Shown in pieces: positions 1 to 64,000 of a DNA stretch of 64,000 nt. How positions within the stretch are numbered: position 1 is the stretch's first letter; each line of letters opens with the position of its first letter. A program made the position numbers and the translations under genes. Origin of the DNA: Alcaligenes faecalis (GTDB lineage: Bacteria; Pseudomonadota; Gammaproteobacteria; Burkholderiales; Burkholderiaceae_B); contig NZ_CP023667.1 in the NCBI RefSeq assembly GCF_002443155.1, positions 1,612,001 to 1,676,000 on the forward strand, read 5' to 3'. Under the pieces are notes generated by a model. It saw only the letters and a list, made by a program, of their open reading frames with translations. It made no database searches and had not been told where the DNA came from.

Positions 1-75
1 CAGCTGCTCGGCCGCGCGAGTGAAATTACGCTCTTTGGCGACCGCAACAAAGTAGCGGATTTGTTTCAAGTCCAT
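1..75 (-). CDS. LysR-family regulator, N-terminal fragment (BenM/CatM-like)
   Basis: Only the first 25 codons are inside the window, running off the left edge. They read MDLKQIRYFVAVAKERNFTR and continue AAEQL, the standard start of a LysR winged helix-turn-helix. The gene is divergent from benA with about 450 bp between them, the usual arrangement of BenM/CatM activators that respond to benzoate or cis,cis-muconate. Family membership is clear from sequence; the BenM role is inferred from position only. Confidence 0.8.
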   Translation of the reverse strand, partial: MDLKQIRYFVAVAKERNFTRAAEQL

Positions 76-235
76 ATGCTTTGCCCGTGGTCCAGGTCCA
101 GAAAATCCGGATCAATATATCACCTATCTCGACCATCCAAGCTTCAAGCATATACCCGACAAGCTCTAGGGTTAACGATAGGTTTTGTTTTTATGATGAT
201 TTAAGTACCTGATTTTATTCATAAAAGAACAAACT

Positions 236-250
236 ATAGCATTTTGCTAT
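236..250. promoter_or_regulatory. candidate LysR operator upstream of ben operon
   Basis: ATAGCATTTTGCTAT is a perfect 6-bp inverted repeat with a 3-bp centre and fits the T-N11-A pattern of LysR sites. It lies in the 450-bp divergent region between the LysR start (75) and benA (528). A weaker dyad ACC-GATAT-GGT follows at 259-269. No convincing -35/-10 pair was fixed for benA, and the rest of 76-527 shows no gene. Confidence 0.45.
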
Positions 251-527
251 GGAGCGGGACCGATATGGTATTGGAAGCTTGTCCATTCAAAGACTGTAAT
301 GAAAGCCATGCAGAACAGCCCCAGGATGTTAGATAAAACGGGCTGGGCAAGATCAGCCCGATGCTGTCCCTGTCGGGCTTGAATCAGGCTCAAGGCCAAG
401 CCAGCAACCCGCTGCCACGAGCCAGTCCGGTATCAATCCGGAGCGATTTTTCTTTTCTATCACACGTACTTGCTATGTCTTCATGGACATGGGCAGGGAC
501 GGCTGCAACTCTCATAAAGGCCACATC

Positions 528-1880
528 ATGTCAGTCCTTATGGATAAAACCAACGATATCAGGCACTTGCTTGATACTGCCCTGGAAGAAAACCAAGAAA
601 CAGGCGTGTATCGCTGCCGTCGTGACATCTTCACGAATCCGGATCTGTTCGAGCTGGAGATGAAGCATATTTTTGAAGGCAATTGGGTCTACTTGGCGCA
701 TGAAAGCCAGTTGCCCAATGTGAATGATTACTTCACTACCTATATTGGCCGCCAGCCCGTGTTTCTGACACGCGGCAAAGACGGCGGCTTGAATGCCTTT
801 ATCAATGCCTGTGCCCACCGGGGCGCCATGCTGTGCCGCCGCAAGCATGGCAATAAAGGCAGTTTTACCTGTCCTTTTCATGGCTGGACCTTCAATAACG
901 CCGGCAAGCTGCTCAAGGTCAAGGACGAGAAAAACACCCAATACCCCGAGCAGTTCAATACCGAAGGCTCGCACGACTTGAAGCGTGTCGCGCGCTTTGA
1001 GAACTATCGCGGCTTTCTGTTTGGCAGTCTGAATCCGGATGTGGTGTCTCTGGATGAATATCTGGGTGAAACCAAGGTCATCATCGACCAGATCGTGGAC
1101 CAAGCCCCTGAAGGCCTGGAAGTGCTGCGCGGCAATTCTTCCTATATCTACGACGGCAACTGGAAGCTGCAGATGGAAAACGGGGCCGACGGCTACCACG
1201 TCAGCAGCGTGCACTGGAACTATTCCGCCACGATGGGTCGTCGCAAAGAGGGCGGCACGCAAGCGGTGGATGCGAACGGCTGGAGCAAAAGCCTGGGCGG
1301 TGTGTATGGCTTTGATTATGGCCATATCTTGCTCTGGACCAAGACCATGAATCCAACCGTGCGGCCGGTCTACGAGCATCGCGAGGAGCTGAAGCAGCGT
1401 CTGGGCGAGGACCGTGCCGAGTTCATCGTGAATCAGACCCGCAATCTGTGCCTGTACCCGAACGTGTATTTGATGGACCAGTTCTCTACCCAGATTCGGG
1501 TAACGCGTCCTATCAGCGTGGACAAGACGGAAGTCACGATTTACTGCTTTGGCCCCAAGGGTGAGAGCGCCGAGCAGCGTGCCATCCGCATCCGTCAATA
1601 CGAAGACTTTTTCAACGTGTCTGGCATGGGAACGGCAGACGATCTGGAAGAGTTCCGTGCTTGTCAGGAAGGCTATGCCGGTATTGCCGCCCCCTGGAAT
1701 GACTTGAGCCGAGGCGCCCCCCTGTGGGTCCAAGGCCCGGACGAGAACGCGACCGCCATGGGCATGAAGCCCTTGATCAGTGGTGGGCGTAGTGAAGATG
1801 AAGGCTTGTTTGTCTGCCAGCACGAGTACTGGGCCAAGACCATGAGCCAGGCACTGAAAGCAGAAAGCGGGGAGGCCTAA
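528..1880 (+). CDS. benA: benzoate 1,2-dioxygenase, large (alpha) subunit
   Basis: Catalytic oxygenase subunit that dihydroxylates benzoate to the cis-diol (1,6-dihydroxycyclohexa-2,4-diene-1-carboxylate). The 450-residue protein has a Rieske motif with C95, H97, C115 and H118 (ACAHRG ... CPFHGW) and a C-terminal mononuclear-iron domain beginning around the [14 protein letters not shown] stretch. The ATG at 528 is chosen because AAAGG lies 7 nt upstream; an in-frame ATG at 483 lacks this and adds residues foreign to the family, and another ATG at 540 is possible. First gene of benABCD; benB follows after 3 nt. Close toluate dioxygenases (XylX) are the main alternative, but the whole set with BenK favours benzoate. 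Confidence 0.95.
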
Positions 1881-1883
1881 GCC

Positions 1884-2372
1884 ATGAACGCAACCTATCA
1901 CTCTATTTGCGCTTTCCTGTATCGGGAAGCCCGTTTGCTGGATGACCGTCAGTGGGATGAATGGCTGGAGTGCTATAGCCCCAACGCCCAATACTGGATG
2001 CCTTGCTGGGACGATGATGATCAGCTGACCGAGGATCCGCATAGCGAGATTTCCTTGATCTTTTATCCCAACCGCAACGGTCTGGAAGATAGGGTGTTCC
2101 GCATCAAGACCGAGCGCTCTGGTGCATCCACGCCCGAGCCGCGTACCGCTCACATGCTCAGCAATATCGAGATTCTGGCCGAGCGCGATGGGCAGGTGGA
2201 TGTTCGCTACAACTTTCTGACGCTGAACCATCGCTACCGGGTGACGGATCAGTTCTTTGGCACGATTTACCTGACTTTGTCGTCTCAGGAGCAGGGCTGG
2301 TTGATCGAGCAAAAGAAGGTAGTGCTCAAGAACGACTACATCCGTCAAGTGATTGATGTGTATCACATTTAA
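1884..2372 (+). CDS. benB: benzoate 1,2-dioxygenase, small (beta) subunit
   Basis: Structural beta subunit of the alpha3-beta3 Rieske oxygenase, 162 residues, the usual length. The sequence has the cone-like SnoaL/beta-subunit pattern (FLYREARLLDDRQWDEWLECY near the start, then NRNGLEDRVFRIKTER) typical of BenB/XylY. Its ATG lies 3 nt after the benA stop, and benC starts 13 nt downstream, so the three are one translationally linked unit. Confidence 0.95.
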   Translation: MNATYHSICAFLYREARLLDDRQWDEWLECYSPNAQYWMPCWDDDDQLTEDPHSEISLIFYPNRNGLEDRVFRIKTERSGASTPEPRTAHMLSNIEILAERDGQVDVRYNFLTLNHRYRVTDQFFGTIYLTLSSQEQGWLIEQKKVVLKNDYIRQVIDVYHI

Positions 2373-2385
2373 AGCGGGGTTAGTC

Positions 2386-3393
2386 GTGAACAGCTATCGT
2401 ATTGCGCTGAATTTTGAGGACGGCGTCACCCGTTTCGTGGACTGTGGGGAACACGAAAAAGTGCTGGATGCCGCGTATCGCCATCAGATCAATCTGCCTA
2501 TGGATTGCTCGGACGGGGTGTGCGGCACTTGTAAATGTCAGGCCGAAAGTGGTCAGTATGAGCAGGGCGATGACTATATCGAGGATGCCCTGACGCAAGA
2601 GGAAGCGGACAAGGGTTTGGTTCTGACCTGCCAGATGATCCCCAAGTCGGACTGCGTGATTGCTGTGCCGATTTCATCGGGTGTGTGCAAAACTGCCGTG
2701 GCCAAGTGGCAGGGGCAGGTATCGGAATGCCGTCAGTATGAGGATGCGGCTTACGAGTTGAAGATTGATGCGGCCGATGAGGCCTTGCCTTTCCTGCCTG
2801 GGCAGTACGTGAATATCACGGTGCCCGGCGGGCAGGCGCATCGCTCCTATTCCTTCAGTTCTGCGCCGGGCGAGCCGTGTTTGAGTTTCCTGATCAAGCA
2901 AGTGCCGGGAGGCCTGATGAGTTCCTGGCTGGCGGCGCAGCCGCTAGGCCAGCAGGTAGAAATCACCGGGCCTTTGGGTAGTTTTTATCTGCGTCAGGTA
3001 ACGCGCCCCTTGCTGTTCCTGGCCGGTGGAACGGGTCTGGCGCCGTTCTTGTCGATGCTGGAAGTGCTGGTCAAGCAAGGCTGTACGCAGCCTGTGCATC
3101 TGGTCTATGGCGTCACCCGTGATCAGGATCTGGTGATGCTGGCAGAGCTGGAGTCCTTTACTCAGCGTTTGCCCGGATTCAGCTACACCACCTGCGTGGT
3201 GGACCCGGAATCCAGCCACGAACGCAAAGGCTACGTCACCCAGCACTTGGATCCGGCGCATTGGCATGACGGGCAGGTGGATGTGTACCTGTGCGGGCCG
3301 CCACCCATGGTGGATGCCGTCAGCCAGTTCATTGATGCGCAAGCCCATGCTCCCGCGAATTTCTACTACGAAAAATTCATCACTAGCCAGTAA
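2386..3393 (+). CDS. benC: benzoate 1,2-dioxygenase electron-transfer reductase
   Basis: Single-chain NADH reductase that feeds electrons to BenAB. The N-terminal domain is a plant-type 2Fe-2S ferredoxin with the cysteine cluster in CSDGVCGTCKC and a later Cys in LVLTCQM. It is followed by an FAD domain (RSYSFSS) and an NAD domain (GTGLAPFLSML, CGPPPMV near the C terminus). I chose GTG 2386, giving 335 residues, because GCGGGG sits just upstream and the protein then starts NSYRIALNFEDG like relatives; ATG codons at 2353/2356 would overlap benB by about 20 nt. Confidence 0.93.
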   Translation: MNSYRIALNFEDGVTRFVDCGEHEKVLDAAYRHQINLPMDCSDGVCGTCKCQAESGQYEQGDDYIEDALTQEEADKGLVLTCQMIPKSDCVIAVPISSGVCKTAVAKWQGQVSECRQYEDAAYELKIDAADEALPFLPGQYVNITVPGGQAHRSYSFSSAPGEPCLSFLIKQVPGGLMSSWLAAQPLGQQVEITGPLGSFYLRQVTRPLLFLAGGTGLAPFLSMLEVLVKQGCTQPVHLVYGVTRDQDLVMLAELESFTQRLPGFSYTTCVVDPESSHERKGYVTQHLDPAHWHDGQVDVYLCGPPPMVDAVSQFIDAQAHAPANFYYEKFITSQ

Positions 3394-3406
3394 ATGCATT
3401 CAAGCA

Positions 3407-3425
3407 ACGCCCCTTTGTGGGGCGT
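3407..3425 (+). other. intercistronic hairpin between benC and benD
   Basis: ACGCCCC and GGGGCGT form a 7-bp perfect stem with a 5-nt loop in the 64-nt benC-benD gap. There is no T-run after it, so it is more likely an RNA-stability or partial attenuation element than a full terminator. benD has its own AAGGA ribosome site at about 3448. Confidence 0.45.
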
Positions 3426-3457
3426 CCTGTGCTGGATGACTCCTACAAGGAAAGATC

Positions 3458-4228
3458 ATGACTACGCCTGTGCGTTTTCATCAAAAAGTGGCCATTGTGA
3501 CGGGCGCGGCCCAAGGCATTGGCCGTCGTGTTACCGAGCGCTTGCAGGCTGAAGGGGCCTGGGTGTTGGCGGTAGACCGCTCTGAACTGGTGCGGGAACT
3601 GGCCAGTGATACGGTCCTGACACTGGAAGTAGATCTGGAAACCGTTGAAGGCGCTCAGGCCGCAGCCCAGGCGGCGCTGGATAAGTGGGGGCGTATTGAT
3701 GTTTTGATCAATAACGTCGGGGGCACGATCTGGACGCGTCCTTACGAGCACTACACGCCGACGCAGATCGAGGCCGAGATACGCCGCTCCCTGTTTCCAA
3801 CCCTGTGGTCCTGTCATGCCGTGTTGCCCAGCATGCAGGCTCAGGGCAGTGGGGCCATTGTGAATGTGTCCTCGATTGCCACTCGCAGCATCAATCGTGT
3901 GCCTTATGCCGCGGCCAAAGGCGGCGTCAATGCCTTGACCGCCTCGTTGGCTTTCGAGAATGCCCAGCGCGGCATTCGGGTCAATGCTGTTTCACCCGGC
4001 GGGACCGAGGCACCGCCACGGCGCATTCCTCGCAATACCCAGAACCAGGAAGATCCCCAGGAAGCGATCTGGTATCAGCAGATTGTCGATCAGACCGTGG
4101 CCAGCAGTTTGATGAAGCGTTACGGCAGCCTGGATGAACAGGCCGCCAGCATTTTGTTTTTGGCCTCCGACGAGGCTTCGTATATCACCGGCACTGTCTT
4201 GCCAGTAGGAGGCGGCGACCAGGGCTGA
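3458..4228 (+). CDS. benD: benzoate cis-diol dehydrogenase (SDR)
   Basis: Oxidises and decarboxylates 1,6-dihydroxycyclohexa-2,4-diene-1-carboxylate to catechol with NAD+. The 256-residue protein is a classical short-chain dehydrogenase: nucleotide motif TGAAQGIG near residue 16, NNVG, catalytic Ser in NVSSIA and the YAAAK Tyr/Lys pair. The ATG is preceded by AAGGA. Fourth ben gene; its product catechol would enter ortho cleavage encoded elsewhere, since no cat genes are in the window. Confidence 0.93.
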   Translation: MTTPVRFHQKVAIVTGAAQGIGRRVTERLQAEGAWVLAVDRSELVRELASDTVLTLEVDLETVEGAQAAAQAALDKWGRIDVLINNVGGTIWTRPYEHYTPTQIEAEIRRSLFPTLWSCHAVLPSMQAQGSGAIVNVSSIATRSINRVPYAAAKGGVNALTASLAFENAQRGIRVNAVSPGGTEAPPRRIPRNTQNQEDPQEAIWYQQIVDQTVASSLMKRYGSLDEQAASILFLASDEASYITGTVLPVGGGDQG

Positions 4229-4299
4229 TCAATCGATGCGCGCGGCTGGTAGAGCGAAGGGCATCAAGACAAAAAAACTCCATTTGGGGGAGACAAATC

Positions 4300-5634
4300 A
4301 TGAAAACACTAGACGTTAATGAAGTGATTGAGCAGGCGCGCTTCGGGCGCTTTCACTGGATGGTGATGAGCCTGTGTGCCTTGTTGCTGATATTCGATGG
4401 CTATGACCTGTTTATTTACGGTGTGGTCTTGCCGGTGCTGATGGACGAGTGGAGTTTGACGCCGGTGCAAGCCGGGGCCTTGGGGAGCTACGCCCTGTTT
4501 GGCATGATGTTTGGTGCTTTTGTGTTCGGGCCGCTGGCAGACAAGATTGGCCGTAAGAAGGGCGTGACGATCTGTTTTGCCTTGTTCAGCCTGGCCACGT
4601 TCCTGAATGGCTTTGCAAGCTCACCGACCGAGTTTGGTGTGTATCGCTTTCTGGCAGGTTTGGGTTGCGGTGGCTTGATGCCTAATGCCGTGGCCTTGAT
4701 GAATGAGTATTCGCCCAAGCGCTCGCGCAGCACTTTGGTGGCGATCATGTTCAGTGGCTATTCATTGGGCGGTTTGCTGTCGGCGGCGATCGGCATCTAC
4801 ATGCTGCCGCGCTTTGGCTGGCAGTCCATGTTTTTCTGCGCGGCCATTCCGCTGTTGTTGCTGCCTTTTATTGTCTGGAAACTGCCCGAGTCGCTGGCGT
4901 TTCTGATGCGTCAGGGGCAAGAGGAAAAAGCACGCCGCATTGTGCAGACCTTGGCTCCTGAATTGGGCGTGTCCCAAGATACCGTCTTGACCTTGCATGA
5001 GCAGAAAAAGGCAGGCGTGCCCATGCTGGATCTGGTCAAGGAAGGACGCTTGCTGGGCACCTTGATGATCTGGGTGGCATTTTTCTGCTGCCTCTTGATG
5101 GTCTATGCCCTGGGTTCCTGGTTGCCTAAACTGATGGCCAATGCGGGCTATAGCCTGGGTTCCAGCCTGTCCTTCCTGGTGGCCTTGAACCTGGGCGGCA
5201 TGTTTGGTGCGATTCTGGGTGGTTGGCTGGGGGATCGTTTCAGCTTGCCTAAAGTGGTTGCCTGGTTCTTTCTGGTGTCGGCGGTGTCCATTACCTTGCT
5301 GGGTTTCAAGAGCCCGACTCTGGTGTTGTACGTGTTGATCGTGATTGCCGGTGCCACCACCATTGGCACGCAGATCCTGCTGTACGCCAATACGGCGCAG
5401 TTCTACCCCTTGTCCATGCGTTCCTCGGGCTTGGGCTGGGCGTCAGGCGTGGGGCGCATCGGTGCCATTGCCGGGCCTTTCCTGGGCGGTACCCTGATGG
5501 CGGCCAAGTTGCCCTTGCAGATGAATTTCATGGCCTTTGCCGTGCCGGGACTTATCGCCATGCTCGCGTTTCTGGTGTTTATGGCATCCTCGCGTTCATC
5601 ACCTAAAGTGGCTTTCAATGCTGTGGTGGGTTGA
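4300..5634 (+). CDS. benK: benzoate:H+ symporter, MFS (AAHS family)
   Basis: Inner-membrane transporter of 444 residues with about 12 membrane segments. It has the aromatic-acid symporter signature FDGYDLFIYG in the first segment and the MFS loop GPLADKIGRKK between segments 2 and 3. It follows benD by 71 nt on the same strand with a GGGGGAG ribosome site, so it should be co-expressed and bring benzoate into the cell. Substrate is inferred from the operon; sister AAHS transporters take vanillate, protocatechuate or 4-hydroxybenzoate. Confidence 0.88.
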   Translation: MKTLDVNEVIEQARFGRFHWMVMSLCALLLIFDGYDLFIYGVVLPVLMDEWSLTPVQAGALGSYALFGMMFGAFVFGPLADKIGRKKGVTICFALFSLATFLNGFASSPTEFGVYRFLAGLGCGGLMPNAVALMNEYSPKRSRSTLVAIMFSGYSLGGLLSAAIGIYMLPRFGWQSMFFCAAIPLLLLPFIVWKLPESLAFLMRQGQEEKARRIVQTLAPELGVSQDTVLTLHEQKKAGVPMLDLVKEGRLLGTLMIWVAFFCCLLMVYALGSWLPKLMANAGYSLGSSLSFLVALNLGGMFGAILGGWLGDRFSLPKVVAWFFLVSAVSITLLGFKSPTLVLYVLIVIAGATTIGTQILLYANTAQFYPLSMRSSGLGWASGVGRIGAIAGPFLGGTLMAAKLPLQMNFMAFAVPGLIAMLAFLVFMASSRSSPKVAFNAVVG

Positions 5635-5715
5635 AAATACAAGGACAGGTGGAGAAATGGTCATACCAAGTTCACAACGGGCTTGAGTCGTGCCAACAGG
5701 CTCCAGATCGTTATA

Positions 5716-5762
5716 CTTGTGCCTTCCGGCAGCTTCCTGATTGTGGGGCTGCCAGAAGCAAG
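5716..5762. other. long imperfect hairpin upstream of the LysE gene
   Basis: CTTGTGCCTTCCGGCAGC and GCTGCCAGAAGCAAG can pair over about 14 bp around a 13-14 nt loop. It lies in the 190-nt gap between benK and the LysE-family gene. There is no T-tract on the plus strand. Function unknown. Confidence 0.3.
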
Positions 5763-5826
5763 GTTCATCTACACCGTTTTCAATCGACGCATGCCAGCCT
5801 TTCAAATTGAATGGCTGGCATTGTCT

Positions 5827-6465
5827 ATGGAGCTAGCCAAAATCATGACCGCCAGCAGTCTTTTGTTATTTTTACCCGCCTGTTTTGCTCTGAATATGGC
5901 CTTCGGCCCTAACAACCTGCTGTCCATGACGGTAGGGGCCAAGCAAGGCGTGTCGACTGCCCTGGTGGCGGCCATGGGGCGTCTGGTCGCTTTTGCCATC
6001 ATGATTGTGGTGGCGGCCTTGGGAATGGGAACCTTGTTGATGGTCTCGGAAACGGCCTTTACCGTGGTCAAGCTCGCGGGGGCGGCGTATCTGATCTGGC
6101 TGGGCATCAAGGTACTGCGTGCCAGTGGTAAAACGTCAGCAGAGCAGACTGAGGTGAGCAAAAAAGATATCTGGGGCCTGGTGCGTCAGGAGTTCTTCGT
6201 GGCGATTGGTAATCCTAAGGCCATTCTGATTTTCACCGCTTTCTTCCCGCAATTTGTGGATATGAATAACTATTGGGCCAGCTTCATGACACAGGGTGTG
6301 ATTTTCCTGCTGCTGGAAGTGATCGCGATTGCGGCGTATGCCTATGTGGGGACCAGGCTGTCCGGCGTGATGCAAAATGCGCGTGGTCTGCGCTGGGTGA
6401 ACCGCATTAGCGGCAGCATGATGATAGGCTTTGGCGTGATATTGGCCATGGCGCGACGCTCCTGA
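5827..6465 (+). CDS. LysE/RhtB-family amino-acid exporter
   Basis: Inner-membrane protein of 212 residues with about six hydrophobic segments. The family marker GPNNLLSMTVGAKQG lies near the N terminus and GNPKAILIFTAFFPQF in the middle, as in RhtB/LeuE-type exporters. The open frame extends upstream to 5683, but the added residues are not family-like; ATG 5827 or ATG 5845 is the likely start. Substrate cannot be told. It is followed by a strong terminator, so it is the last gene of its unit. Confidence 0.85.
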   Translation: MELAKIMTASSLLLFLPACFALNMAFGPNNLLSMTVGAKQGVSTALVAAMGRLVAFAIMIVVAALGMGTLLMVSETAFTVVKLAGAAYLIWLGIKVLRASGKTSAEQTEVSKKDIWGLVRQEFFVAIGNPKAILIFTAFFPQFVDMNNYWASFMTQGVIFLLLEVIAIAAYAYVGTRLSGVMQNARGLRWVNRISGSMMIGFGVILAMARRS

Positions 6466-6500
6466 TCGGACGCCTGATTTGGCGGTTCAAGCCACACTGC

Positions 6501-6528
6501 AAAAAGCTCTCCTTGCGAGAGCTTTTTT
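6501..6528 (+). terminator. rho-independent terminator after LysE gene
   Basis: AAAAAGCTCTC and GAGAGCTTTTTT form a 10-11 bp stem with a 4-nt loop ending in a T-run, 36 nt after the LysE stop. The A-run on the 5' side would let it work on both strands. Confidence 0.85.
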
Positions 6529-6689
6529 ATGCCTGTCATGTATTCGGCCAGCCTGAGCCCGCTGTTTTTAATGATGTTTTCACGTTCAATGTGCAGAACT
6601 GAATAAACCCCCATTGGGTTGAGAGAGAGTCTCTGTCTTTTTGATGTTTCTATTTGTACAGGGTTAACACTGAATAGGCTATTTAACGC

Positions 6690-6717
6690 TTGAAGTTTGT
6701 ATTTTTTTTGCTAGGAT
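6690..6717 (+). promoter_or_regulatory. candidate sigma-70 promoter of the 19-codon unit
   Basis: TTGAAG (6690-6695) and TAGGAT (6712-6717) are separated by 16 nt in an AT-rich stretch with a T8 run. It lies about 50 nt upstream of the small ORF at 6769. Confidence 0.45.
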
Positions 6718-6768
6718 AAAAACTCGTTCTAGGCTTTCTTGATTAAATAAATAGCAGGAGGTTTGGAT

Positions 6769-6828
6769 ATGAATGAAACGCCCATGAACTGGCCCAGTGA
6801 TTTTCCGAGCAAACACGATTCAATATAA
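6769..6828 (+). CDS. 19-residue peptide MNETPMNWPSDFPSKHDSI, unknown
   Basis: ATG 6769 is preceded by a perfect AGGAGG at 6756-6761 with 7-nt spacing, much stronger than most genes here. The peptide is polar with three Pro and one Trp and no signal or membrane segment. The ORF sits alone between a promoter-like pair (6690-6717) and a strong terminator (6865-6886), forming a self-contained transcript of about 160 nt. It could be a true microprotein, a leader, or a small RNA with an embedded ORF; no run of one amino acid suggests a classical attenuator. Confidence 0.5.
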   Translation: MNETPMNWPSDFPSKHDSI

Positions 6829-6864
6829 AACTTCCAAGAAAGACGGAGACCATTAACCAGTCTG

Positions 6865-6886
6865 GCCGCCCTATGGGCGGCTTTTT
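6865..6886 (+). terminator. terminator closing the 19-codon unit
   Basis: GCCGCCC-TAT-GGGCGGC forms a 7-bp GC-only stem with a 3-nt loop followed by TTTTT, 37 nt after the small stop codon. Confidence 0.8.
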
Positions 6887-7068
6887 CATGGGCGTCTGAT
6901 TGTTCTGGTTTTTATATCAGTGTGCCCTGAGAATAAGCTGAGAATTTATTGATAATATTCAAATTCTGAAGCGTGCAAGACTGGAAAATTTCATACGACT
7001 ACTTTAAATTAAGTTTTATTTCGTTTTAATGCATTGGGTGGCGTGGAAAAATACGGAGCGGAAAAAGA

Positions 7069-7527
7069 ATGAATTGCATCAAGGTCTTGCTGGTTTTGTG
7101 TTTTTCCCTGTTTCTTGGCGCCTGCTCCAGTATTGCCGTTACTTATCATAGCGATCCCGAAGGAGCTACTGTCGTCTGCAATGGCAGTGTCTATGGCGAG
7201 ACACCACTGACTATTAACTACAAGCTTCGGGATGTGGATAAGCGTCTGGGCATTCTTTACACAGACCCTTGTTATGCGCAGTGGCTTAGCGGATACCGGG
7301 TCTCGTATACCAATCGGGTACATCTGCCCCCGATTCCGGTTTTCGGCTATCAAATGGCCAAACGGCCCCTGGGGGATGGCTATGCGCAGGACGCGGATTA
7401 CGGTTTGCGCGTGCAGACTCTGCGCCAGATGCGGGAACAGCAAGAAGAAAACCGCAGATTGATGCAAGCCCAACTGCGAGAGCAGCGTAAAACCAATTGC
7501 CTGCTGGAGGGGAAGTCAAAATGTTAG
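7069..7527 (+). CDS. PEGA-like lipoprotein
   Basis: Predicted lipoprotein of 152 residues: N-terminal signal with lipobox LGAC (Cys19) followed by Ser-Ser, suggesting outer-membrane sorting. Residues about 29-50 (DPEGATVVCNGSVYGETPLT) match the PEGA pattern, a small beta domain common in surface lipoproteins. The last 45 residues are Gln/Glu/Arg-rich and probably helical. It sits alone between the 19-codon unit and the LacI gene. Molecular role not known. Confidence 0.75.
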   Translation: MNCIKVLLVLCFSLFLGACSSIAVTYHSDPEGATVVCNGSVYGETPLTINYKLRDVDKRLGILYTDPCYAQWLSGYRVSYTNRVHLPPIPVFGYQMAKRPLGDGYAQDADYGLRVQTLRQMREQQEENRRLMQAQLREQRKTNCLLEGKSKC

Positions 7528-7591
7528 TGTCCCCTTGAGCAGGTATTAACTTGTAAGATGGCCCCTGACTGATCTTGGCTGATTCACAGTT

Positions 7592-7608
7592 TTGTTTCAC
7601 TTAAACAA
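7592..7608. promoter_or_regulatory. inverted repeat upstream of LacI gene
   Basis: TTGTTT-CACTT-AAACAA is a perfect 6-bp dyad with a 5-bp spacer, 54 nt before the LacI start. It lacks the central CG of LacI-type sites, so autoregulation through it is only a possibility. Confidence 0.3.
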
Positions 7609-7661
7609 GTGACCAGGGCTATGCTATTTTCCTCTCTTTCCCTTTTCTGACTGATCCAGCC

Positions 7662-8699
7662 TTGCCACGTTCCTCTGCTACCTCCTCTCGTCGTATCACC
7701 ATCCGCGATGTCGCCAAAGCGGCAGGGGTGTCATTGACTACGGTTTCACACGCCTTGAATGACAGAGGTGTGGTGGACCCGCTAACGCGTGCCAAGGTCA
7801 AGCAGATCGCGGTTGATATGGGCTACCGGCCCAATGTACGAGCACAGCGTTTGCGCTCCGGTGCGGCCAATAGCATCGCACTGGTATCGTCCATGCCTTT
7901 TGCCGTGTCGGGTGGTGTGTCGCGTTTAGGCTTCATGATGGAAGTGGCGGGCATTGCGGCGGAAGCGGCCATGAGGCGCGGCCTGGCTCTGGTGTTTGTA
8001 CCTCCATTGGAAAATGCCCAGGCCTTTCTGGAAGGCCTGGATATTGACGGGGCGATATTGCTGGAACCCATGACAGATGATCCCAATGTGCGCTTGTTGC
8101 AGGAACGTGGCGTAGCTTTGGTGTCGATTGGCCGTCAGGGGGGCGTTGCAGACAGCATTCCCTTTATTGATCTGCAGTCCACCGCAACTGCGCATCTGCT
8201 TTTAAATCATTTGTGGGAGCAAGGACGGCGACGTATTGCTCTGGTGCAAAGCAGTGCCGCGCGTGACTCCTACGCCAGTCACAAGAAAGCCTACGAGAAC
8301 TTCGCGGCGGCTCACGCCATGCCAGTGCGCTATATGCAGGTAGAGGAAAGCTTGGGTGAAGCGGGTGGGTTTGATGCCTGCACCCGGCTTTTGGCGCAGT
8401 ACCCCGATACTGATGCTCTATGTGTGCCCGTGGATGCCTTTGCGGTGGGCGCTTTGGCCGCCGTTCAGCAAGCCGGTTTGCGTGTCCCGCAGGATGTGAT
8501 GATTGCGACCCGTTACGATGGCCTGCGTGCTCGTACCGCAGAACCGGCTCTGACCGCGGTGGATTTGCATCTGGAACAAGTGGCAACCCTGGCCGTCGAG
8601 CTGCTGTTCGAACATTTGTCGGGCGATAAAAGCCGCCAGTCGGCTTTGGGCCCAAAGCCGGAGCTTCGGGCCCGTGCCTCTACACAGCTGGATGATTAA
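7662..8699 (+). CDS. LacI/PurR-family transcriptional regulator
   Basis: DNA-binding repressor of 345 residues. Residues about 11-60 hold the LacI helix-turn-helix and hinge (ITIRDVAKAAGVSLTTVSHA, then YRPNVRAQRLRSG). The rest is a periplasmic-binding-protein fold that binds a small effector. The frame opens with TTG 7662, has no clear ribosome site, and no better in-frame start precedes the HTH. It converges on the minus-strand permease/amidohydrolase operon, overlapping the last gene by 4 nt. The perfect CG-centred palindrome upstream of that operon (12268-12283) makes it the likely target. Confidence 0.88.
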   Translation: MPRSSATSSRRITIRDVAKAAGVSLTTVSHALNDRGVVDPLTRAKVKQIAVDMGYRPNVRAQRLRSGAANSIALVSSMPFAVSGGVSRLGFMMEVAGIAAEAAMRRGLALVFVPPLENAQAFLEGLDIDGAILLEPMTDDPNVRLLQERGVALVSIGRQGGVADSIPFIDLQSTATAHLLLNHLWEQGRRRIALVQSSAARDSYASHKKAYENFAAAHAMPVRYMQVEESLGEAGGFDACTRLLAQYPDTDALCVPVDAFAVGALAAVQQAGLRVPQDVMIATRYDGLRARTAEPALTAVDLHLEQVATLAVELLFEHLSGDKSRQSALGPKPELRARASTQLDD

Positions 8700-9400
8700 G
8701 TCAGCATGACGGCAAGACCGGAGACGGTCGCAAACACCAGAACCCCAATACGCAGACGGCGTTGATCCAGCCTGTGATGAACCAGGCTGCTCAGGCCCAT
8801 ACCCAGCACCAATGCGGGCAGGCACAAGACGGCATAGCTCAGGTGGGACCACTTCAGTGCACCGGAGATGCCCAGCACGACCAGCGAGATTACTTCCCCC
8901 ACCAGAAAGCACAAGGCGACTGTCGAACGCAGGGTAGCCACGGGCGCGTGCTGGTAGACCAGAGCCAGAGGCGGGCCGCCAATACCGGTGGCGGTTTCAG
9001 TGATGCCAGTCACCAGACCTGTGGCGATAAACGCCTTTTTGCCGGGCGTGAAGCTGGGGGCCAGCACCGACGCCAGCACAGCCAGCAAGGTGCTGATGCC
9101 CACGAATTGGTTTAACCAGTAAGTTGACAGCACCAGCAAAATCCCCAAACCGGCAAAAGTCCCCGCAAAACGTCCGACGGTGATCCAGCCCGCACCGGTG
9201 CGATCAATTCCCTCGCGTTCACGCCAGGCAACATAGGCATTCAGCGGCAGCATCAGGAACAACAATGCTCCTGGTATGGCCTCGGGATGAACCAAAGCCA
9301 GTACCGGAACCACGATCAGGGCAAAACCCATCCCGCTGGCACCCTGAATGAAGGCACCCGCCAGCACGGCGGCAAAAGCAATCAGCAAACCAGCGGTCAT
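8696..9400 (-). CDS. TauE/SafE-family anion exporter-like membrane protein
   Basis: Inner-membrane protein of 234 residues with about eight hydrophobic segments and the TauE/SafE repeats (GASGMGFALIVVPVLALVHP in the first half, GITETATGIGGPPLALVYQ in the second). Family members are linked to export of sulfite or organosulfonates. ATG 9400 overlaps the amidohydrolase stop as ATGA, indicating translational coupling in a three-gene operon. Its role beside a nucleobase permease is unclear. Confidence 0.85.
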   Translation of the reverse strand: MTAGLLIAFAAVLAGAFIQGASGMGFALIVVPVLALVHPEAIPGALLFLMLPLNAYVAWREREGIDRTGAGWITVGRFAGTFAGLGILLVLSTYWLNQFVGISTLLAVLASVLAPSFTPGKKAFIATGLVTGITETATGIGGPPLALVYQHAPVATLRSTVALCFLVGEVISLVVLGISGALKWSHLSYAVLCLPALVLGMGLSSLVHHRLDQRRLRIGVLVFATVSGLAVMLT

Positions 9401-10827
9401 GCCAAGGCCTTTTCTTGCTCTGCGTGACGAGCCAGGTGCTCGGTAGACGGGGCATGCAGCTTGCGGATGTCCGATTGCGCGACAGCATGACGAGCCAATT
9501 CACGCACTTCTTCCAGTAAGGGCAGGGGATCCCAATCCACAGGCTGGCCTTCCCAGAGACGCAGCTTGCCTTGGACCACCACAGCCCGGATCTGATCGCG
9601 GGCGGCAATCCGGACCAGCTCCCAAGGCAGATCCCAGGAAGGCGTCATCTCGGGCACTTGCAGGTCAACGACCAGGAAGTCGGCTTGAGCACCCACTCGA
9701 ATCTGTCCGGTTTGAGCACCCAGGCCCACGACTTCGGCACCGCCTCGGGTCGCCATGTCCAGCCAGGTCCAACCCGCGCCGCAAGAGGAGTCGCCCACCA
9801 TCATGCCGAAGGCAAAGCGTTGTGCGGCCTCGCCATAATCCATCATGCGAAAGGCATCGCTGCGAGTGCCGTCCGTCCCCATGCCCAGACGTATGCCTTG
9901 AACACGCATGGCTTCTGCCGGAGCGACCGCATTGCCTTTCCAGGCGCTGGCAACCGGGTTGTAGGAAACGGCGGCATTCAAATCGGCCAGCAGACGGATT
10001 TCGCTGGGGGTGACCAAGGTGGCATGGGCCAGCAAGGAAGCCGAGCCCAGGGCACCAATATGGGCCAGATGCTCGATCGGGCGGCGGCCATGAGCATTCA
10101 GGGAACGCTCCACGGCAACCAGATGCTCGTTGGCGTGGGTCTGGAACACACGGCCAGCTTCTTCACTCATGGAATAGATACGATGCAACATCGCATCACT
10201 GGCGGCTTCGGGGATAGAGATAGCCAGTGAGGGGCTGATCAAAGCATGGTGCTCCCATTGCTGGAGGTGGGCCTGGGCGCGAGCCACAATAGGCTCGGCG
10301 TCCAATAGTACCGCGCCGTGCTTGTCATTGCAGATCAGGCCCAGAACGCAGCGTATGCCTACGTCTGTGGTGGCTTGCACAATGGCATCCAGATCCTCAG
10401 ACGATCGGGTGCCCGCGTCGCAAACCGTGGTGAATCCGCCTCGCAAGGCTTCCAGTGCCGACAGCTTGCTGGAGGCATACAGATGGCGGGCATTCAAGGT
10501 GCTTTCCAGCGGCACCCAGACCCGGCGGAAAATCTCCGAGGGTTCGCCATACACCAGCGATTTCCCATAAGACTGGGTGACGTGATGGTGTGCATCCACA
10601 AAGCCGGGCATCAGCAAATGGCCGGGCAAGCTCAGGCGCGGCAGCCCTGGGTGACGGGCAGCCATTTCCTCTACCGTGCCAATATCGCTGAAGCGACCTT
10701 CTTCAATCAGTACAGCGTGTCCGCTGACGGGTCCTTGCGGCAGCAAAAGGTGTTCAGGTTCCAGAATGCGGGCCTGAGCCAGGTCGTGGGATTGGAATAA
10801 AGAAGCGTGATTCATGGCACAGCTCAT
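9397..10827 (-). CDS. amidohydrolase, cytosine deaminase / TrzA-AtzA type
   Basis: Metal-dependent deaminase/chlorohydrolase-superfamily enzyme of about 476 residues. Metal ligands are visible as DAHHH near residue 80, QTHANEH and LAHATL in the middle and the catalytic Asp in GTDGTRSD. Such enzymes deaminate purines, pyrimidines or s-triazines; the neighbouring NCS2 permease suggests a nucleobase-like substrate. ATG 10827 overlaps the permease TGA; TTG 10830 and ATG 10815 are alternatives. The exact substrate cannot be read from sequence. Confidence 0.85.
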   Translation of the reverse strand: MSCAMNHASLFQSHDLAQARILEPEHLLLPQGPVSGHAVLIEEGRFSDIGTVEEMAARHPGLPRLSLPGHLLMPGFVDAHHHVTQSYGKSLVYGEPSEIFRRVWVPLESTLNARHLYASSKLSALEALRGGFTTVCDAGTRSSEDLDAIVQATTDVGIRCVLGLICNDKHGAVLLDAEPIVARAQAHLQQWEHHALISPSLAISIPEAASDAMLHRIYSMSEEAGRVFQTHANEHLVAVERSLNAHGRRPIEHLAHIGALGSASLLAHATLVTPSEIRLLADLNAAVSYNPVASAWKGNAVAPAEAMRVQGIRLGMGTDGTRSDAFRMMDYGEAAQRFAFGMMVGDSSCGAGWTWLDMATRGGAEVVGLGAQTGQIRVGAQADFLVVDLQVPEMTPSWDLPWELVRIAARDQIRAVVVQGKLRLWEGQPVDWDPLPLLEEVRELARHAVAQSDIRKLHAPSTEHLARHAEQEKALA

Positions 10828-12164
10828 CAAGAATGTTGAAGGGGGGCGGTTTTGGGGGAGCGCTGGCCGACGTGAATGAACAGATAGTTCAGGACAGCCG
10901 CCGTCAGCGCACCCATGGCAACGCCGTTGGACAAGAGCAAACGCAGTTGGGAGGGAAGTTGGTCGTAGATACCGGGAACGACGATGGGCAGCAAGCCGAC
11001 TGCCAGGGCCGTGGCAACGACATACATGGCGGCGTGGCCACGCAGGTCTACCTTGCGCAACATGTCTATGCCCATGGTGCCCACGATGGCAAAGACCACC
11101 AGGCCGGTTGCTCCAATGACAGAGGCAGGGATGACGCTGATCAGGGCAGACAGGGGCGAGAACACGCCAAACAGAATCAGGAACAGTCCACCGACGGCGG
11201 TGACATAGCGGGAACGCACTTGGGTGGCGCGGATGATGCCGATGTTCTCGCCACTGGTAATGATCAGCGAGGTCCCGAAAATCCCGCCCAGCAAAGAAGC
11301 CAGCCCGTCGCCTCGGATCGTATTGGGGACTTGTGCCTGTTGCTCGGCCTCGTCTTCTTTGCCTAGGACTTCATTCAAGGCAATGGTCTGGCCAGTGGCT
11401 TCAACCATGGAAATCAAGGTGAACAGCAGCAGCGGCAAAGCGGCAATCAGATCAAAGTTGGGCGGGCCAAAGGGGAAAGGTGACGGCAGGGCCAGCAGTG
11501 GGCCGCTGCCCACGCCGCTCAAGCTGATGTCGCCCATCAAGGCAGCGGACAAGGCACCCACAATCAAGCCCAGCAAGATAGCCAGCTGGCGGCACATGCC
11601 CTTGAGCAGCCGGGCAAACAGCACGGTAGACACAATGGTGATCAGGGCCAGCAACAAATTGTCGGTATTGCCGAAATTGGCCGAGCCCGGTGTGCCGGCA
11701 ATCAGCTTACCGGAGATTTGCGCCAGATTGATGGCAACCAGCAAGAGCATGATGCCGATCACCAGCGATGGGAAGTAACGCAAAAAGCGTTTGAAGATAG
11801 GGACGATCAGAAAGTACAGCAGGGCGGACAGAATCACCGCCCCGGAGGCCGTGGGCAGATCGGTTTGTTGCGCGATCAGAATGAACAGGATGATGGGTGC
11901 ACCACCGGGCAGCATCACAAAAGGCAGTTTGGCGCCTATACCGGCCGGGCCGAAAGATTGGATCAAGGTGCCTATACCACAGACCAGAAAGGTGGCGCTG
12001 AGTAGTTGAGTGGTCAGGGCCGCATCAAAACCCAGGGCCTTGCTCATCAAGAACACAGCCGCGATGGGGGAGGCGGCCATGACCAGTACGTGTTGCAGCC
12101 CGAAGGCGATCATGCGCTGAGGGGAATACAGCTCATCCACTTGCGCAGTGGGGGTGTCTTTCAT
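10827..12164 (-). CDS. NCS2 (uracil/xanthine-type) nucleobase permease
   Basis: Proton-coupled permease of 445 residues, about 12-14 membrane segments. The first segment has the QH motif (FGLQHVLVM) and the second half the NCS2 signature SGENIGIIRATQVRSR. ATG 12164 follows AGGAGA. It is the first gene of the operon permease-amidohydrolase-TauE; its start is about 100 nt from a perfect LacI-type palindrome. Purine versus pyrimidine preference is not resolved. Confidence 0.9.
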   Translation of the reverse strand: MKDTPTAQVDELYSPQRMIAFGLQHVLVMAASPIAAVFLMSKALGFDAALTTQLLSATFLVCGIGTLIQSFGPAGIGAKLPFVMLPGGAPIILFILIAQQTDLPTASGAVILSALLYFLIVPIFKRFLRYFPSLVIGIMLLLVAINLAQISGKLIAGTPGSANFGNTDNLLLALITIVSTVLFARLLKGMCRQLAILLGLIVGALSAALMGDISLSGVGSGPLLALPSPFPFGPPNFDLIAALPLLLFTLISMVEATGQTIALNEVLGKEDEAEQQAQVPNTIRGDGLASLLGGIFGTSLIITSGENIGIIRATQVRSRYVTAVGGLFLILFGVFSPLSALISVIPASVIGATGLVVFAIVGTMGIDMLRKVDLRGHAAMYVVATALAVGLLPIVVPGIYDQLPSQLRLLLSNGVAMGALTAAVLNYLFIHVGQRSPKTAPLQHS

Positions 12165-12267
12165 CAGTGTCTCCTGTGCTGCGTGGTCAGGCTTTCAAGA
12201 GCCTGCCGCAGTCCTTTGGTTTTTGTTGCGTTATGAGTAAAACGATTTGGTTGCGATTTTATAATCA

Positions 12268-12283
12268 ACCAAAACGTTTTGGT
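12268..12283. promoter_or_regulatory. LacI/PurR-type operator of the permease operon
   Basis: ACCAAAACGTTTTGGT is a 16-bp perfect palindrome with the central CG step typical of LacI-family sites and close to the enteric PurR box core AAACGTTT. On the minus strand it is followed directly by a TATAAA box (about 12258-12263), so bound repressor would cover the spacer. A half-similar site, TAAAACGATTTGGTT, is at 12238-12252. Confidence 0.7.
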
Positions 12284-12359
12284 AGTGTATTTATGCTTTT
12301 CTGAAAAGTCGATGTGGAAATCGAATAAGGATTATTTCGTTAGACTGAAATAGCCTGTT

Positions 12360-12431
12360 GGAGGCAGAGGAGGCAGAGGAGGCAGAGGAGGCAGAGGAGG
12401 CAGAGGAGGCAGAGGAGGCAGAGGAGGTAGT
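12360..12431. repeat. 9-bp tandem repeat (GGAGGCAGA) x7 plus a degenerate copy
   Basis: Seven perfect GGAGGCAGA units (12360-12422) and one degenerate unit (GGAGGTAGT, 12423-12431). It lies in the 380-bp gap between the minus-strand permease start and the cupin stop and is not inside a supported gene. Purine-rich on the plus strand; copy number is likely to vary by slippage. Confidence 0.9.
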
Positions 12432-12548
12432 CACGCGACTGCTGGAAAGTGTCGACGGCAAGAATAGACGTCGGAAGGGTGCCCCGCATTTTTCGCCCCC
12501 CAGGCAGTCAGTCCCGACCGCCTAAAGGGCGTTTTTACGTAACAGGCT

Positions 12549-12878
12549 TTAATCCACGATGTAGAGCTTGGCACCCGTCTGGGTGGAGGAACGATGTGGC
12601 TCGGCATTGTCGGCCACATGGTAGGACTGTCCCGGCTCCAGGGTGAAGCGGCGTCCGTCTTCCAGCTCGGTATCCAGCTTGCCTTCCAGGCATAGCAACA
12701 TATGGCCCTTTACACACCAGTGATCGGCCAGATAGCCGGGGCTGTATTCCACCATGCGTACCCGGATAGGGCCAAATTGCTGGGTGCGCCACAGGGCCAT
12801 GCCTGTTTCGCCTTTATGTTCAGTGGGAGTGATGTCGGACCAGTTGACGGTGCAAAAGGGTAGGTTCTGAATATCCAT
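12549..12878 (-). CDS. small cupin (DHCW-motif family)
   Basis: Single-domain beta-barrel cupin of 109 residues. The core ADHWCVKGHMLLCLEG supplies the His/Cys motif and PGQSYHVAD the second cupin motif. Relatives start with a short helix then TPTEHKGETG, which matches when the ATG at 12878 is used; a TTG at 12929 with AAGGAG 10 nt upstream would add 17 residues. Usual role is metal-bound small-molecule binding or isomerisation; no substrate can be assigned. Monocistronic. Confidence 0.78.
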   Translation of the reverse strand: MDIQNLPFCTVNWSDITPTEHKGETGMALWRTQQFGPIRVRMVEYSPGYLADHWCVKGHMLLCLEGKLDTELEDGRRFTLEPGQSYHVADNAEPHRSSTQTGAKLYIVD

Positions 12879-13073
12879 GTTTGTGGCTCGTTTGAAGGGA
12901 TGGGTTTCATAGTAGGCCTGTTTGGCCAACCTGGTTTGTCTCCTTACTATTTTTCCTTGATACAGGCGATTTCAATTTAGAAATTTACTGACGTCACAAA
13001 TGCGCGGAGATCAGGAATACTCGCGTTCAACAGGGGCTCTTCATGGCACTTGTACTGATAAAAGGGGAAGCGC

Positions 13074-13868
13074 ATGAGTCTGTCTCAATCATTCTTATCT
13101 GCACGGCACCGTGGTCGCTGGAGCATACTGGCCGCGGCGTTCTTGCTGTCTGCCTGCAGCAGTTTGCCTCAACAGTCGGCACAGCGTGAGGCAGTATCGA
13201 CTGCAGCGCCGCAAACAGCCTCGACCTTGGGGACGCAGTGGGGGGAAGGGCGTGAGTCACGAGCCTATTCTGTCCAGGCTCAGCGCATCGAGCCGCAGCG
13301 CGATGAGCTGCAATTAGCCTATTCCGATGAGCGCAGCATTCGCCAGGCTTTGGGCCAAAATCTGGATGCCCAGCGCAGCATCTTGCTGGATCAAGGCAAG
13401 GTGGAGCTGTCTGTTCATGATGGACGCGACACACCTTTGACTATTTTCAGCAGCATTGGGCAGCGGAACTATCAATTGGCCGGCAAATCAGGCGAGCGTT
13501 ACGTGCTGGTCTACACCAATCGCAGTTCCACGCCTTATGAAATCATCACGACAGTAGATGGCCTGGATGTCTTGTCGGGCAAAGCAGGTAGTCGTAGCCA
13601 TAACGGCTATCTCTTGCAGGCTGGCGCTGTCTTGCGTATCGAAGGTTTTCGCAAGAGCGCGGATGAAGTGGCTGCCTTCCGTTTCTCAGGCAGGGACAAA
13701 GCGTATGCCGCGAACAGCTTGGCTGGCGATACCCGCAATATCGGTGTGATCGGTACGGTACTTTACGAAGTGCGCCCGGTGACTCCGGCTCAACCTGCCG
13801 TACAGTCGCCCAATCCTTTTCCTGCGGATAAGGGAAATGGCCAATACGCGCCACCGCCTCGTTACTAA
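13074..13868 (+). CDS. lipoprotein of unknown function
   Basis: 264 residues with a basic N terminus, hydrophobic stretch and lipobox LSAC at about Cys28 followed by SS. After a Ser/Ala/Gln linker there is a compact, probably beta-rich domain (about 95-240) with GERYVLVYTNRSSTPYEIIT and DVLSGKAGSRSHNGYLLQAG, then a Pro-rich tail. AGGGGA precedes the ATG. I do not recognise a named family; position next to QmcA/NfeD and other envelope genes fits an envelope role. Confidence 0.7.
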   Translation: MSLSQSFLSARHRGRWSILAAAFLLSACSSLPQQSAQREAVSTAAPQTASTLGTQWGEGRESRAYSVQAQRIEPQRDELQLAYSDERSIRQALGQNLDAQRSILLDQGKVELSVHDGRDTPLTIFSSIGQRNYQLAGKSGERYVLVYTNRSSTPYEIITTVDGLDVLSGKAGSRSHNGYLLQAGAVLRIEGFRKSADEVAAFRFSGRDKAYAANSLAGDTRNIGVIGTVLYEVRPVTPAQPAVQSPNPFPADKGNGQYAPPPRY

Positions 13869-14028
13869 GGCTTGAAGGGCCACTCATCAATATGGCGGTC
13901 AGGTTTTGCTGAGTGGCCAATAAACGTTAGCAATCAAGTCAGGGCTTTGAAGGGGAAAGTACGCGCTTGGAGCCCTGCTGTGACTCTGCTAAGGTGTGCC
14001 AGGATTAGCCATTTTGCAAGGACGTCCC

Positions 14029-14619
14029 GTGCCGCCAGAGTTGATCCATCCAGAGCATTTTGTCCACGTACGCATCATCATCGGCATGGTGCTGGGGATC
14101 AGTATTTCCAGGCTGATCGTAGGCGTCTCTGAATTCATCCAGCACCCCAAAGCCAAGCGTATCTATCCCATTCATCTGGGATGGGTGTTGTATCTGTTCC
14201 TGACGATTATTCATTTCTGGTGGTACGAGTTCAGTCTGGTGAAAGTGCAGGTCTGGTCCTTTCAGCTGTATTTTTTCCTGATTCTGTATACCTGTGTTTT
14301 TGCCATTATGGCGTCCTTGCTGTTTCCATCCAATATGGAGGAATACCGGGGGTTCGAAGATTATTTCCAGACCCGGCGGCGTTCGCTTTACGGCTTTTTT
14401 GTGCTGATTCAGCTCATGGATGTAATCGACACCGCCATTAAAGGGAAAGATTATTTCTTGAGTCTGGGTTTGGAGTATCCCGTGCAGCAGGCCGTGTTCA
14501 TTGTCATGGGCTTGATTGCCATGGTGGTGCCCAGCAAGCCTTATCAGGCGGCCTTGGTGGTGTTGACGATCGTTTATAAAGGGCTGTGGATTTTCCGTCT
14601 GTACGACATTCTGAATTGA
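14029..14619 (+). CDS. integral membrane protein, unknown
   Basis: 196 residues, about five membrane segments with aromatic-rich loops (HLGWVLYLFLTIIHFWWYEF). GTG 14029 is chosen because AAGGA lies 6 nt upstream; GTG 13996 has AAGG almost touching it. No recognised domain. Monocistronic between two intergenic regions of about 160-220 bp. Confidence 0.65.
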   Translation: MPPELIHPEHFVHVRIIIGMVLGISISRLIVGVSEFIQHPKAKRIYPIHLGWVLYLFLTIIHFWWYEFSLVKVQVWSFQLYFFLILYTCVFAIMASLLFPSNMEEYRGFEDYFQTRRRSLYGFFVLIQLMDVIDTAIKGKDYFLSLGLEYPVQQAVFIVMGLIAMVVPSKPYQAALVVLTIVYKGLWIFRLYDILN

Positions 14620-14843
14620 ATCCGCCGGTCATTTTTCTGCTGCTGATCTGCCCTTGAAGGCATAAGGCCTGTCTGCTGTTGAGCCCCCTGCATTTGATTT
14701 TTACGAACCCGCCGTTCACCGCGCTCCAAGCCTGATCGTTCAGCTATAGGCTATAGGGCGGTCAAACATCCTCTTTAGCGGATCTGTCATTAAGGCTGGG
14801 CTAAAATCGCTTTTTCAGTTGTGTTCTTGGAGAGGGTATCGAC

Positions 14844-15770
14844 ATGAGTGGCTCCTTTACTTTTGTGGTGATGTTGGCGTTTTTGGCTGTGGTCGTGGTG
14901 ATGGCTGGGGTCAAAGTCGTGCCTCAGGGCCAGCAATGGACGGTCGAGCGTTTTGGTCGCTATACCCGTACCCTGACGCCGGGCTTGTCCTTGCTGGTGC
15001 CTTTTATGGATCGCGTGGGCCGCAAGCTCAAAATGATGGAGTCCGTGCTGGATGTGCCCTCGCAAAATGTGATTTCCCGCGACAACGTGGCCGTGACAGC
15101 AGACGGTGTGGTGTTTTATCGCATCGACAATGCTGCCCAGGCGGCCTACGAAATTGATCACCTGGAAATGGCCATTGTGAACCTGACCACTACCAACCTG
15201 CGTTCGGTTCTGGGTTCGATGGAACTGGACCACATGCTGTCCAACCGCGAGGTCATTAACGATCGCCTGCTGGCGGCGGTGGATGCGGCCACCACGCCTT
15301 GGGGGGTAAAAGTTACCCGAGTGGAGATCCGTGATTTGAATATGGCGCCCGAGTTGCAGGAAGCCATGAACCTGCAAATGACGGCAGAGCGCCATCGTCG
15401 TGCTGCCGTGACCAAGGCCAGCGGCCAGAAAGAAGCCGAGGTGCTGCAAGCCGAAGGAGAGAAGCAAGCGGCCGTATTGCGTGCCGAGGGTGAAAAACAA
15501 TCCGCTATCTTGCGTGCCGAAGCGCGTGAGCGTGAAGCCGAGGCTGAAGCCCGTGCAACCCGCGAAGTGTCCGAAGCCATCAAGAGCGGTGACGTGCAGG
15601 CCCTGCAGTACTTTGTGGGTTTGAAGTATGTGGAAGCCTTGCGAGATGTGGGCACGGGTCCTAACAGCAAGCTGGTGCTGATGCCTTTGGAAGCCAGCGG
15701 CATTACCGGTGCCGTGGCGGGTGTGACCGAGCTGCTCAAGACCACCGGCAGCAAGCTGGGACAAGGCTAA
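14844..15770 (+). CDS. qmcA: SPFH/Band 7 membrane protein (QmcA-like)
   Basis: 308 residues: one N-terminal membrane anchor (about 6-24), then a stomatin/prohibitin domain (VPQGQQWTVERFGRYTRTL ... LGSMELDHMLSNRE) and an Ala/Glu coiled coil (about 190-240) ending in a short C-terminal domain. These proteins form large ring-like assemblies at the inner membrane and are linked to membrane-protein quality control. It lies 23 nt upstream of an NfeD protein, the standard partner. Confidence 0.9.
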   Translation: MSGSFTFVVMLAFLAVVVVMAGVKVVPQGQQWTVERFGRYTRTLTPGLSLLVPFMDRVGRKLKMMESVLDVPSQNVISRDNVAVTADGVVFYRIDNAAQAAYEIDHLEMAIVNLTTTNLRSVLGSMELDHMLSNREVINDRLLAAVDAATTPWGVKVTRVEIRDLNMAPELQEAMNLQMTAERHRRAAVTKASGQKEAEVLQAEGEKQAAVLRAEGEKQSAILRAEAREREAEAEARATREVSEAIKSGDVQALQYFVGLKYVEALRDVGTGPNSKLVLMPLEASGITGAVAGVTELLKTTGSKLGQG

Positions 15771-15793
15771 GCGGACAGCTGGAGGTGCTGATC

Positions 15794-16246
15794 TTGTCAT
15801 TCATTTTTGATTCCTTCTGGTATTGGCTGGTGTCTGGCCTTGTGCTGATCGCTGCCGAGGTTGTCATCTCCGGCGTTTATCTGCTGTGGCTGGGCCTGGG
15901 AGCCCTGACGGTGGGCTTGTTTGCTGCCGCCTGGCCTGACGCGCCCAACTGGCTTCAGTGGCTGATTCTGGCTGTTGCCATGTTGGGGTGGGTGGTTGTC
16001 GGTGTGCGTTGGCAACGGCGCAGCCGGGCCAATCAGCCCGACATTCTGAATACCGGCTTGAGCGCCTATGTGGGTGCTCGTGCGCAGGTCAGTGAAAGCT
16101 TTGTGAATGGTCGTGGACGTATTCGGCTTAACGATAGTTATTACAGTGCCACAGCGACCCAAAATCTGGAGCAGGGCGCTGCGGTTGTGGTCTTGGCGGT
16201 GGAAGGCGCCGAAATGCGTGTTCAGGCTGTTGAGCAAGACAAATAG
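15794..16246 (+). CDS. NfeD-family membrane protein
   Basis: 150 residues with two or three N-terminal membrane segments and a C-terminal OB-fold domain (GARAQVSESFVNGRGRIRLN). NfeD proteins pair with SPFH proteins such as the QmcA just upstream. GGAGGT at 15781-15786 sits 7 nt before TTG 15794, so I prefer that start; GTG 15785 would overlap the ribosome site. Confidence 0.85.
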   Translation: MSFIFDSFWYWLVSGLVLIAAEVVISGVYLLWLGLGALTVGLFAAAWPDAPNWLQWLILAVAMLGWVVVGVRWQRRSRANQPDILNTGLSAYVGARAQVSESFVNGRGRIRLNDSYYSATATQNLEQGAAVVVLAVEGAEMRVQAVEQDK

Positions 16247-16260
16247 CAGGATGTAGAACA

Positions 16261-17019
16261 ATGATGAACAATCGCTACGGCAAGCTGGCTTCTTTGGTGT
16301 ATCACCTGGACAAGCCAGTAGGACGCTCTTTTGGGGATGTGGAGTACTACCTGGAGCGCTTGCACGGCACAAGCGGGCCGATTCTGGAGCCTGCAGTAGG
16401 CACAGGGCGCATTCTGATTCCCTTGCTGCAGGCGGGGCTGGATATCAGCGGCTTCGATCTGTCGCAGGAAATGCTGGATTATTGCCACCGTGAATTGGAA
16501 CTGCGCTCTTTGACGACGCAGCTTCAACTGGCCGGTTTTACGGACTTCACAGCAGGCCGCCCCTTGGAGGCGATTGTGGTGCCAGCCGGCTCTTTCCAGT
16601 TGCTGGATTCGTTTGAGCAAGGCATGGCCGCGCTAAGCCGTTTTCATGCCAGCCTGAAGCCAGGTGGACGGCTGTTGCTGGATCTGGACCCGGTGGCGGC
16701 GATTTTGAGTGTGCATCCAGGCATGCGGACCTGGTCGGCCGCTCCGCATGGACTTATTACTCTCAATGCCACCGCCTTGGACAAGGACTATTGCGCTCAG
16801 GTAAGCTGTGAAATGCATCGCTACGAGTTGTGGGAGCATGGTGTCTTGCTGGAAACCCAGCTGGAACAATTCTCGCTGCGCTGGTGGGGTGTTCAGGAAC
16901 TGCGCATGGCGCTGGAGCAAGTGGGTTTTGGCGAGATTGTTATCTCCGGCGGGTATCAGTACGGCAAGACACCGCAGGACACTGACGGAATTATTTCGTT
17001 TGAAGCGCGCAAGCTGTAA
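16261..17019 (+). CDS. class I SAM-dependent methyltransferase
   Basis: 252 residues with the SAM-binding motif ILEPAVGTGRILI (about 41-53), a following acidic strand FDLSQEML, and LKPGGRLLLDLD further on. Substrate unknown. It begins 14 nt after nfeD and may be read from the same transcript. A short hexanucleotide repeat begins right at its stop codon. Confidence 0.85.
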   Translation: MMNNRYGKLASLVYHLDKPVGRSFGDVEYYLERLHGTSGPILEPAVGTGRILIPLLQAGLDISGFDLSQEMLDYCHRELELRSLTTQLQLAGFTDFTAGRPLEAIVVPAGSFQLLDSFEQGMAALSRFHASLKPGGRLLLDLDPVAAILSVHPGMRTWSAAPHGLITLNATALDKDYCAQVSCEMHRYELWEHGVLLETQLEQFSLRWWGVQELRMALEQVGFGEIVISGGYQYGKTPQDTDGIISFEARKL

Positions 17020-17043
17020 GACTGGGACTGGGACTGGGACTGG
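17020..17043. repeat. (GACTGG)x4 hexanucleotide repeat
   Basis: Four perfect GACTGG units immediately after the methyltransferase TAA, in the leader region of the WG-repeat gene. Confidence 0.85.
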
Positions 17044-17098
17044 GCTTGGTGCCAGTCATCGTATTAGTGTGGTGGCTAAGGCGGAAACTGTACGCGAT

Positions 17099-17629
<531 letters not shown>

Positions 17630-17674
17630 TCCGCACACAGTACACTGCAGTACAGAACTTATCCGGAGAACACG

Positions 17675-17914
17675 ATGAAGAAATGGGGAATCCTGGGATT
17701 GGTCGGCGTCTTGTCTGCTTGTGCCAATCAGCCCTCGACACAACCACCCGTGGGTATTGCCAATCCGGCTTCGGCTTATTGCGTGGAGAAGGGCGGGCGT
17801 TTGGACATTGTAAATACACCGACAGGGCAGGTGGGCATGTGCACTTTGCCGGATGGCACGGTGATTGAAGAGTGGGAACTGATGCGCCGCGACCACCCTT
17901 CGGCAAAGTCCTGA
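17675..17914 (+). CDS. DUF333 small lipoprotein
   Basis: 79 residues: lipoprotein signal with LSAC (about Cys16), then a DUF333 domain (NPASAYCVEKGGRLDIV ... CTLPDGTVIEEWEL). The family has conserved Cys and EEW residues and no established biochemical activity. Preceded by CGGAG. A paralogue lies at 20252-20497. A bidirectional terminator follows. Confidence 0.82.
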   Translation: MKKWGILGLVGVLSACANQPSTQPPVGIANPASAYCVEKGGRLDIVNTPTGQVGMCTLPDGTVIEEWELMRRDHPSAKS

Positions 17915-17925
17915 TGCCAGATAAT

Positions 17926-17950
17926 AAAAGCCAGCTATTCGCTGGCTTTT
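17926..17950. terminator. bidirectional terminator
   Basis: AAAAGCCAGC-TATTC-GCTGGCTTTT, a 10-bp stem with A-run and T-run, lies between the converging DUF333 gene and the minus-strand gene ending at 17954. Confidence 0.85.
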
Positions 17951-17953
17951 ATA

Positions 17954-18247
17954 TTAGCGTTCGATACGGACTTCAAAGTAGGCTTCGGACTCGCCCAGAT
18001 CACGAAAGCCGTCGCTCATGGCGCGCGTGGCGGCGGCAATCCATTTCTTGGCCAGGGCAATGTCCTCCCCGGACAATTCTGTCTCTGCTGTTTCTTCAGC
18101 CAGTTGCCACGCTCGATATGCCTGGACCACGGCCTCCGGGCCTTGCATGACTTTTTCTAAGCTGCGGCGAAAACGCTCCTCAGCCTCGCGGCGGCCGCGT
18201 TCGGTGATATCGGAAGGAGCGTCGTGCAAAGTGATGTTATAGGACAT
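17954..18247 (-). CDS. small helical protein, unknown
   Basis: 97 residues, highly charged and mostly alpha-helical (ERGRREAEERFRRSLEKVM, AEETAETELSGEDIALAKKW), no signal or membrane segment, so cytoplasmic. Start ATG 18247 is preceded by AGAAG; the frame stays open to 18466 but the added residues do not look coding. No family recognised. Confidence 0.65.
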   Translation of the reverse strand: MSYNITLHDAPSDITERGRREAEERFRRSLEKVMQGPEAVVQAYRAWQLAEETAETELSGEDIALAKKWIAAATRAMSDGFRDLGESEAYFEVRIER

Positions 18248-18505
18248 GATGCTTCTTTTTGCTGTATGGATAAACAGTAATTTAGCATGTCTTTTTATCT
18301 TGAGCCAGATTTTTGTGATGTCTGTTGCATCAACTATTAGCCGGCTTCTGTTGCATCCACAAACGGCTTGAACAGGCCTGCACTTTTGCTCGGCTTTACG
18401 CGGCTCACCCAGTCCTGATTTTCCACCATAGACTACGTGCTCCAGCCCGTGGGTATACTGCTGCAAGCAGATTCACGCTCTCTTTTTTCTTGGCCGAGGT
18501 TCAGG

Positions 18506-19444
18506 GTGCAGCTTGTAGCGATAGGCAGTATTACCGTTGATATTGTGGTCTCAGGCATGCCAGCCGAGCTGGCGCGTGGCGACAAGCAGGAAGTGGGCTC
18601 GATTGATTTGTACCCTGGTGGTGGTGCACTCAATGCCACAGCCAGTTTTATGGAGCAAGGTGAATCGGTACGACTTCTGGGGGCGCTGGGTCAGGATGGC
18701 CTGGGTGATCGTTTGCGCGCGCATATCGAGCAACTGGGTATTGATGTCAGCAGTGTGCAGACTTGCCCCGATCAACCCACAGGGAAAGCCATCGTTCTGG
18801 TAGAGCCATCCGGAAGTGCCTCGGTACTGGCCCGGCGCGGTGCAAATGCCTGCCTGCGTGTTCAGGCTCAAGACCTGCAAGCAGACCTGATTTATGTGGC
18901 CCCCTTGGCCTTGCAGCCTATGGAAAGTTTGGCGCAAGCCTTGGCGGAAAGAAGTGATACCTCGGCCTGCCTGGTGGTAAATCCCAGTGTGGCGTGTTTG
19001 CAGCATCAAGGTGAGGGATTCAAGCAGGTTTACGCACAAGCCGATGTGCTGGGCTTGAATGCGGTAGAGGCCCAGATGTTGGCAGGTGTTCAGGATGCCG
19101 ATATTCAGCTGGAATTGTCGATTCAGGAAGCGTGCGAGCTGGCTGCGCGTCTGCAACATCACCCCCAACAAGCCTTGTTGATCACCCTGGGTGTGCAGGG
19201 GGCGGTGTTGGCTTTCAATGGGCAGCAGTATGCGGAACCAGCGTGCAAGGTGGCGGTGTGCTCAACGGTGGGGGCAGGGGATGCGTTTCTGTCCAGCTTT
19301 GCCCTAGCCTGGAAACGGGGCCTGGAGCCGTCAGACGCCTTGAAGCTGGCCAGCCAGGCCGCGGCGGCACGATTAGGGCAGTGGGCGGCCAATACTTTTC
19401 CGCCCATGTTCGGGCAAGATGCGGCGGAAGTCCTGACGTTGTAA
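18506..19444 (+). CDS. PfkB-family carbohydrate/nucleoside kinase
   Basis: 312 residues with both PfkB signatures: PGGGALNATASF near the N terminus and STVGAGDAFLSSFA with the catalytic Asp near the C terminus. Members phosphorylate sugars or nucleosides (ribokinase, adenosine kinase, pseudouridine kinase). GTG 18506 has GAGG 6 nt upstream and gives a protein starting VQLVAIGSITVDIVV, the expected first strand. Substrate not determinable. Confidence 0.85.
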   Translation: MQLVAIGSITVDIVVSGMPAELARGDKQEVGSIDLYPGGGALNATASFMEQGESVRLLGALGQDGLGDRLRAHIEQLGIDVSSVQTCPDQPTGKAIVLVEPSGSASVLARRGANACLRVQAQDLQADLIYVAPLALQPMESLAQALAERSDTSACLVVNPSVACLQHQGEGFKQVYAQADVLGLNAVEAQMLAGVQDADIQLELSIQEACELAARLQHHPQQALLITLGVQGAVLAFNGQQYAEPACKVAVCSTVGAGDAFLSSFALAWKRGLEPSDALKLASQAAAARLGQWAANTFPPMFGQDAAEVLTL

Positions 19445-19486
19445 ATACAAAAAGCGCAGCAAAACAAATCGCAAGGGGGAGAGGAT

Positions 19487-19657
19487 ATGGCAGCCACTAT
19501 CATTATTGTGGGCTTGTATCTGTTGGTGACGGTTCTGCTGGGTGTCACACTCTGTTATACCCGTCCCAGGACGTGGAAGCGCGATACGGCTTTATTAATG
19601 ATTACTCCCCTGGCTGTCCCCGTGGTTTACGCCATTTTTACGATGTTCAATGGATAA
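19487..19657 (+). CDS. 56-residue membrane protein, unknown
   Basis: ATG 19487 is preceded by GGGGGAGAGG. The protein has two hydrophobic helices (ATIIIVGLYLLVTVLLGV and LLMITPLAVPVVYAIF) joined by a basic loop CYTRPRTWKRD, a good small hairpin-type inner-membrane protein. It follows the pfkB gene by 42 nt and may be co-transcribed. Confidence 0.65.
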   Translation: MAATIIIVGLYLLVTVLLGVTLCYTRPRTWKRDTALLMITPLAVPVVYAIFTMFNG

Positions 19658-19859
19658 GGGTTCCGGCACAAAACGCCTTTTCCTGGTCTTTTATTGCGTG
19701 TTATGAGCTTTTGCAAAGATTTCTGCCGTAAAGGTAAGCTCATGTAGCCCAATCCTAGTCTTTGTGTCGCCTCTGTGTCGGATCTTGACAATCGTTGACT
19801 TCATGTTCTGAAGGTGGCCCGTTACCATAGTCTCAAGCTTGTTGAGTTGGGACTTTGGG

Positions 19860-19976
19860 ATGTACGCCATGATTAATGCCTCGAATCTGATTGATTATGT
19901 ACCTATGGTATTAATGCTGGCTGGCTGCGGTATTTTGGGTTTTATTTTGTTGTCTTTCTGGCTGCATCGCTCTTGA
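19860..19976 (+). CDS. 38-residue single-pass membrane peptide, tentative
   Basis: A short ORF with one hydrophobic helix (VPMVLMLAGCGILGFILLSF) and a basic tail WLHRS. ATG 19869, with GGGA 8 nt upstream, is an alternative start. TTGACA/TTGACT-like boxes lie about 65-75 nt upstream. Length and weak ribosome site make it uncertain. Confidence 0.4.
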   Translation: MYAMINASNLIDYVPMVLMLAGCGILGFILLSFWLHRS

Positions 19977-20251
19977 TCTACGCCCGGCCTTGTAGTGCTT
20001 TGCAATAAAGCACCTATATTTACGCTTGATTTCAGCGCCATCTTTTACCTGACGTGTTGCTTTTGCTGCACGCTTGCCTTCGCTCACTTCTCATATCAGA
20101 CAAGTGTAGTAAGCTATTTCCACGATCTGTTTCGCGACCAGCGCTTGATGGTTTTTTCTACCTTGTGCTAACAGCAGACGCGGCCTGGGCAGTCTTCATC
20201 TCGAACGATTCGCCGGGCATCAGCAAACTTCAGGTCAAGGAGAAGGAAATC

Positions 20252-20497
20252 ATGTTTTTCCGCTTAGTTTCTGCCTGCGCAGGCTCTTTGATGTTGACGG
20301 CATGCGCCAGCTCTACCCAAACGGCCACCAAACCCGCGGGGCAAGCCAATCTGGCCTCCACTTTTTGTCAGCGCATGGGTGGGCAAACCATTGTTCATGA
20401 AAGTGGACGTGGCGCCTATGGAACCTGTTTGATGAAAGATGGCTCGGAGTCCGAAGAATGGGCCTTTTATCGTAGCTGGTATCCCCGGATGGACTGA
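20252..20497 (+). CDS. DUF333 small lipoprotein, paralogue
   Basis: 81 residues; lipobox LTAC (about Cys18), then a DUF333 domain (NLASTFCQRMGGQTIV ... CLMKDGSESEEWAFY). Similar in layout to 17675-17914 (Cys, GG, EEW conserved), so a duplicated pair about 2.3 kb apart. ATG 20252 is chosen because AAGGAGAAGGAA precedes it; the longer open frame to 20054 lacks such a site. The 275 nt before it hold no other supported gene. Confidence 0.8.
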   Translation: MFFRLVSACAGSLMLTACASSTQTATKPAGQANLASTFCQRMGGQTIVHESGRGAYGTCLMKDGSESEEWAFYRSWYPRMD

Positions 20498-20599
20498 ATT
20501 CTTTGCCAAATGTGGTTTTTGTGGCGATACAGCGCCGCGATAGCGGGCGAAGGTGATAAACTTATCCAATCAAATGTGTTATTTGGGAAGCAGAATCTT

Positions 20600-20635
20600 A
20601 TGAACTCAACGCGAACTACCCGTCGGCAAATCTAG
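20600..20635 (+). CDS. thrS leader peptide MNSTRTTRRQI (putative)
   Basis: An 11-residue ORF with a GGGAAG ribosome site at 20585-20590, 94 nt upstream of thrS. Three of its first seven residues are Thr (ACG 20609, ACT 20615, ACC 20618). Its stop TAG (20633-20635) is 4 nt before the first of two identical GGCCGCG segments that compete for the terminator arm. This is what a ribosome-mediated attenuator for a threonine-responsive gene should look like. Inferred from layout; translation is not proven. Confidence 0.6.
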   Translation: MNSTRTTRRQI

Positions 20636-20639
20636 CCGT

Positions 20640-20713
20640 GGCCGCGTAGCGTTTCGTTTGCTTTCCAAGAACGTTCAATTCAAAAGCGCGGCTTTTTCAA
20701 GGCCGCGTTTTTT
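20640..20713 (+). promoter_or_regulatory. thrS transcription attenuator (terminator / antiterminator)
   Basis: Terminator: CGCGGC (20687-20692) pairs with GCCGCG (20702-20707) and is followed by T6, ending 16 nt before the thrS ATG. Antiterminator: GGCCGCG at 20640-20646 is identical to 20701-20707 and can pair with the same CGCGGC. A ribosome at the leader stop codon would cover 20640-20646 and favour the terminator; one stalled at the Thr codons would leave it free. Confidence 0.6.
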
Positions 20714-20728
20714 ATTTCAGGAAGTGTT

Positions 20729-22651
20729 ATGGTCCGAATCACACTGCCCGATGGCTCCCAGCGAGAGTTTCAGGGCCCGGTTTCCGTCAGCGAAGTGGCG
20801 AACTCGATTGGCACAGGCCTGGGCCGCGCCGCCCTGGCAGGCCGTGTCGGCACGCCCGGTACCGAGTCGCGTCTGGTGGATACCTCGTATGTGATCGACC
20901 AGGACAGCAATTTGGCCATCATCACCGCCAAAGACGCGGACGGTCTGGATTTGATCCGTCACTCTACTGCCCACTTGCTGGCTTACGCGGTCAAGAGTCT
21001 GTTCCCGGATGCCCAGGTCACCATTGGCCCGGTCATCGACAACGGCTTTTACTACGACTTTTCCTACAAGCGCGCCTTTACGCCCGAGGATCTGGAAGCC
21101 ATTGAAAAGAAAATGGCAGAACTGGCCAAGAAAGACGAAGTGGTGACTCGTGAAGAGTGGCTGCGCGACGATGCGGTCGAGTTCTTCAAGAGCATTGGCG
21201 AGGACTACAAGGCAGAGATCATTGCCTCCATTCCTTCCAACGAGCCAATCAGCCTGTACCGTGAAGGGGACTTCATCGATTTGTGCCGTGGTCCTCACGT
21301 GCCATCCACCGGCAAGTTGAAAGTGTTCAAGCTGATGAAAGTGGCCGGCGCTTACTGGCGTGGCGACAGCAACAATGAAATGCTGCAACGCATTTACGGC
21401 ACTGCCTGGGCGACCAAGGAAGATCAGCAAGCGTACCTGACCATGCTGGAAGAGGCCGAGCGCCGCGACCACCGCAAGCTGGGCCGTGAGCTGGATCTGT
21501 TCCACTTCCAGGAAGAGGCTCCCGGCCTGATTTTCTGGCACCCCAAAGGTTGGGTGATCTGGCAACAGGTCGAGCAATACATTCGCCGTGTCTATCAGGA
21601 CAATGGCTACCAGGAAGTGAAAGCGCCACAAATTCTGGATTTGTCGCTGTGGAAGAAAACCGGCCACTGGGACAACTACGCTGAAAACATGTTCACGACC
21701 GAGTCGGAGAACCGTGTTTATGGCTTGAAGCCCATGAACTGCCCCGGCCACGTGCAAATCTTCAACTCCGGCCTGCATTCCTACCGTGAACTGCCTATTC
21801 GTTACGGCGAGTTCGGTCAGTGCCATCGCAACGAACCTTCGGGTGCCTTGCACGGCATGATGCGTGTGCGCGGCTTTACGCAAGACGACGGTCACATTTT
21901 CTGTACCGAAGATCAACTGCAAGACGAATGCGCTGCCTTTACGGCTCAGTTGCAAGCCGTGTATGCGGACTTCGGCTTTACCGAAATTCTGTACAAAGTG
22001 GCTACTCGCCCAGAAAAGCGTATCGGTGACGATGCTGTCTGGGACAAGGCTGAACAAGCCCTGATCGAAAGCTTGCGCCGTACCGGCTGCGAGTTCGAGA
22101 TCTCGGAAGGCGAGGGCGCTTTCTATGGCCCGAAGATTGAATACACACTGAAAGATGCCATTGGTCGTCATTGGCAGTGCGGCACCATCCAGGTGGACTT
22201 CTCCATGCCGGCCCGTTTGGGTGCCGAGTATGTGGATGCTCAGGATCAACGTCGCGTGCCCGTGATGTTGCACCGTGCTATTTTGGGCTCCTTCGAGCGC
22301 TTTATCGGCATGCTGATTGAAAACCACGCCGGCGCCTTGCCTGCCTGGTTGGCGCCGGAGCACGTGGTGGTATGCTGCATTTCCGAAAGTTCAGCGGATT
22401 ATGCCCAATCCGTGGCGCAAAACCTGAAGAAAATGGGATTCCGTGCCTCCTCTGATTTGCGTGGTGAAAAAATCACTCGTAAAATCCGTGAGCACAGTAT
22501 GCAAAAAGTGCCCTATATTCTGGTCGTGGGCGAGAAAGAGCGTGAAAACGGCGCAGTTGCCGTACGTGCGCGTGGTGGCGTGGACTTGGGCGTCATGCCA
22601 GTAGCCGATTTTTCAGCACGATTGAAGCAAGAGATCGATAGCCGTCAGTAA
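20729..22651 (+). CDS. thrS: threonyl-tRNA synthetase
   Basis: Class II aminoacyl-tRNA synthetase, 640 residues, the normal length. N-terminal TGS domain (about 1-62), editing domain with the [12 protein letters not shown] zinc-site motif and [10 protein letters not shown], catalytic core with [11 protein letters not shown] and a C-terminal anticodon-binding domain. Charges tRNA-Thr. Ribosome site AGGAAG. Preceded by a Thr leader peptide and attenuator and followed by infC after 46 nt, so infC should respond to thrS control. Confidence 0.97.
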
Positions 22652-22697
22652 AACAGGAACGCTATCGTTTTTATCGACATTTTTAGGAGTTTTCGAC

Positions 22698-23222
22698 ATC
22701 GCAACCGAGAAAAAACATCGCATCAATGGTGAAATTCGTATTCCAGAGGTGCGACTCATTGGAGTCGAGGGTGAGCAGCTAGGTATCGTCAAGGTGCCTG
22801 ACGCCTTGGCTATGGCAGAACAGCATGATGTGGACCTGGTGGAAATCGCCCCTGCGGCTGTGCCACCGGTGTGCCGTTTGATGGATTACGGCAAATTCCG
22901 CTATCAGGAACAGAAGCGCCAACAAGAAGCCAAGGCCAAGCAGAAAATCATTCAGATCAAGGAAGTCAAATTCCGTCCCGGTACGGATGAAGGCGACTAC
23001 CAGGTCAAGCTGCGTAATGTGAAGCGTTTCATCGATGATGGCGACAAGGTCAAAGTGACTTTGCGTTTCCGTGGTCGTGAAATGGCTCACCAGGAATTGG
23101 GGATGCGTGTGCTGGAACGGATTCGCGACGAAGTCAGCGAAATCTGTCAGGTTGAAGCCATGCCCAAGCTGGAAGGCCGTCAAATGGTCATGGTCTTGGC
23201 GCCTCGCAAGAAAGCGTCCTGA
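22698..23222 (+). CDS. infC: translation initiation factor IF-3 with AUC start
   Basis: 174 residues. Binds the 30S subunit, blocks premature 50S joining and rejects non-standard start codons. The family N terminus ([20 protein letters not shown]) is only reached from ATC 22698, with AGGAG at 22685-22689 and 8-nt spacing; no ATG/GTG/TTG exists at a suitable place (GTG 22749 would remove 17 conserved residues). A rare start is known for infC (AUU in E. coli) and underlies autoregulation by IF3. The C-terminal half holds [12 protein letters not shown]. Confidence 0.92.
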
Positions 23223-23240
23223 TACTCTTGCACGATACTG

Positions 23241-23300
23241 CCTGGGTCCGCCCAGGAGCATTATGCGTCGCCCGATTCGCTCCCAAGTAGCGAGTCGGGC
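23241..23300 (+). other. two hairpins downstream of infC
   Basis: CCTGGG-TCCG-CCCAGG (23241-23256) and GCCCGATTCGCT / AGCGAGTCGGGC (23270-23300, one wobble pair) form consecutive stems before the terminator at 23306. They may protect the thrS-infC mRNA end. Confidence 0.5.
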
Positions 23301-23305
23301 ACAAT

Positions 23306-23337
23306 CGCCTTTGCAGCCCGTCTGCAAAGGCGTTTTT
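23306..23337 (+). terminator. terminator after thrS-infC
   Basis: CGCCTTTGCAG-CCCGT-CTGCAAAGGCG gives an 11-bp perfect stem followed by TTTTT. It separates infC from gshB by closing the thrS-infC transcript. Confidence 0.88.
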
Positions 23338-23350
23338 CTCTAGGTGTGAT

Positions 23351-24313
23351 ATGCACGTTTTATTCATCATTGATCCCTTGCCCAGCCTGTCGGCTTACAA
23401 GGATTCCTCCGTTGCCATGATGCGTGCATTCCTGGCGCGTGGTCATCGCGTCAGCGTGACCTTGCAGTCTGATTTGTACATTTCCCAAAGCCGGGTTCGT
23501 ACGCGCAGTCAGGCTGTCAGCATTGCCGCTGATGCTGATTTGCGTGCGCCGTCGTGGTGGACTTATCCCGAAGCTGCTACCGAGCAGGAATTGAATGTCT
23601 TTGACGCAGTCATCATGCGCAAGGACCCGCCCTTTGATATGGAATATTCCTATTCCACACACTTGCTCAGCTTTGCACAGGAGCAGGGGGCCAAGGTATT
23701 CAATTCGGGTGCGGCCATTCGCAATCACCCTGAAAAACTCGCTATTACCGAATTTCCGGAATTTACCCCTCCCACCTTGGTTACCCGTGACATGGCCCGC
23801 TTGCGTGCCTTTCACCAGGAACACAAGGATGTGATCGTCAAGCCGCTGGACGGCATGGGTGGCATGGGTATTTTCCGTCTGCAAGATCCCGAGCCCAATC
23901 TGGGCGCGATCCTGGAAACGTTGACGGCCAATGGGACGCAAACCATTATGGCGCAGCGCTACATCCCTGAAATCGTCAAGGGTGACAAGCGCATCCTGAT
24001 TATTGACGGCGAACCTGTGCCTTATGCTTTGGCTCGTATTCCCTTGGCGGGCGAGACTCGCGGCAATCTGGCAGCCGGTGGTCGCGGGGTTGCCCAACCC
24101 TTGTCCGAACACGATTGGCATATTGCCCGTACCCTGGGCCCTGTGCTGGCCGCACGTGGCTTGCTGCTGATTGGTCTGGATGTGATTGGTGACTACGTTA
24201 CCGAAATCAATGTGACCAGCCCAACTTGTTTCGTTGAAATTACTGAGCAGACAGGTTTTGACGTTGCACAGCGTTTTGCCGAGGCCGTCGAACAAGCGAC
24301 GGGACGCGCGTGA
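23351..24313 (+). CDS. gshB: glutathione synthetase
   Basis: ATP-grasp ligase, 320 residues, joining gamma-glutamylcysteine and glycine. Matches the prokaryotic GshB pattern: start MHVLFIIDPLPSLSAYKDSS, KPLDGMGGMGIF in the ATP-grasp loop, DKRILIIDGEP and the C-terminal INVTSPTCFVEI. Followed, with a 4-nt overlap, by a mannose-type EIIA gene, an arrangement I recall from other betaproteobacteria (gshB-EIIA-ptsH-ptsI). Confidence 0.95.
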   Translation: MHVLFIIDPLPSLSAYKDSSVAMMRAFLARGHRVSVTLQSDLYISQSRVRTRSQAVSIAADADLRAPSWWTYPEAATEQELNVFDAVIMRKDPPFDMEYSYSTHLLSFAQEQGAKVFNSGAAIRNHPEKLAITEFPEFTPPTLVTRDMARLRAFHQEHKDVIVKPLDGMGGMGIFRLQDPEPNLGAILETLTANGTQTIMAQRYIPEIVKGDKRILIIDGEPVPYALARIPLAGETRGNLAAGGRGVAQPLSEHDWHIARTLGPVLAARGLLLIGLDVIGDYVTEINVTSPTCFVEITEQTGFDVAQRFAEAVEQATGRA

Positions 24314-24717
24314 TACGCCTTGCCTTGATCATGCACGAGCCTCTGGCCAGTGCGTTTGCCAGCTGTGCCGAGCACGTCCTGGGCGAAAAGCCTGATCTGT
24401 TTGTCTTTGACATTCAGGCCGACGAATGCACGGATACGGCGGTGGACCGCTTGCTGGGGCAACTGCAAACGCAAGCGCCGGACTCGCCCGCCACACTGAT
24501 ACTGTGTGATCTTTACGGTGCCACGCCCTTTAACGTGGCCCGTCGAGTCCAGCAAGCTTTGCAAGATCAAGGGCAGGGCGCTTATTTATTGACCGGCACC
24601 AATATGTGCATGGTGTTGAAAGCCTTGACCGAGCGACGTGACAATCCTGAGCAGTTCGCTCAGGATGTCATGGCAGGCGCGTTGCGTGGCATTGTCCACG
24701 CCGACTGCCATTGCTAA
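24310..24717 (+). CDS. PTS mannose-family EIIA domain protein
   Basis: 135 residues, one EIIA-Man (fructose/mannose IIA) domain. The phospho-acceptor His is H9 in LIMHEPLA; LCDLYGATPFNVA is the second family motif. GTG 24310 overlaps the gshB stop as GTGA. No EIIB/EIIC permease is encoded nearby, so the phosphate probably ends on this protein for regulation rather than sugar uptake. Confidence 0.88.
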   Translation: MIRLALIMHEPLASAFASCAEHVLGEKPDLFVFDIQADECTDTAVDRLLGQLQTQAPDSPATLILCDLYGATPFNVARRVQQALQDQGQGAYLLTGTNMCMVLKALTERRDNPEQFAQDVMAGALRGIVHADCHC

Positions 24718-24752
24718 TTTGAATTTTCACTTTCATTTTTCCAGTTGCCCTT

Positions 24753-25022
24753 ATGCCTAGCGTATCCATCACGATCAGTAATAAATTAGGTCTTCATGCA
24801 CGGGCAGCAGCCAAGCTTACACAGTTGGCCGGCCGTTATAGCAGTGAGATTTTTATCGCGCGTGGCTCTCAGCGCGTGAATGCAAAAAGTATTATGGGTG
24901 TCATGATGCTGGCCGCCGGAATGGGGGTCACCGTGGTTGTGGACGCCCAGGGCGATGATGCCGATCAGGCCCTTAATGACATTCAGGCGTTGTTTGACGC
25001 CAAGTTTGGTGAAAACGAATAA
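24753..25022 (+). CDS. ptsH: phosphocarrier protein HPr
   Basis: 89 residues with the His-15 loop GLHARAAAKLTQ and the Ser-46 segment KSIMGVMMLA targeted by HPr kinase. Transfers phosphate from EI to EIIA proteins. Lies between the EIIA and ptsI genes, 15 nt before ptsI. Confidence 0.95.
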   Translation: MPSVSITISNKLGLHARAAAKLTQLAGRYSSEIFIARGSQRVNAKSIMGVMMLAAGMGVTVVVDAQGDDADQALNDIQALFDAKFGENE

Positions 25023-25037
25023 GGAAGAAATCTGGTC

Positions 25038-26795
25038 ATGAATAGTGCTGCAGCTCGAACCCCGGCCTCTGATTTGCCCGCGATGTTCACCGCTCAAGGC
25101 CAAGCAGTCGGTAAGGGGTATGCCATCGCCAAAGCCGTGGTGATGAGCGCAGCAGCACTGGAAGTTCCTCATTACCGGATTGCCGCCGAAGACGTCGATT
25201 CTGAAAGCCAGCGCTTGTTAAGTGCCATGGCTAGCACTCGCGACGAACTTCGAGCCATGGTTGATCAGTTGCCTGTGGATGCGCCACGCGAGCTGGCACC
25301 TATTTTGACGGTGCACAGCCTGCTGCTGGATGATCCCATGCTGACGCAGCAAACCTGTGCCATCATTGCCGAGCGTCACTACAACGCGGAGTGGGCTCTG
25401 ACCTCGCAAGGTCAGATGCTGGTCGAGCAGTTCTCCCAAATGGAAGACGAATACCTGCGCGAGCGTGGCGCTGATGTGCGCCAGGTCATCGAGCGCGTAT
25501 TGCGTGTTCTGGCCGGTAAGCCAGCATTGCTTCCCGGTTTTTCAGCAGCCCAGGAAGAGCCGCTGATCGTGGTGGCACGTGATATCTCCCCAGCAGATAT
25601 GCTGCGCTTGCGCGGTGGTCATTTCGCCGGTTTTTTGACAGATTTGGGCGGGCCCACTTCGCACACGGCCATTGTGGCTCGCAGCTTGAGTGTTCCAGCC
25701 GTAGTGGGTTTGGGTAGCTTCCGCAGTCTGATTCGCGATGGCGATTTTCTGATCGTGGATGGCTTTTCAGGTGCGGTTATTGTTAATCCGTCCGAGCTGG
25801 TTCTGGCTGAATACCGGGAGCGTCAGGAAGCCTATCGTCGTGAGCGAGCCGAGCTGGAAGCCTTGCTGGATGCGCCTGCAGTGACACTGGATGGCATTAA
25901 CGTTCGCCTGGAAGCCAATATCGAGCTTCCTGAAGAAGCTGAGCTGGCCTTGAAGGCGGGCGCCGACGGTATTGGCCTGTTTCGCAGCGAATTTCTCTTC
26001 ATGGGGCGCACGGATCTGCCTTCCGAGCAGGAACAGTACGAAGCGTATTCCCGTGTGGTGAAGGCCATGAAAGGCAAGGTCGTCACTATCCGTACACTGG
26101 ATATTGGCGCTGACAAAACACTGGATGGCGACGCAACGGTCGCTACCAATCCGGCGCTGGGCTTACGCGCAATTCGCTACTGTCTGGACAAGCCTGAAAT
26201 GTTTGCCACACAGCTGCGTGCCTTGTTGCGCGCCAGTCAGCATGGGCAAATCCGTATTTTGATTCCCATGATCTCTTCCATGAACGAGGTCCATGCCAGT
26301 CGTCAGGCTATTGAGTCGGCAGCCCGGGAGCTGGAAAAATCGGGTACACCGTTTGCGCGCAATTATTTATTGGGTGCGATGGTGGAAGTGCCCGCTATCG
26401 CCATAGCCATCGAGCCCTTTGTGCAGGAACTGGATTTTCTGTCCATCGGCACCAATGATTTGATCCAGTACGTCCTGGCGGTAGATCGGGGTGATGCCGA
26501 GGTTGCCAGCCTGTACGACCCCATGCACCCGGCGGTCCTGCGTTTGATTGCACACACAATCAACGCGGCAGACCGGGCCGGCAAACCCGTGGCGATCTGT
26601 GGGGAAATGGCAGGGGATGCCTCGGTCACTCGCATGTTGCTGGGGCTGGGCCTGAAAGAATTCTCCATGCATCCGCAGCAATTGCTGGATGTGAAAAAGG
26701 AAGTGCGTCTATCGCATTCCAATGCCTTGCGCGTAAAGGTTGCCAGTGCCTTGAACCGGGCCGAGCGCATCGATCTGGCCACATTAGCTGCCTAA
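25038..26795 (+). CDS. ptsI: PTS enzyme I (PEP-protein phosphotransferase)
   Basis: 585 residues. Autophosphorylates with PEP and passes phosphate to HPr. Active-site His209 is in GGPTSHTAIVARS; the C-terminal PEP-binding barrel has GLFRSEFLFMGR, LRAIRYCLDKPEMF and the catalytic Cys in VAICGEMAGD. Last gene of the gshB-EIIA-ptsH-ptsI unit. Confidence 0.96.
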   Translation: MNSAAARTPASDLPAMFTAQGQAVGKGYAIAKAVVMSAAALEVPHYRIAAEDVDSESQRLLSAMASTRDELRAMVDQLPVDAPRELAPILTVHSLLLDDPMLTQQTCAIIAERHYNAEWALTSQGQMLVEQFSQMEDEYLRERGADVRQVIERVLRVLAGKPALLPGFSAAQEEPLIVVARDISPADMLRLRGGHFAGFLTDLGGPTSHTAIVARSLSVPAVVGLGSFRSLIRDGDFLIVDGFSGAVIVNPSELVLAEYRERQEAYRRERAELEALLDAPAVTLDGINVRLEANIELPEEAELALKAGADGIGLFRSEFLFMGRTDLPSEQEQYEAYSRVVKAMKGKVVTIRTLDIGADKTLDGDATVATNPALGLRAIRYCLDKPEMFATQLRALLRASQHGQIRILIPMISSMNEVHASRQAIESAARELEKSGTPFARNYLLGAMVEVPAIAIAIEPFVQELDFLSIGTNDLIQYVLAVDRGDAEVASLYDPMHPAVLRLIAHTINAADRAGKPVAICGEMAGDASVTRMLLGLGLKEFSMHPQQLLDVKKEVRLSHSNALRVKVASALNRAERIDLATLAA

Positions 26796-26872
26796 GTGGT
26801 TGAAAATAGTCAATTTAATTTGGCAAATTTGTAACAAACCCCGGCTGTAAACCTATGAGGGATTCCATTTGT

Positions 26873-26915
26873 AACAACGCACCTGAACCGGGCTTCCCGC
26901 TAGGTGCTTGTTGTT
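26873..26915 (+). other. structured intergenic element after ptsI
   Basis: AACAACGCACCT pairs with AGGTGC-TT-GTTGTT (12 bp with a 2-nt bulge) around a loop that itself holds GGG-CTT-CCC. It ends in TTGTTGTT, not a clean T-run, so it may be a weak terminator or part of a small RNA. The rest of the 318-nt ptsI-lipoprotein gap (26796-27113) shows no gene. Confidence 0.4.
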
Positions 26916-27113
26916 AAAGGGTTTGTCATGAAGCTTGAGCTATATCGTCAGAATAATTGAAATCAGGATTTACACTAATAGATTGGTCTGCGTGCCCAGC
27001 ACCGATAGAATGGCTTTTAGGGGAGTTGTAACAGACCCAAGGCCGAGCCGGAAGTCGCACCAGGCATCGGCCCATTCTATCTAGCGACCTTGGAATAGTA
27101 GGAAGGAAATCTT

Positions 27114-27599
27114 ATGAAACTGACTCGTGCTCATTTTGCTGTCATGGCCGCTGCTGCTTCGATGACTCTTTTGGCTGCGTGTTCCAAAGAGGACGATAAA
27201 GCCGCTACGAGCGCGCCACCTGCTCCTGTCGCTGCTCCACAATCGACAGCACCTGCCACTCCACCCGCACCTGAGGCTGACAAGGCCCTGGAGCAAAAAA
27301 CGGAAGAACTGAAGCAGGACGCCGCTAAAGTTGCTGACGACGTCAAAAAAGAAGCAGAGGAACAGAAAGAAAACGCCAAGGAAAATACCAATTCCTTGAA
27401 GGAAGATGCCAAGGCTGCCGGCGACAAAGTCTCTGAAAAAGCAGGTGAAGCCAAGGACGCTGTGGCCAATGCGGCCAGCCGTACTGGTGATGCCATTAAA
27501 GATGGTGCAGCCAAAGCGGACAAAGCCATCCAGGACAAGCTGGGTAATGGTGTAGATTCCTCGCCATCTTCGGTTCCTTCTGAGCAATCCAAACCTTGA
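27114..27599 (+). CDS. lipoprotein with LEA-like helical repeats
   Basis: 161 residues. Lipobox LAAC (about Cys23), an Ala/Pro-rich linker, then about 90 residues of charged amphipathic repeats (KTEELKQDAAKVADDVKKEA, KSEKAGEAKDAVANAAS-like) as in late-embryogenesis/apolipoprotein-like bacterial proteins. Such proteins are usually envelope or stress associated; no specific activity is known. GAAGGAAA precedes the ATG. Own terminator. Confidence 0.75.
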   Translation: MKLTRAHFAVMAAAASMTLLAACSKEDDKAATSAPPAPVAAPQSTAPATPPAPEADKALEQKTEELKQDAAKVADDVKKEAEEQKENAKENTNSLKEDAKAAGDKVSEKAGEAKDAVANAASRTGDAIKDGAAKADKAIQDKLGNGVDSSPSSVPSEQSKP

Positions 27600-27635
27600 G
27601 GTTTGAATAATTCGGCTGATTGTCTGGCCAGATGC

Positions 27636-27666
27636 AAAAAGCGGGTGCCTTTGGCACCCGCTTTTT
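27636..27666. terminator. terminator after LEA-like lipoprotein
   Basis: AAAAAGCGGGTGCC-TTT-GGCACCCGCTTTTT, a 14-bp stem, 36 nt after the stop; works in either direction. Confidence 0.9.
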
Positions 27667-27705
27667 CTATACTGCTGGTAGTGTCAATATTTTCAGGAGA
27701 GGACC

Positions 27706-27993
27706 ATGATTAATCGTAGCGAGTGGCTGGAAGATTTGCAAAAAAACGTCTCGGAGCTGATCGCCAAAAGTCCGGCTGCCGATATTGAGCGCAATGTAAA
27801 AGCCTTTATGGGCCAGGCCTTCAACCGTATGGACCTGGTCACCCGTGAAGAGTTTGATACCTACAAGCTGATGCTGGAACGCGCACTGGCTCGTGTGGCG
27901 GCTCTGGAAACACGTTTGCAAGCCCTGGAAGGGCGTCAAACTCCTGTTCCTCAAGATGGCGATACTTCTGCTCAAGAGGGCAGCCAAGGCTGA
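27706..27993 (+). CDS. ubiK: ubiquinone biosynthesis accessory factor UbiK
   Basis: 95 residues: N-terminal amphipathic segment then a coiled coil (LVTREEFDTYKLMLERALARV, ALETRLQALE), the hallmark of UbiK/YqiC (BMFP family). It helps assemble the aerobic ubiquinone-synthesis complex with UbiJ and binds lipids. Ribosome site CAGGAGAGG before the ATG. The C-terminal tail is polar and probably disordered. Confidence 0.9.
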   Translation: MINRSEWLEDLQKNVSELIAKSPAADIERNVKAFMGQAFNRMDLVTREEFDTYKLMLERALARVAALETRLQALEGRQTPVPQDGDTSAQEGSQG

Positions 27994-28002
27994 TCACTTC
28001 AT

Positions 28003-29235
28003 TTGAATACGGTCGCCAGGCCTGGGGGCACACAATCGGCCAGCCCCTTTTTCATTGCTGTTTTTCTTGTCTTGACTGGGGTGTGCGCCGCACTGCATGT
28101 GTGGAAGGTACCCCCGGCTTTGCCTTTTATGCAGCGGGAATTAGGCATGGACCTGGTGCAATCCGGGTTCCTGCTGGCCAGCGTACAGATGGCTGGCATG
28201 TTGCTGGGCTTATGCATAGGCCTGATTTCCGAGAAAATCGGCCTGCGCCGCTGTATCTTGATCGGGCTGGGTATATTGAGCCTAGCCTCGCTGATTGGCT
28301 CCGTGTTTGAGCACAGTTCTCTGGTTTTACTGGGCCGCATGATAGAAGGCTGTGGCTTTCTGATGGTGGTGCTGCCCATTCCGGCCTTGATCAAGCGTAT
28401 TACTGATGCGGCGCGGTTGAGCCGAGTCATGGGCTTGTGGGGCTGTTACATGCCTGCCGGGGCAGTCTTGATGCTGTGGGCTGGCGCTGCCTGGTTGGCA
28501 GTTGGTTCCTGGCGTACCTTGTGGGTGGTTCTGGGCATATTGACGGTCATTTTCATGGTCCTGACCTTTCTGCTGGTGCCGCCAGACTCTCAGACTCAAA
28601 CCAGAAGTGCAGCACAGCATGCCTCCGCTCATCGCTGGTCCAGTCTGCTGCGCACCACTTTAAGTTCCGGCCGGGTTTGGTTGCTGGCCTTGGCCTTCGG
28701 TGTGTATGCCGCACAGTGGGCGGCGGTCGTCGGTTTTATGCCCACTATTTATAACCAGGCAGAGATAGCAGTCGGCACCGCCGGTTTGCTGACGGCCCTG
28801 ATTGCGGCCGGGAATGTCGTGGGAAATCTGGGCGCAGGGCGTTGTCTGCATGCGGGTATTCCGCCCCATAGGCTGCTGCAAGCAGGCTATTTGGGTATGA
28901 TCGCGTGTGCCATCGTTGCGTTCGGGCTGACACAAAGTTTGGTGGTTCAGTTTGTCGCCATCCTGCTGTTTTCGATTGTGGGTGGCTTAATTCCCGCTAC
29001 TTTGTTCTTCCTGGCAGTCACGGCAGCACCCTCGCCAGAGACCACCTCAACCTCGGTGGGCTGGGTGCAACAATGTTCTTCATTGGGACAGTTTGTAGGG
29101 CCGCCTGTTGTGGCATCGGTTGTACATGTTTTGGGCGGATGGCAGTGGGCCTGGATCGCGACAGTTGGTTTTGCTGTTTTGGGCTTGATCATTGCCTGGT
29201 GCTTGTCTCGATTGGTTCTGCCAAATGGCCGTTAA
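28003..29235 (+). CDS. MFS transporter, unknown substrate
   Basis: 410 residues with about 12 membrane segments and the MFS loop GLISEKIGLRR between segments 2 and 3. It resembles the CynX/NimT-type branch of the superfamily in layout, but no substrate can be read. The frame starts at TTG 28003, 9 nt after ubiK, without a good ribosome site; coupling to ubiK translation is possible. A terminator follows at 29281. Confidence 0.82.
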   Translation: MNTVARPGGTQSASPFFIAVFLVLTGVCAALHVWKVPPALPFMQRELGMDLVQSGFLLASVQMAGMLLGLCIGLISEKIGLRRCILIGLGILSLASLIGSVFEHSSLVLLGRMIEGCGFLMVVLPIPALIKRITDAARLSRVMGLWGCYMPAGAVLMLWAGAAWLAVGSWRTLWVVLGILTVIFMVLTFLLVPPDSQTQTRSAAQHASAHRWSSLLRTTLSSGRVWLLALAFGVYAAQWAAVVGFMPTIYNQAEIAVGTAGLLTALIAAGNVVGNLGAGRCLHAGIPPHRLLQAGYLGMIACAIVAFGLTQSLVVQFVAILLFSIVGGLIPATLFFLAVTAAPSPETTSTSVGWVQQCSSLGQFVGPPVVASVVHVLGGWQWAWIATVGFAVLGLIIAWCLSRLVLPNGR

Positions 29236-29280
29236 ACGTTGCTCTGATCGGAGCCGGATCGTCTGAATCAGATCATGAAG

Positions 29281-29314
29281 GAGCCAGCTCGATAATGCTG
29301 GCTCTGTTTTTTTT
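29281..29314 (+). terminator. terminator after MFS gene
   Basis: GAGCCAGC-TCGATAAT-GCTGGCTC forms an 8-bp stem followed by TG and T8, 45 nt after the MFS stop and 17 nt before the next ATG. Confidence 0.85.
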
Positions 29315-29331
29315 GAGGGGAAAGCAGCAAG

Positions 29332-30009
29332 ATGCTCGTCAGTAATGTCCAGGTCACAAGAGATAAGGTGGTCGATTTTTTGGCCGCCTCGCATGAGTCT
29401 TTGAATTTCGAGAACTGCAACTTTGATGATGAGGATCTGTCGGGTCTGGAACTGGACGGTGTGCAGTTTTCGGGCTGTAGCTTTTTGAATACCCGCTTTG
29501 CACGGGCGCATCTGCAAGACACAGTCTGGCAACGCTGCAAGCTGGGGCAAGTGGATTTCAGCCTGGCTGATTTAAGCTCGGCACGCTTTCGGGTTTGTGA
29601 TCTGCACTTGAGCAAGTGGGTGCGTGCCCAGATTGCCTCCTTGCAGATCGAGGACTCCAAACTAAGTGGGGCCATCTTCAACGAAACCCGCGGTCTGGAT
29701 TTGAGTCTGCGTGAATGCAAGCTGGTCGGTGCCACCTTGCGCGCGATTAACTTTCGTAAACAAAATCTGGTGCAACTGGATTTCTCCGATGCCGACTTGG
29801 GTGGCTGCAATTTTCAGGATGCCGTATTTGAAGGCGGCAGTTTGAGGGGCGCCAGCTTGAGAGGGGTGAGCTTCAAGGGAGCAGACCTTCGCAGTGTGGA
29901 ACTGGGCAGCATCACCTTGTACGACTTGAATAACTCTTTCCAAGGCGCATGTTTGTCCGTAGAACAGGCCGTCCAGCTGGTCAGCTCCATGGGCGTGCAG
30001 GTTCAGTAA
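29332..30009 (+). CDS. pentapeptide-repeat protein, Qnr/McbG-like layout
   Basis: 225 residues made almost entirely of A(D/N)LXX-type pentapeptides (LNFENCNFDDEDLSGLELDG; ADLGGCNFQDAVFEGGSLRG) which fold as a right-handed beta-helix. The C terminus (LSVEQAVQLVSSMGVQV) is a helix in the place where Qnr proteins have their dimerisation helix, and overall length matches Qnr (about 215-220). DNA-mimic protection of gyrase is a possible role, by analogy only. GGGGAAAG precedes the ATG. Confidence 0.82.
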   Translation: MLVSNVQVTRDKVVDFLAASHESLNFENCNFDDEDLSGLELDGVQFSGCSFLNTRFARAHLQDTVWQRCKLGQVDFSLADLSSARFRVCDLHLSKWVRAQIASLQIEDSKLSGAIFNETRGLDLSLRECKLVGATLRAINFRKQNLVQLDFSDADLGGCNFQDAVFEGGSLRGASLRGVSFKGADLRSVELGSITLYDLNNSFQGACLSVEQAVQLVSSMGVQVQ

Positions 30010-30116
30010 GACCTGCGTGCCGTACAAATACGCAGTGATGTTTTAAGGCAGATATCTGGAGCTTCTTTTTCCTGACAGGCAGACTGAATGTTTGCCTTGG
30101 AAAGGGAGAAGGGCAT

Positions 30117-31637
30117 ATGTCCTTGGCCGTTTTAAATAGCTGCGCTTTGTCGGGCCTGGATTTTATCGACGTGCGTGTCGAGGCGCATGTCGCTCCAGGA
30201 TTACCCGCCTTCCATATTGTTGGTTTGCCCGATGCCGGTATTCGCGAAAGCCGGGAGCGCATACGGGCCGCCTTGCAAGCCAGTGGTTTTGACTTCCCTG
30301 CAGCCCGACTGACCATCAATCTGGCGCCTGCTGATTTGCCCAAGGATTCGGGGCGCTTTGATTTGCCCGTGGCTTTGGCAATCTTGCTGGCCAGCGGCCA
30401 ACTCAGTCGTCCAGACGACAAGCAGCGTGAGCAGGCTATTACAGGCCTGGATCGTTATGTCATGGCCGGGGAGTTGTCGTTGACCGGAGCAGTGGTTCCG
30501 GTTCAAAGCGCCTTGACGATAGCCTTGGGCATGGCGCGTCGGCATCCGGAACTTTGTTTGCTTTTGCCCGCGCAGAGTGCAGAAATTGCCGCTCATGTTC
30601 CTGATCTGCAGGTCTGCGGGGTTGCCAGTCTGGCCGAGGCGGCGGGGTATCTGCGAGGGGACAAGGAACTGGAACCTGCGCTTGCCAAGCCTTGGTCAGA
30701 GCCGAATGAGGTTCAACAGCTTTGTTTGTCGGACGTGCAGGGACAAGCTTTGGCGTGTCGTGCCTTGGAAGTCGCTGCGGCTGGAGGGCATAGCCTTTTG
30801 TTGAATGGCTCCCCGGGTGTAGGTAAAACCATGCTCGCTCAACGCCTGCCGGGTTTATTGCCTGATCTGGATCGGTACGCTCAGCTGGAAGTGGCCGCCT
30901 TGTATTCCTTTGTGCAAGAGCAGGACTTTTTCAGCAGGCGACCGCCTTTTCGCGCCCCGCATCATAGTGTGTCGACTCCTGCCTTGATTGGCGGGGGAAG
31001 CCGCCCAAGGCCAGGGGAGGTTTCGCTGGCGCATCATGGAGTGCTGTTTCTGGATGAGCTGCCCGAGTTCAGCCGGCGCTCTCTGGAGGCCTTGCGAGAG
31101 CCTCTGGAGCAGGGCTGCGTACATATTTCTCGTGCGCAGAAGCAAGCAGTCTTCCCGGCACAATTTCAATTTGTGGCTGCCATGAATCCATGTCCCTGTG
31201 GCTGGGCGGCAAGTCGCCATCGGGCGTGTCGATGTTCTCCTGCTCAAAGAGAGCTGTATCGGCAGCGCCTATCTGGGCCGATGCTGGACAGAATTGATCT
31301 TTTGGTGACCTTAAGCGAGTCCGATCCGGAACGTGATCAGGCCGCTCAGGCATCCAGCCAGGTCAGGTTGCGGGTACAGGAGGCGATCGAGAGGCAGTTG
31401 GCACGCCAGACGGTACGTAACGCTCGTCTATCGGTAGCGAGTTTGAAGGAGTATGGGCGTTTGTCTGCGGAGGCCTTGCAACTGCTGGCCAGTGCACGCA
31501 AACGCTGGCATTGGTCTGAGCGCGTGCAGGGTAGAGTCTTGCGGGTGGCGCGGACAATTGCGGATCTGGCCGGAGTAGATCAGATTGCCAGACCGCATAT
31601 TGCCGAAGCATTGCAGTTCAGGCCTGAGTTGCCGTGA
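30117..31637 (+). CDS. comM: ComM/YifB Mg-chelatase-like AAA+ helicase
   Basis: 506 residues: N-terminal ChlI-type Lon-like domain (AHVAPGLPAFHIVGLPDAGI), Walker A GSPGVGKTML, Walker B FLDELPEF, zinc-like cysteine cluster NPCPCG ... CRCSPAQ and a C-terminal Mg-chelatase domain. ComM promotes branch migration during natural transformation; it is widespread also in non-competent bacteria. AAGGGAGAAGG precedes ATG 30117. Confidence 0.93.
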   Translation: MSLAVLNSCALSGLDFIDVRVEAHVAPGLPAFHIVGLPDAGIRESRERIRAALQASGFDFPAARLTINLAPADLPKDSGRFDLPVALAILLASGQLSRPDDKQREQAITGLDRYVMAGELSLTGAVVPVQSALTIALGMARRHPELCLLLPAQSAEIAAHVPDLQVCGVASLAEAAGYLRGDKELEPALAKPWSEPNEVQQLCLSDVQGQALACRALEVAAAGGHSLLLNGSPGVGKTMLAQRLPGLLPDLDRYAQLEVAALYSFVQEQDFFSRRPPFRAPHHSVSTPALIGGGSRPRPGEVSLAHHGVLFLDELPEFSRRSLEALREPLEQGCVHISRAQKQAVFPAQFQFVAAMNPCPCGWAASRHRACRCSPAQRELYRQRLSGPMLDRIDLLVTLSESDPERDQAAQASSQVRLRVQEAIERQLARQTVRNARLSVASLKEYGRLSAEALQLLASARKRWHWSERVQGRVLRVARTIADLAGVDQIARPHIAEALQFRPELP

Positions 31638-31803
31638 ATCCGAGCCAACAGGAAGGCGGACGTCGCCAGGTGTGGCAGGATCGGACAAGCTAAGGGCCGA
31701 CAGGCGCCATGACGCCGACACACATCGGGCCGAGGGCTCCGTTTCTTGTTTTCCTTGATGGCCTGCCAACAACGGTTCAACTGCAAAAAATCCCTTTGAT
31801 ATC

Positions 31804-31833
31804 TGGACAATCCTTCAAGAATCGCCCTATAAT
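31804..31833 (+). promoter_or_regulatory. promoter of rpmI-rplT
   Basis: TGGACA (31804-31809) and a perfect TATAAT (31828-31833) with 18-nt spacing, about 135 nt upstream of rpmI. The long leader leaves room for L20-mediated autoregulation, which is known for this operon in other bacteria. The remainder of 31638-31966 shows no gene. Confidence 0.65.
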
Positions 31834-31966
31834 CAAGAGCTTTTCCCCTGTTTGGATCTGTTCTGGCGGCGGGCAAAGAAAAAAATAAGTGCCTGTTTTG
31901 GGTCATACAAGTGTCAGCCAGCTTCCTAGGCGACCACCCGCAGACACAAATTAGTCGAGTAATTTC

Positions 31967-32164
31967 ATGCCTAAAATGAAAACCAAAAAAAGCGCTTCCA
32001 AGCGCTTTGTGGTTCGTGGTAGCGGTTCCATCAAGCGGGGCCAAGCGTTCAAGCGTCACATTCTGACCAAGAAGACGACCAAGAACAAACGTCAGTTGCG
32101 CGGTGCCGTCGAGGTTCATAAAGCCGACGTCGCTTCCGTAAAAGCAATGATGCCTTTCGCTTGA
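31967..32164 (+). CDS. rpmI: ribosomal protein bL35
   Basis: 65 residues, very basic, starting [20 protein letters not shown] as in all bL35 proteins. Component of the 50S subunit. First gene of rpmI-rplT here; infC, its usual upstream partner, lies 8.7 kb away. Confidence 0.97.
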
Positions 32165-32180
32165 TTAGGGAGAATCGAAC

Positions 32181-32540
32181 ATGTCACGAGTAAAACGCGG
32201 TGTTAACGCACGCGCACGCCACAAGAAAGTAATTGCCCAGGCCAAAGGTTTTCGCGGCCGTCGCGGTAATGTATTCCGTATAGCCAAACAGGCTGTCATG
32301 AAGGCAGGTCAGTACGCCTACCGTGACCGCCGTAACAAGAAACGCGTATTCCGCTCGCTGTGGATTACCCGTATCAACGCAGCTTGCCGCGAACTGGATA
32401 TGAGCTACAGCCAGTTTATCGCCGGCCTGAACAAAGCCTCCATCGCTTTGGACCGTAAGGTTCTGGCTGACTTGGCTGTTAAAGACAAGGCAGGTTTTGC
32501 TGCTGTTGTTGCACAGGCTAAGAACGCTCTGGCTGCTTAA
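32181..32540 (+). CDS. rplT: ribosomal protein bL20
   Basis: 119 residues, starting [20 protein letters not shown] with the long basic N-terminal helix that binds 23S rRNA and is needed for early 50S assembly. 16 nt after rpmI with AGGGAGAA as ribosome site. In other bacteria it represses its own operon. Confidence 0.97.
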
Positions 32541-32562
32541 GCGGTATCTGACTGTATAGTTC

Positions 32563-32595
32563 ACAAACGGGGCCTTTGGGGCTCCGTTTGTTTTT
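32563..32595 (+). terminator. terminator/attenuator between rplT and pheS
   Basis: ACAAACGGGGCC-TTTG-GGGCTCCGTTTGT forms a stem of about 12 bp (one G-T pair) and ends in TTTTT, 15 nt before the pheS ATG. No Phe leader peptide fits in the 70-nt gap, so readthrough or a nearby promoter must feed pheST. Confidence 0.75.
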
Positions 32596-32610
32596 GGAAA
32601 GTAACACGCC

Positions 32611-33633
32611 ATGACTTCCTCTCACGACGATCTGATTGCCCAGGCTCGGGCCTTATTTGAGCAGTCTCAGGACGCCGCCTCGCTGGAAAACGCTAAAGCT
32701 CGATTTTTGGGTAAACAAGGTGCCATCACTGCCTTGATGAAAGGCCTTGCCCAGATGGAGCCGGAGCAGAAAAAAGCAGCAGGTGCCAGCATCAATGTGC
32801 TCAAGCGCGAAATTGAAGATCTGCTGAACGATCGTCGTGCTGCCCTGGCGGCAGAACAATTGAACCAGCGACTGGCTCAAGAACAGATTGATGTGACTTT
32901 GCCCGGCCGTGGTCGTGGCACCGGCGGCATTCACCCGGTGATCCAGACCTGGCAGCGTGTCGAAGCCATTTTCCGCTCTATCGGTTTCGATGTGGCTGAC
33001 GGCCCCGAAATCGAAAATGACTGGACAAATTTTACCGCTCTGAATAATCCGGAGAATCACCCCGCTCGTTCGATGCAAGACACGTTCTATATCGATATGA
33101 ACGACGAGCAAGGTTTGCCCTATTTGCTGCGCACGCACACTAGCCCCATGCAGGTGCGTTACGCCCGCATGAATCAGGCACCTATCAAGGTTATTGCCCC
33201 CGGCCGCACCTATCGTGTCGATAGTGATGCCACCCACTCGCCCATGTTCCACCAGGTGGAAGGGCTGTGGATTGCCGAGGATATTTCCTTTGCCGATCTG
33301 AAAGGCGTTTACACGAACTTTTTGCGTGCCTTCTTTGAAAGCGACGATCTGGTCGTACGCTTTCGACCTTCTTTCTTCCCCTTTACCGAACCATCCGCCG
33401 AGATTGACATGATGTTCTCCTCCGGTCCCAACAAGGGCCGTTGGCTGGAAATCTCCGGTTCCGGGCAGGTTCACCCGCAAGTGGTGCGCAATTTCGGTTT
33501 GGACCCAGAGCGTTACATCGGTTTCGCCTTCGGTTCCGGACTGGAGCGCCTGACTATGTTGCGCTATGGTGTTAACGATTTGCGCCAGTTCTTTGAAGGC
33601 GATCTGCGCTTTCTGAAGCAGTTCAATCGTTGA
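32611..33633 (+). CDS. pheS: phenylalanyl-tRNA synthetase alpha subunit
   Basis: 340 residues. N-terminal coiled coil, then the class II core with [35 protein letters not shown] and the motif 3 segment [14 protein letters not shown]. Forms the alpha2-beta2 enzyme with PheT. Confidence 0.97.
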
Positions 33634-33710
33634 TTCCTACTTCGCGCCGCTGGGCTTCTTAGGCCCGGTCGGTTCCGGTATACGCCGTTTTACGTCTCCA
33701 TCTTTGCATC

Positions 33711-36116
33711 ATGTTATTTTCCGAATCGTGGCTGCGCCGCTTTGTGAATCCCAAACTGGGAACTGAAGAACTGGGTCATCAATTGACGATGGCTGGCCTG
33801 GAGGTTGAAGAAATTCAAGCCGCCGCGCCAGCGTTCGAGAATGTTGTCGTTGGCTTTATTGCCGAGATTGCCCCTCATCCCGACGCTGACCGCCTGCGCG
33901 TATGCCAGGTCGATGACGGCTCGGGCAAGCTGCTGCAGATTGTGTGCGGTGCGCCCAATGCGGCTCAAGGCATCAAGATTCCGGTCGCCCGTGTTGGTGC
34001 AGAACTGCCCGGTGGCATGAAAATTGGCCCGGTCAAAATGCGTGGCGTGGAGTCCGCCGGCATGTTGTGCTCGGGTCGCGAACTGGGGCTGTCGCAAGAT
34101 CACGATGGTTTGCTGGTACTGGATGCAGACGCGCCAGTGGGTCAAAGCCTGCGTGAACTGCTGGATCTGGACGACCAGATTATCGAATTGAAATTGACGC
34201 CTAACCGTGCGGACTGCCTGTCCGTGCTGGGCGTGGCGCGTGAAGTGGCCGCTCTGACGGGCGAGCCATTGACACTGCCAGATTTCACACCTGTTCCTGT
34301 CACGATTGAAGATCGCGTTTCCGTGACCGTGAAAGACGCTGATCTGTGCGGCCGTTTTGCCGGCCGTGTGATTCGTGGCGTCAATGCGCGTGCGAAAACC
34401 CCGGACTGGATGAAAACCCGTCTGGAGCGCAGCGGCCAGCGTTCGATCTCTGCTTTGGTGGACATCTCCAATTACGTCATGCTGGAACTGGGCCGTCCTA
34501 CGCACGTGTTCGATTTGCAGCACGTACAGTCTGGTCTGGAAGTGCGTTGGGCACGTAAAGGCGAACAACTGGAGCTGCTGAGCGGTTTGAACGTCGAGCT
34601 GGATACCGATGTTGGCGTGATCGCGGTTAACGATGTACCGCAAAGCATGGCCGGTATCATGGGCGGCGAACAAAGTGCCGTCACGCTGGACACGACGGAT
34701 GTGTATCTGGAAGGGGCTTTCTGGTGGCCAGAAGCCATCATGGGCCGTGCCCGTCGCTACAAGTTTTCTTCCGATGCCAGCCACCGCTTCGAGCGTGGCG
34801 TGGACTTCGACTCCATTACCCAGCATCTGGAACGCACCACAGCATTGATTCTGGAAATCTGCGGTGGCAAGGCCGGTCCTATGGATGATCAGGTTGTGGC
34901 CTTGCCCGAGCGCAAGCCAGTGGCCATGCGCCTGGATCGCTGCCGCCGTGTTCTGGGTATTCCTCTGGATCAAAAGCAGGTTGAAAGCATCTTCACCTTG
35001 CTGGGCCTGGACTTCTCGGTGGCTGACGGTGTCTTTACGGTCAACCCTCCCAGCTTCCGTTTCGATTTGACGATCGAGGAAGACCTGATCGAGGAAGTTG
35101 CCCGTATTTACGGTTTTGAAAATATTCCTGATCTGCCTCCGGTCGCTGCCGCGCAAATGCGTGTGCCGGTCGAGTCCTTGCGTGGCCCGCACGCCTTGCG
35201 CGCTGTGCTGGCTGCCCAGGACTACCAGGAAGTGATCAACTTTTCCTTTGTGCAGGAGTCCTGGGAAAAAGACATTAACGGGCAGGCTGATCCTATCCGT
35301 TTGCTGAACCCCATTGCCAGCCAGTTGGCGGTGATGCGTAGCAGCCTGATTCCGGGTCTGCTGGCCAATATTGAACGTAACGCCAACCGTCGTCAGTCGC
35401 GCGTGCGTGTGTTCGAGTTCGGCCGTGTCTTCATGCGTGATGCTTCCCAAGAAAACGGTCCTTTGACTGTGGCGGGCATCCATCAGCCCAACCGCATTGC
35501 AGCCGCTGCCTGGGGGCCTGTTGTGACCGAGCAGTGGGGTCAGCCTGATCGTCTGGTTGACTTTTTTGACGTCAAGCGCGATCTGGAAACCTTGCTGGGC
35601 CAACGTGCTGCTCAAGTTCGTTTCGAGCCTGAAGCTCACCCCGCCTTGCATCCAGGCCGTAGCGCCAGTGTGAAGCTGGATGGTAAAACCATAGGCTGGA
35701 TTGGTGAAATCCATCCTCAGTGGTTGAGCGAATTTGGCCTGAATCAGGCGCCCGTGGTCTTTGAGGTGGATGTAGATGCCATCTCTCACGACGACGTAGT
35801 GCATGCTCAGGAAGTATCCAAGCAGCCTGTGGTGCAACGAGATCTGGCGGTTTGGCTGGATAAGGACGTATCCTATCAAGCTGTGCTGGATACATTGAAC
35901 CAGGTGCGCAGCACGGCAGCACAAGCAGCCATCGTCAAGGACATTCAGTTGTTTGACGTCTGGCGCGACAAGAACGATGCATCGGAAAAGAGTCTGGCGA
36001 TTCGTTTCTGGCTGCAAGACAGCGCAAGCACGCTGGATGATGAACGCGTCGAGCAATGCCTGGAGGTATTGTTGGCGGCACTGGTATCCGCGCATGGCGC
36101 ACGGGCAAGGGCATAA
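33711..36116 (+). CDS. pheT: phenylalanyl-tRNA synthetase beta subunit
   Basis: 801 residues, the normal length. N-terminal tRNA-binding EMAP-like domain (about 40-150, HPDADRLRVCQVDDG), B3/B4 editing domain, B5 domain (FENIPDLPP) and C-terminal ferredoxin-fold anticodon-binding domain. 77 nt after pheS and 9 nt before ihfA, as in many proteobacteria. Confidence 0.97.
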   Translation: MLFSESWLRRFVNPKLGTEELGHQLTMAGLEVEEIQAAAPAFENVVVGFIAEIAPHPDADRLRVCQVDDGSGKLLQIVCGAPNAAQGIKIPVARVGAELPGGMKIGPVKMRGVESAGMLCSGRELGLSQDHDGLLVLDADAPVGQSLRELLDLDDQIIELKLTPNRADCLSVLGVAREVAALTGEPLTLPDFTPVPVTIEDRVSVTVKDADLCGRFAGRVIRGVNARAKTPDWMKTRLERSGQRSISALVDISNYVMLELGRPTHVFDLQHVQSGLEVRWARKGEQLELLSGLNVELDTDVGVIAVNDVPQSMAGIMGGEQSAVTLDTTDVYLEGAFWWPEAIMGRARRYKFSSDASHRFERGVDFDSITQHLERTTALILEICGGKAGPMDDQVVALPERKPVAMRLDRCRRVLGIPLDQKQVESIFTLLGLDFSVADGVFTVNPPSFRFDLTIEEDLIEEVARIYGFENIPDLPPVAAAQMRVPVESLRGPHALRAVLAAQDYQEVINFSFVQESWEKDINGQADPIRLLNPIASQLAVMRSSLIPGLLANIERNANRRQSRVRVFEFGRVFMRDASQENGPLTVAGIHQPNRIAAAAWGPVVTEQWGQPDRLVDFFDVKRDLETLLGQRAAQVRFEPEAHPALHPGRSASVKLDGKTIGWIGEIHPQWLSEFGLNQAPVVFEVDVDAISHDDVVHAQEVSKQPVVQRDLAVWLDKDVSYQAVLDTLNQVRSTAAQAAIVKDIQLFDVWRDKNDASEKSLAIRFWLQDSASTLDDERVEQCLEVLLAALVSAHGARARA

Positions 36117-36125
36117 GGAGACACA

Positions 36126-36449
36126 ATGAACGTAGAGCGTACTTTGACCAAGGCGGATTTGGCCGAACTCTTGTTTGAGCGTGTTGGCTTGAATAAACGT
36201 GAAGCCAAAGATATTGTGGATACCTTCTTTGCCGAGATCCGCGATTCTCTGGCCGATGGCGTAGAGGTCAAGTTGTCCGGTTTCGGTAATTTCCAGGTAC
36301 GGGACAAACCCCCGCGTCCTGGCCGTAATCCCAAGACTGGCGAAGTGATCCCTATCTCGGCCCGCCGAGTGGTGACTTTCCATGCCAGTCAGAAGCTCAA
36401 AAGTGTAGTCGAAGGGGCGCCGGTGGCGCCTGAGGATGACCAGGACTGA
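36126..36449 (+). CDS. ihfA: integration host factor alpha subunit
   Basis: 107 residues, HU/IHF fold; the DNA-binding arm has [20 protein letters not shown] and the core starts [20 protein letters not shown]. With IhfB it bends DNA at promoters and recombination sites. AAGGAG precedes the ATG; directly after pheT. Confidence 0.96.
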
Positions 36450-36526
36450 GCCCTGGTACGTTTGCGTACAGTTTTGCCTGACTGAACGTGTAAAATCACT
36501 CCTATTGTCGATGAGCATCAGTGGCC

Positions 36527-36931
36527 ATGAGCACAAACGAAAAGACGGCGACCTTGCCACCTATCCCTGCCAAGCGTTATTTCACAATCGGTGAAGTCAG
36601 TGAACTTTGCTTGGTCAAGCCCCACGTCCTGCGTTATTGGGAGCAGGAGTTTACGCAGTTAAAGCCCGTCAAGCGACGCGGTAACCGACGTTATTACCAG
36701 CACCACGAAGTGTTGCTGATACGCCGGATTCGCGGCTTGCTGTACGACGAAGGCTTTACGATCAGTGGTGCGCGCAATCGTCTGGGCGATGGTCCGGATA
36801 TGCCTTTTGATCAGGAAGCCGCTGTGCGACTGACTGGTCAGGAGATGCAGGCCTTGCGCACCAATCTGGGCCAGATCCAGGCGATGCTGGATCAAGCCTT
36901 GGCAATGACGGATCCGGGCTCGGCCCAGTAA
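36527..36931 (+). CDS. MerR-family regulator linked to ihfA
   Basis: 134 residues from ATG 36527 (GTG 36521 also possible). N-terminal winged helix (RYFTIGEVSELCLVKPHVLR) and a short C-terminal helix; no metal-binding cysteine set. This MerR-like gene after ihfA is a conserved neighbour in beta- and gammaproteobacteria; its targets are not known to me. Confidence 0.88.
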   Translation: MSTNEKTATLPPIPAKRYFTIGEVSELCLVKPHVLRYWEQEFTQLKPVKRRGNRRYYQHHEVLLIRRIRGLLYDEGFTISGARNRLGDGPDMPFDQEAAVRLTGQEMQALRTNLGQIQAMLDQALAMTDPGSAQ

Positions 36932-36954
36932 ACCGGGATTGTTCAGCAGGAATG

Positions 36955-36982
36955 AAGGTCGGCCTTGGGGCCGGCCTTTTTT
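36955..36982 (+). terminator. terminator after ihfA-merR
   Basis: AAGGTCGGCC-TTGG-GGCCGGCCTTTTTT, a 9-10 bp stem with T6, 24 nt after the MerR stop. Confidence 0.85.
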
Positions 36983-36999
36983 CATGGAAGGGATAAGCA

Positions 37000-37812
37000 G
37001 TGAACTTGCGTCGTCAGGCTTTAAAGGCTTTGTTAGTGCAAGAACCGGCTGCCAAGCTGGCAGCGGTACGAGCGATTGCACATGGCTTGCCCGTAGGGGC
37101 GGATGAACATTTGGAGGAGCCGCCAGGCGTGCCTGGACGGCCCGAGGGCTTGCGTTTTGTGAGCCCTCAGCAGGTGCCTAAACGTTCGGTGCGGACTATC
37201 CAGGGGCGAGCAGCCTTATTGCATTCCTTGGCGCATATTGAATTCAATGCCATCAATCTGGCTTTGGATGTGCTGTGGCGTTATCCCGGTTTACCCGACC
37301 CATTCTATGCGGGTTGGTTGCAGGTGGCGGTGGAGGAGGCGTTGCATTTCGAACTGCTTGGCAACCATCTTCAAACGCTGGGTGTCCGTTATGGGGACTT
37401 GCCTGTCCATGATGGCTTGTGGGAGATGGCAGAGCGAACGCGCTTTGATCTGCTGGCGCGTATGGCTTTGGTGCCCCGTACTCTGGAGGCGCGAGGCCTG
37501 GATGCTTGCCCCCTGGTGCACCGGAAGCTGCTGGACGCTGGTGATGAAAAAGCCGCTGCGATTATTGCCATCATCTTGCGCGATGAAGTCGGGCACGTGG
37601 CCTTGGGAAATTACTGGTATCGCAAAGTGTGTCAGGAGCAAGGTCTGCCTGATTTTGACACCTATGGCGAGTTGGCACAGCGCTATCGTGCACCGCGTTT
37701 GCGCGGCCCCTTTAATCGCGAAGCCCGCCTGGAGGCGGGCTTCACTGTCGAGGAAATCGACGAGCTGGAACGGCTGGATGCCGCTTTCAAGAGCGGGTTG
37801 CCGACGAGTTAA
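37000..37812 (+). CDS. DUF455 ferritin-like protein
   Basis: 270 residues; GTG start with GGAAGGGATAAGC upstream. Four-helix ferritin-like core with likely di-iron ligands in HIEFNAINLALD, EEALHFELLGNHL and ILRDEVGHVALGN. DUF455 proteins are widely conserved and related in fold to tRNA hydroxylase MiaE; no activity is firmly assigned. Its 3' end overlaps the converging sigma/anti-sigma gene by 26 nt. Confidence 0.88.
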   Translation: MNLRRQALKALLVQEPAAKLAAVRAIAHGLPVGADEHLEEPPGVPGRPEGLRFVSPQQVPKRSVRTIQGRAALLHSLAHIEFNAINLALDVLWRYPGLPDPFYAGWLQVAVEEALHFELLGNHLQTLGVRYGDLPVHDGLWEMAERTRFDLLARMALVPRTLEARGLDACPLVHRKLLDAGDEKAAAIIAIILRDEVGHVALGNYWYRKVCQEQGLPDFDTYGELAQRYRAPRLRGPFNREARLEAGFTVEEIDELERLDAAFKSGLPTS

Positions 37813-39496
37813 CTTCGGTATTGGGCTTGGGCAGGTTATCCAACTGCCCGAAGCTGACGATGCGGCCAATATACAGAACGGGGCCTTCCGGTGCACCGCT
37901 ATTGGAGCCACCTTCCGTTTCCAGTGTCATCTCAAAAATCTGCTCATCTTCCACGGTGCCTATCAAGGCCGCAGGAACGGTGATGGGGCGATTGGGATCA
38001 ATCAAACCCAATGAACGGATTTGTGTGCTGCGTGGGGTATGTGTCCACAGCTGTACCGACTGAGTTGCTTTGACTTCAGTGCTGACCTTGGGCACCAGCA
38101 GGACATTGCCTTGTGGGTCCACCGTCGCAATCCAGGCCGGAGTAGAGGATTGGCCAGGGGCTTGCAGGATGGCCGCCTGACGGGGCTTCATCTCTATGAC
38201 GTTGATGGGTGGCTCTGAATTCATGTTCATGAGCAAGGCAATCACCAGACCCAGAATCACGACCGCTGCCAAACCGCCCAATAAAATCGGCAGGGGCATG
38301 GCAAAACCACGAGACTGGCGTTCTCCTTCGACAGCTTCGGGTTTGCGTTTCTTCTCTACCGCGACAGGTTCAGGCTCGCTTTTAGTGGGTTTTTTCTTGT
38401 CGGCCACTTTGCTCGGGGCAGCCGGCGCTGGCTCGGGGGTGAGAGCAGCGGCCTTCGTGGCTGGGTCGGAGTCTGCTCGTAGCAAGGTGGGGAAGGGCGG
38501 CGTGTGATCGTCGGCCTTGTCGTTCGAGCTGTTGGCGGACCAGCGAGGTTCCGTGCGGGTGGCAGCTTCTACTTTAGTCGTGCTGTCTGCAGGAGCGCTG
38601 GTCTTGATGCTCGGTTCCTGGCGTTCCGGCTTGCTGGCGGGAGCATTCGCATTGGGGCTGGTGCTTTCCGGTTTGGATGTTGCGTCCGTGGTAGCGGCTG
38701 TGCTGCCAGCCTGTCGGCGTGCAGCGGGTGGCGGCAAGCCCAAGGTATGGTGAATGTGAGCCAGGCTAGTGGGCGCAGGCAATGTCGGGGTCAGGCAATC
38801 CACCAGTTCCAGCCAGGCTTGTTCCCAAGCCAGGGCCAGACGCGCAGCCTGATCGTTCTGCTGCATCAGAGTATGGGCTTGAGCCAGTTCGTGCTGACTG
38901 AGCAGGCCCAAAGTGTATTCGCCAATCATCACTGCATGGCGCGGATCGTTGGCATTGCCTTCATTGATCAGGGGGGTGAGCTGCTGCAAGCCATGCTGAA
39001 CCACCGCGCGCAATTGGGCGGGGGAGCGGTTCAGTTGAGGGCCTAGCTGCTCGTAGCTATTGCCATGCAGATAAGCATGGATCATGGCGCGTTGGCTGGT
39101 GCCATCCAGCTTGCCCAGGGCAGGGATGAAACGCTGACCGGCTTGCGGTTGGATGGCGGGAAGGGCGTAATTGTTGTCGCCGCTTTGCGTGCGTTGGCGC
39201 AGGCGAGCCAGCAGCCTGAAGCGCAGAATGCTGTAAATCCAGGCGCGCCCCTCGCCCAAATCGGGGTCATAGCCGGCAGCGTTCTTCCACAGCAAGACAA
39301 AGCTATCGCGCAGAACCTCTTCGGCATCGATGCGGCGGCCCAATACGGCCTGGCCCAAAGCCAGCATCAAGGGTGCTTCCTGATCGTACAGCACATCCAG
39401 CGCCTGGCTGTCTTGTGCGGCTAACTGATCCAGGGAAGAAGAATACGAAAAAGAAGAAGACGGCATGGATGGATTTTGCACGGTAAAGGGATTCAT
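37787..39496 (-). CDS. single-chain ECF sigma factor / anti-sigma fusion
   Basis: 569 residues in one uninterrupted frame. Residues 22-100 look like sigma region 2 (ALDVLYDQEAPLMLALGQAV; DAEEVLRDSFVLLWKNA) and 125-175 like region 4 (GTSQRAMIHAYLHGNSYEQL). Residues about 182-250 (GEYTLGLLSQHELAQAHTLM) resemble the sigma-binding N terminus of RskA/ChrR-type anti-sigmas. A disordered Pro/Ala/Ser/Thr/Lys linker (255-398) leads to one membrane helix (about 402-424) and a periplasmic RskA-like domain (430-550, ending GAPEGPVLYIG). Normally these are two genes. No Cys/His zinc motif is seen. Release would need proteolysis or regulated binding. Start codon fixed only by frame; ATG 39466 is an alternative. 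Confidence 0.8.
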   Translation of the reverse strand: MNPFTVQNPSMPSSSFSYSSSLDQLAAQDSQALDVLYDQEAPLMLALGQAVLGRRIDAEEVLRDSFVLLWKNAAGYDPDLGEGRAWIYSILRFRLLARLRQRTQSGDNNYALPAIQPQAGQRFIPALGKLDGTSQRAMIHAYLHGNSYEQLGPQLNRSPAQLRAVVQHGLQQLTPLINEGNANDPRHAVMIGEYTLGLLSQHELAQAHTLMQQNDQAARLALAWEQAWLELVDCLTPTLPAPTSLAHIHHTLGLPPPAARRQAGSTAATTDATSKPESTSPNANAPASKPERQEPSIKTSAPADSTTKVEAATRTEPRWSANSSNDKADDHTPPFPTLLRADSDPATKAAALTPEPAPAAPSKVADKKKPTKSEPEPVAVEKKRKPEAVEGERQSRGFAMPLPILLGGLAAVVILGLVIALLMNMNSEPPINVIEMKPRQAAILQAPGQSSTPAWIATVDPQGNVLLVPKVSTEVKATQSVQLWTHTPRSTQIRSLGLIDPNRPITVPAALIGTVEDEQIFEMTLETEGGSNSGAPEGPVLYIGRIVSFGQLDNLPKPNTEVNSSATRS

Positions 39497-39965
39497 GAGC
39501 CAGATGTCCGGTATCAGGCGCTGTTTTCATTCTGTCCGCGCCTGTTTCAGACAAGCAGGTATTGTATGCCTTTCGCTGAAGGCTTGAAGGTAACAAAGTG
39601 CTGGATTGCCAGCATTTTCTTTGCAGTGGCTAGACGTGAATTTCCTGATTTTCAGCACGGAATGCTTGGTGGTCGGGGCCATTGCTTTCACGACTGTGGT
39701 TTGCAGGCCAATAATCAGCCAAACAAGCACGCCGACGGCAGGGTCTTGGCAGGGATGAGCAGTGCAAAAGGCTATACTTATTAGTTATGTGCTGCCTGAG
39801 TGTTGTTGATCTTACTTAGGCAAAGAGCCTCATTTCTGTATTCGCATCAAGGACATAGCAGGGGCCTGCCTGCCAGTGGAAAGCGTTTGCGCTTGTCCTG
39901 CCTTGATTTCAGCGTTGTGCTGCAACTTATTTTTAAGCTGTCCGTGGTTCTTCGGCTTTGTGCTG

Positions 39966-41762
39966 ATGGACACGGACCTATTGCGTGTGCCTCCTCGTCC
40001 TGAAGTGCTTGATGGTGTCTCCGGTGGTCTGAGCACCCTGAAATCCTTATTTCCTTACGTTTGGCGATTCAAGACTCGCGTGGTCTTGGCCTTGTCCTGT
40101 TTGCTGCTGGCAAAAGTCGCCACAGTGATGATGCCGATCTACCTGAAGCAGGTAATCGATGCGCTGAGCCTGCCCGCTACCGCGCTGATGCTGCCGGTGG
40201 CGGCCTTGTTGGGCTATGGTGCCGTACGTCTGGCCTCCAGCGCTTTTGGGGAAATACGAGATGCCTTGTTTGCCCGAGTCACGCAAGGCTCGGTGCGCCT
40301 GATTGCGAACCACGTCTTTCGGCACTTGCTGGATCTGTCCTTGCGCTTTCATACCGAACGGCAGACGGGTGGTTTGAGCCGGGATATTGAACGGGGCACC
40401 AAAGGTGTCAGCTTTCTGCTGAATTTCCTGGTCTTTAATATCCTGCCTACCTTGCTGGAAATCGCACTGGTCTGTGGCATCTTGCTCTGGCGTTACGACT
40501 GGGCCTTCGCTGCGGTGACCTTGGGGACGATTGCTGCCTATATTGTGTTTACCTTGCTGGTGACCGAGCGGCGCATGCGCTATCGGCGTGCCATGAATGA
40601 CCTGGACAGCCGCGCCAATTCCCGCGCGATTGATGCCTTGCTCAACTACGAGACAGTCAAATACTTCGGTAATGAGGATTACGAGATCAATCGCTACGAC
40701 CAGAATATGGGCCAATGGGTTCAGGCTGCCGTGCGTAATCAGGTCTCCTTGAATCTGCTCAATATTGGTCAGGCTTCGATTATCAGTGTCGGGGTGACGG
40801 CCTTGCTGTTCATGTCGGCGCAAGGTGTGCTGGCCGGGACCATGACCGTGGGGGACGTTGTGCTGGTGTCTGCCTTCCTGACCCAGCTTTATGCGCCTTT
40901 GAACTTTTTGGGCTTTGTGTACCGCGAGATCAAGAACTCCCTGGCCGATATGGAGCGCCTGTTCTCCTTGCTGCGTCGCAAGCAAGAGGTGAAGGATGCG
41001 CCGAATGCCCAGGTCTTGTCCTGTGAACAGGCGGGTGTTCGTTTCGAGAACGTCAGCTTTGCCTACGACAGCCGCCGCAAGGTCATCCAGAACCTGAGTT
41101 TCGAGATTCCCGCAGGCAAGACTGTAGCGGTTGTGGGCTCGTCGGGCGCGGGTAAGTCCACCTTGTCGCGCCTTTTGTTCCGTTTCTACGATGTGACGGA
41201 AGGCCGCATCCTGTTCAATGACCGTGAGCTGCGCGAATGGACGCAGGAGAGCTTGCGCCGTCATATCGGTATCGTTCCCCAGGACACCGTCCTGTTCAAC
41301 GATACGATTTTGCACAATATTGCCTATGGCCGTCCTGAGGCCAGCAAAGAGCAAATCGTGGCTGCGGCTCGTGCCGCCAGTATTCATGACTTCATTGAAA
41401 GCCTGCCTGATGGTTACGAAACCGTTGTGGGAGAACGTGGCTTGAAATTGTCCGGGGGCGAAAAGCAGCGTGTGGCCATTGCCCGTACCTTGCTGAAGAA
41501 CCCGCCGGTGCTGATTCTGGATGAAGCCACCAGTGCGCTGGATACGCGCACGGAACGGGCGATTCAGGCGGAGTTGAACGAGATTGCCCGTGACCGCACC
41601 ACCTTGATCATTGCTCACCGTCTTTCCACGATTACGGACGCGGATTTGATTCTGGTTCTGGAGCGCGGACAGATCGTGGAGCAGGGCACACACAGCGAGC
41701 TTTTAGCCCTGGATGGCGCCTATGCCCGTATGTGGAATATCCAGCAAAGTCTGGAGGGATAA
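39966..41762 (+). CDS. Atm1/HMT-type ABC exporter
   Basis: 598 residues from ATG 39966: six-helix membrane domain, then an ATPase with Walker A GSSGAGKST, signature LSGGEKQRVAIAR and Walker B VLILDEATSALD. The N terminus (RPEVLDGVSGGLSTLKSLFPYVW) and LLNYETVKYFGNEDYE match the Atm1/ABCB7 branch, which exports glutathione-bound sulfur or metal species. It lies directly before the SUF operon, supporting a role in Fe-S or heavy-metal handling. The frame is open to GTG 39876. The 469 nt upstream (39497-39965) hold a TATACT box at 39773 and no gene. Confidence 0.88.
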   Translation: MDTDLLRVPPRPEVLDGVSGGLSTLKSLFPYVWRFKTRVVLALSCLLLAKVATVMMPIYLKQVIDALSLPATALMLPVAALLGYGAVRLASSAFGEIRDALFARVTQGSVRLIANHVFRHLLDLSLRFHTERQTGGLSRDIERGTKGVSFLLNFLVFNILPTLLEIALVCGILLWRYDWAFAAVTLGTIAAYIVFTLLVTERRMRYRRAMNDLDSRANSRAIDALLNYETVKYFGNEDYEINRYDQNMGQWVQAAVRNQVSLNLLNIGQASIISVGVTALLFMSAQGVLAGTMTVGDVVLVSAFLTQLYAPLNFLGFVYREIKNSLADMERLFSLLRRKQEVKDAPNAQVLSCEQAGVRFENVSFAYDSRRKVIQNLSFEIPAGKTVAVVGSSGAGKSTLSRLLFRFYDVTEGRILFNDRELREWTQESLRRHIGIVPQDTVLFNDTILHNIAYGRPEASKEQIVAAARAASIHDFIESLPDGYETVVGERGLKLSGGEKQRVAIARTLLKNPPVLILDEATSALDTRTERAIQAELNEIARDRTTLIIAHRLSTITDADLILVLERGQIVEQGTHSELLALDGAYARMWNIQQSLEG

Positions 41763-41763
41763 T

Positions 41764-41796
41764 TTGACCATATAGTACCAAAGCGGTACTATATGG
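41764..41796 (+). promoter_or_regulatory. SUF operon promoter inside a perfect operator dyad
   Basis: CCATATAGTACC (41768-41779) and GGTACTATATGG (41785-41796) form a 12-bp perfect inverted repeat with a 5-bp centre. TTGACC (41764-41769) and TACTAT (41787-41792), 17 nt apart, place the whole promoter under it. This predicts repression by the Rrf2 regulator encoded just downstream. Confidence 0.75.
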
Positions 41797-41822
41797 CTCT
41801 ACGACCTGTTCAGAGAGAAGGA

Positions 41823-42317
41823 ATGCTGCGAATCAGTAAAATCATTGATTACGGCACTTTGGTGCTGACACACATGGCTGGCGATCCAGACCGTGTGTTC
41901 AGTGCGTCTGACTTGGCCGCCATCCTGGGTTTGGGCCAACCAACTGTCAGCAAGGTGCTTAAACTGCTGGGCCAGCACGAGCTGGTAATCAGCAGCCGAG
42001 GCGCACGCGGAGGGTATGTGTTGGGCCGCCCCGCCAAACAGATTAGTGTAGCGCAGATTATTGATGCACTGGAAGATCAACCCTTTGGCTTGACTGAATG
42101 TGTAGCTACTCCTGGAGCCTGTTCCGTGGAGTCAGATTGCCATATACGCAGTAATTGGCAGCGTATCAACGATATTGTCCGGCGCACCCTCGAAGAGGTC
42201 AGTGTTGCAGACATGATACGCGTGCCCGTTAACGAATTTCCCCTGACACACAAGCCGGGTCCCGAATTGAAAAACAGAAACAAGGCGAACACCTCCAACG
42301 TGGAGTTAACCGAATGA
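41823..42317 (+). CDS. Rrf2-family SUF operon regulator (IscR/SufR-like)
   Basis: 164 residues. N-terminal winged helix ([17 protein letters not shown] ... [13 protein letters not shown]) and the three-cysteine cluster loop [14 protein letters not shown] that binds a 2Fe-2S or 4Fe-4S cluster in this family. ATG 41823 is chosen over ATG 41793 because 41793 falls on the -10 box of the upstream promoter. Its stop overlaps the sufB start as ATGA, so it is the first gene of the operon and probably an Fe-S-sensing autorepressor. Confidence 0.9.
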
Positions 42318-43762
42318 GTACCGTCAACGAACATCTGGACACCTTCCTCGATCGTGATTACGAGGCAGGCTTTGTCACCGACATCGAGTCTGAAACCATA
42401 CCGAAAGGTCTGAACGAAGACGTCATCCGTTTCCTGTCCGCGAAAAAACGCGAACCGGAGTTCATGCTGGAATGGCGCCTGGCTGCTTACCGGCAGTGGC
42501 TGACCATGAAATATCCCAAGTGGTCGATTGTGGAATATCCGCCTATCGACTTCCAGGACATCAGCTACTACTCTGCGCCCAAGAGCAAGGCCGACGGCCC
42601 CAAGAGCCTGGACGAGGTGGATCCCGAGTTGCTGCGCACCTATGAAAAACTGGGTGTGCCCTTGCACGAACGCGCTCGTCTGGCCGGTGTGGCCGTTGAC
42701 GCCGTGTTTGACTCGGTCTCGGTTGCCACCACCTTCCGCAAAGAGCTCGAAGAAGTGGGCGTGATCTTCTGTTCCTTTTCCGAAGCAGTGCGTGAATACC
42801 CGGAACTGGTCAAAAAGTACCTGGGTACGGTGGTTCCGCCTAGCGACAACTTCTACGCAGCACTGAACTCGGCCGTGTTCTCCGATGGCTCCTTTGTGTT
42901 CATCCCCAAAGGCGTACGCTGCCCGATGGAGCTGTCCACTTACTTCCGTATCAACGCCCGTGACACCGGCCAGTTCGAGCGCACCTTGATCATTGCGGAA
43001 GAGGGCGCTTCGGTCAGCTACCTGGAAGGCTGTACGGCGCCGATGCGCGATGAGAACCAATTGCACGCAGCGGTCGTGGAACTGGTCGCGTTGGACGACG
43101 CCAAAATCAAGTACTCCACCGTACAAAACTGGTACCCCGGCGACAAGGACGGCGTAGGCGGTATTTACAACTTCGTCACCAAGCGCGGCGAATGCCGTGG
43201 CGCACGTTCGCACATCTCCTGGACGCAGGTTGAAACCGGCTCGGCCATTACCTGGAAATACCCCAGTGTGGTGCTGCGCGGCGACGACTCCCAAGGCGAG
43301 TTCTACTCGGTTGCCCTGAGCAACCACCGCCAGCAAGCCGATACCGGCACCAAAATGATTCATATGGGTCGCAATACCCGCAGCACGATTATCTCCAAGG
43401 GGATTTCGGCTGGCCAAGGTATTAACACCTATCGCGGCCTGGTTCGTATTACCCCCAAGGCAGAAAACGCCCGCAATTACACCCAGTGTGATTCGCTGCT
43501 GATTGGCAAGCGCTGCGCTGCACACACCTTCCCCACGATGGAAGTGCAGAACCCCAGCGCCAGTGTGGAACACGAAGCAACTGCTTCGCGCATTGGCGAG
43601 GACCAGCTCTTTTACGCCATGCAGCGCGGTCTGACTGCCGAGGATGCCGTCTCCATGATCGTGAACGGCTTTTGTAAAGAAGTGATTAAAGAATTGCCCA
43701 TGGAGTTTGCGGTCGAAGCACAGAATTTGCTCGGCGTCAGCTTGGAAGGCAGTGTAGGTTAA
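42314..43762 (+). CDS. sufB: Fe-S scaffold subunit SufB
   Basis: 482 residues, SufB-type beta-helix. Characteristic segments are [29 protein letters not shown] [17 protein letters not shown] and the C-terminal [20 protein letters not shown]. Forms SufBC2D, on which clusters are built. Overlaps the regulator by 4 nt. Confidence 0.96.
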
Positions 43763-43775
43763 GGAGAATAATGAA

Positions 43776-44555
43776 ATGCTGACGATTAAAGATTTGCGCG
43801 CTTCGGTTGAAGATAAACCTATCCTTAAAGGCCTGAACCTGGAAATCAAACCCGGTGAAGTCCACGCCATCATGGGCCCGAACGGCTCGGGCAAGAGCAC
43901 CTTGTCCCAGGTTCTGGCTGGTCGTGAAGACTACACCGTGGAAGGTGGTTCGGTTGATTGGCTGGGGCAGGACCTGCTGGAAATGAAGATTGAAGACCGC
44001 GCCCGTTCCGGTCTGTTCCTGGCATTCCAGTACCCCATCGAAATTCCCGGTGTGTCCAACGCCTACTTCCTGCGTGCTTCCGTGAACGCCGTGCGTCGTC
44101 ATCAGGGCTTGCCCGAGCTGGACGCCATGGACTTCCTCAAGCGTGTCAAAGAGGAAATGAAGACGGTTGGCATGCGTGAAGAGTTTCTGTACCGCTCCGT
44201 GAACGAAGGCTTTTCCGGCGGCGAAAAGAAACGCAACGAAGTTCTGCAAATGAGCCTGCTGGAGCCCAAGCTGGCCATTCTGGACGAAACCGACTCCGGT
44301 CTGGATATTGACGCTTTGCGCGTGGTTGCCGACGGCGTGAACCGTCTGCGTTCCCCCGAGCGTTCCTTGCTGGTGATCACTCACTACCAACGTCTGCTGG
44401 ACTACATCGTGCCTGACTTTGTGCACGTTTTGGCCGGCGGCAAGATCATTCGTTCCGGCGGCCGTGAATTGGCTCTGGAACTGGAAGAGCGTGGCTACGG
44501 CTGGGTGCTGGAACAAGCAGCCGCCGAACAGAAAGCCAAGGGAGCTGCGGTATGA
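43776..44555 (+). CDS. sufC: Fe-S assembly ATPase SufC
   Basis: 259 residues, ABC-type ATPase without membrane domain: Walker [10 protein letters not shown], signature [10 protein letters not shown] and Walker [14 protein letters not shown]. Drives conformational change in SufBC2D. AAGGAGAAT precedes; 4-nt overlap with sufD. Confidence 0.97.
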
Positions 44556-45859
44556 GTCTGCCGGATTGGGTCAACAGCTTTGCCGCTCAGGCTGCACAAG
44601 CACCTGGAGCCGGCCTGCCATGGCTAAGCGCTGTGCGTCAGCGCGCGCTGGATCGTTTCGCACAAGAGGGCTGGCCAACTACGCGTATTGAAGCCTGGCA
44701 TCACACCTCCTTGGCTTTGTTGGAACAACAAAGCTTTGCGCCTCAGAAGTCGGCTTCGGCTGCAGAACTGGTGGCGTCGGTGCGCCAGCAAGAAGACGGG
44801 TATTTCCTGGTCTTTGTAGATGGTCACTACGATGCGGCCTTGTCGCACCTGAATGAGTTGCCAGCGGGCGTGCGTTTGTCCTCGCTTAGCACCTGTCTGG
44901 AACAGGATGCAGACTGGTTGCAGCAGGCTTACGGGGACGAGTCCCTGGGCGCCTCGACCGCCGCCTTGAACCTGGCTTTGGCCCAGGATGGCGCGGCCCT
45001 GCACATCGCTGCGGGCAAGCACCTGGAGCAGCCTGTTCATCTGGTTTTTGTGCGCACCCAAGGTGGCAGCGCCAGCTTCACACGTAACCTGATTTCTCTG
45101 GAGTCCGGTGCCAGCGCAACGGTGGTTGAACACTATGTAGGTCAGGAAGGAACGGATGCTTCCTTGAGCAGCGTCGTGACTCGCCTGAACGTGGCGCCTG
45201 ATGCCAACCTGACGCATATGAAGTTGCAGCAGGAAGCGCTGCAAGACTTCCACCTGGCTGCAATCGATGTGCAGCAAGGTCGTGGTTCGGTATTCAATTC
45301 GCACTCCCTGTCCTTCGGTGCCCGTATTGCCCGCAACGATATTGCTACCGTCTTCAATGGCGAGCGTTGCGAAACCTTGTTCAATGGTTTGTATTTTGTA
45401 GACGGCCGCCGTCACGTCGACCACAACACCATCATTGATCACGCTCAGCCCAACTGCCAAAGCCGTGAGTTTTACCGCGGTATTCTGGCCGACACCGCCC
45501 GTGGTGTATTCAGCGGTCGTGTATTGGTCGGCAAGGGCGCGGATGGTACGGATTCGGTACAGCGCTCGGACAGCCTGCTCTTGTCCAAGATGGCCCGTGC
45601 GGACTCCCGCCCCGAGCTGGAAATCTACGCTGATGACGTCAAGTGTGCACACGGCGCCACGGTGGGTCAGCTGGATGCAGACAGCCTGTTCTATCTGCGT
45701 TCGCGCGGCATGACCATGGAAGATGCACGCAATATGCTGATCTACGCATTTGCGGCCCAGTCCCTGGAACGTATTGCTTCCGAGAGCCTGCGTAGCCGTG
45801 CCACTGTCGGTATCAACGCTTTGTTGCCTGGCGGTCTTGCCCTTGGAGATCTTGCATGA
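44552..45859 (+). CDS. sufD: Fe-S assembly subunit SufD
   Basis: 435 residues, SufB paralogue with a helical N terminus ([19 protein letters not shown]) and the C-terminal core ([20 protein letters not shown]). The His/Cys in this motif take part in cluster formation with SufB. Overlaps sufC and sufS by 4 nt each. Confidence 0.95.
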
Positions 45860-47103
45860 ATGCGCCTATGCCCGTAACTGCTGCTGGTTTGCTGAATCAC
45901 CGCGAGGATTTTCCTATCCTGGCTCGTCCCATTCGGGGCCAACGCCTGTCCTATCTGGACAACGGGGCGACGACGCAAAAGCCGCGCTCGGTTATTGAAG
46001 CCGAGGCGCGATTCTATGAGCAGTCCAATGCGAATATCCATCGTGGTGTGCATTGGCTGTCTCAGCATGCTACTGAGCTGTACGATCAGGCCAGAAGTAC
46101 AGTGCGGGCATTTCTGAATGCTGCGCGCGATGAAGAAATTGTATTTACGCGTGGCACCACAGAATCCATCAACCTGGTGGCCTATAGCTGGGGCATGGAC
46201 AACCTGAAGGTGGGTGATGAAATCCTGCTGACAGGCCTGGAGCATCACTCCAATATCGTGCCTTGGCAGCTTGTGGCTCAACGCACGGGCGCGGTCATTC
46301 GCGTGGTGCCTGTGCTGGACAACGGCGAGCTGGATCAGGAAGCGTTCAAGCAACTGCTGAACGAGAAAACCCGTTTACTGGGCTTGGTCCATGTATCCAA
46401 TGCCCTGGGCACGATCAACCCCGTTGCTGAAATGACCCGTCAGGCGCATGCCGTCGGCGCCAAGGTGCTGGTAGACGGGGCCCAATCCGTTCCCCACGGT
46501 GTGGTGGACGTGCAGGCTCTGGATGCTGACTTCTACACGTTCTCGGCGCACAAGCTGTACGGCCCCACCGGTATGGGTGCTCTGTACGTGCGTTATGAGA
46601 TTCTGGACAGCATGGCGCCCTGGATGGGCGGCGGTGACATGATCACCACAGTCAGTTTCGAGCAAAGCAATTACGCGCCCGTGCCACAGCGTTTTGAGGC
46701 AGGTACACCCAATATCGCGGGTGCCATTACCATGGCTGCCGCCATCGATTATGTGATGGGCATAGGCATGCAGCGTATTGCTGATCACGAAGCGCTGCTG
46801 CTGGATTACGCCACCGAGGCCTTGCTGGCCATGCCTGGCATTCGTATTATCGGTACGGCCGCACACAAGGCAGGCATCGTGTCTTTCCTGGTCGACGGCA
46901 TTCATCCACACGATCTGGGCACCATCCTGGATATGGACGGCGTTGCCGTGCGTGCCGGCCACCACTGTGCCATGCCCTTGATGACGCGCTTTGGCATTCC
47001 TGGTACGGCTCGTGCCTCTTTTGCCTTGTACAACGATTACGCTGATATTGACGCTTTGCTGGGCAGCCTGCGCAAAGCTCAAAAACTATTTGGAGTTGGC
47101 TAA
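45856..47103 (+). CDS. sufS: cysteine desulfurase SufS
   Basis: 415 residues, PLP enzyme releasing sulfur from cysteine as persulfide. The PLP Lys is K233 in FSAHKLYGPTG and the catalytic Cys C371 in AGHHCAMP. The start is LSYLDNGATTQKP. Paired with SufU rather than SufE, as the next gene shows. Confidence 0.96.
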   Translation: MNAPMPVTAAGLLNHREDFPILARPIRGQRLSYLDNGATTQKPRSVIEAEARFYEQSNANIHRGVHWLSQHATELYDQARSTVRAFLNAARDEEIVFTRGTTESINLVAYSWGMDNLKVGDEILLTGLEHHSNIVPWQLVAQRTGAVIRVVPVLDNGELDQEAFKQLLNEKTRLLGLVHVSNALGTINPVAEMTRQAHAVGAKVLVDGAQSVPHGVVDVQALDADFYTFSAHKLYGPTGMGALYVRYEILDSMAPWMGGGDMITTVSFEQSNYAPVPQRFEAGTPNIAGAITMAAAIDYVMGIGMQRIADHEALLLDYATEALLAMPGIRIIGTAAHKAGIVSFLVDGIHPHDLGTILDMDGVAVRAGHHCAMPLMTRFGIPGTARASFALYNDYADIDALLGSLRKAQKLFGVG

Positions 47104-47556
47104 ATGAGCCAGGATTTCAACGGGCTGCGCGAGCTCTACCAAGAGGTCATTTTTGACCACAACCGTAGCCCGCGTAACTTTGAAGTAATAGAAAACGCCA
47201 GCCATTTTGCCAATGGCCACAATCCTCTGTGCGGGGATCAACTGGCTGTATACGCCGTAGTTGAAGACGGCATTGTGCAGAAAGTCAGCTTTGTGGGGCA
47301 TGGCTGTGCTATTTCCAAAGCGTCGGCATCCTTGATGACCGAAGCCGTGAAGGGCCTGAGTCTGGCCGAGTTTGAGTCTCTCTTTCAAGATATGCACGCC
47401 ATGCTGACAGAGGCCCATCCCGATCGAGATCTGGGCAAGCTGGAAGTGTTATCTGGTGTGCGTGAATTTCCCGCACGGGTTAAATGTGCCACTCTGGCCT
47501 GGCATACCCTGCACAACGCCATCAATCAGGCCAAAGAAACCGCGCAAACCGAATAA
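47104..47556 (+). CDS. sufU: SufU sulfur-transfer protein
   Basis: 150 residues, IscU-like fold with three Cys: LCGD (about 43), HGCAIS (about 68) and VKCATLAWH (about 127), plus the SufU-type insert before the third Cys. SufU accepts sulfur from SufS, usually with zinc. ATG directly follows the sufS stop. Confidence 0.93.
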   Translation: MSQDFNGLRELYQEVIFDHNRSPRNFEVIENASHFANGHNPLCGDQLAVYAVVEDGIVQKVSFVGHGCAISKASASLMTEAVKGLSLAEFESLFQDMHAMLTEAHPDRDLGKLEVLSGVREFPARVKCATLAWHTLHNAINQAKETAQTE

Positions 47557-47571
47557 AGGCGCAAGCAAGCC

Positions 47572-48132
47572 ATGAGCTATTTTGAACGACATGATGTGCT
47601 GGTCAGCCGGGATTGTCCGGCTGTCAGTATCCCTTACGGTGCTCCCGTTACGATCGAGGCGGGTTGTACAGCAACGATTACCCAGAAGCTGGGTGGCAGC
47701 TATACCGTGATGGTAGAGGGCAACCTGTACCGGATTGAAGGTGTCGATGCCGATGCGCTGGGTTTTGAGTCCCAGGACAAGCCCGAAGTGTTTGTGCCCG
47801 AGCTGCCCCTGAGCGAAAAAACCATTGAAGATGCTGCCTGGATTGTGCTCTCCAGCGTTTACGATCCGGAAATTCCGGTGGACATCGTGAACCTGGGGCT
47901 GGTGTATGCCTGTCACGTGAACCAGACCGGGCCTGAAACCTTTTCCATCACCATGGAAATGACGCTGACGGCTCCGGGTTGCGGTATGGGTACGATGATT
48001 GCCGACGAGGCCCGCTACAAGCTGGAGACCATCCAGGGCGTGGAAAAGGCGGTGGTGGACCTGGTTTGGGACCCGCCATGGAGCCGGGAGCGCATGAGCG
48101 AATCAGCCCGCTTGCAACTAGGGATGCTGTAA
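47572..48132 (+). CDS. sufT: SufT-type Fe-S maturation factor
   Basis: 186 residues: N-terminal extension with a small beta domain (TQKLGGSYTVMVEGNLYRI) followed by a DUF59/MIP18 domain (VYDPEIPVDIVNLGLVY ... PGCGMGTMIADEA). SufT helps mature Fe-S proteins under high demand. Last SUF gene before a strong terminator. Confidence 0.92.
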   Translation: MSYFERHDVLVSRDCPAVSIPYGAPVTIEAGCTATITQKLGGSYTVMVEGNLYRIEGVDADALGFESQDKPEVFVPELPLSEKTIEDAAWIVLSSVYDPEIPVDIVNLGLVYACHVNQTGPETFSITMEMTLTAPGCGMGTMIADEARYKLETIQGVEKAVVDLVWDPPWSRERMSESARLQLGML

Positions 48133-48135
48133 TAG

Positions 48136-48165
48136 AAAAAGCCTGCATATTCTGCAGGCTTTTTT
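48136..48165. terminator. terminator of the SUF operon
   Basis: AAAAAGCCTGCA-TATTC-TGCAGGCTTTTTT, 11-12 bp stem with T6, starting 3 nt after the sufT stop. Confidence 0.92.
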
Positions 48166-48754
48166 GTATCTGCAGATGCGAAGTATCTGGAAACGTGTGT
48201 CTAAGGGGGCTGGGGCCTGTTTGCAATGTCGTTTAACACTGGACAGTAAGCTTTAGCTCAATCCCTTATGTGTCGTTGGGCGCCCGGTCTGGGTCCGCTC
48301 TCTGACTACACTAAACTGCTCAAAAAAAATGACTCGATTTCCGCCTGTTATCTATACATAAAAATAATGGCTAAGGCGTTTAAAGGCAGGTTTTCATTAA
48401 GTCTCATCTTTCCTTTTCTGCATCTCATCAGATGCCTGATACTTCAATTTTCTGCTCGGATAAAACTGAAGCCTATAACTTTTCCTAGGGTTTATGCTTA
48501 TCTCCCACTAGAGAGATTTGTATGAATTTCGCTTATTAAGCTTAAGTTTCTTTCATTCAAACCTGAAACCTTCAGGCTTATATAAATAAGAACTCATGTG
48601 GCGAACGGAGAATAGAATTTGATACAGATAGAACATAACGATGCTTTTTTAAAGCAGGATCTTGCAGGGCGGGCAGGTTAAACGCCCGCCAATACAGGAA
48701 GACTTGGGGTTGAATCAATAGAAGACGAATGGGCACCCGCCTGCAAAAGAGGAG
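48166..48754. other. AT-rich intergenic stretch, no gene seen
   Basis: 589 nt between the SUF terminator and the orphan ABC ATPase. Bases 48300-48660 are clearly more AT-rich than neighbours. A 7-bp stem GGCGGGC / GCCCGCC lies at 48668-48690. One 85-codon frame (48268-48525) has no ribosome site or protein-like composition. Possibly the scar of a lost ABC transporter operon. Confidence 0.6.
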
Positions 48755-49570
48755 GTGCAAAACGAGGTCGTGCTGAGCGCCCGTGGTTTGGGCAAGGTCT
48801 ATGGCTCGGACTGCTGGTTCTCCAAGGGGCGTAAGATGCACGCGCTCAGCGACATCAATCTGGATATACGTCGTGATGAAGTGCTGGGTGTCGTGGGGGA
48901 GTCCGGCTCGGGCAAATCCACTTTGGCGCGCTGCATTATTGGTCTGGTCGAGGCCAGCTCCGGGCAGATCACCCTGAACGGTGAAACCTTGCCCGCCGCC
49001 TGCAAGGACCGCAGCCTGGCGCAGCGGCGCAAAGTGCAGATCGTGTTTCAGGACCCGTATCGCTCGCTGAATCCTCGCGTGACGATTGGCCAGTCTTTGA
49101 CAGAAGGCATGCACAACATCGGCGTCGATCCCAAAGTCGCTATTGAACGCGTGACCGAAGTTTTGTCCATTGTGGGCCTGGACGCCGATGTGCTGGAGCG
49201 CTATCCGCATCAGTTCTCGGGTGGTCAGCGGCAACGGCTTTGTCTGGCCCGCGCCATTGTGATGGAGCCGGATGTGCTGATTGCGGACGAATCCGTGTCG
49301 GCGCTGGATGTGCTGGTGCAAGAGCAGGTGCTCAAGTTGCTGGTGGATATCAAGCGCAAAACCGGTGTCGCCATCCTGTTCATTACCCATGACTTGCGTG
49401 TTGCCGCGCAGATTTCTGACCGCATCGTGGTGATGCAAAAGGGTCGGATTGTGGAGGCCGGAGACCCAGGGCGTGTCATTAGCCAGCCTAGCCAGGCTTA
49501 CACCCGTGAACTGGTGGAATCCGCACCCGGTGTGCATTGGGATTTTCAGAATTTTTGTGCTTATGCCTGA
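48755..49570 (+). CDS. peptide/nickel-type ABC ATPase, orphan (DppF-like)
   Basis: 271 residues. Walker A VGESGSGKST (about 47-56), QDPYRSLNPR, signature FSGGQRQRLCLARAI and Walker B VLIADESVSALD place it in the DppF/OppF branch. No partner DppD, permeases or binding protein is present; the next genes are hydrolases. Start GTG 48755 overlaps a GAGGAGG site, so GTG 48770 may be used. It may be the last gene of a deleted transporter operon or may work with subunits encoded elsewhere. Confidence 0.82.
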   Translation: MQNEVVLSARGLGKVYGSDCWFSKGRKMHALSDINLDIRRDEVLGVVGESGSGKSTLARCIIGLVEASSGQITLNGETLPAACKDRSLAQRRKVQIVFQDPYRSLNPRVTIGQSLTEGMHNIGVDPKVAIERVTEVLSIVGLDADVLERYPHQFSGGQRQRLCLARAIVMEPDVLIADESVSALDVLVQEQVLKLLVDIKRKTGVAILFITHDLRVAAQISDRIVVMQKGRIVEAGDPGRVISQPSQAYTRELVESAPGVHWDFQNFCAYA

Positions 49571-49689
49571 TCGACACGGCTGTTGGGGCTGTGTTGATTG
49601 TGCAGAGCTAAATCCTGCTGCTGGAACGCGGCAGGGCGTATCGAATCCCGCCCAAGGCGGATCTTAATTGTTGATGGAGTTCAAATCTC

Positions 49690-50625
49690 ATGTCCAGGTT
49701 TGTCAATGTAGCAGCGGCTCAGTTGGGCCCTATCGCACGCAACGAAACTAAAAAACAGGTGGTTGACCGCTTGCTGGCCCATTTGCATCAGGCCAAGAAA
49801 ATGGATGTTGATGTGGTGGTATTTCCCGAGCTGGCACTGACCACGTTTTTCCCGCGCTGGTTCAGTGAGGATATTTCCGATTTTGATTGTTTTTATGAAA
49901 CCCAGATGCCAGGGCCGGACACCCAGCCCCTGTTTGATGCTGCTGCCAGATTGCAGATTGGTTTCTACCTGGGCTATGCCGAGCTGGTCATTGAAAACGG
50001 CGTAAAGCGTCGCTTCAACGTGTCCATTCTGGTCGATAAAACCGGCACGATTGTGGGCAAGTACCGCAAGGTGCATTTGCCCGGTCACGGCCAGGACGAG
50101 CCCTGGCGTGCTTTCCAGCATCTGGAGAAATACTATTTCGAGCCCGGACACGAGTTTGGTGTGTGGTCGGCCTTCGGGGGCGTGATGGGCATGGCCTTGT
50201 GCAATGACCGTCGCTGGTCGGAAACCTACCGCGTCATGGGTTTGAAGGGCGTTGAAATGGTCATGCTGGGCTACAACACGCCGGTTCATAATCCGCCCGC
50301 GCCGGAGCACGACGATCTGTCCATGTTCCATAACCATCTGGTGATGCAGGCCGGGGCTTATCAGAACGGCACCTGGGTGGTGGGGGTGGCCAAGGCGGGG
50401 AGTGAAGAGGGCATCGAGATGATTGGCGGCAGTGCCATCATTGCACCGTCTGGCGAGATTGTCGCGGCTTGCTCCACCAAGGGTGACGAGTTGGCCATTG
50501 CCCGCTGCGATCTGGATCTGTGCCATTCCTACAAGAGTACGACCTTCAACTTTGAGCGTCATCGTCGGCCAGAAGCGTATGGCCTGATCAGCTCGCAACG
50601 TGGAGCGGTGGTGCCATGGGCTTGA
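49690..50625 (+). CDS. carbon-nitrogen hydrolase, N-carbamoyl-D-amino-acid hydrolase-like
   Basis: 311 residues, nitrilase superfamily. The Glu-Lys-Cys triad is E47 (FPELAL), K127 (GKYRKVHLPG) and C171 (ALCNDRRW), spacing like Agrobacterium N-carbamoyl-D-amino-acid amidohydrolase (E47/K127/C172). Would hydrolyse N-carbamoyl amino acids or similar amides. Overlaps the following M20 gene by 10 nt. Confidence 0.87.
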   Translation: MSRFVNVAAAQLGPIARNETKKQVVDRLLAHLHQAKKMDVDVVVFPELALTTFFPRWFSEDISDFDCFYETQMPGPDTQPLFDAAARLQIGFYLGYAELVIENGVKRRFNVSILVDKTGTIVGKYRKVHLPGHGQDEPWRAFQHLEKYYFEPGHEFGVWSAFGGVMGMALCNDRRWSETYRVMGLKGVEMVMLGYNTPVHNPPAPEHDDLSMFHNHLVMQAGAYQNGTWVVGVAKAGSEEGIEMIGGSAIIAPSGEIVAACSTKGDELAIARCDLDLCHSYKSTTFNFERHRRPEAYGLISSQRGAVVPWA

Positions 50626-51797
50626 ACGAACATACAAAAATGGACCTGGCCTGGGATGTGGTCAGCCTGACGCAAGCCTTTGTGCGTATCCCCAGCCTGT
50701 CCGGGCAAGAGCAGGTCATGGCGGACTTTGTGCAACAAGTCATGCGGGAGTTGGGCTTTGACCAGATCAGCGTGGACGATAAGGGGTCGGTGCTGGGCTT
50801 TGTCGGCCCGGCCCAGGCTCCGCTGGCCCTGCTGTTTGATGCTCATATGGATGTGGTGCCTATCGCCGGAACCTGGACGGTTGAGCCTTTTGGGGCGCAG
50901 ATCAAGGATGGCCGCATGTATGGGCGCGGCACCAGTGATATGAAAGCAGGTTTGGCCGCCGCTCTGTGTGGCGCGGCGGCAGCGGCTCGTAGTGGAACCT
51001 TGAAACAGCGTATTGCCGTGTCTGCCAGCGTGATGGAGGAAGTGATTGAAGGCTATGCCTTGTCACACGCTCTGGAGCAATGCACGCCGGCTGCTGTGGT
51101 GATTTGTGAGCCATCGCGTTTGCGCATCATGGTGGGCCAGAAAGGGCGACAGGAGATTCTGTTGCGCTTGCAAGGCCGTCCAGCCCATGCGGCCTTGCCT
51201 CATCTGGGGGTGAATCCCATTCAGGCGGCTGTCAAGGCGATTTCTGCTTTGCAAACGCTGGATTTGCCCAGGGATGCGCAAGTGGGCCAAGCCTTGCTGG
51301 TGCCCACTGACATTATTTCCGACCCGCATCCTTCCATTTCCCTGATTCCTTCGTCCGTTACGGTGCGTTTTGATCGCCGTACTTTGGTCGGAGAAAGCAG
51401 CGAATCGGTGCTGAAAGAAATGGAGCAATGCGTGCAGGGTGCCGGTGTGGAGGGCTTTTCGCTGGAACTGGTGGACAGTCAGGTACAAACCTATACAGGT
51501 CAGCAGGCCAGCCCGGAGCGGGACTTGCCCGCCTGGCGGCTGGATGAGTCGGCACCGTTGGCCCAAGCCATGGTGCAAGCGGTTCAGCAAGCCGGGCGTG
51601 TGGTGGAAATGGATACCTGGTGGTTTTGCACCAATGGCTCCGAGTCCGCCGGGCGACGTGGCATTCCCACTATCGGTCTGGGGCCAGGCGAGGAAGCACA
51701 GGCACATACGGCTGATGAGTCGGTCGCGATCGACGATGTTCTGGGGGCCAAGGACATTTACGAACAGCTGTGTATCCAACTGGCGGGACAAGCGTAA
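50616..51797 (+). CDS. M20-family deacylase (ArgE/DapE-like)
   Basis: 393 residues. Metal site residues are visible in DAHMDVVP, GRGTSDMKAGLAAAL and MEEVIEGYAL; a dimerisation domain follows. Family members remove acyl groups from amino acids or cleave dipeptides. Sits between the carbamoylase and the M81 peptidase in one operon; start ATG 50616, with ATG 50640 possible. Confidence 0.87.
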   Translation: MGLNEHTKMDLAWDVVSLTQAFVRIPSLSGQEQVMADFVQQVMRELGFDQISVDDKGSVLGFVGPAQAPLALLFDAHMDVVPIAGTWTVEPFGAQIKDGRMYGRGTSDMKAGLAAALCGAAAAARSGTLKQRIAVSASVMEEVIEGYALSHALEQCTPAAVVICEPSRLRIMVGQKGRQEILLRLQGRPAHAALPHLGVNPIQAAVKAISALQTLDLPRDAQVGQALLVPTDIISDPHPSISLIPSSVTVRFDRRTLVGESSESVLKEMEQCVQGAGVEGFSLELVDSQVQTYTGQQASPERDLPAWRLDESAPLAQAMVQAVQQAGRVVEMDTWWFCTNGSESAGRRGIPTIGLGPGEEAQAHTADESVAIDDVLGAKDIYEQLCIQLAGQA

Positions 51798-51816
51798 GAG
51801 CAATCGGAGACAAGTG

Positions 51817-53349
51817 ATGCGTATTGCAGTAGCGGGTTTTCAGCACGAGACCAATACCTTTGGCCCGGCCATGGCAACAATGGCGGACTTTGAGCATGGG
51901 GGCGGCTGGCCAGGTATGTGCCGGGCCGAGGCCATCGAGCCTGCCTTGCGTGGGGCCAATATCCCGGCAGCCGGGTTCATGGCCGCCGCCGCACAAGCCG
52001 GGGTCGAGTGCGTCCCGCTACTGTGGGCCGCTGCCAGTCCCTCCGCTCCCGTCGAGGCAATGACTTACGAGGCGATCGTGGCGGAGATTCTGTACCGCCT
52101 GGAGCAAGTTCTGCCTGTGGATGCGGTGTATCTGGATTTACATGGCGCCATGGTGGCCGAGCATCGCGATGATGGGGAAGGGCATTTGCTGGTTCTGGTG
52201 CGCGAGATGGTGGGACCGGATGTGCCTGTGGTCGCCAGTCTGGACTTGCATGCCAATGTCAGCGACACCATGCTGGCGCAGGCCGATATGCTGGTGGCTT
52301 ACAAAACCTACCCGCATGTGGATATGGGGCAAACGGGCGAGCGTGCTTTCCAGGCGCTGATGCGCTGTTTGCAAAGCGGTCGTCGCCCTGAATTGGCCTG
52401 GCATCGATTGCCTTTCCTGATCCCGGCGATCTGGCAAAGCACCGAGATGGAACCGGCGGCCAGCCTGTACCGTCACTTGTCATCGCTGGAAGAAATAGAA
52501 GGCGAGGGGAGCGTGTCGTTCGCCATGGGCTTTCCTGCCGCGGACGTGCCGGAATGCGGAGCGGTCTTGTGGGCCTACGCCCAGACACAGGAAGAAGCCG
52601 ATAGCCGTTTGGCAGCCTTTCTGGACGAGGTGCTCGATAAAGCCCAAGGCTTCCAAGGCAAGCTTTATGAACCGGACGAAGCCGTGCAATGGGCGCTGAG
52701 TCACCCTGGTAAAGGCCCGGTGATCATTGCCGATGCTCACGACAACCCCGGTGGCGGCGCCAGCTCCGATACCTGTGGCCTCTTGCGCGCCTTGCTGAAA
52801 GCCAAGGTATCGGATGCCGCTTTAGGCTTGATCGTGGACCCGGAAAGCGCTGCTCTGGTGCACCAGGCAGGTGCCGGTAAAACCATCGAACTGTCCCTGG
52901 GCGGTAAATCCGGTGTCCCCGGCGATATGCCCTTGCATGCTCGCTTTTATATCGAGTCCGTATCCGATGGCCAGTTCCGCGCCACCGGCCCGTACTACGC
53001 AGGCTGTGCCATGAACCTGGGGCCCAGTGCCTGTTTGCGCATAGAAGGCGTGCGTATCGTTCTGGCCTCCTACAAGTCGCAGATGGCAGATCAAAGCATG
53101 TTCCGTTTTGTTGGGATAGAGCCAGAGCAGATGAAGATACTGGTCCTGAAAAGCGCCGTGCACTTCAGAGCGGACTTTGGCAGCATCAGTGACCGCATCA
53201 TTGTCGGAGCAGCACCGGGAGGAGTTTCCATGCGCACGACCGACTTGCCGTGGGAGCGTTTACCGGCAGAACGCCTGCTGTATCCCGGTGGCCCCAGCCT
53301 GTCTCAATGGCGAGTCATGCAATCAGAAGGGCGGGCCTGTTCACAATAG
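51817..53349 (+). CDS. M81-family metallopeptidase (MlrC-like)
   Basis: 510 residues from ATG 51817, with GGAG 7 nt upstream; the frame extends upstream inside the M20 gene and is not used. Begins AVAGFQHETNTFGP and has YLDLHGAMVAEHRDDGEG and ADAHDNPGGGASSDT, the markers of the MlrC/microcystinase family of zinc peptidases. Relatives often sit with peptide ABC transporters and act on linear peptides or derivatised amino acids. Substrate unknown. Confidence 0.88.
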   Translation: MRIAVAGFQHETNTFGPAMATMADFEHGGGWPGMCRAEAIEPALRGANIPAAGFMAAAAQAGVECVPLLWAAASPSAPVEAMTYEAIVAEILYRLEQVLPVDAVYLDLHGAMVAEHRDDGEGHLLVLVREMVGPDVPVVASLDLHANVSDTMLAQADMLVAYKTYPHVDMGQTGERAFQALMRCLQSGRRPELAWHRLPFLIPAIWQSTEMEPAASLYRHLSSLEEIEGEGSVSFAMGFPAADVPECGAVLWAYAQTQEEADSRLAAFLDEVLDKAQGFQGKLYEPDEAVQWALSHPGKGPVIIADAHDNPGGGASSDTCGLLRALLKAKVSDAALGLIVDPESAALVHQAGAGKTIELSLGGKSGVPGDMPLHARFYIESVSDGQFRATGPYYAGCAMNLGPSACLRIEGVRIVLASYKSQMADQSMFRFVGIEPEQMKILVLKSAVHFRADFGSISDRIIVGAAPGGVSMRTTDLPWERLPAERLLYPGGPSLSQWRVMQSEGRACSQ

Positions 53350-53523
53350 CTTTGCATTTTTTACCCAAGTAGGTATACTCCTGCCTTCACGGTTTTGATG
53401 CGGATTAGCTCGGTAAAATGAGCTTTGAAAATCAGGCCGCCTGTTCAGACAAGTGTGGATTTCAATCGGCACCGAGATTAACTATCAATAATCTCGAATC
53501 GAAAGAAAAAACCTAAAAAACAC

Positions 53524-53552
53524 TTGCAAGAAAGGAAGAACAGGGTTATAGT
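53524..53552 (+). promoter_or_regulatory. promoter of tRNA-Pro
   Basis: TTGCAA (53524-53529) and TATAGT (53547-53552) are 17 nt apart; the tRNA begins 10 nt after the -10 box. Confidence 0.65.
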
Positions 53553-53560
53553 TTAATTCT

Positions 53561-53639
<79 letters not shown>

Positions 53640-53645
53640 AATTTA

Positions 53646-53680
53646 AAAAGGCCTACAGCATTTTTGCTGTAGGCCTTTTT
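53646..53680. terminator. terminator after tRNA-Pro
   Basis: AAAAAGGCCTACAGCA pairs with TGCTGTAGGCCTTTTT over 16 bp with a 3-4 nt loop; the strongest hairpin in the area. Confidence 0.92.
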
Positions 53681-53844
53681 CATTGCGGCGGGGGTTGGAG
53701 CTCGTGCTTGGGGCTTGCTGACGTTCCTTGTGTATTGATCGCCAGACCCGGACGTAGATAGACAAGCTATTTATCGGTTTATGGCCTATCCTGTAGTACC
53801 GCCCTGACATTTGTTGGGGTAGCCATTGACCAATGGAGGTCACA

Positions 53845-54009
53845 ATGGACAAGAGAGGTAAACCGCCTAAGAAGGCAAGTACACGCAAGTCTGAGCTCGC
53901 CCCGCCGCAAACGGGGTGGCCAGCTCAGGCTCCCAACGAGGGGATCAAGCGAGCCAGTGCTGCTCATGATCATAAACCTACAGGAAGAGGCGCAGTGCGG
54001 GGCAGATAA
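53845..54009 (+). CDS. 54-residue basic, disordered protein
   Basis: ATG 53845 has GGAGGT at 53835-53840. The protein (starting MDKRGKPPKKASTRKSELAP) is rich in Lys, Arg, Pro and Ala, has no hydrophobic core and should be disordered, perhaps nucleic-acid binding. An inverted repeat CCATTG-AC-CAATGG (53823-53836) touches the ribosome site. A strong terminator follows at 54051. First of several tiny genes after the tRNA. Confidence 0.55.
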   Translation: MDKRGKPPKKASTRKSELAPPQTGWPAQAPNEGIKRASAAHDHKPTGRGAVRGR

Positions 54010-54050
54010 CCCCTCGAGACTTGAATGACTCTTTTTAGCCTGTGTCAAAG

Positions 54051-54085
54051 AAAAGGCCTGCAATGTCAACATTGCAGGCCTTTTT
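54051..54085. terminator. terminator after the 54-residue gene
   Basis: AAAAGGCCTGCAATG-TCAA-CATTGCAGGCCTTTTT, a 15-bp stem with T-run, 41 nt after the small stop. Confidence 0.9.
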
Positions 54086-54502
54086 GATTGGCATTTGCAC
54101 TGCGTGCTAGTGCTGAAGATTCTGCGACATAGCCGGTGATAGCTTGGAGCCCAGGCAAGAGCTCCAACGGACACACTCATATAATCACAATGTTTTGCAC
54201 TTTGAGCGTTGGCATGAGGATTTTTTTAGCTTCTCCAGGGGCTTGCGAACAGGGGCCAACAACAGCCATAAACTCGTGCTTGAGGCTGAGTGCAGAGGAT
54301 AAGGTTAAAAAAATGACACCGGGTGCACAGATTACCGGGGCGTTGATAGGCCCCTTTACGCTCCTGAAGGGCTGTGCTCCAGACGTTGGTCAGAGCGGGG
54401 AAAAGTTTTTATTGTTATTGGAGTCGTCAGGGGGAGGGCTGTCGCCGTAATCTTTGGCGGTCCCGTATTGCAGACTCGTTGGGGCGAGTCTGCGAAAGCT
54501 AC

Positions 54503-54643
54503 TTATTTGCCTTTCGGTTGGTCCTGCGGAGCTTTGCCATCTTTCTTGTCGTCAGGATGCATGGCCGCTTTTCGATCAGGAGAAGGTGATGGGTTTTGGG
54601 GAGGGGCTTGGGGTTTGTTGGGAGAGCCCGTTGTTTGTGTCAT
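54503..54643 (-). CDS. 46-residue Pro/Lys-rich disordered protein
   Basis: ATG 54643 has GGAG 7 nt upstream. The sequence begins MTQTTGSPNKPQAPPQNPSP and ends DDKKDGKAPQDQPKGK: very polar, Pro-, Gln- and Lys-rich, no signal peptide. A 9-bp stem GCAGACTCG/CGAGTCTGC (54470-54493) lies just after its stop. The 490 nt between 54010 and 54502 hold no other supported gene. Confidence 0.5.
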   Translation of the reverse strand: MTQTTGSPNKPQAPPQNPSPSPDRKAAMHPDDKKDGKAPQDQPKGK

Positions 54644-54721
54644 GAGAGACTCCAATAGGTGAATCATTGCAGCAAATCAGACGTGTTGAGGGTACTGCTT
54701 TGCGCCTTGATGCACGGATAG

Positions 54722-54955
54722 TTAGTTAAAAATGGATTGATCGTTTTGCGCTGGAGGAGGGTGGCGAGGTTTCTTGTCGCCGATGGGCTCATCGTTTGCA
54801 GGTAGCGTCTGATCGTCTTCGTGGATCCGTTCGATTTCGACGGGGCGTTTGTCGCGGGGGTCCGGGACAGTGGGTTCGGCGGGGTCGGTGGCCGCGAGAA
54901 GGGGGAAGCGAAGCAAGTTAACTTTTCTTCCAATGGACCGAAGATAGTGTGTCAT
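54722..54955 (-). CDS. 77-residue acidic/Pro-rich protein, unknown
   Basis: ATG 54955 has AGGAG 6-7 nt upstream. A short basic, partly hydrophobic N terminus (THYLRSIGRKVNLLRFPLL) is followed by a polar disordered tail with DPRDKRPVEIERIHEDDQTL. Upstream of, and on the same strand as, the 46-residue gene. No family recognised. Confidence 0.5.
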   Translation of the reverse strand: MTHYLRSIGRKVNLLRFPLLAATDPAEPTVPDPRDKRPVEIERIHEDDQTLPANDEPIGDKKPRHPPPAQNDQSIFN

Positions 54956-55052
54956 AGGCACTCCTGCCATGACTGGCGGGATATTTCTCAGAGAGTCTGA
55001 GCAACAGCGCCAGTAGCGCCTTCAAGGTGTCAATGAGAAGGTCTAAGTTCAT
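54918..55052 (-). CDS. 44-residue amphipathic ORF, tentative
   Basis: Begins MNLDLLIDTLKALLALLLRL, a strongly amphipathic leucine-rich helix, and ends SVHWKKS. AGGA lies 10 nt upstream of ATG 55052. It overlaps the 77-residue gene by 38 nt in another frame. Could be a leader ORF or a small membrane-active peptide; evidence is weak. Confidence 0.28.
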   Translation of the reverse strand: MNLDLLIDTLKALLALLLRLSEKYPASHGRSAYDTLSSVHWKKS

Positions 55053-55205
55053 ACTAGGCTGATCCTGAAAATACCCACTATGATAATTTGTAAATCATTG
55101 TATTTTAAGGGGAAATTCAGTCTGTACGCTCTGCTTTAGATCTGTTTGAAAAGCTGGAGAGGGCTATACTGACCGTTCATTTAACCGCTGATTAGAGAGG
55201 GCGCC

Positions 55206-55484
55206 ATGAATACAGAAGTCTCATCAGGAGGTGGGCAATGGGATGATGATGGCGGATCTCAATTGAAAGCCTTGGCCGTTGCACGAGCAGTGGATCAGCT
55301 AGACGAAGATGATCAGTTGATACTTGGTTTTTTGGGGGCATCGCTGTTGAGCTTGTGGGATGATTTGCCTGCCAATGAGCAACAGAGGCTGTTGAACAGT
55401 CAGACTATCAAAAGTGCTTTTGATAAAGCAGAAATCAAAACTCGGATTCAGCGGCTGGAAGAACATATCAAACTATTAAAATAA
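55206..55484 (+). CDS. 92-residue acidic helical protein, unknown
   Basis: ATG 55206 follows AGAGAGGG. A Gly/Asp-rich start (SSGGGQWDDDGGSQ) is followed by helices (ALAVARAVDQLDEDDQLILG) and a C-terminal coiled-coil-like end (KTRIQRLEEHIKLLK). Cytoplasmic, no family recognised. A TATACT box is at 55165-55170. Confidence 0.6.
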   Translation: MNTEVSSGGGQWDDDGGSQLKALAVARAVDQLDEDDQLILGFLGASLLSLWDDLPANEQQRLLNSQTIKSAFDKAEIKTRIQRLEEHIKLLK

Positions 55485-55528
55485 TTAGTCGTCAGCTTGG
55501 GATGCAGGTCACTATGGCGGGCTTGTTT

Positions 55529-55687
55529 TTATGTGCCGGGAACTTGTGGGAGATGTACCTTGCAGCTTACCGTGTCACCTTCAAAAACTAGCTTGACACT
55601 ATCGCTGGGTAGAAACGGAGTTCCGGGAGCACCCAGGACGGTGCATTCATGAAGAATGATGAGGGAGTTTTGAGCTTGATTGGTCAT
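55529..55687 (-). CDS. 52-residue ORF coupled to the upstream gene, tentative
   Basis: Starts MTNQAQNSLIILHECTVLGA and has a beta-like pattern (SVKLVFEGDTVSCKV). TAAGG at the stop of the 109-residue gene would serve as its ribosome site, with ATG 5 nt after that stop, suggesting coupling. It could also be the displaced C terminus of a longer protein after a frameshift near 55705. Confidence 0.3.
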   Translation of the reverse strand: MTNQAQNSLIILHECTVLGAPGTPFLPSDSVKLVFEGDTVSCKVHLPQVPGT

Positions 55688-55692
55688 CTGCC

Positions 55693-56022
55693 TTAAAACT
55701 GGAACTTTTGGGGAGCCCCAGATTCGCTTATTTCCATTGCGATGCAGCTCTCTAAAATGGAATAACTGCCGCCGGTCGTGCGTGCCACGCGGTCGCAATA
55801 AGTGCTTGTCTTGCTGGGGACAGAATCCCACATTCTTTTTAAGTGGTTGTAGGCAGTCTGCTCCATTTTGATGCATTCGTTTGTGATTATTGCCGAACCT
55901 CCTGAAACGGCGGAGACGCTTTCACAGTAGGAGTTTGGATCGTATCGGGGTAGCTCAGCAGCATGAGCGGTTGATGACATGCAAAAAGCAGTGGTTCCGA
56001 TCAAGGCTATTTTTATCTTCAT
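55693..56022 (-). CDS. exported Cys-repeat protein, unknown
   Basis: 109 residues, signal peptide ending about AHA (21). The mature part holds two copies of a unit with Y-C-(E/D)-x-V-(S/A), G-G-S, I and C-I-x-M-E (YCESVSAVSGGSAIITNECI; YCDRVARTTGGSYSILESCI), so probably two disulfide-linked helical repeats in the periplasm. GGAGAG precedes the ATG. No named family recalled. Confidence 0.7.
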   Translation of the reverse strand: MKIKIALIGTTAFCMSSTAHAAELPRYDPNSYCESVSAVSGGSAIITNECIKMEQTAYNHLKRMWDSVPSKTSTYCDRVARTTGGSYSILESCIAMEISESGAPQKFQF

Positions 56023-56179
56023 AATCTCTCCAATGACGATTTGCTTTTAAAGGCAAGGAGCCAGGTGGCTCCTTGTTTTTCATGTTGTCATTGCTTGTTC
56101 GTTCGGTTTATATGTTCAAGATTGATAGGAGCATGAGATTTCAGGATTTTTTTATTTGATCAGGTCCTGACTAGCTTTA

Positions 56180-57490
56180 TTACCACCCCCAGCAAGTTCC
56201 GGCCGCAGGCTTGCCGCAATTGCGGTAGTTCACTGCAAACCACAGCTTTCCCGCGCCCCGTGGGCTGCCGTCAGATTTGACGTCGTTGCGTGGCAGTTCT
56301 TCCAAGGTGTCACGCGCTGTTTTAGTGACGGAGTCACTAGCAGCGTCGGCCTCAAGAATGATGCGGCCTAAAGCTGCCGCATCACGGTCTTCAAAGACCA
56401 GATCCGTGTCTTTCAGCGCCGTCATTTTCAGGGAAGCATCACGCACGGCAGCGGCGTAGCTGTCGTCCGAACCACCGGGCTTCAAGGCCTTGTTCAAAGT
56501 GCTGACGGCCAGAATCTGGGTAGGTGTGGCGGGTGGAGCCATCAGGTAGTCGTCCAGTTTAGTCAAGTGGCCCTCTGAAGCTTGGCGACGCAGCCAGTCG
56601 CCCCACAGAAACTCCGCGTATTCAGGCAGGTTGCCGTTTTTATAGGCAACGTCGCGGGTGAAGTACACGAGGGAGCGATAGCGGTCTTCCTGCATGCCAT
56701 CGGCTTCTTTTTCACTGGCCAGACCAACACGGGTAGGCAGTTGTTCGACGGTGATAGCCTGGTTGTCACCATCACGCAGCCAGACCAGTTTTTCCTTGCT
56801 CATGCGCTCCCAGAAGGCAGATGCCTCGCGGATATCGCTGTAGTTGGCGCTGACTTTGACCCAGACGGGCAGTTTGGGGCCGCCGTCAGGGATCTCGCGC
56901 AGGGAGGAGAAAGTGTGGTGGCCATCGGTCAGGTACAGATTGCCGTCCCAGCCTACGACCACGGTTTTAAGGTTTTCTGTTTGCGAGCCCAACGGGTCTT
57001 TACACAGATACGTGGTGGGCTGGTCCAGGCGGGCAGCTTGAGCCTCAGCGATGGTCAGAAATTTCTGGGCACGCTCGGTACCGCCCATATCCTCGCAGTA
57101 GTCGTCAAACTTCTTGCCGATGGTGCGATTCAGGTAGTCCAGTTGCTGCTTGGGATTGTTAGCCCAGGTAGGGCGATCCAGATCGCCTTGCCAGCGGCCG
57201 AGCTTGTAGTAGACCTGATCGTAGCCAATGGCCGCTTGGGTGGGATGCAGCTCTTCGATGCGGACTTTGATGACATCGCCTGCTTTGCTGTCCAGATAGG
57301 CGGTGTTGCGAGGAGGTTCCGGCTCTTCAGTGACGGGTGGCGTAACGACGGGGGCTTCGGGGGAGTGGCTGCCGCCTGTGCTGGAGCCGCTGTCGCAGGC
57401 TGCCAAGGCCAAGGGCAGCAGGGCGATACCCAGGGCACGCTGAAGCTGTTGTCGGGCGGGGACAAGAGAGTGCAAAGAAACGAGGTTCAT
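56180..57490 (-). CDS. lipoprotein with ParB/Srx-like domain
   Basis: 436 residues. Signal with lipobox LAAC (about Cys32), a Ser/Gly/Pro/Glu linker (33-60), then a domain with VKVRIEELHPTQAAIGYDQV and LYLTDGHHTFSSL, the conserved pieces of the ParB-like (ParBc_2) family whose D-G-H-H resembles the sulfiredoxin/ParB fold. Unlike chromosomal ParB it is exported and has no DNA-binding HTH. Function unknown. Confidence 0.8.
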   Translation of the reverse strand: MNLVSLHSLVPARQQLQRALGIALLPLALAACDSGSSTGGSHSPEAPVVTPPVTEEPEPPRNTAYLDSKAGDVIKVRIEELHPTQAAIGYDQVYYKLGRWQGDLDRPTWANNPKQQLDYLNRTIGKKFDDYCEDMGGTERAQKFLTIAEAQAARLDQPTTYLCKDPLGSQTENLKTVVVGWDGNLYLTDGHHTFSSLREIPDGGPKLPVWVKVSANYSDIREASAFWERMSKEKLVWLRDGDNQAITVEQLPTRVGLASEKEADGMQEDRYRSLVYFTRDVAYKNGNLPEYAEFLWGDWLRRQASEGHLTKLDDYLMAPPATPTQILAVSTLNKALKPGGSDDSYAAAVRDASLKMTALKDTDLVFEDRDAAALGRIILEADAASDSVTKTARDTLEELPRNDVKSDGSPRGAGKLWFAVNYRNCGKPAAGTCWGW

Positions 57491-57732
57491 GGTCCGTTGG
57501 GGATTTTGTTGGAAGATCCTAGATCATGAGGGATGGGTATTGCCGGAACATTGCATTCAGAAACATTCATCGCTTGTGCTGGAGAGGGGGCTGCTTGTCA
57601 CGGCGGGGGGTGAAATTGTGACCAGCTCGCTCAGTCCTCTCTCAGGCGGACTGAATCCCGTAAACTGTCCACGCTTGAATTAAATTGATAAATCACTTCC
57701 AGGCTGTGGGAGCTGGTTTTAAAAGGTCATTA

Positions 57733-58017
57733 ATGTCGCTCTACAAAAAAGCCTGGCTGTTTACCCTGTTCAATATCTTGCTCCTGGTGGCCTTGTATTT
57801 TGGGCTGCCGGTGTTCGGCCGTGTGTTGGGGACATTGGGGTTTTTGGTGTTTGGCTTTTACATTCTGGGTCAGGGCCTGGTGGCCATGACGGTTTTTACT
57901 TGCCCAAAGTGTGGCCTGTCGCCGTTCATGGGTAGCCAGAGCCTGTTCACCAGCTATTCGCCGTTTCCGCGCAAGAAGTGTGGTCAATGCGGACATGACC
58001 ACACTCAGACTGAGTAG
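57733..58017 (+). CDS. two-helix membrane protein with zinc ribbon
   Basis: 94 residues from ATG 57733 (AAAGG 7 nt upstream). Two membrane helices (about 7-50) then a C-terminal zinc ribbon CPKC ... CGQCGH with a His-rich end. Lies between divergent or converging minus-strand genes. Role unknown; perhaps metal or redox sensing at the membrane. Confidence 0.65.
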   Translation: MSLYKKAWLFTLFNILLLVALYFGLPVFGRVLGTLGFLVFGFYILGQGLVAMTVFTCPKCGLSPFMGSQSLFTSYSPFPRKKCGQCGHDHTQTE

Positions 58018-58095
58018 GGCAAGCTGCGATCCGGCGATCCGGCGCGGTGATCGCTTGTTGACTCAGTCATTGCGCAGCGGGTTTTCCTTCCTGGA

Positions 58096-58572
58096 TTAGT
58101 CCGGGTGATGGTTGTGATCCACCACCATATTGTCTCCAAAGGTGGAGAATTTGGCGGTGACCTCGGCAGGCAGTTTGGCTTCAGCCTCGCTGGTGTTCTT
58201 GACCAGGCGTTCTGCCGCTTCAGTGCTCATGCCGGCCATGGTCAGGGTCTCGACGTCGTTCAAGCCATCGCCGCCGCACATATGAACATTCCATGCCCCA
58301 TGGCGACTCTTTAATAACGCACGACCACCACGCGTCAGTTGTGTCCAACCGGCCAGGGCGTAGTCACCTTCGATCACGACAGGCTCCACCACCAGAGGCG
58401 CTTCGGGGCTGTCCCAAATTGCCTTCATGGCGTGAGAGATGCGATCAGCCTCTGAAGGCGCAGCGCGAGCCACGCCGGTGATCATGGCGAGCAAGATGAG
58501 CAAAGCCACGGCGAAGAAAAGACCATGGCGTGCCACCTTGAAGGTCTGGTGATGTTGTGAAGCTGTTTTCAT
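58096..58572 (-). CDS. copper-uptake-system-associated periplasmic protein
   Basis: 158 residues; long N terminus with signal-like helix (HGLFFAVALLILLAMITGVA, ending ARAAPS), then EADRISHAMKAIWDSPEAPL and the Met/His-rich end VDHNHHPD with HMCGGDGL in the middle. I recall this architecture as the copper uptake system-associated family found beside TonB-dependent copper receptors. AAGGAG precedes the ATG. Downstream of the receptor gene on the same strand. Confidence 0.68.
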   Translation of the reverse strand: MKTASQHHQTFKVARHGLFFAVALLILLAMITGVARAAPSEADRISHAMKAIWDSPEAPLVVEPVVIEGDYALAGWTQLTRGGRALLKSRHGAWNVHMCGGDGLNDVETLTMAGMSTEAAERLVKNTSEAEAKLPAEVTAKFSTFGDNMVVDHNHHPD

Positions 58573-58743
58573 GAAAACTCCTTGTTTCTCAAGCTAATAA
58601 AGGACAGGGTGGGGCTTTCGCTCCGAGCAGAGTGCTCATCTGACTGCTTGGCAGCCTGGGAGCCGTGATCTGGCATGCAAGGATCAACAGCTGTGATGTG
58701 ACGTGCATGGCAAACCCCTTGAAAAGATGCAACAAAAACGGGA

Positions 58744-60891
58744 TCAATACTGGATCTGCACACCGGCAAAGACAGATCGCCCTGTACCCGGCTCGAACAA
58801 GGGTGAGGAGGCGGTGGCGTCGTCCGTAATGCTAGCGCTGGCGATGTATCGACGATCGGTCAGGTTACGGCCGTCTATATAGAAGGAGTAGGGGCCGCGC
58901 TCCCAGCCAGCTCGCAAGCCCAGCAAGGCATAGGAACTGGTCTTGGTGGTGTTGGCGTTGTCTACGTAATAGGCCTGCGGCACCCATTCCACATTGGGGC
59001 CAATGTGAAAGCCTGAAGGGTGCTTGTAGATAATCTCTGCGCGCAGATAGTGCTTGGGCACACCGGGCATTTGATTGTTGTTCCAGTCCTGATCGTTGTC
59101 GAACTTGAAGTTGCTGTAGGTGTAGGCGCCTTTGATGTCCAGGCTGTCACTTTGCAGACCTTGCACCAACAAGCCACGGGCGGCTGTCCATTGCACACCC
59201 AGTTCTATACCCTGGTGAGTGGTGCGATCCGCGTTGACGGTCTTGTCGCAAATGTTCCAGGGCGCGCTGATGCATTGCAGCTCATTTTTGACGCGCGCAT
59301 GGTACAGCGAGACATCCCAGGCCACGTCCCCGCTTTCTCCTCGGGTGCCAATTTCGAAGGTGGTGGCGCGTTGAGCTTGCAGGCGATCCAGATCATTGCT
59401 GGTCGAGAACGTCATATCGTCAAACGTAGGCGGCTCGGCGCTGCGGGAAATATTGCCGTAGATTTGCCACTGCGGACCTGCATCCCACAACAGCCCTAAT
59501 TTGGGATTGAAGAAGTGGTAGCTCTTGTCCCCGGAGCGGGTGGTGGGCAGGCCGCCGTTGTACAGGTCCTGGCGTTTGCGTTGAGCATGCAAGTATTGCA
59601 GGCCGGTGATCAGGGACAAGTCCGAGCCTAGACTCCAGGCGTTTTCGGCATAGGCACTCAGGTTGTTGGACCTGTCTTTGCTGGCAGATAGTTTTTCCAG
59701 TCGTTTACCTCCCACGTTTACCGAGTTTTGGGCATCAATCTTGCCGGCCGACCAGGTCAGGCCCAGCGTGAGGCGATTGTCTCTGCCCGCAAGCGGGCTG
59801 GTGTTGACCAACCTACCGTAGACGCCGTAGCTGCTCGTGTCCCTATCAACGAATTGATAAATAGGGTGTCGCAACGAACTTTGTTCAAACCAGCCACCTA
59901 GTTCGTACTGCGTCTCGCCCATGACCAGCACTGTGCGGTTGGCAATGCGGCCGCCGTCCAGGTTGAGCTGCCAGTCCTGCTCCTTGTTTTCCTTGGCGGC
60001 TTGCCGTGGATTATTCAGAGCCTGATCGCGGCTGACGGAGCCGGGAATATCCTGGTGAATCTGGTAGCCGCTCACGAAAAAACGGGTTTCTGCCCGGTCT
60101 GACAAACGCCAGCCCAGGTTCGCACTGGCTCGCGAGGAATGGCCAGCACTTTGTTCTCTATAACCATCCTGGGTTTGCCAGGAGCCGGAAACTACACCAT
60201 CCAGTTTTTCGCCCGCAAAGCCGCTGCTCAGTTGCACGCGTCGCCGGCCAAAACTACCGGCATCCAGACGTCCTTGAAAGGCGTCGGCATCATGTCCGGT
60301 AGGGGTGACGAAGTTGATGGCTCCGCCCAAGGTGGCGGCTCCGTATTGCAAGGCATTGGCACCTTTATAGACCTCGGTATAGTGGTAGGCCGTAGGGTCG
60401 ATGCGATGAAAATTGCTGCTGCCGTCCGGGTCGTTCAGTGGAATGCCATCCTGGTACAGGCTGATGCCGCGCAGATGGTAATAACGTGACAGGCCCGAGC
60501 CACGTATGGACAGGCGTGCATCATCACCCCATTTGGGCTGTGCAAACACCCCCGGTGTGTAGTCCAGCATGTCTTTGACGGTGGCGGCTTTGGTATCACG
60601 CCAGGCGCTCTCTGGCACCAGAGCGACGCCGCCCGCGGTGTGTTCAATATTTTTTTGAGCAGTTTGCAGGTCCGGCACAGTCAGACTTTTGCCACGCTCT
60701 GGAGTGACGACGACGGGGGCCAGCGTTGGCGTCTGTGCATGGACAAGGCTGGCCCAGGAACTGGAAAACAGCAAGGCGAGAGTCAGGACGCTGAGTCGTG
60801 CGCGTGCTGATCCTTGGGCCAATGGAACAGAGGGCAGAAAGGGGGCGGCCTGCACGGCGCATGCCTGTGCAGAAACAGAAAAAATGGACAT
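58744..60891 (-). CDS. TonB-dependent outer-membrane receptor, possibly for copper
   Basis: 715 residues: unusually long signal region (cleavage about AQT, 51), TonB box area APVVVTP, plug domain (TVKDMLDYTPGVFAQP, LSIRGSGLSRYYHLRGISLY) and a 22-strand barrel ending ...FAGVQIQY with terminal Tyr. Imports a metal complex using TonB energy. Neighbours (DUF2946 upstream, copper-uptake-associated protein downstream) suggest copper, but ferric siderophores cannot be excluded. Confidence 0.85.
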   Translation of the reverse strand: MSIFSVSAQACAVQAAPFLPSVPLAQGSARARLSVLTLALLFSSSWASLVHAQTPTLAPVVVTPERGKSLTVPDLQTAQKNIEHTAGGVALVPESAWRDTKAATVKDMLDYTPGVFAQPKWGDDARLSIRGSGLSRYYHLRGISLYQDGIPLNDPDGSSNFHRIDPTAYHYTEVYKGANALQYGAATLGGAINFVTPTGHDADAFQGRLDAGSFGRRRVQLSSGFAGEKLDGVVSGSWQTQDGYREQSAGHSSRASANLGWRLSDRAETRFFVSGYQIHQDIPGSVSRDQALNNPRQAAKENKEQDWQLNLDGGRIANRTVLVMGETQYELGGWFEQSSLRHPIYQFVDRDTSSYGVYGRLVNTSPLAGRDNRLTLGLTWSAGKIDAQNSVNVGGKRLEKLSASKDRSNNLSAYAENAWSLGSDLSLITGLQYLHAQRKRQDLYNGGLPTTRSGDKSYHFFNPKLGLLWDAGPQWQIYGNISRSAEPPTFDDMTFSTSNDLDRLQAQRATTFEIGTRGESGDVAWDVSLYHARVKNELQCISAPWNICDKTVNADRTTHQGIELGVQWTAARGLLVQGLQSDSLDIKGAYTYSNFKFDNDQDWNNNQMPGVPKHYLRAEIIYKHPSGFHIGPNVEWVPQAYYVDNANTTKTSSYALLGLRAGWERGPYSFYIDGRNLTDRRYIASASITDDATASSPLFEPGTGRSVFAGVQIQY

Positions 60892-60954
60892 AAAAAAAAC
60901 CTTGAATGACTTCGCTGAAAAGCGACTGCATAGACGGCAGTCGGCTACGAGAGA

Positions 60955-61383
60955 TCAAGCAAGGTTGGCAGGGGGAGCGCGTGACCCTAGCGGCGGCCCC
61001 AAGGCGGGCAGGGGCGGCAAGCTTTGACTACGGTGTACCAAGAGCAAAGGCTGGTGAACCGCCGGAGCACCCAGGCTTGCCATATCGGCGCTGGGTAAGG
61101 CCACCTGGGACAGAACCAGTGCGTAAGGGCACTTCTGTATATCGGCATGCTCATTGGATTGCGGCGGATCGGCCTGTCCCGTCAGGCTCATCCAGATCGT
61201 GCTGGGCGTTCCACCGGGCGCACACAGCGTGACAGAAAAGAAGCCGTCCCGTTCGCCCGAGCGATCCGGCATGTATCCCGCCGGAACCAGCGAACGGCAC
61301 AGAAATGACAGGATCGCCAGGCAAAAAAGAATTTGCCAGGCTACGCCATTCTTTGCGAGAGAGCAGTGCCGTTGGACAGACAT
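60955..61383 (-). CDS. DUF2946 membrane-anchored protein
   Basis: 142 residues from ATG 61383 (an in-frame upstream codon at 61401 is possible). One N-terminal membrane helix (AWQILFCLAILSFLCRSLVPAGYMP) and the DUF2946 pattern with CPYALVLSQ. This family is frequently next to copper-handling genes. The tail is Pro/Leu-rich. It precedes the TonB receptor by 63 nt. Confidence 0.75.
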   Translation of the reverse strand: MSVQRHCSLAKNGVAWQILFCLAILSFLCRSLVPAGYMPDRSGERDGFFSVTLCAPGGTPSTIWMSLTGQADPPQSNEHADIQKCPYALVLSQVALPSADMASLGAPAVHQPLLLVHRSQSLPPLPALGPPLGSRAPPANLA

Positions 61384-61447
61384 GGCGCGATTGTATTCCA
61401 ACTGCTTCTCAATTGGATTTGATTTACCTAATGCCCGGACTCAGAGA

Positions 61448-62785
61448 TTACAGACTACGCCCCTTATCCAGATAGGCTTGAAACTCCACCTCGGGCACCA
61501 TGCTCCCGCCGGTTCCCCAGACCAGATGGGTAGCGTTCTCCAGCTGAGCCTGCGTAAAGCCCATGCGCTGCAAATACTCTGGCGAGTTCAATACCCTTGC
61601 CATACCGGGTATACCGGCCAGAGCGGAGGGCTCCAGTTTGACCTGGTCTTTTTCGTGGGCAATGACCATCAAGCGGTACAGTTCTTCGTCCGTGACGGTG
61701 TAATAGCCGTCGATCAGACGCTGCATGGCCTTGCCCACAAACCCTGAAGGGCGTCCTACAGCCAGGCCATCGGCGGCGGTGACATTATCAATGCCGAAAT
61801 CCTGCACGCTGATCTCATCATGCAAGCCGGTATACACGCCCAGCAGCATGCATGGGGAGTGCGTCGGTTCGGCAAAGAGACAATGCACGGCATCGCCAAA
61901 AATCAGTTTCAGGCCAAAGGCCACACCACCAGGACCACCGCCTACGCCGCAGGGCAGATAGACGAACAAGGGGTGGGCTGTATTCACCACAATGTCCGCT
62001 TGCTGAAATTGCGCGGCCAATCGTTCGGCCGCCACGGCATAGCCCAGGAAAAGGTCCAGGGAGTTTTCATCATCCACAAAGTAGCAGCGCGGATCTTGGG
62101 AGGCTTGTTCGCGGCCTTGCTCAACCGCCACGCTGTAGTCGGATTGGTGTTCGACTACATTCACACCGTTGGCTCTCAGCTTGTCTTTTTTCCATTGACG
62201 GGCATCGGCAGACATATGGACGCTGACTTTAAAGCCCAACTTGGCGCTCATGATGCCAATCGATAAGCCCAAGTTGCCGGTGGAACCGACGGCGATGGAG
62301 TATTGGCTGAAAAAGGCGCGGGCCTGTTCGCTGTCCAGCTGGCTGTAGTCGTCCGTCAGCGTGATCAGACCGGCTTCCAGTGCCAGATCTTCTGCATGTT
62401 TCAGGACTTCATGGATGCCGCCACGGGCTTTGATGGAACCGGAAATGGGTAGTTCGCTATCAGCCTTCAGCCACAAGGCCCCCACATGCTCCAGCGCGTT
62501 TTCTTGAATCAGCGTTTGGCGTAGTTGATCCAAGGGTTTGAGAGGGGACTCGATGATGCCATTGCTGGCTGCTGTATCGGGAAAGACGGCTTTCAGATAT
62601 GGGGCAAAGCGCTGCAGACGGGCGCTGGCAGCCTGCACATCTTGCGCGTTCAGTCCTACATCCGCCAAGGCCTGGGCGGTGGGGGCGATGGCCGGATTGA
62701 ACCAGGTGCTTTCTTTCAGGGCGATCAGATCGCGGATGAGAGGGTGGCTGTCTTGCCAGGCCGCCAGGGTTTTTCCATGGATCAT
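61448..62785 (-). CDS. dsdA: D-serine ammonia-lyase
   Basis: 445 residues; converts D-serine to pyruvate and ammonia using PLP. PLP Lys119 in [10 protein letters not shown], glycine loop [15 protein letters not shown] and [13 protein letters not shown]. Length matches DsdA (442 in E. coli). ATG 62785 is the family start; a TTG at 62815 is possible. No DsdC regulator or DsdX transporter in the window. Confidence 0.93.
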
Positions 62786-63006
62786 GTGTTCACCGGATGA
62801 GTGACTGGGTTTCAAGGGTAAAGATGCTACACGATTGTGCTTAACGAGAGGGGCAGCAAAGATGTCTAACTGGACTGACGATAGGGAATCAGGATGGAAC
62901 GGAGCAGATGGCGATGGCTATGGAGAAAGCGGCTGATCAGGTTTGGCCGTACTGACTAAGTAGTAGAAGCCGTCTGCGATTGAGCGTCGGTGTGCGGCGA
63001 GTCAAT

Positions 63007-63034
63007 GAAAAACTGCCCTCATCAAGAGGGCAGT
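63007..63034 (-). terminator. terminator downstream of tsdA
   Basis: ACTGCCCTC-ATCAA-GAGGGCAGT, a 9-bp stem; on the minus strand it is followed by TTTTT. It lies about 90 nt after the tsdA stop. The rest of 62816-63123 shows no gene. Confidence 0.8.
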
Positions 63035-63123
63035 GTTAATTGCTTCAAGATCGTCTGTCTTGGGGCTTAACCCCCCAAAAAACACTATAGAAAAGCCTTT
63101 CGCAAATCAGGAAATGCGGGTTT

Positions 63124-64000
63124 TTAATATCGGGCATCCTTGGGCTTTTTACCATTGGGCCAGTCGTTCACTTTGCCGGCAAAGTCAGGTCTTGGCATAT
63201 GTGTGAAGTACTCGGCAATGTCCACGGCGTCCTGATCGTTCAGCACACCACCCTGGCCCCAGCCTCCGTGGGAAGCCACGCTCATGGGCATGTTGTACTT
63301 GATGAACACCGCGGCCTTGAAAGTACGCGCCATGCCTGCACCAATATTGAAGGACTCATCACCCCACAATGGCGGGAACACGATATTGCCGCGTTCGTCT
63401 TTCAGGCCCTGGCCTTCCTCGCCGTGACAGCTGGCGCATTGGACCGCATAGAGCGCTTTACCGCGTTCAGGATTGGGGATTAGCTCATGATCCAGCGGGC
63501 CATCGATAGGCACCTGGACTTTTTGACCGGGTTGCACCCCTTGCGCCAACCACTTCATATAAGCCAGCATCCCTTGCATTTCGGGCGAGTCCACCGGGAT
63601 GGCCTTGCCGTTCATGGAACGCATGAAACAGCCGTTGATGCGGCCTGCCAAGTCCACCATCTTGCCCGAGCGGGGCATGATTTTGGGGTAGCTGACAAAG
63701 CTGTTGATGTAGTGCGCGCCACGCGGGGCCTTGCCCTGATCAATGTGACAGCTATTGCAGTTCATGGCGGCGCCCACATTGTCGGGCAGCAGACGGCGCG
63801 TTTCGTTCAGGAGGCGTTTGCCGTACAAAATGGCTTCGGCATCCGGGTCTTTCTCGATCAGCAGGTCCGAAGGAATGGTGTACTGGCCCACGACCTCTTT
63901 GCTTTCCACATTAATAATGGGATAGGTGGCGGGAGTCGGGCCTGTCAGGACGGGGCTGGCCGCAAAGGCATACCAGCTTGCCGCTGCGACACCGGCAATG
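63124..64000 (-). CDS. tsdA: thiosulfate dehydrogenase, di-haem cytochrome c (partial)
   Basis: The frame is open to the window edge, so the N terminus (signal peptide) is missing; about 292 residues are present. Two haem sites, CNSCH and CASCH, and the TsdA marker INGCFMRSMNGK, whose Cys is the axial haem ligand in thiosulfate dehydrogenases that form tetrathionate. PIDGPLDHELIPNPERGKALY separates the domains. Periplasmic. Confidence 0.87.
   Translation of the reverse strand, partial: IAGVAAASWYAFAASPVLTGPTPATYPIINVESKEVVGQYTIPSDLLIEKDPDAEAILYGKRLLNETRRLLPDNVGAAMNCNSCHIDQGKAPRGAHYINSFVSYPKIMPRSGKMVDLAGRINGCFMRSMNGKAIPVDSPEMQGMLAYMKWLAQGVQPGQKVQVPIDGPLDHELIPNPERGKALYAVQCASCHGEEGQGLKDERGNIVFPPLWGDESFNIGAGMARTFKAAVFIKYNMPMSVASHGGWGQGGVLNDQDAVDIAEYFTHMPRPDFAGKVNDWPNGKKPKDARY

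Follow-up and report, generated by a model that had tools for sequence, protein, structure and literature searches.

A predicted threonine-sensing transcription attenuator upstream of thrS in Alcaligenes faecalis and its relatives

The leader of thrS, the threonyl-tRNA synthetase gene of Alcaligenes faecalis, is very probably a ribosome-mediated transcription attenuator which senses Thr-tRNA-Thr. It combines a short ORF with the appearance of being translated, cognate codons that are both enriched and conserved, a predicted intrinsic terminator, and an antiterminator that is mutually exclusive with this terminator across species. The computed basis of the prediction comprises sequence, conservation, threonine enrichment, cross-species alternative helices and spacing; we infer where transcription would start, and that the leader would be translated, stall ribosomes, allow readthrough and respond to threonine. 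As the mechanism is already known, the thrS leader represents another, widespread, case of it. Both the mechanism and the kind of element are familiar; their occurrence before thrS in this group appears to be new, and this is well supported by the sequence comparisons.

In the window (the whole 64,000-nucleotide stretch that was analysed, with the leader elements, thrS and infC all on the + strand), the leader ORF MNSTRTTRRQI occupies positions 20600..20635, with its ATG at 20600, its stop codon TAG at 20633-20635, and the codons ATG AAC TCA ACG CGA ACT ACC CGT CGG CAA ATC TAG. Threonine is found at residues 4, 6 and 7 (codons at 20609, 20615 and 20618), and the CGA codon lies at 20612. A purine-rich 5′ block at 20585..20594 is likely to contain the ribosome site of the leader, and its predicted partner in the minimum-energy fold is at approximately 20657-20666. 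Segment 1 (ACGCG, 20609..20613) lies within the ORF and has as its partner the CGCGT of segment 2 (GGCCGCGT, 20640..20647), which also contains a GGCCGCG motif (20640-20646). Segment 3 (GCGCGGCT, 20686..20693, including CGCGGC at 20687-20692) is the other partner of segment 2 and forms the 5′ arm of a predicted intrinsic terminator (3:4) at 20682..20713. This terminator consists of a 14-pair stem (20682-20712) and a run of six T (20708-20713), directly before which lies a second copy of GGCCGCG (20701-20707). The hairpin ends 16 nt upstream of thrS (20729..22651; Pfam TGS, tRNA_SAD, tRNA-synt_2b and HGTP_anticodon). A first-pass annotation of this DNA had already placed the leader ORF, the three repeat segments, the T run and thrS, and direct reading together with a script recovers each of them at the same base.

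The gene downstream of thrS is infC, which encodes IF3 (22698..23222; Pfam IF3_N and IF3_C) and probably starts at an ATC codon; a non-AUG start is usual for IF3. With an IF3 ORF following thrS at about 22698, the coupling of infC to threonine charging that had been suggested earlier is plausible. The next gene after infC is a glutathione synthetase gene (23351), instead of rpmI-rplT. Upstream of the leader, a DUF333 lipoprotein gene ends at 20497.

In the proposed mechanism, RNA polymerase would start near 20570 and a ribosome would begin translating MNSTRTTRRQI. With ample Thr-tRNA-Thr, the ribosome would reach the stop codon and cover segment 2, upon which 3:4 would pair and transcription would stop at approximately 20713. 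When charged tRNA-Thr is scarce, the ribosome would wait at the core threonine codons, breaking the 1:2 helix and leaving segment 2 free. The free segment 2 would then form 2:3 first, no terminator would arise, and thrS, perhaps together with infC, would be read. Should the leader not be translated at all, 1:2 and 3:4 would both form and transcription would end.

Conservation of the leader was followed in a named set of 81 thrS loci, made up of the window and the best 80 of 586. Leaders were first selected on a CGAAC or CGGAC that is in frame and close to the start, which gave a leader ORF in 54/81 loci, including the window; because this pick fixes the Arg-Thr codons, they were left out of the evidence. 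Outside these codons and the start, threonine accounts for 156/573 codons (27%), the two alternative frames giving 16/465 and 48/465. The codon that follows the fixed threonine, here called the second core position, encodes threonine in 43/54 leaders (ACG 25, ACA 8, ACC 7, ACT 3). Since all four threonine codons are used, it is the amino acid that is kept, and not one nucleotide string. A T-tailed terminator lies downstream of 53 of the 54 leaders, although the named species are partly close relatives and the counts in this set are not independent events.

A held-out set of 29 further loci from the window's family (L143-L171, of which L160 duplicates the named locus L004) showed a similar picture, with a terminator near thrS in 27. 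A short ORF with at least three threonines in five codons stands just before the terminator in 22 of these 27 loci; 100 dinucleotide shuffles of the same loci averaged 0.4 loci with such an ORF and never gave more than 3, and the same test for other residues exceeded one locus for none of them. Two same-genus loci carry the leaders MKTTRTTRRQN and MTITTRTTHWSV. A peptide motif, applied to 189 thrS upstream regions, identified a leader ORF in 128, made up of 53/81 in the named set with the window, 24/29 in the family set, 22/50 in further regions and 29/29 in model-chosen regions. When the model-chosen regions are left out the count is 99/160. These figures include the identical pair L160 and L004, both without a leader, and two doubtful picks, namely L195 and the start of L170. 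The first-pass annotation had named loss of the leader ORF or its threonine codons in relatives as grounds for abandoning the idea; instead, the leader is kept in most of the Alcaligenaceae-type loci examined and well beyond them.

The competing helices are best seen by comparison between species. In the window alone, neither 2:3 (p 0.129) nor 1:2 (p 0.284) is better than in shuffled sequences, and significance is reached only across species. A shuffle test on each sequence separately reached p 0.05 in 17/53 leaders for 2:3 and in 10/53 for 1:2. Because this test is weak one by one, a swap test was adopted, which sets the energy of each leader segment with its own partner against its energies with the partners from every other species, after centring by row and column. 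Across 127 leaders the own partners were better for 2:3, 1:2 and 3:4, each with 0/5000 permutations doing as well, while five control combinations gave 812 to 4873 of 5000; these counts are not strict probabilities because related sequences are not independent. An earlier run on 52 leaders had likewise given 0, 0 and 0 of 5000 for the three helices. With 31 divergent representatives the values were 2/5000 for 2:3, 0/5000 for 3:4 and a weaker 252/5000 for 1:2, and among the controls the middle paired with the 3′ arm gave 273/5000 and the others 2992 to 4704. The 5′ block and the middle also match within species (7/5000 on 127 leaders, 6/5000 on the 31 representatives, 96/5000 on the 52).

The helices themselves vary widely in sequence, with 88 distinct uninterrupted 2:3 helices in 128 leaders, such as GGCCGCGT/GCGCGGCT in the window and TAGTCGCG/CGCGACTA, GTTCGCGC/GCGCGGAC and CTGAGTCG/CGACTTAG elsewhere. 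Co-changes in 1:2 are seen as CGCGAACT/AGTTCGCG in some leaders, and L142, whose leader is MTPLTT, shows a corresponding change. An alignment-based consensus fold of 44 leaders contains the terminator only, where for 4/7 pairs both bases differ in at least one sequence; the position of segment 2 shifts between families. The proposal that two GGCCGCG copies compete for one partner, giving mutually exclusive structures, is supported by the swap tests, in which 2:3, 1:2 and 3:4 all fit across species.

Spacing is consistent with control by a translating ribosome. Measured to the first base of each codon, segment 2 starts 25 nt past the first core threonine codon and 7 nt past the stop codon in the window, and a median of 28 nt and 5 nt past them across leaders. 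With assumed ribosome footprints, segment 2 starts 15 nt or more beyond the first core threonine codon, and is hence free of a waiting ribosome, in 121/127 leaders, and overlaps the footprint of a ribosome at the stop codon in 119/127. Its position has a standard deviation of 7.9, compared with a mean of 18.6 and a minimum of 16.4 for shuffled middles, and its pairing score is 18.1, compared with a mean of 14.9 and a maximum of 15.5.

Folding of the window RNA (156 nt) is better than that of shuffled sequences (z -2.44; 2/200 shuffles as good). With a ribosome masked at the threonine codons, 2:3 forms (-17.3 kcal) before segment 4 is made; with the ribosome masked at the stop codon and the 5′ block free, 2:3 does not form. 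These masked folds and the spacing agree with the geometry put forward earlier, in which a ribosome at the stop covers segment 2 and one stalled on threonine codons does not. Folding just the RNA 3′ of the stop-bound ribosome still gives weak pairing between what remains of the middle and segment 3 (-8.2 kcal). In the complete RNA the terminator has the greater stability in every state tested (-24.0 kcal even with a stalled ribosome). The finished RNA therefore prefers the terminator at equilibrium, and antitermination must be kinetic, set by the order of events, which is also what decides in classical attenuators.

The Arg-Thr step of the leader is nearly invariant in its codons, and in the window this CGA-ACU pair occupies 20612-20617. 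Held-out leaders with Arg-Thr (n=65) have CGA in 65/65 and ACU in 62/65 (ACG in 2, ACC in 1). Leaders found with thrS rather than with the covariance model form the fairer subset, because the model was trained on CGAAC leaders, and here CGA is seen in 43/43 and ACU in 40/43. Exceptions include CGG in three named leaders (L035, L044 and L050); L189, which has a TTG start and lies outside the set, reads CGT-ACU and then CGA-ACG. Both codons are uncommon in the 81 thrS genes, CGA making up 126/3321 arginine codons and ACU, which is a wobble-read codon, 193/2178 threonine codons. Pairing with RTTCG, the partner of CGAAY, accounts for part of this constancy at most (RTTCG is found in 37/128 middles; shuffles have a mean of 25.6 and a maximum of 37). 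In Salmonella his-leader assays, the accessible parts of one report describe CGA as being translated more slowly than CGC and CGU (PMC4046918).

That a rare Arg-Thr codon pair should show so little variation before thrS calls for an explanation. A tentative one, which we consider possible rather than probable, is that the thrS attenuator is ancient within one proteobacterial order and uses the near-locked, slow CGA-ACU pair as a built-in pacing device. Slowing of every ribosome at the first threonine codon would keep translation synchronised with RNA polymerase and may make the switch more sensitive to slight falls in Thr-tRNA-Thr. The near-fixation of the pair (also in the thrS-found subset), its rarity in thrS genes and the slowness of CGA in the his-leader assay would also suit an unlikely alternative, in which the leader senses slow CGA-ACU decoding (arginine supply, tRNA modification or antibiotics), or acts by nascent-peptide arrest, with the threonine codons being incidental. 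That some families have two threonine codons only is in keeping with this, and 22/128 leaders have just one or two (e.g. MTPRTC... and MTPRTW...), which weighs against the attenuator reading. However, the second core threonine is retained as described above although it is free among four synonyms, and arginine is lost while threonine is kept in six f22 leaders and in L142, L172 and L183 (MTPLTT, MRPPTT, MVPPTTT, MTPLTY). The CGG codons of L035, L044 and L050, and the fact that the controlled gene would be the cognate thrS, also argue against this alternative.

Control of thrS is known from other bacteria, and in E. coli it involves a translational operator, where ThrRS binds and blocks translation. 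Like the thrS leader described here, this operator is an autogenous control region just before thrS, but it acts through protein binding and a translation block and has neither leader ORF nor terminator. ThrRS autoregulation is also mentioned in the available portion of a published account (PMC2965389). For the window, an E. coli-like operator, whose hairpins would mimic the tRNA-Thr anticodon arm and allow ThrRS to repress translation, is highly improbable: the hairpin does lie 16 nt upstream of thrS, and NGU is present in 44/128 terminator loops (no chance rate was computed for this), but the loops are diverse (88 distinct in 128, most without NGU), loops such as CTGGT and CTAGT can lengthen the 2:3 helix, and the T run and the conserved threonine ORF would be left unexplained. 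Just as improbable is the view that the hairpin simply terminates the upstream lipoprotein gene, the short ORF being there by chance and the thrS promoter being unregulated, since, for all that this gene ends at 20497, that strong terminators are common and that several weaker model matches elsewhere seem to be gene-end terminators, the upstream genes vary by species (a tRNA gene in many) while leader and terminator stay with thrS, and threonine enrichment and the swap tests also speak against it.

One of the closest known counterparts of the attenuator proposed here is the pheST leader (pheM) of E. coli, in which a cognate-rich leader peptide is combined with a terminator and an antiterminator. 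Both stand before an aminoacyl-tRNA synthetase gene and have competing structures of this type; the amino acid and the gene differ, and no sequence relation is claimed. The E. coli thrABC leader (thrL) also uses a threonine-sensing leader peptide for attenuation, but controls biosynthesis instead of a synthetase and has a longer, Thr/Ile-rich peptide. In Firmicutes, T-box control of thrS senses the charging of tRNA-Thr and acts on transcription termination, as would the thrS leader, but the tRNA is bound directly and there is no leader peptide. No T-box matches 20000-24000 of the window, nor does the window give a clear indication of an E. coli-type operator. For a large group of bacteria, both environmental and host-associated, the leader offers a concrete explanation of a possible tie between threonine charging and thrS, and perhaps also IF3. 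It is a recurrent RNA element as well, whose many natural variants can be used to test attenuator rules.

Full-text searches of the literature brought up no report of a thrS leader peptide for this group; a 2010 article by Lopatovskaya (Mol Biol 44:128), reportedly on attenuation of aminoacyl-tRNA operons, may predict one. The literature checked included the available parts of PMC4603805 and PMC4833913. The accessible text of PMC1262725 names pheST as a gamma-proteobacterial case of attenuation and puts forward trpS and leuS of Streptomyces as candidates for leader attenuation, and in B. cenocepacia short 5′UTRs before two tRNA-synthetase genes are noted in the sections available (PMC5688073). 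In Streptomyces lividans TK24, a leader peptide is annotated before thrS (thrL-thrS), with an attenuator from RNA-seq, according to the available part of that study (PMC8079986). The same part indicates that this actinobacterial thrL shares with our leader a short ORF with threonine codons before thrS, but differs in its peptide (MKRVRPFLETTPGFVPAR, with two threonines), its leaderless start and its lack of a clear rho-independent terminator (PMC8079986). The first-pass annotation called an attenuator of this type not the textbook solution for thrS; its view of the novelty was somewhat overstated given the S. lividans annotation, as far as the available part of that source goes (PMC8079986).

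The breadth of the element was assessed with a covariance model built from 44 leaders and run on 250 genomes of the order. At E 0.01 a match was found in 194/250 genomes, many of the weak matches covering the terminator part only. The 30 best matches (E up to 2.1e-12) all lie within about 210 nt upstream of thrS. Ranks 31-64, compared by eye with the thrS places listed, comprise 12 at thrS, 7 not at thrS and 15 without a listed thrS place; among three of these 15 that were inspected, L229 and L230 are at thrS and L231 is not. Six of the seven (L223-L228) seem, from reading the stretches, to be gene-end terminators, and the seventh (L222) is a leader at the end of a contig. The 50 further thrS upstream regions, mostly from other families, contain leaders that diverge further, such as MFRTSTTTQS, MLFRTRTRTF and MSFRTTTTGIKHFA. 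Leaders are present in 22/36 GTDB families examined at thrS (including L229 and L230), out of a sample of 51 families; some of these entered via model matches, and the named loci are not mapped to them. In 185 genomes of the class the model at E 1e-6 matched five, namely that of the window, another from the same order, and three belonging to other orders. Absence outside the order is weakly tested by this, because several families within the order score weaker than E 1e-6. From this distribution the element seems to be an old trait of the order, with absence elsewhere judged by one model at one cut-off. A DNA pattern (ATGACACCGCGAACNNC, one mismatch) was rejected as unspecific, with hits in 93/250 genomes and thrS at 12/30 of its loci.

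A putative extended -10 promoter element (TGATAAACT, 20554..20562) lies upstream of the leader in the window, and similar elements recur in relatives. The pattern TA[AC]A[ACT]T is found 15-80 nt upstream of the leader ATG in 49/98 leaders (shuffles: mean 7.7, max 15), and TGN stands immediately 5′ of it in 30/98 (shuffles 0.56), the 98 rows including one artefact (L103). A simple promoter and terminator scan of 20000-21500 returned no promoter (no sigma-70-type site) and also missed the leader terminator. At the leader site Rfam 15 yields nothing above threshold, and no T-box covariance model matches at E up to 1 in 20000-24000; the only match in the same region, L20_leader (RF00558), scored 24.9 bits against a threshold of 58.7 (E 0.083), which was taken as chance. 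ARAGORN found no tRNA gene near thrS in the window. In other genomes a tRNA gene resembling, by eye, tRNA-Val is often directly upstream of the thrS leader region (e.g. L024, L028 and L032-L034).

Counting against the attenuator reading, the peptide motif finds no leader in 61/189 regions (60/188 without the repeated locus), and in 40 of these 61 the hairpin is still present, the other 21 having no recognised hairpin. Four of the 61 (L032, L033, L179 and L189) show CGAAC-type cores and were missed by the motif. The Polynucleobacter loci L040, L041, L045 and L051 have neither a leader nor a recognised hairpin. L004 and L161 look like true leader losses, in which a promoter-like element and the hairpin alone remain. 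Retention of the hairpin after loss of the leader suggests either another role for the hairpin or decay under way. A GC-rich, T-tailed hairpin close behind promoter-like sequence, with no motif leader, is seen in L004 (= L160), L161, L013, L063, L065, L069 and L070, the promoter-like part in L063 and L065 being judged by eye only. A decayed-looking leader is seen in Polaromonas (L080:2833-2975), with ATA for ATG and CGAATT for CGAACT, and with the terminator kept. At one contig end (L222, G021:C356), a thrS-type leader (MSFRTTTTGTLNLG) and terminator are found while thrS lies on another contig; the sequence right after the terminator resembles what we take to be the 5′ end of a group II intron.
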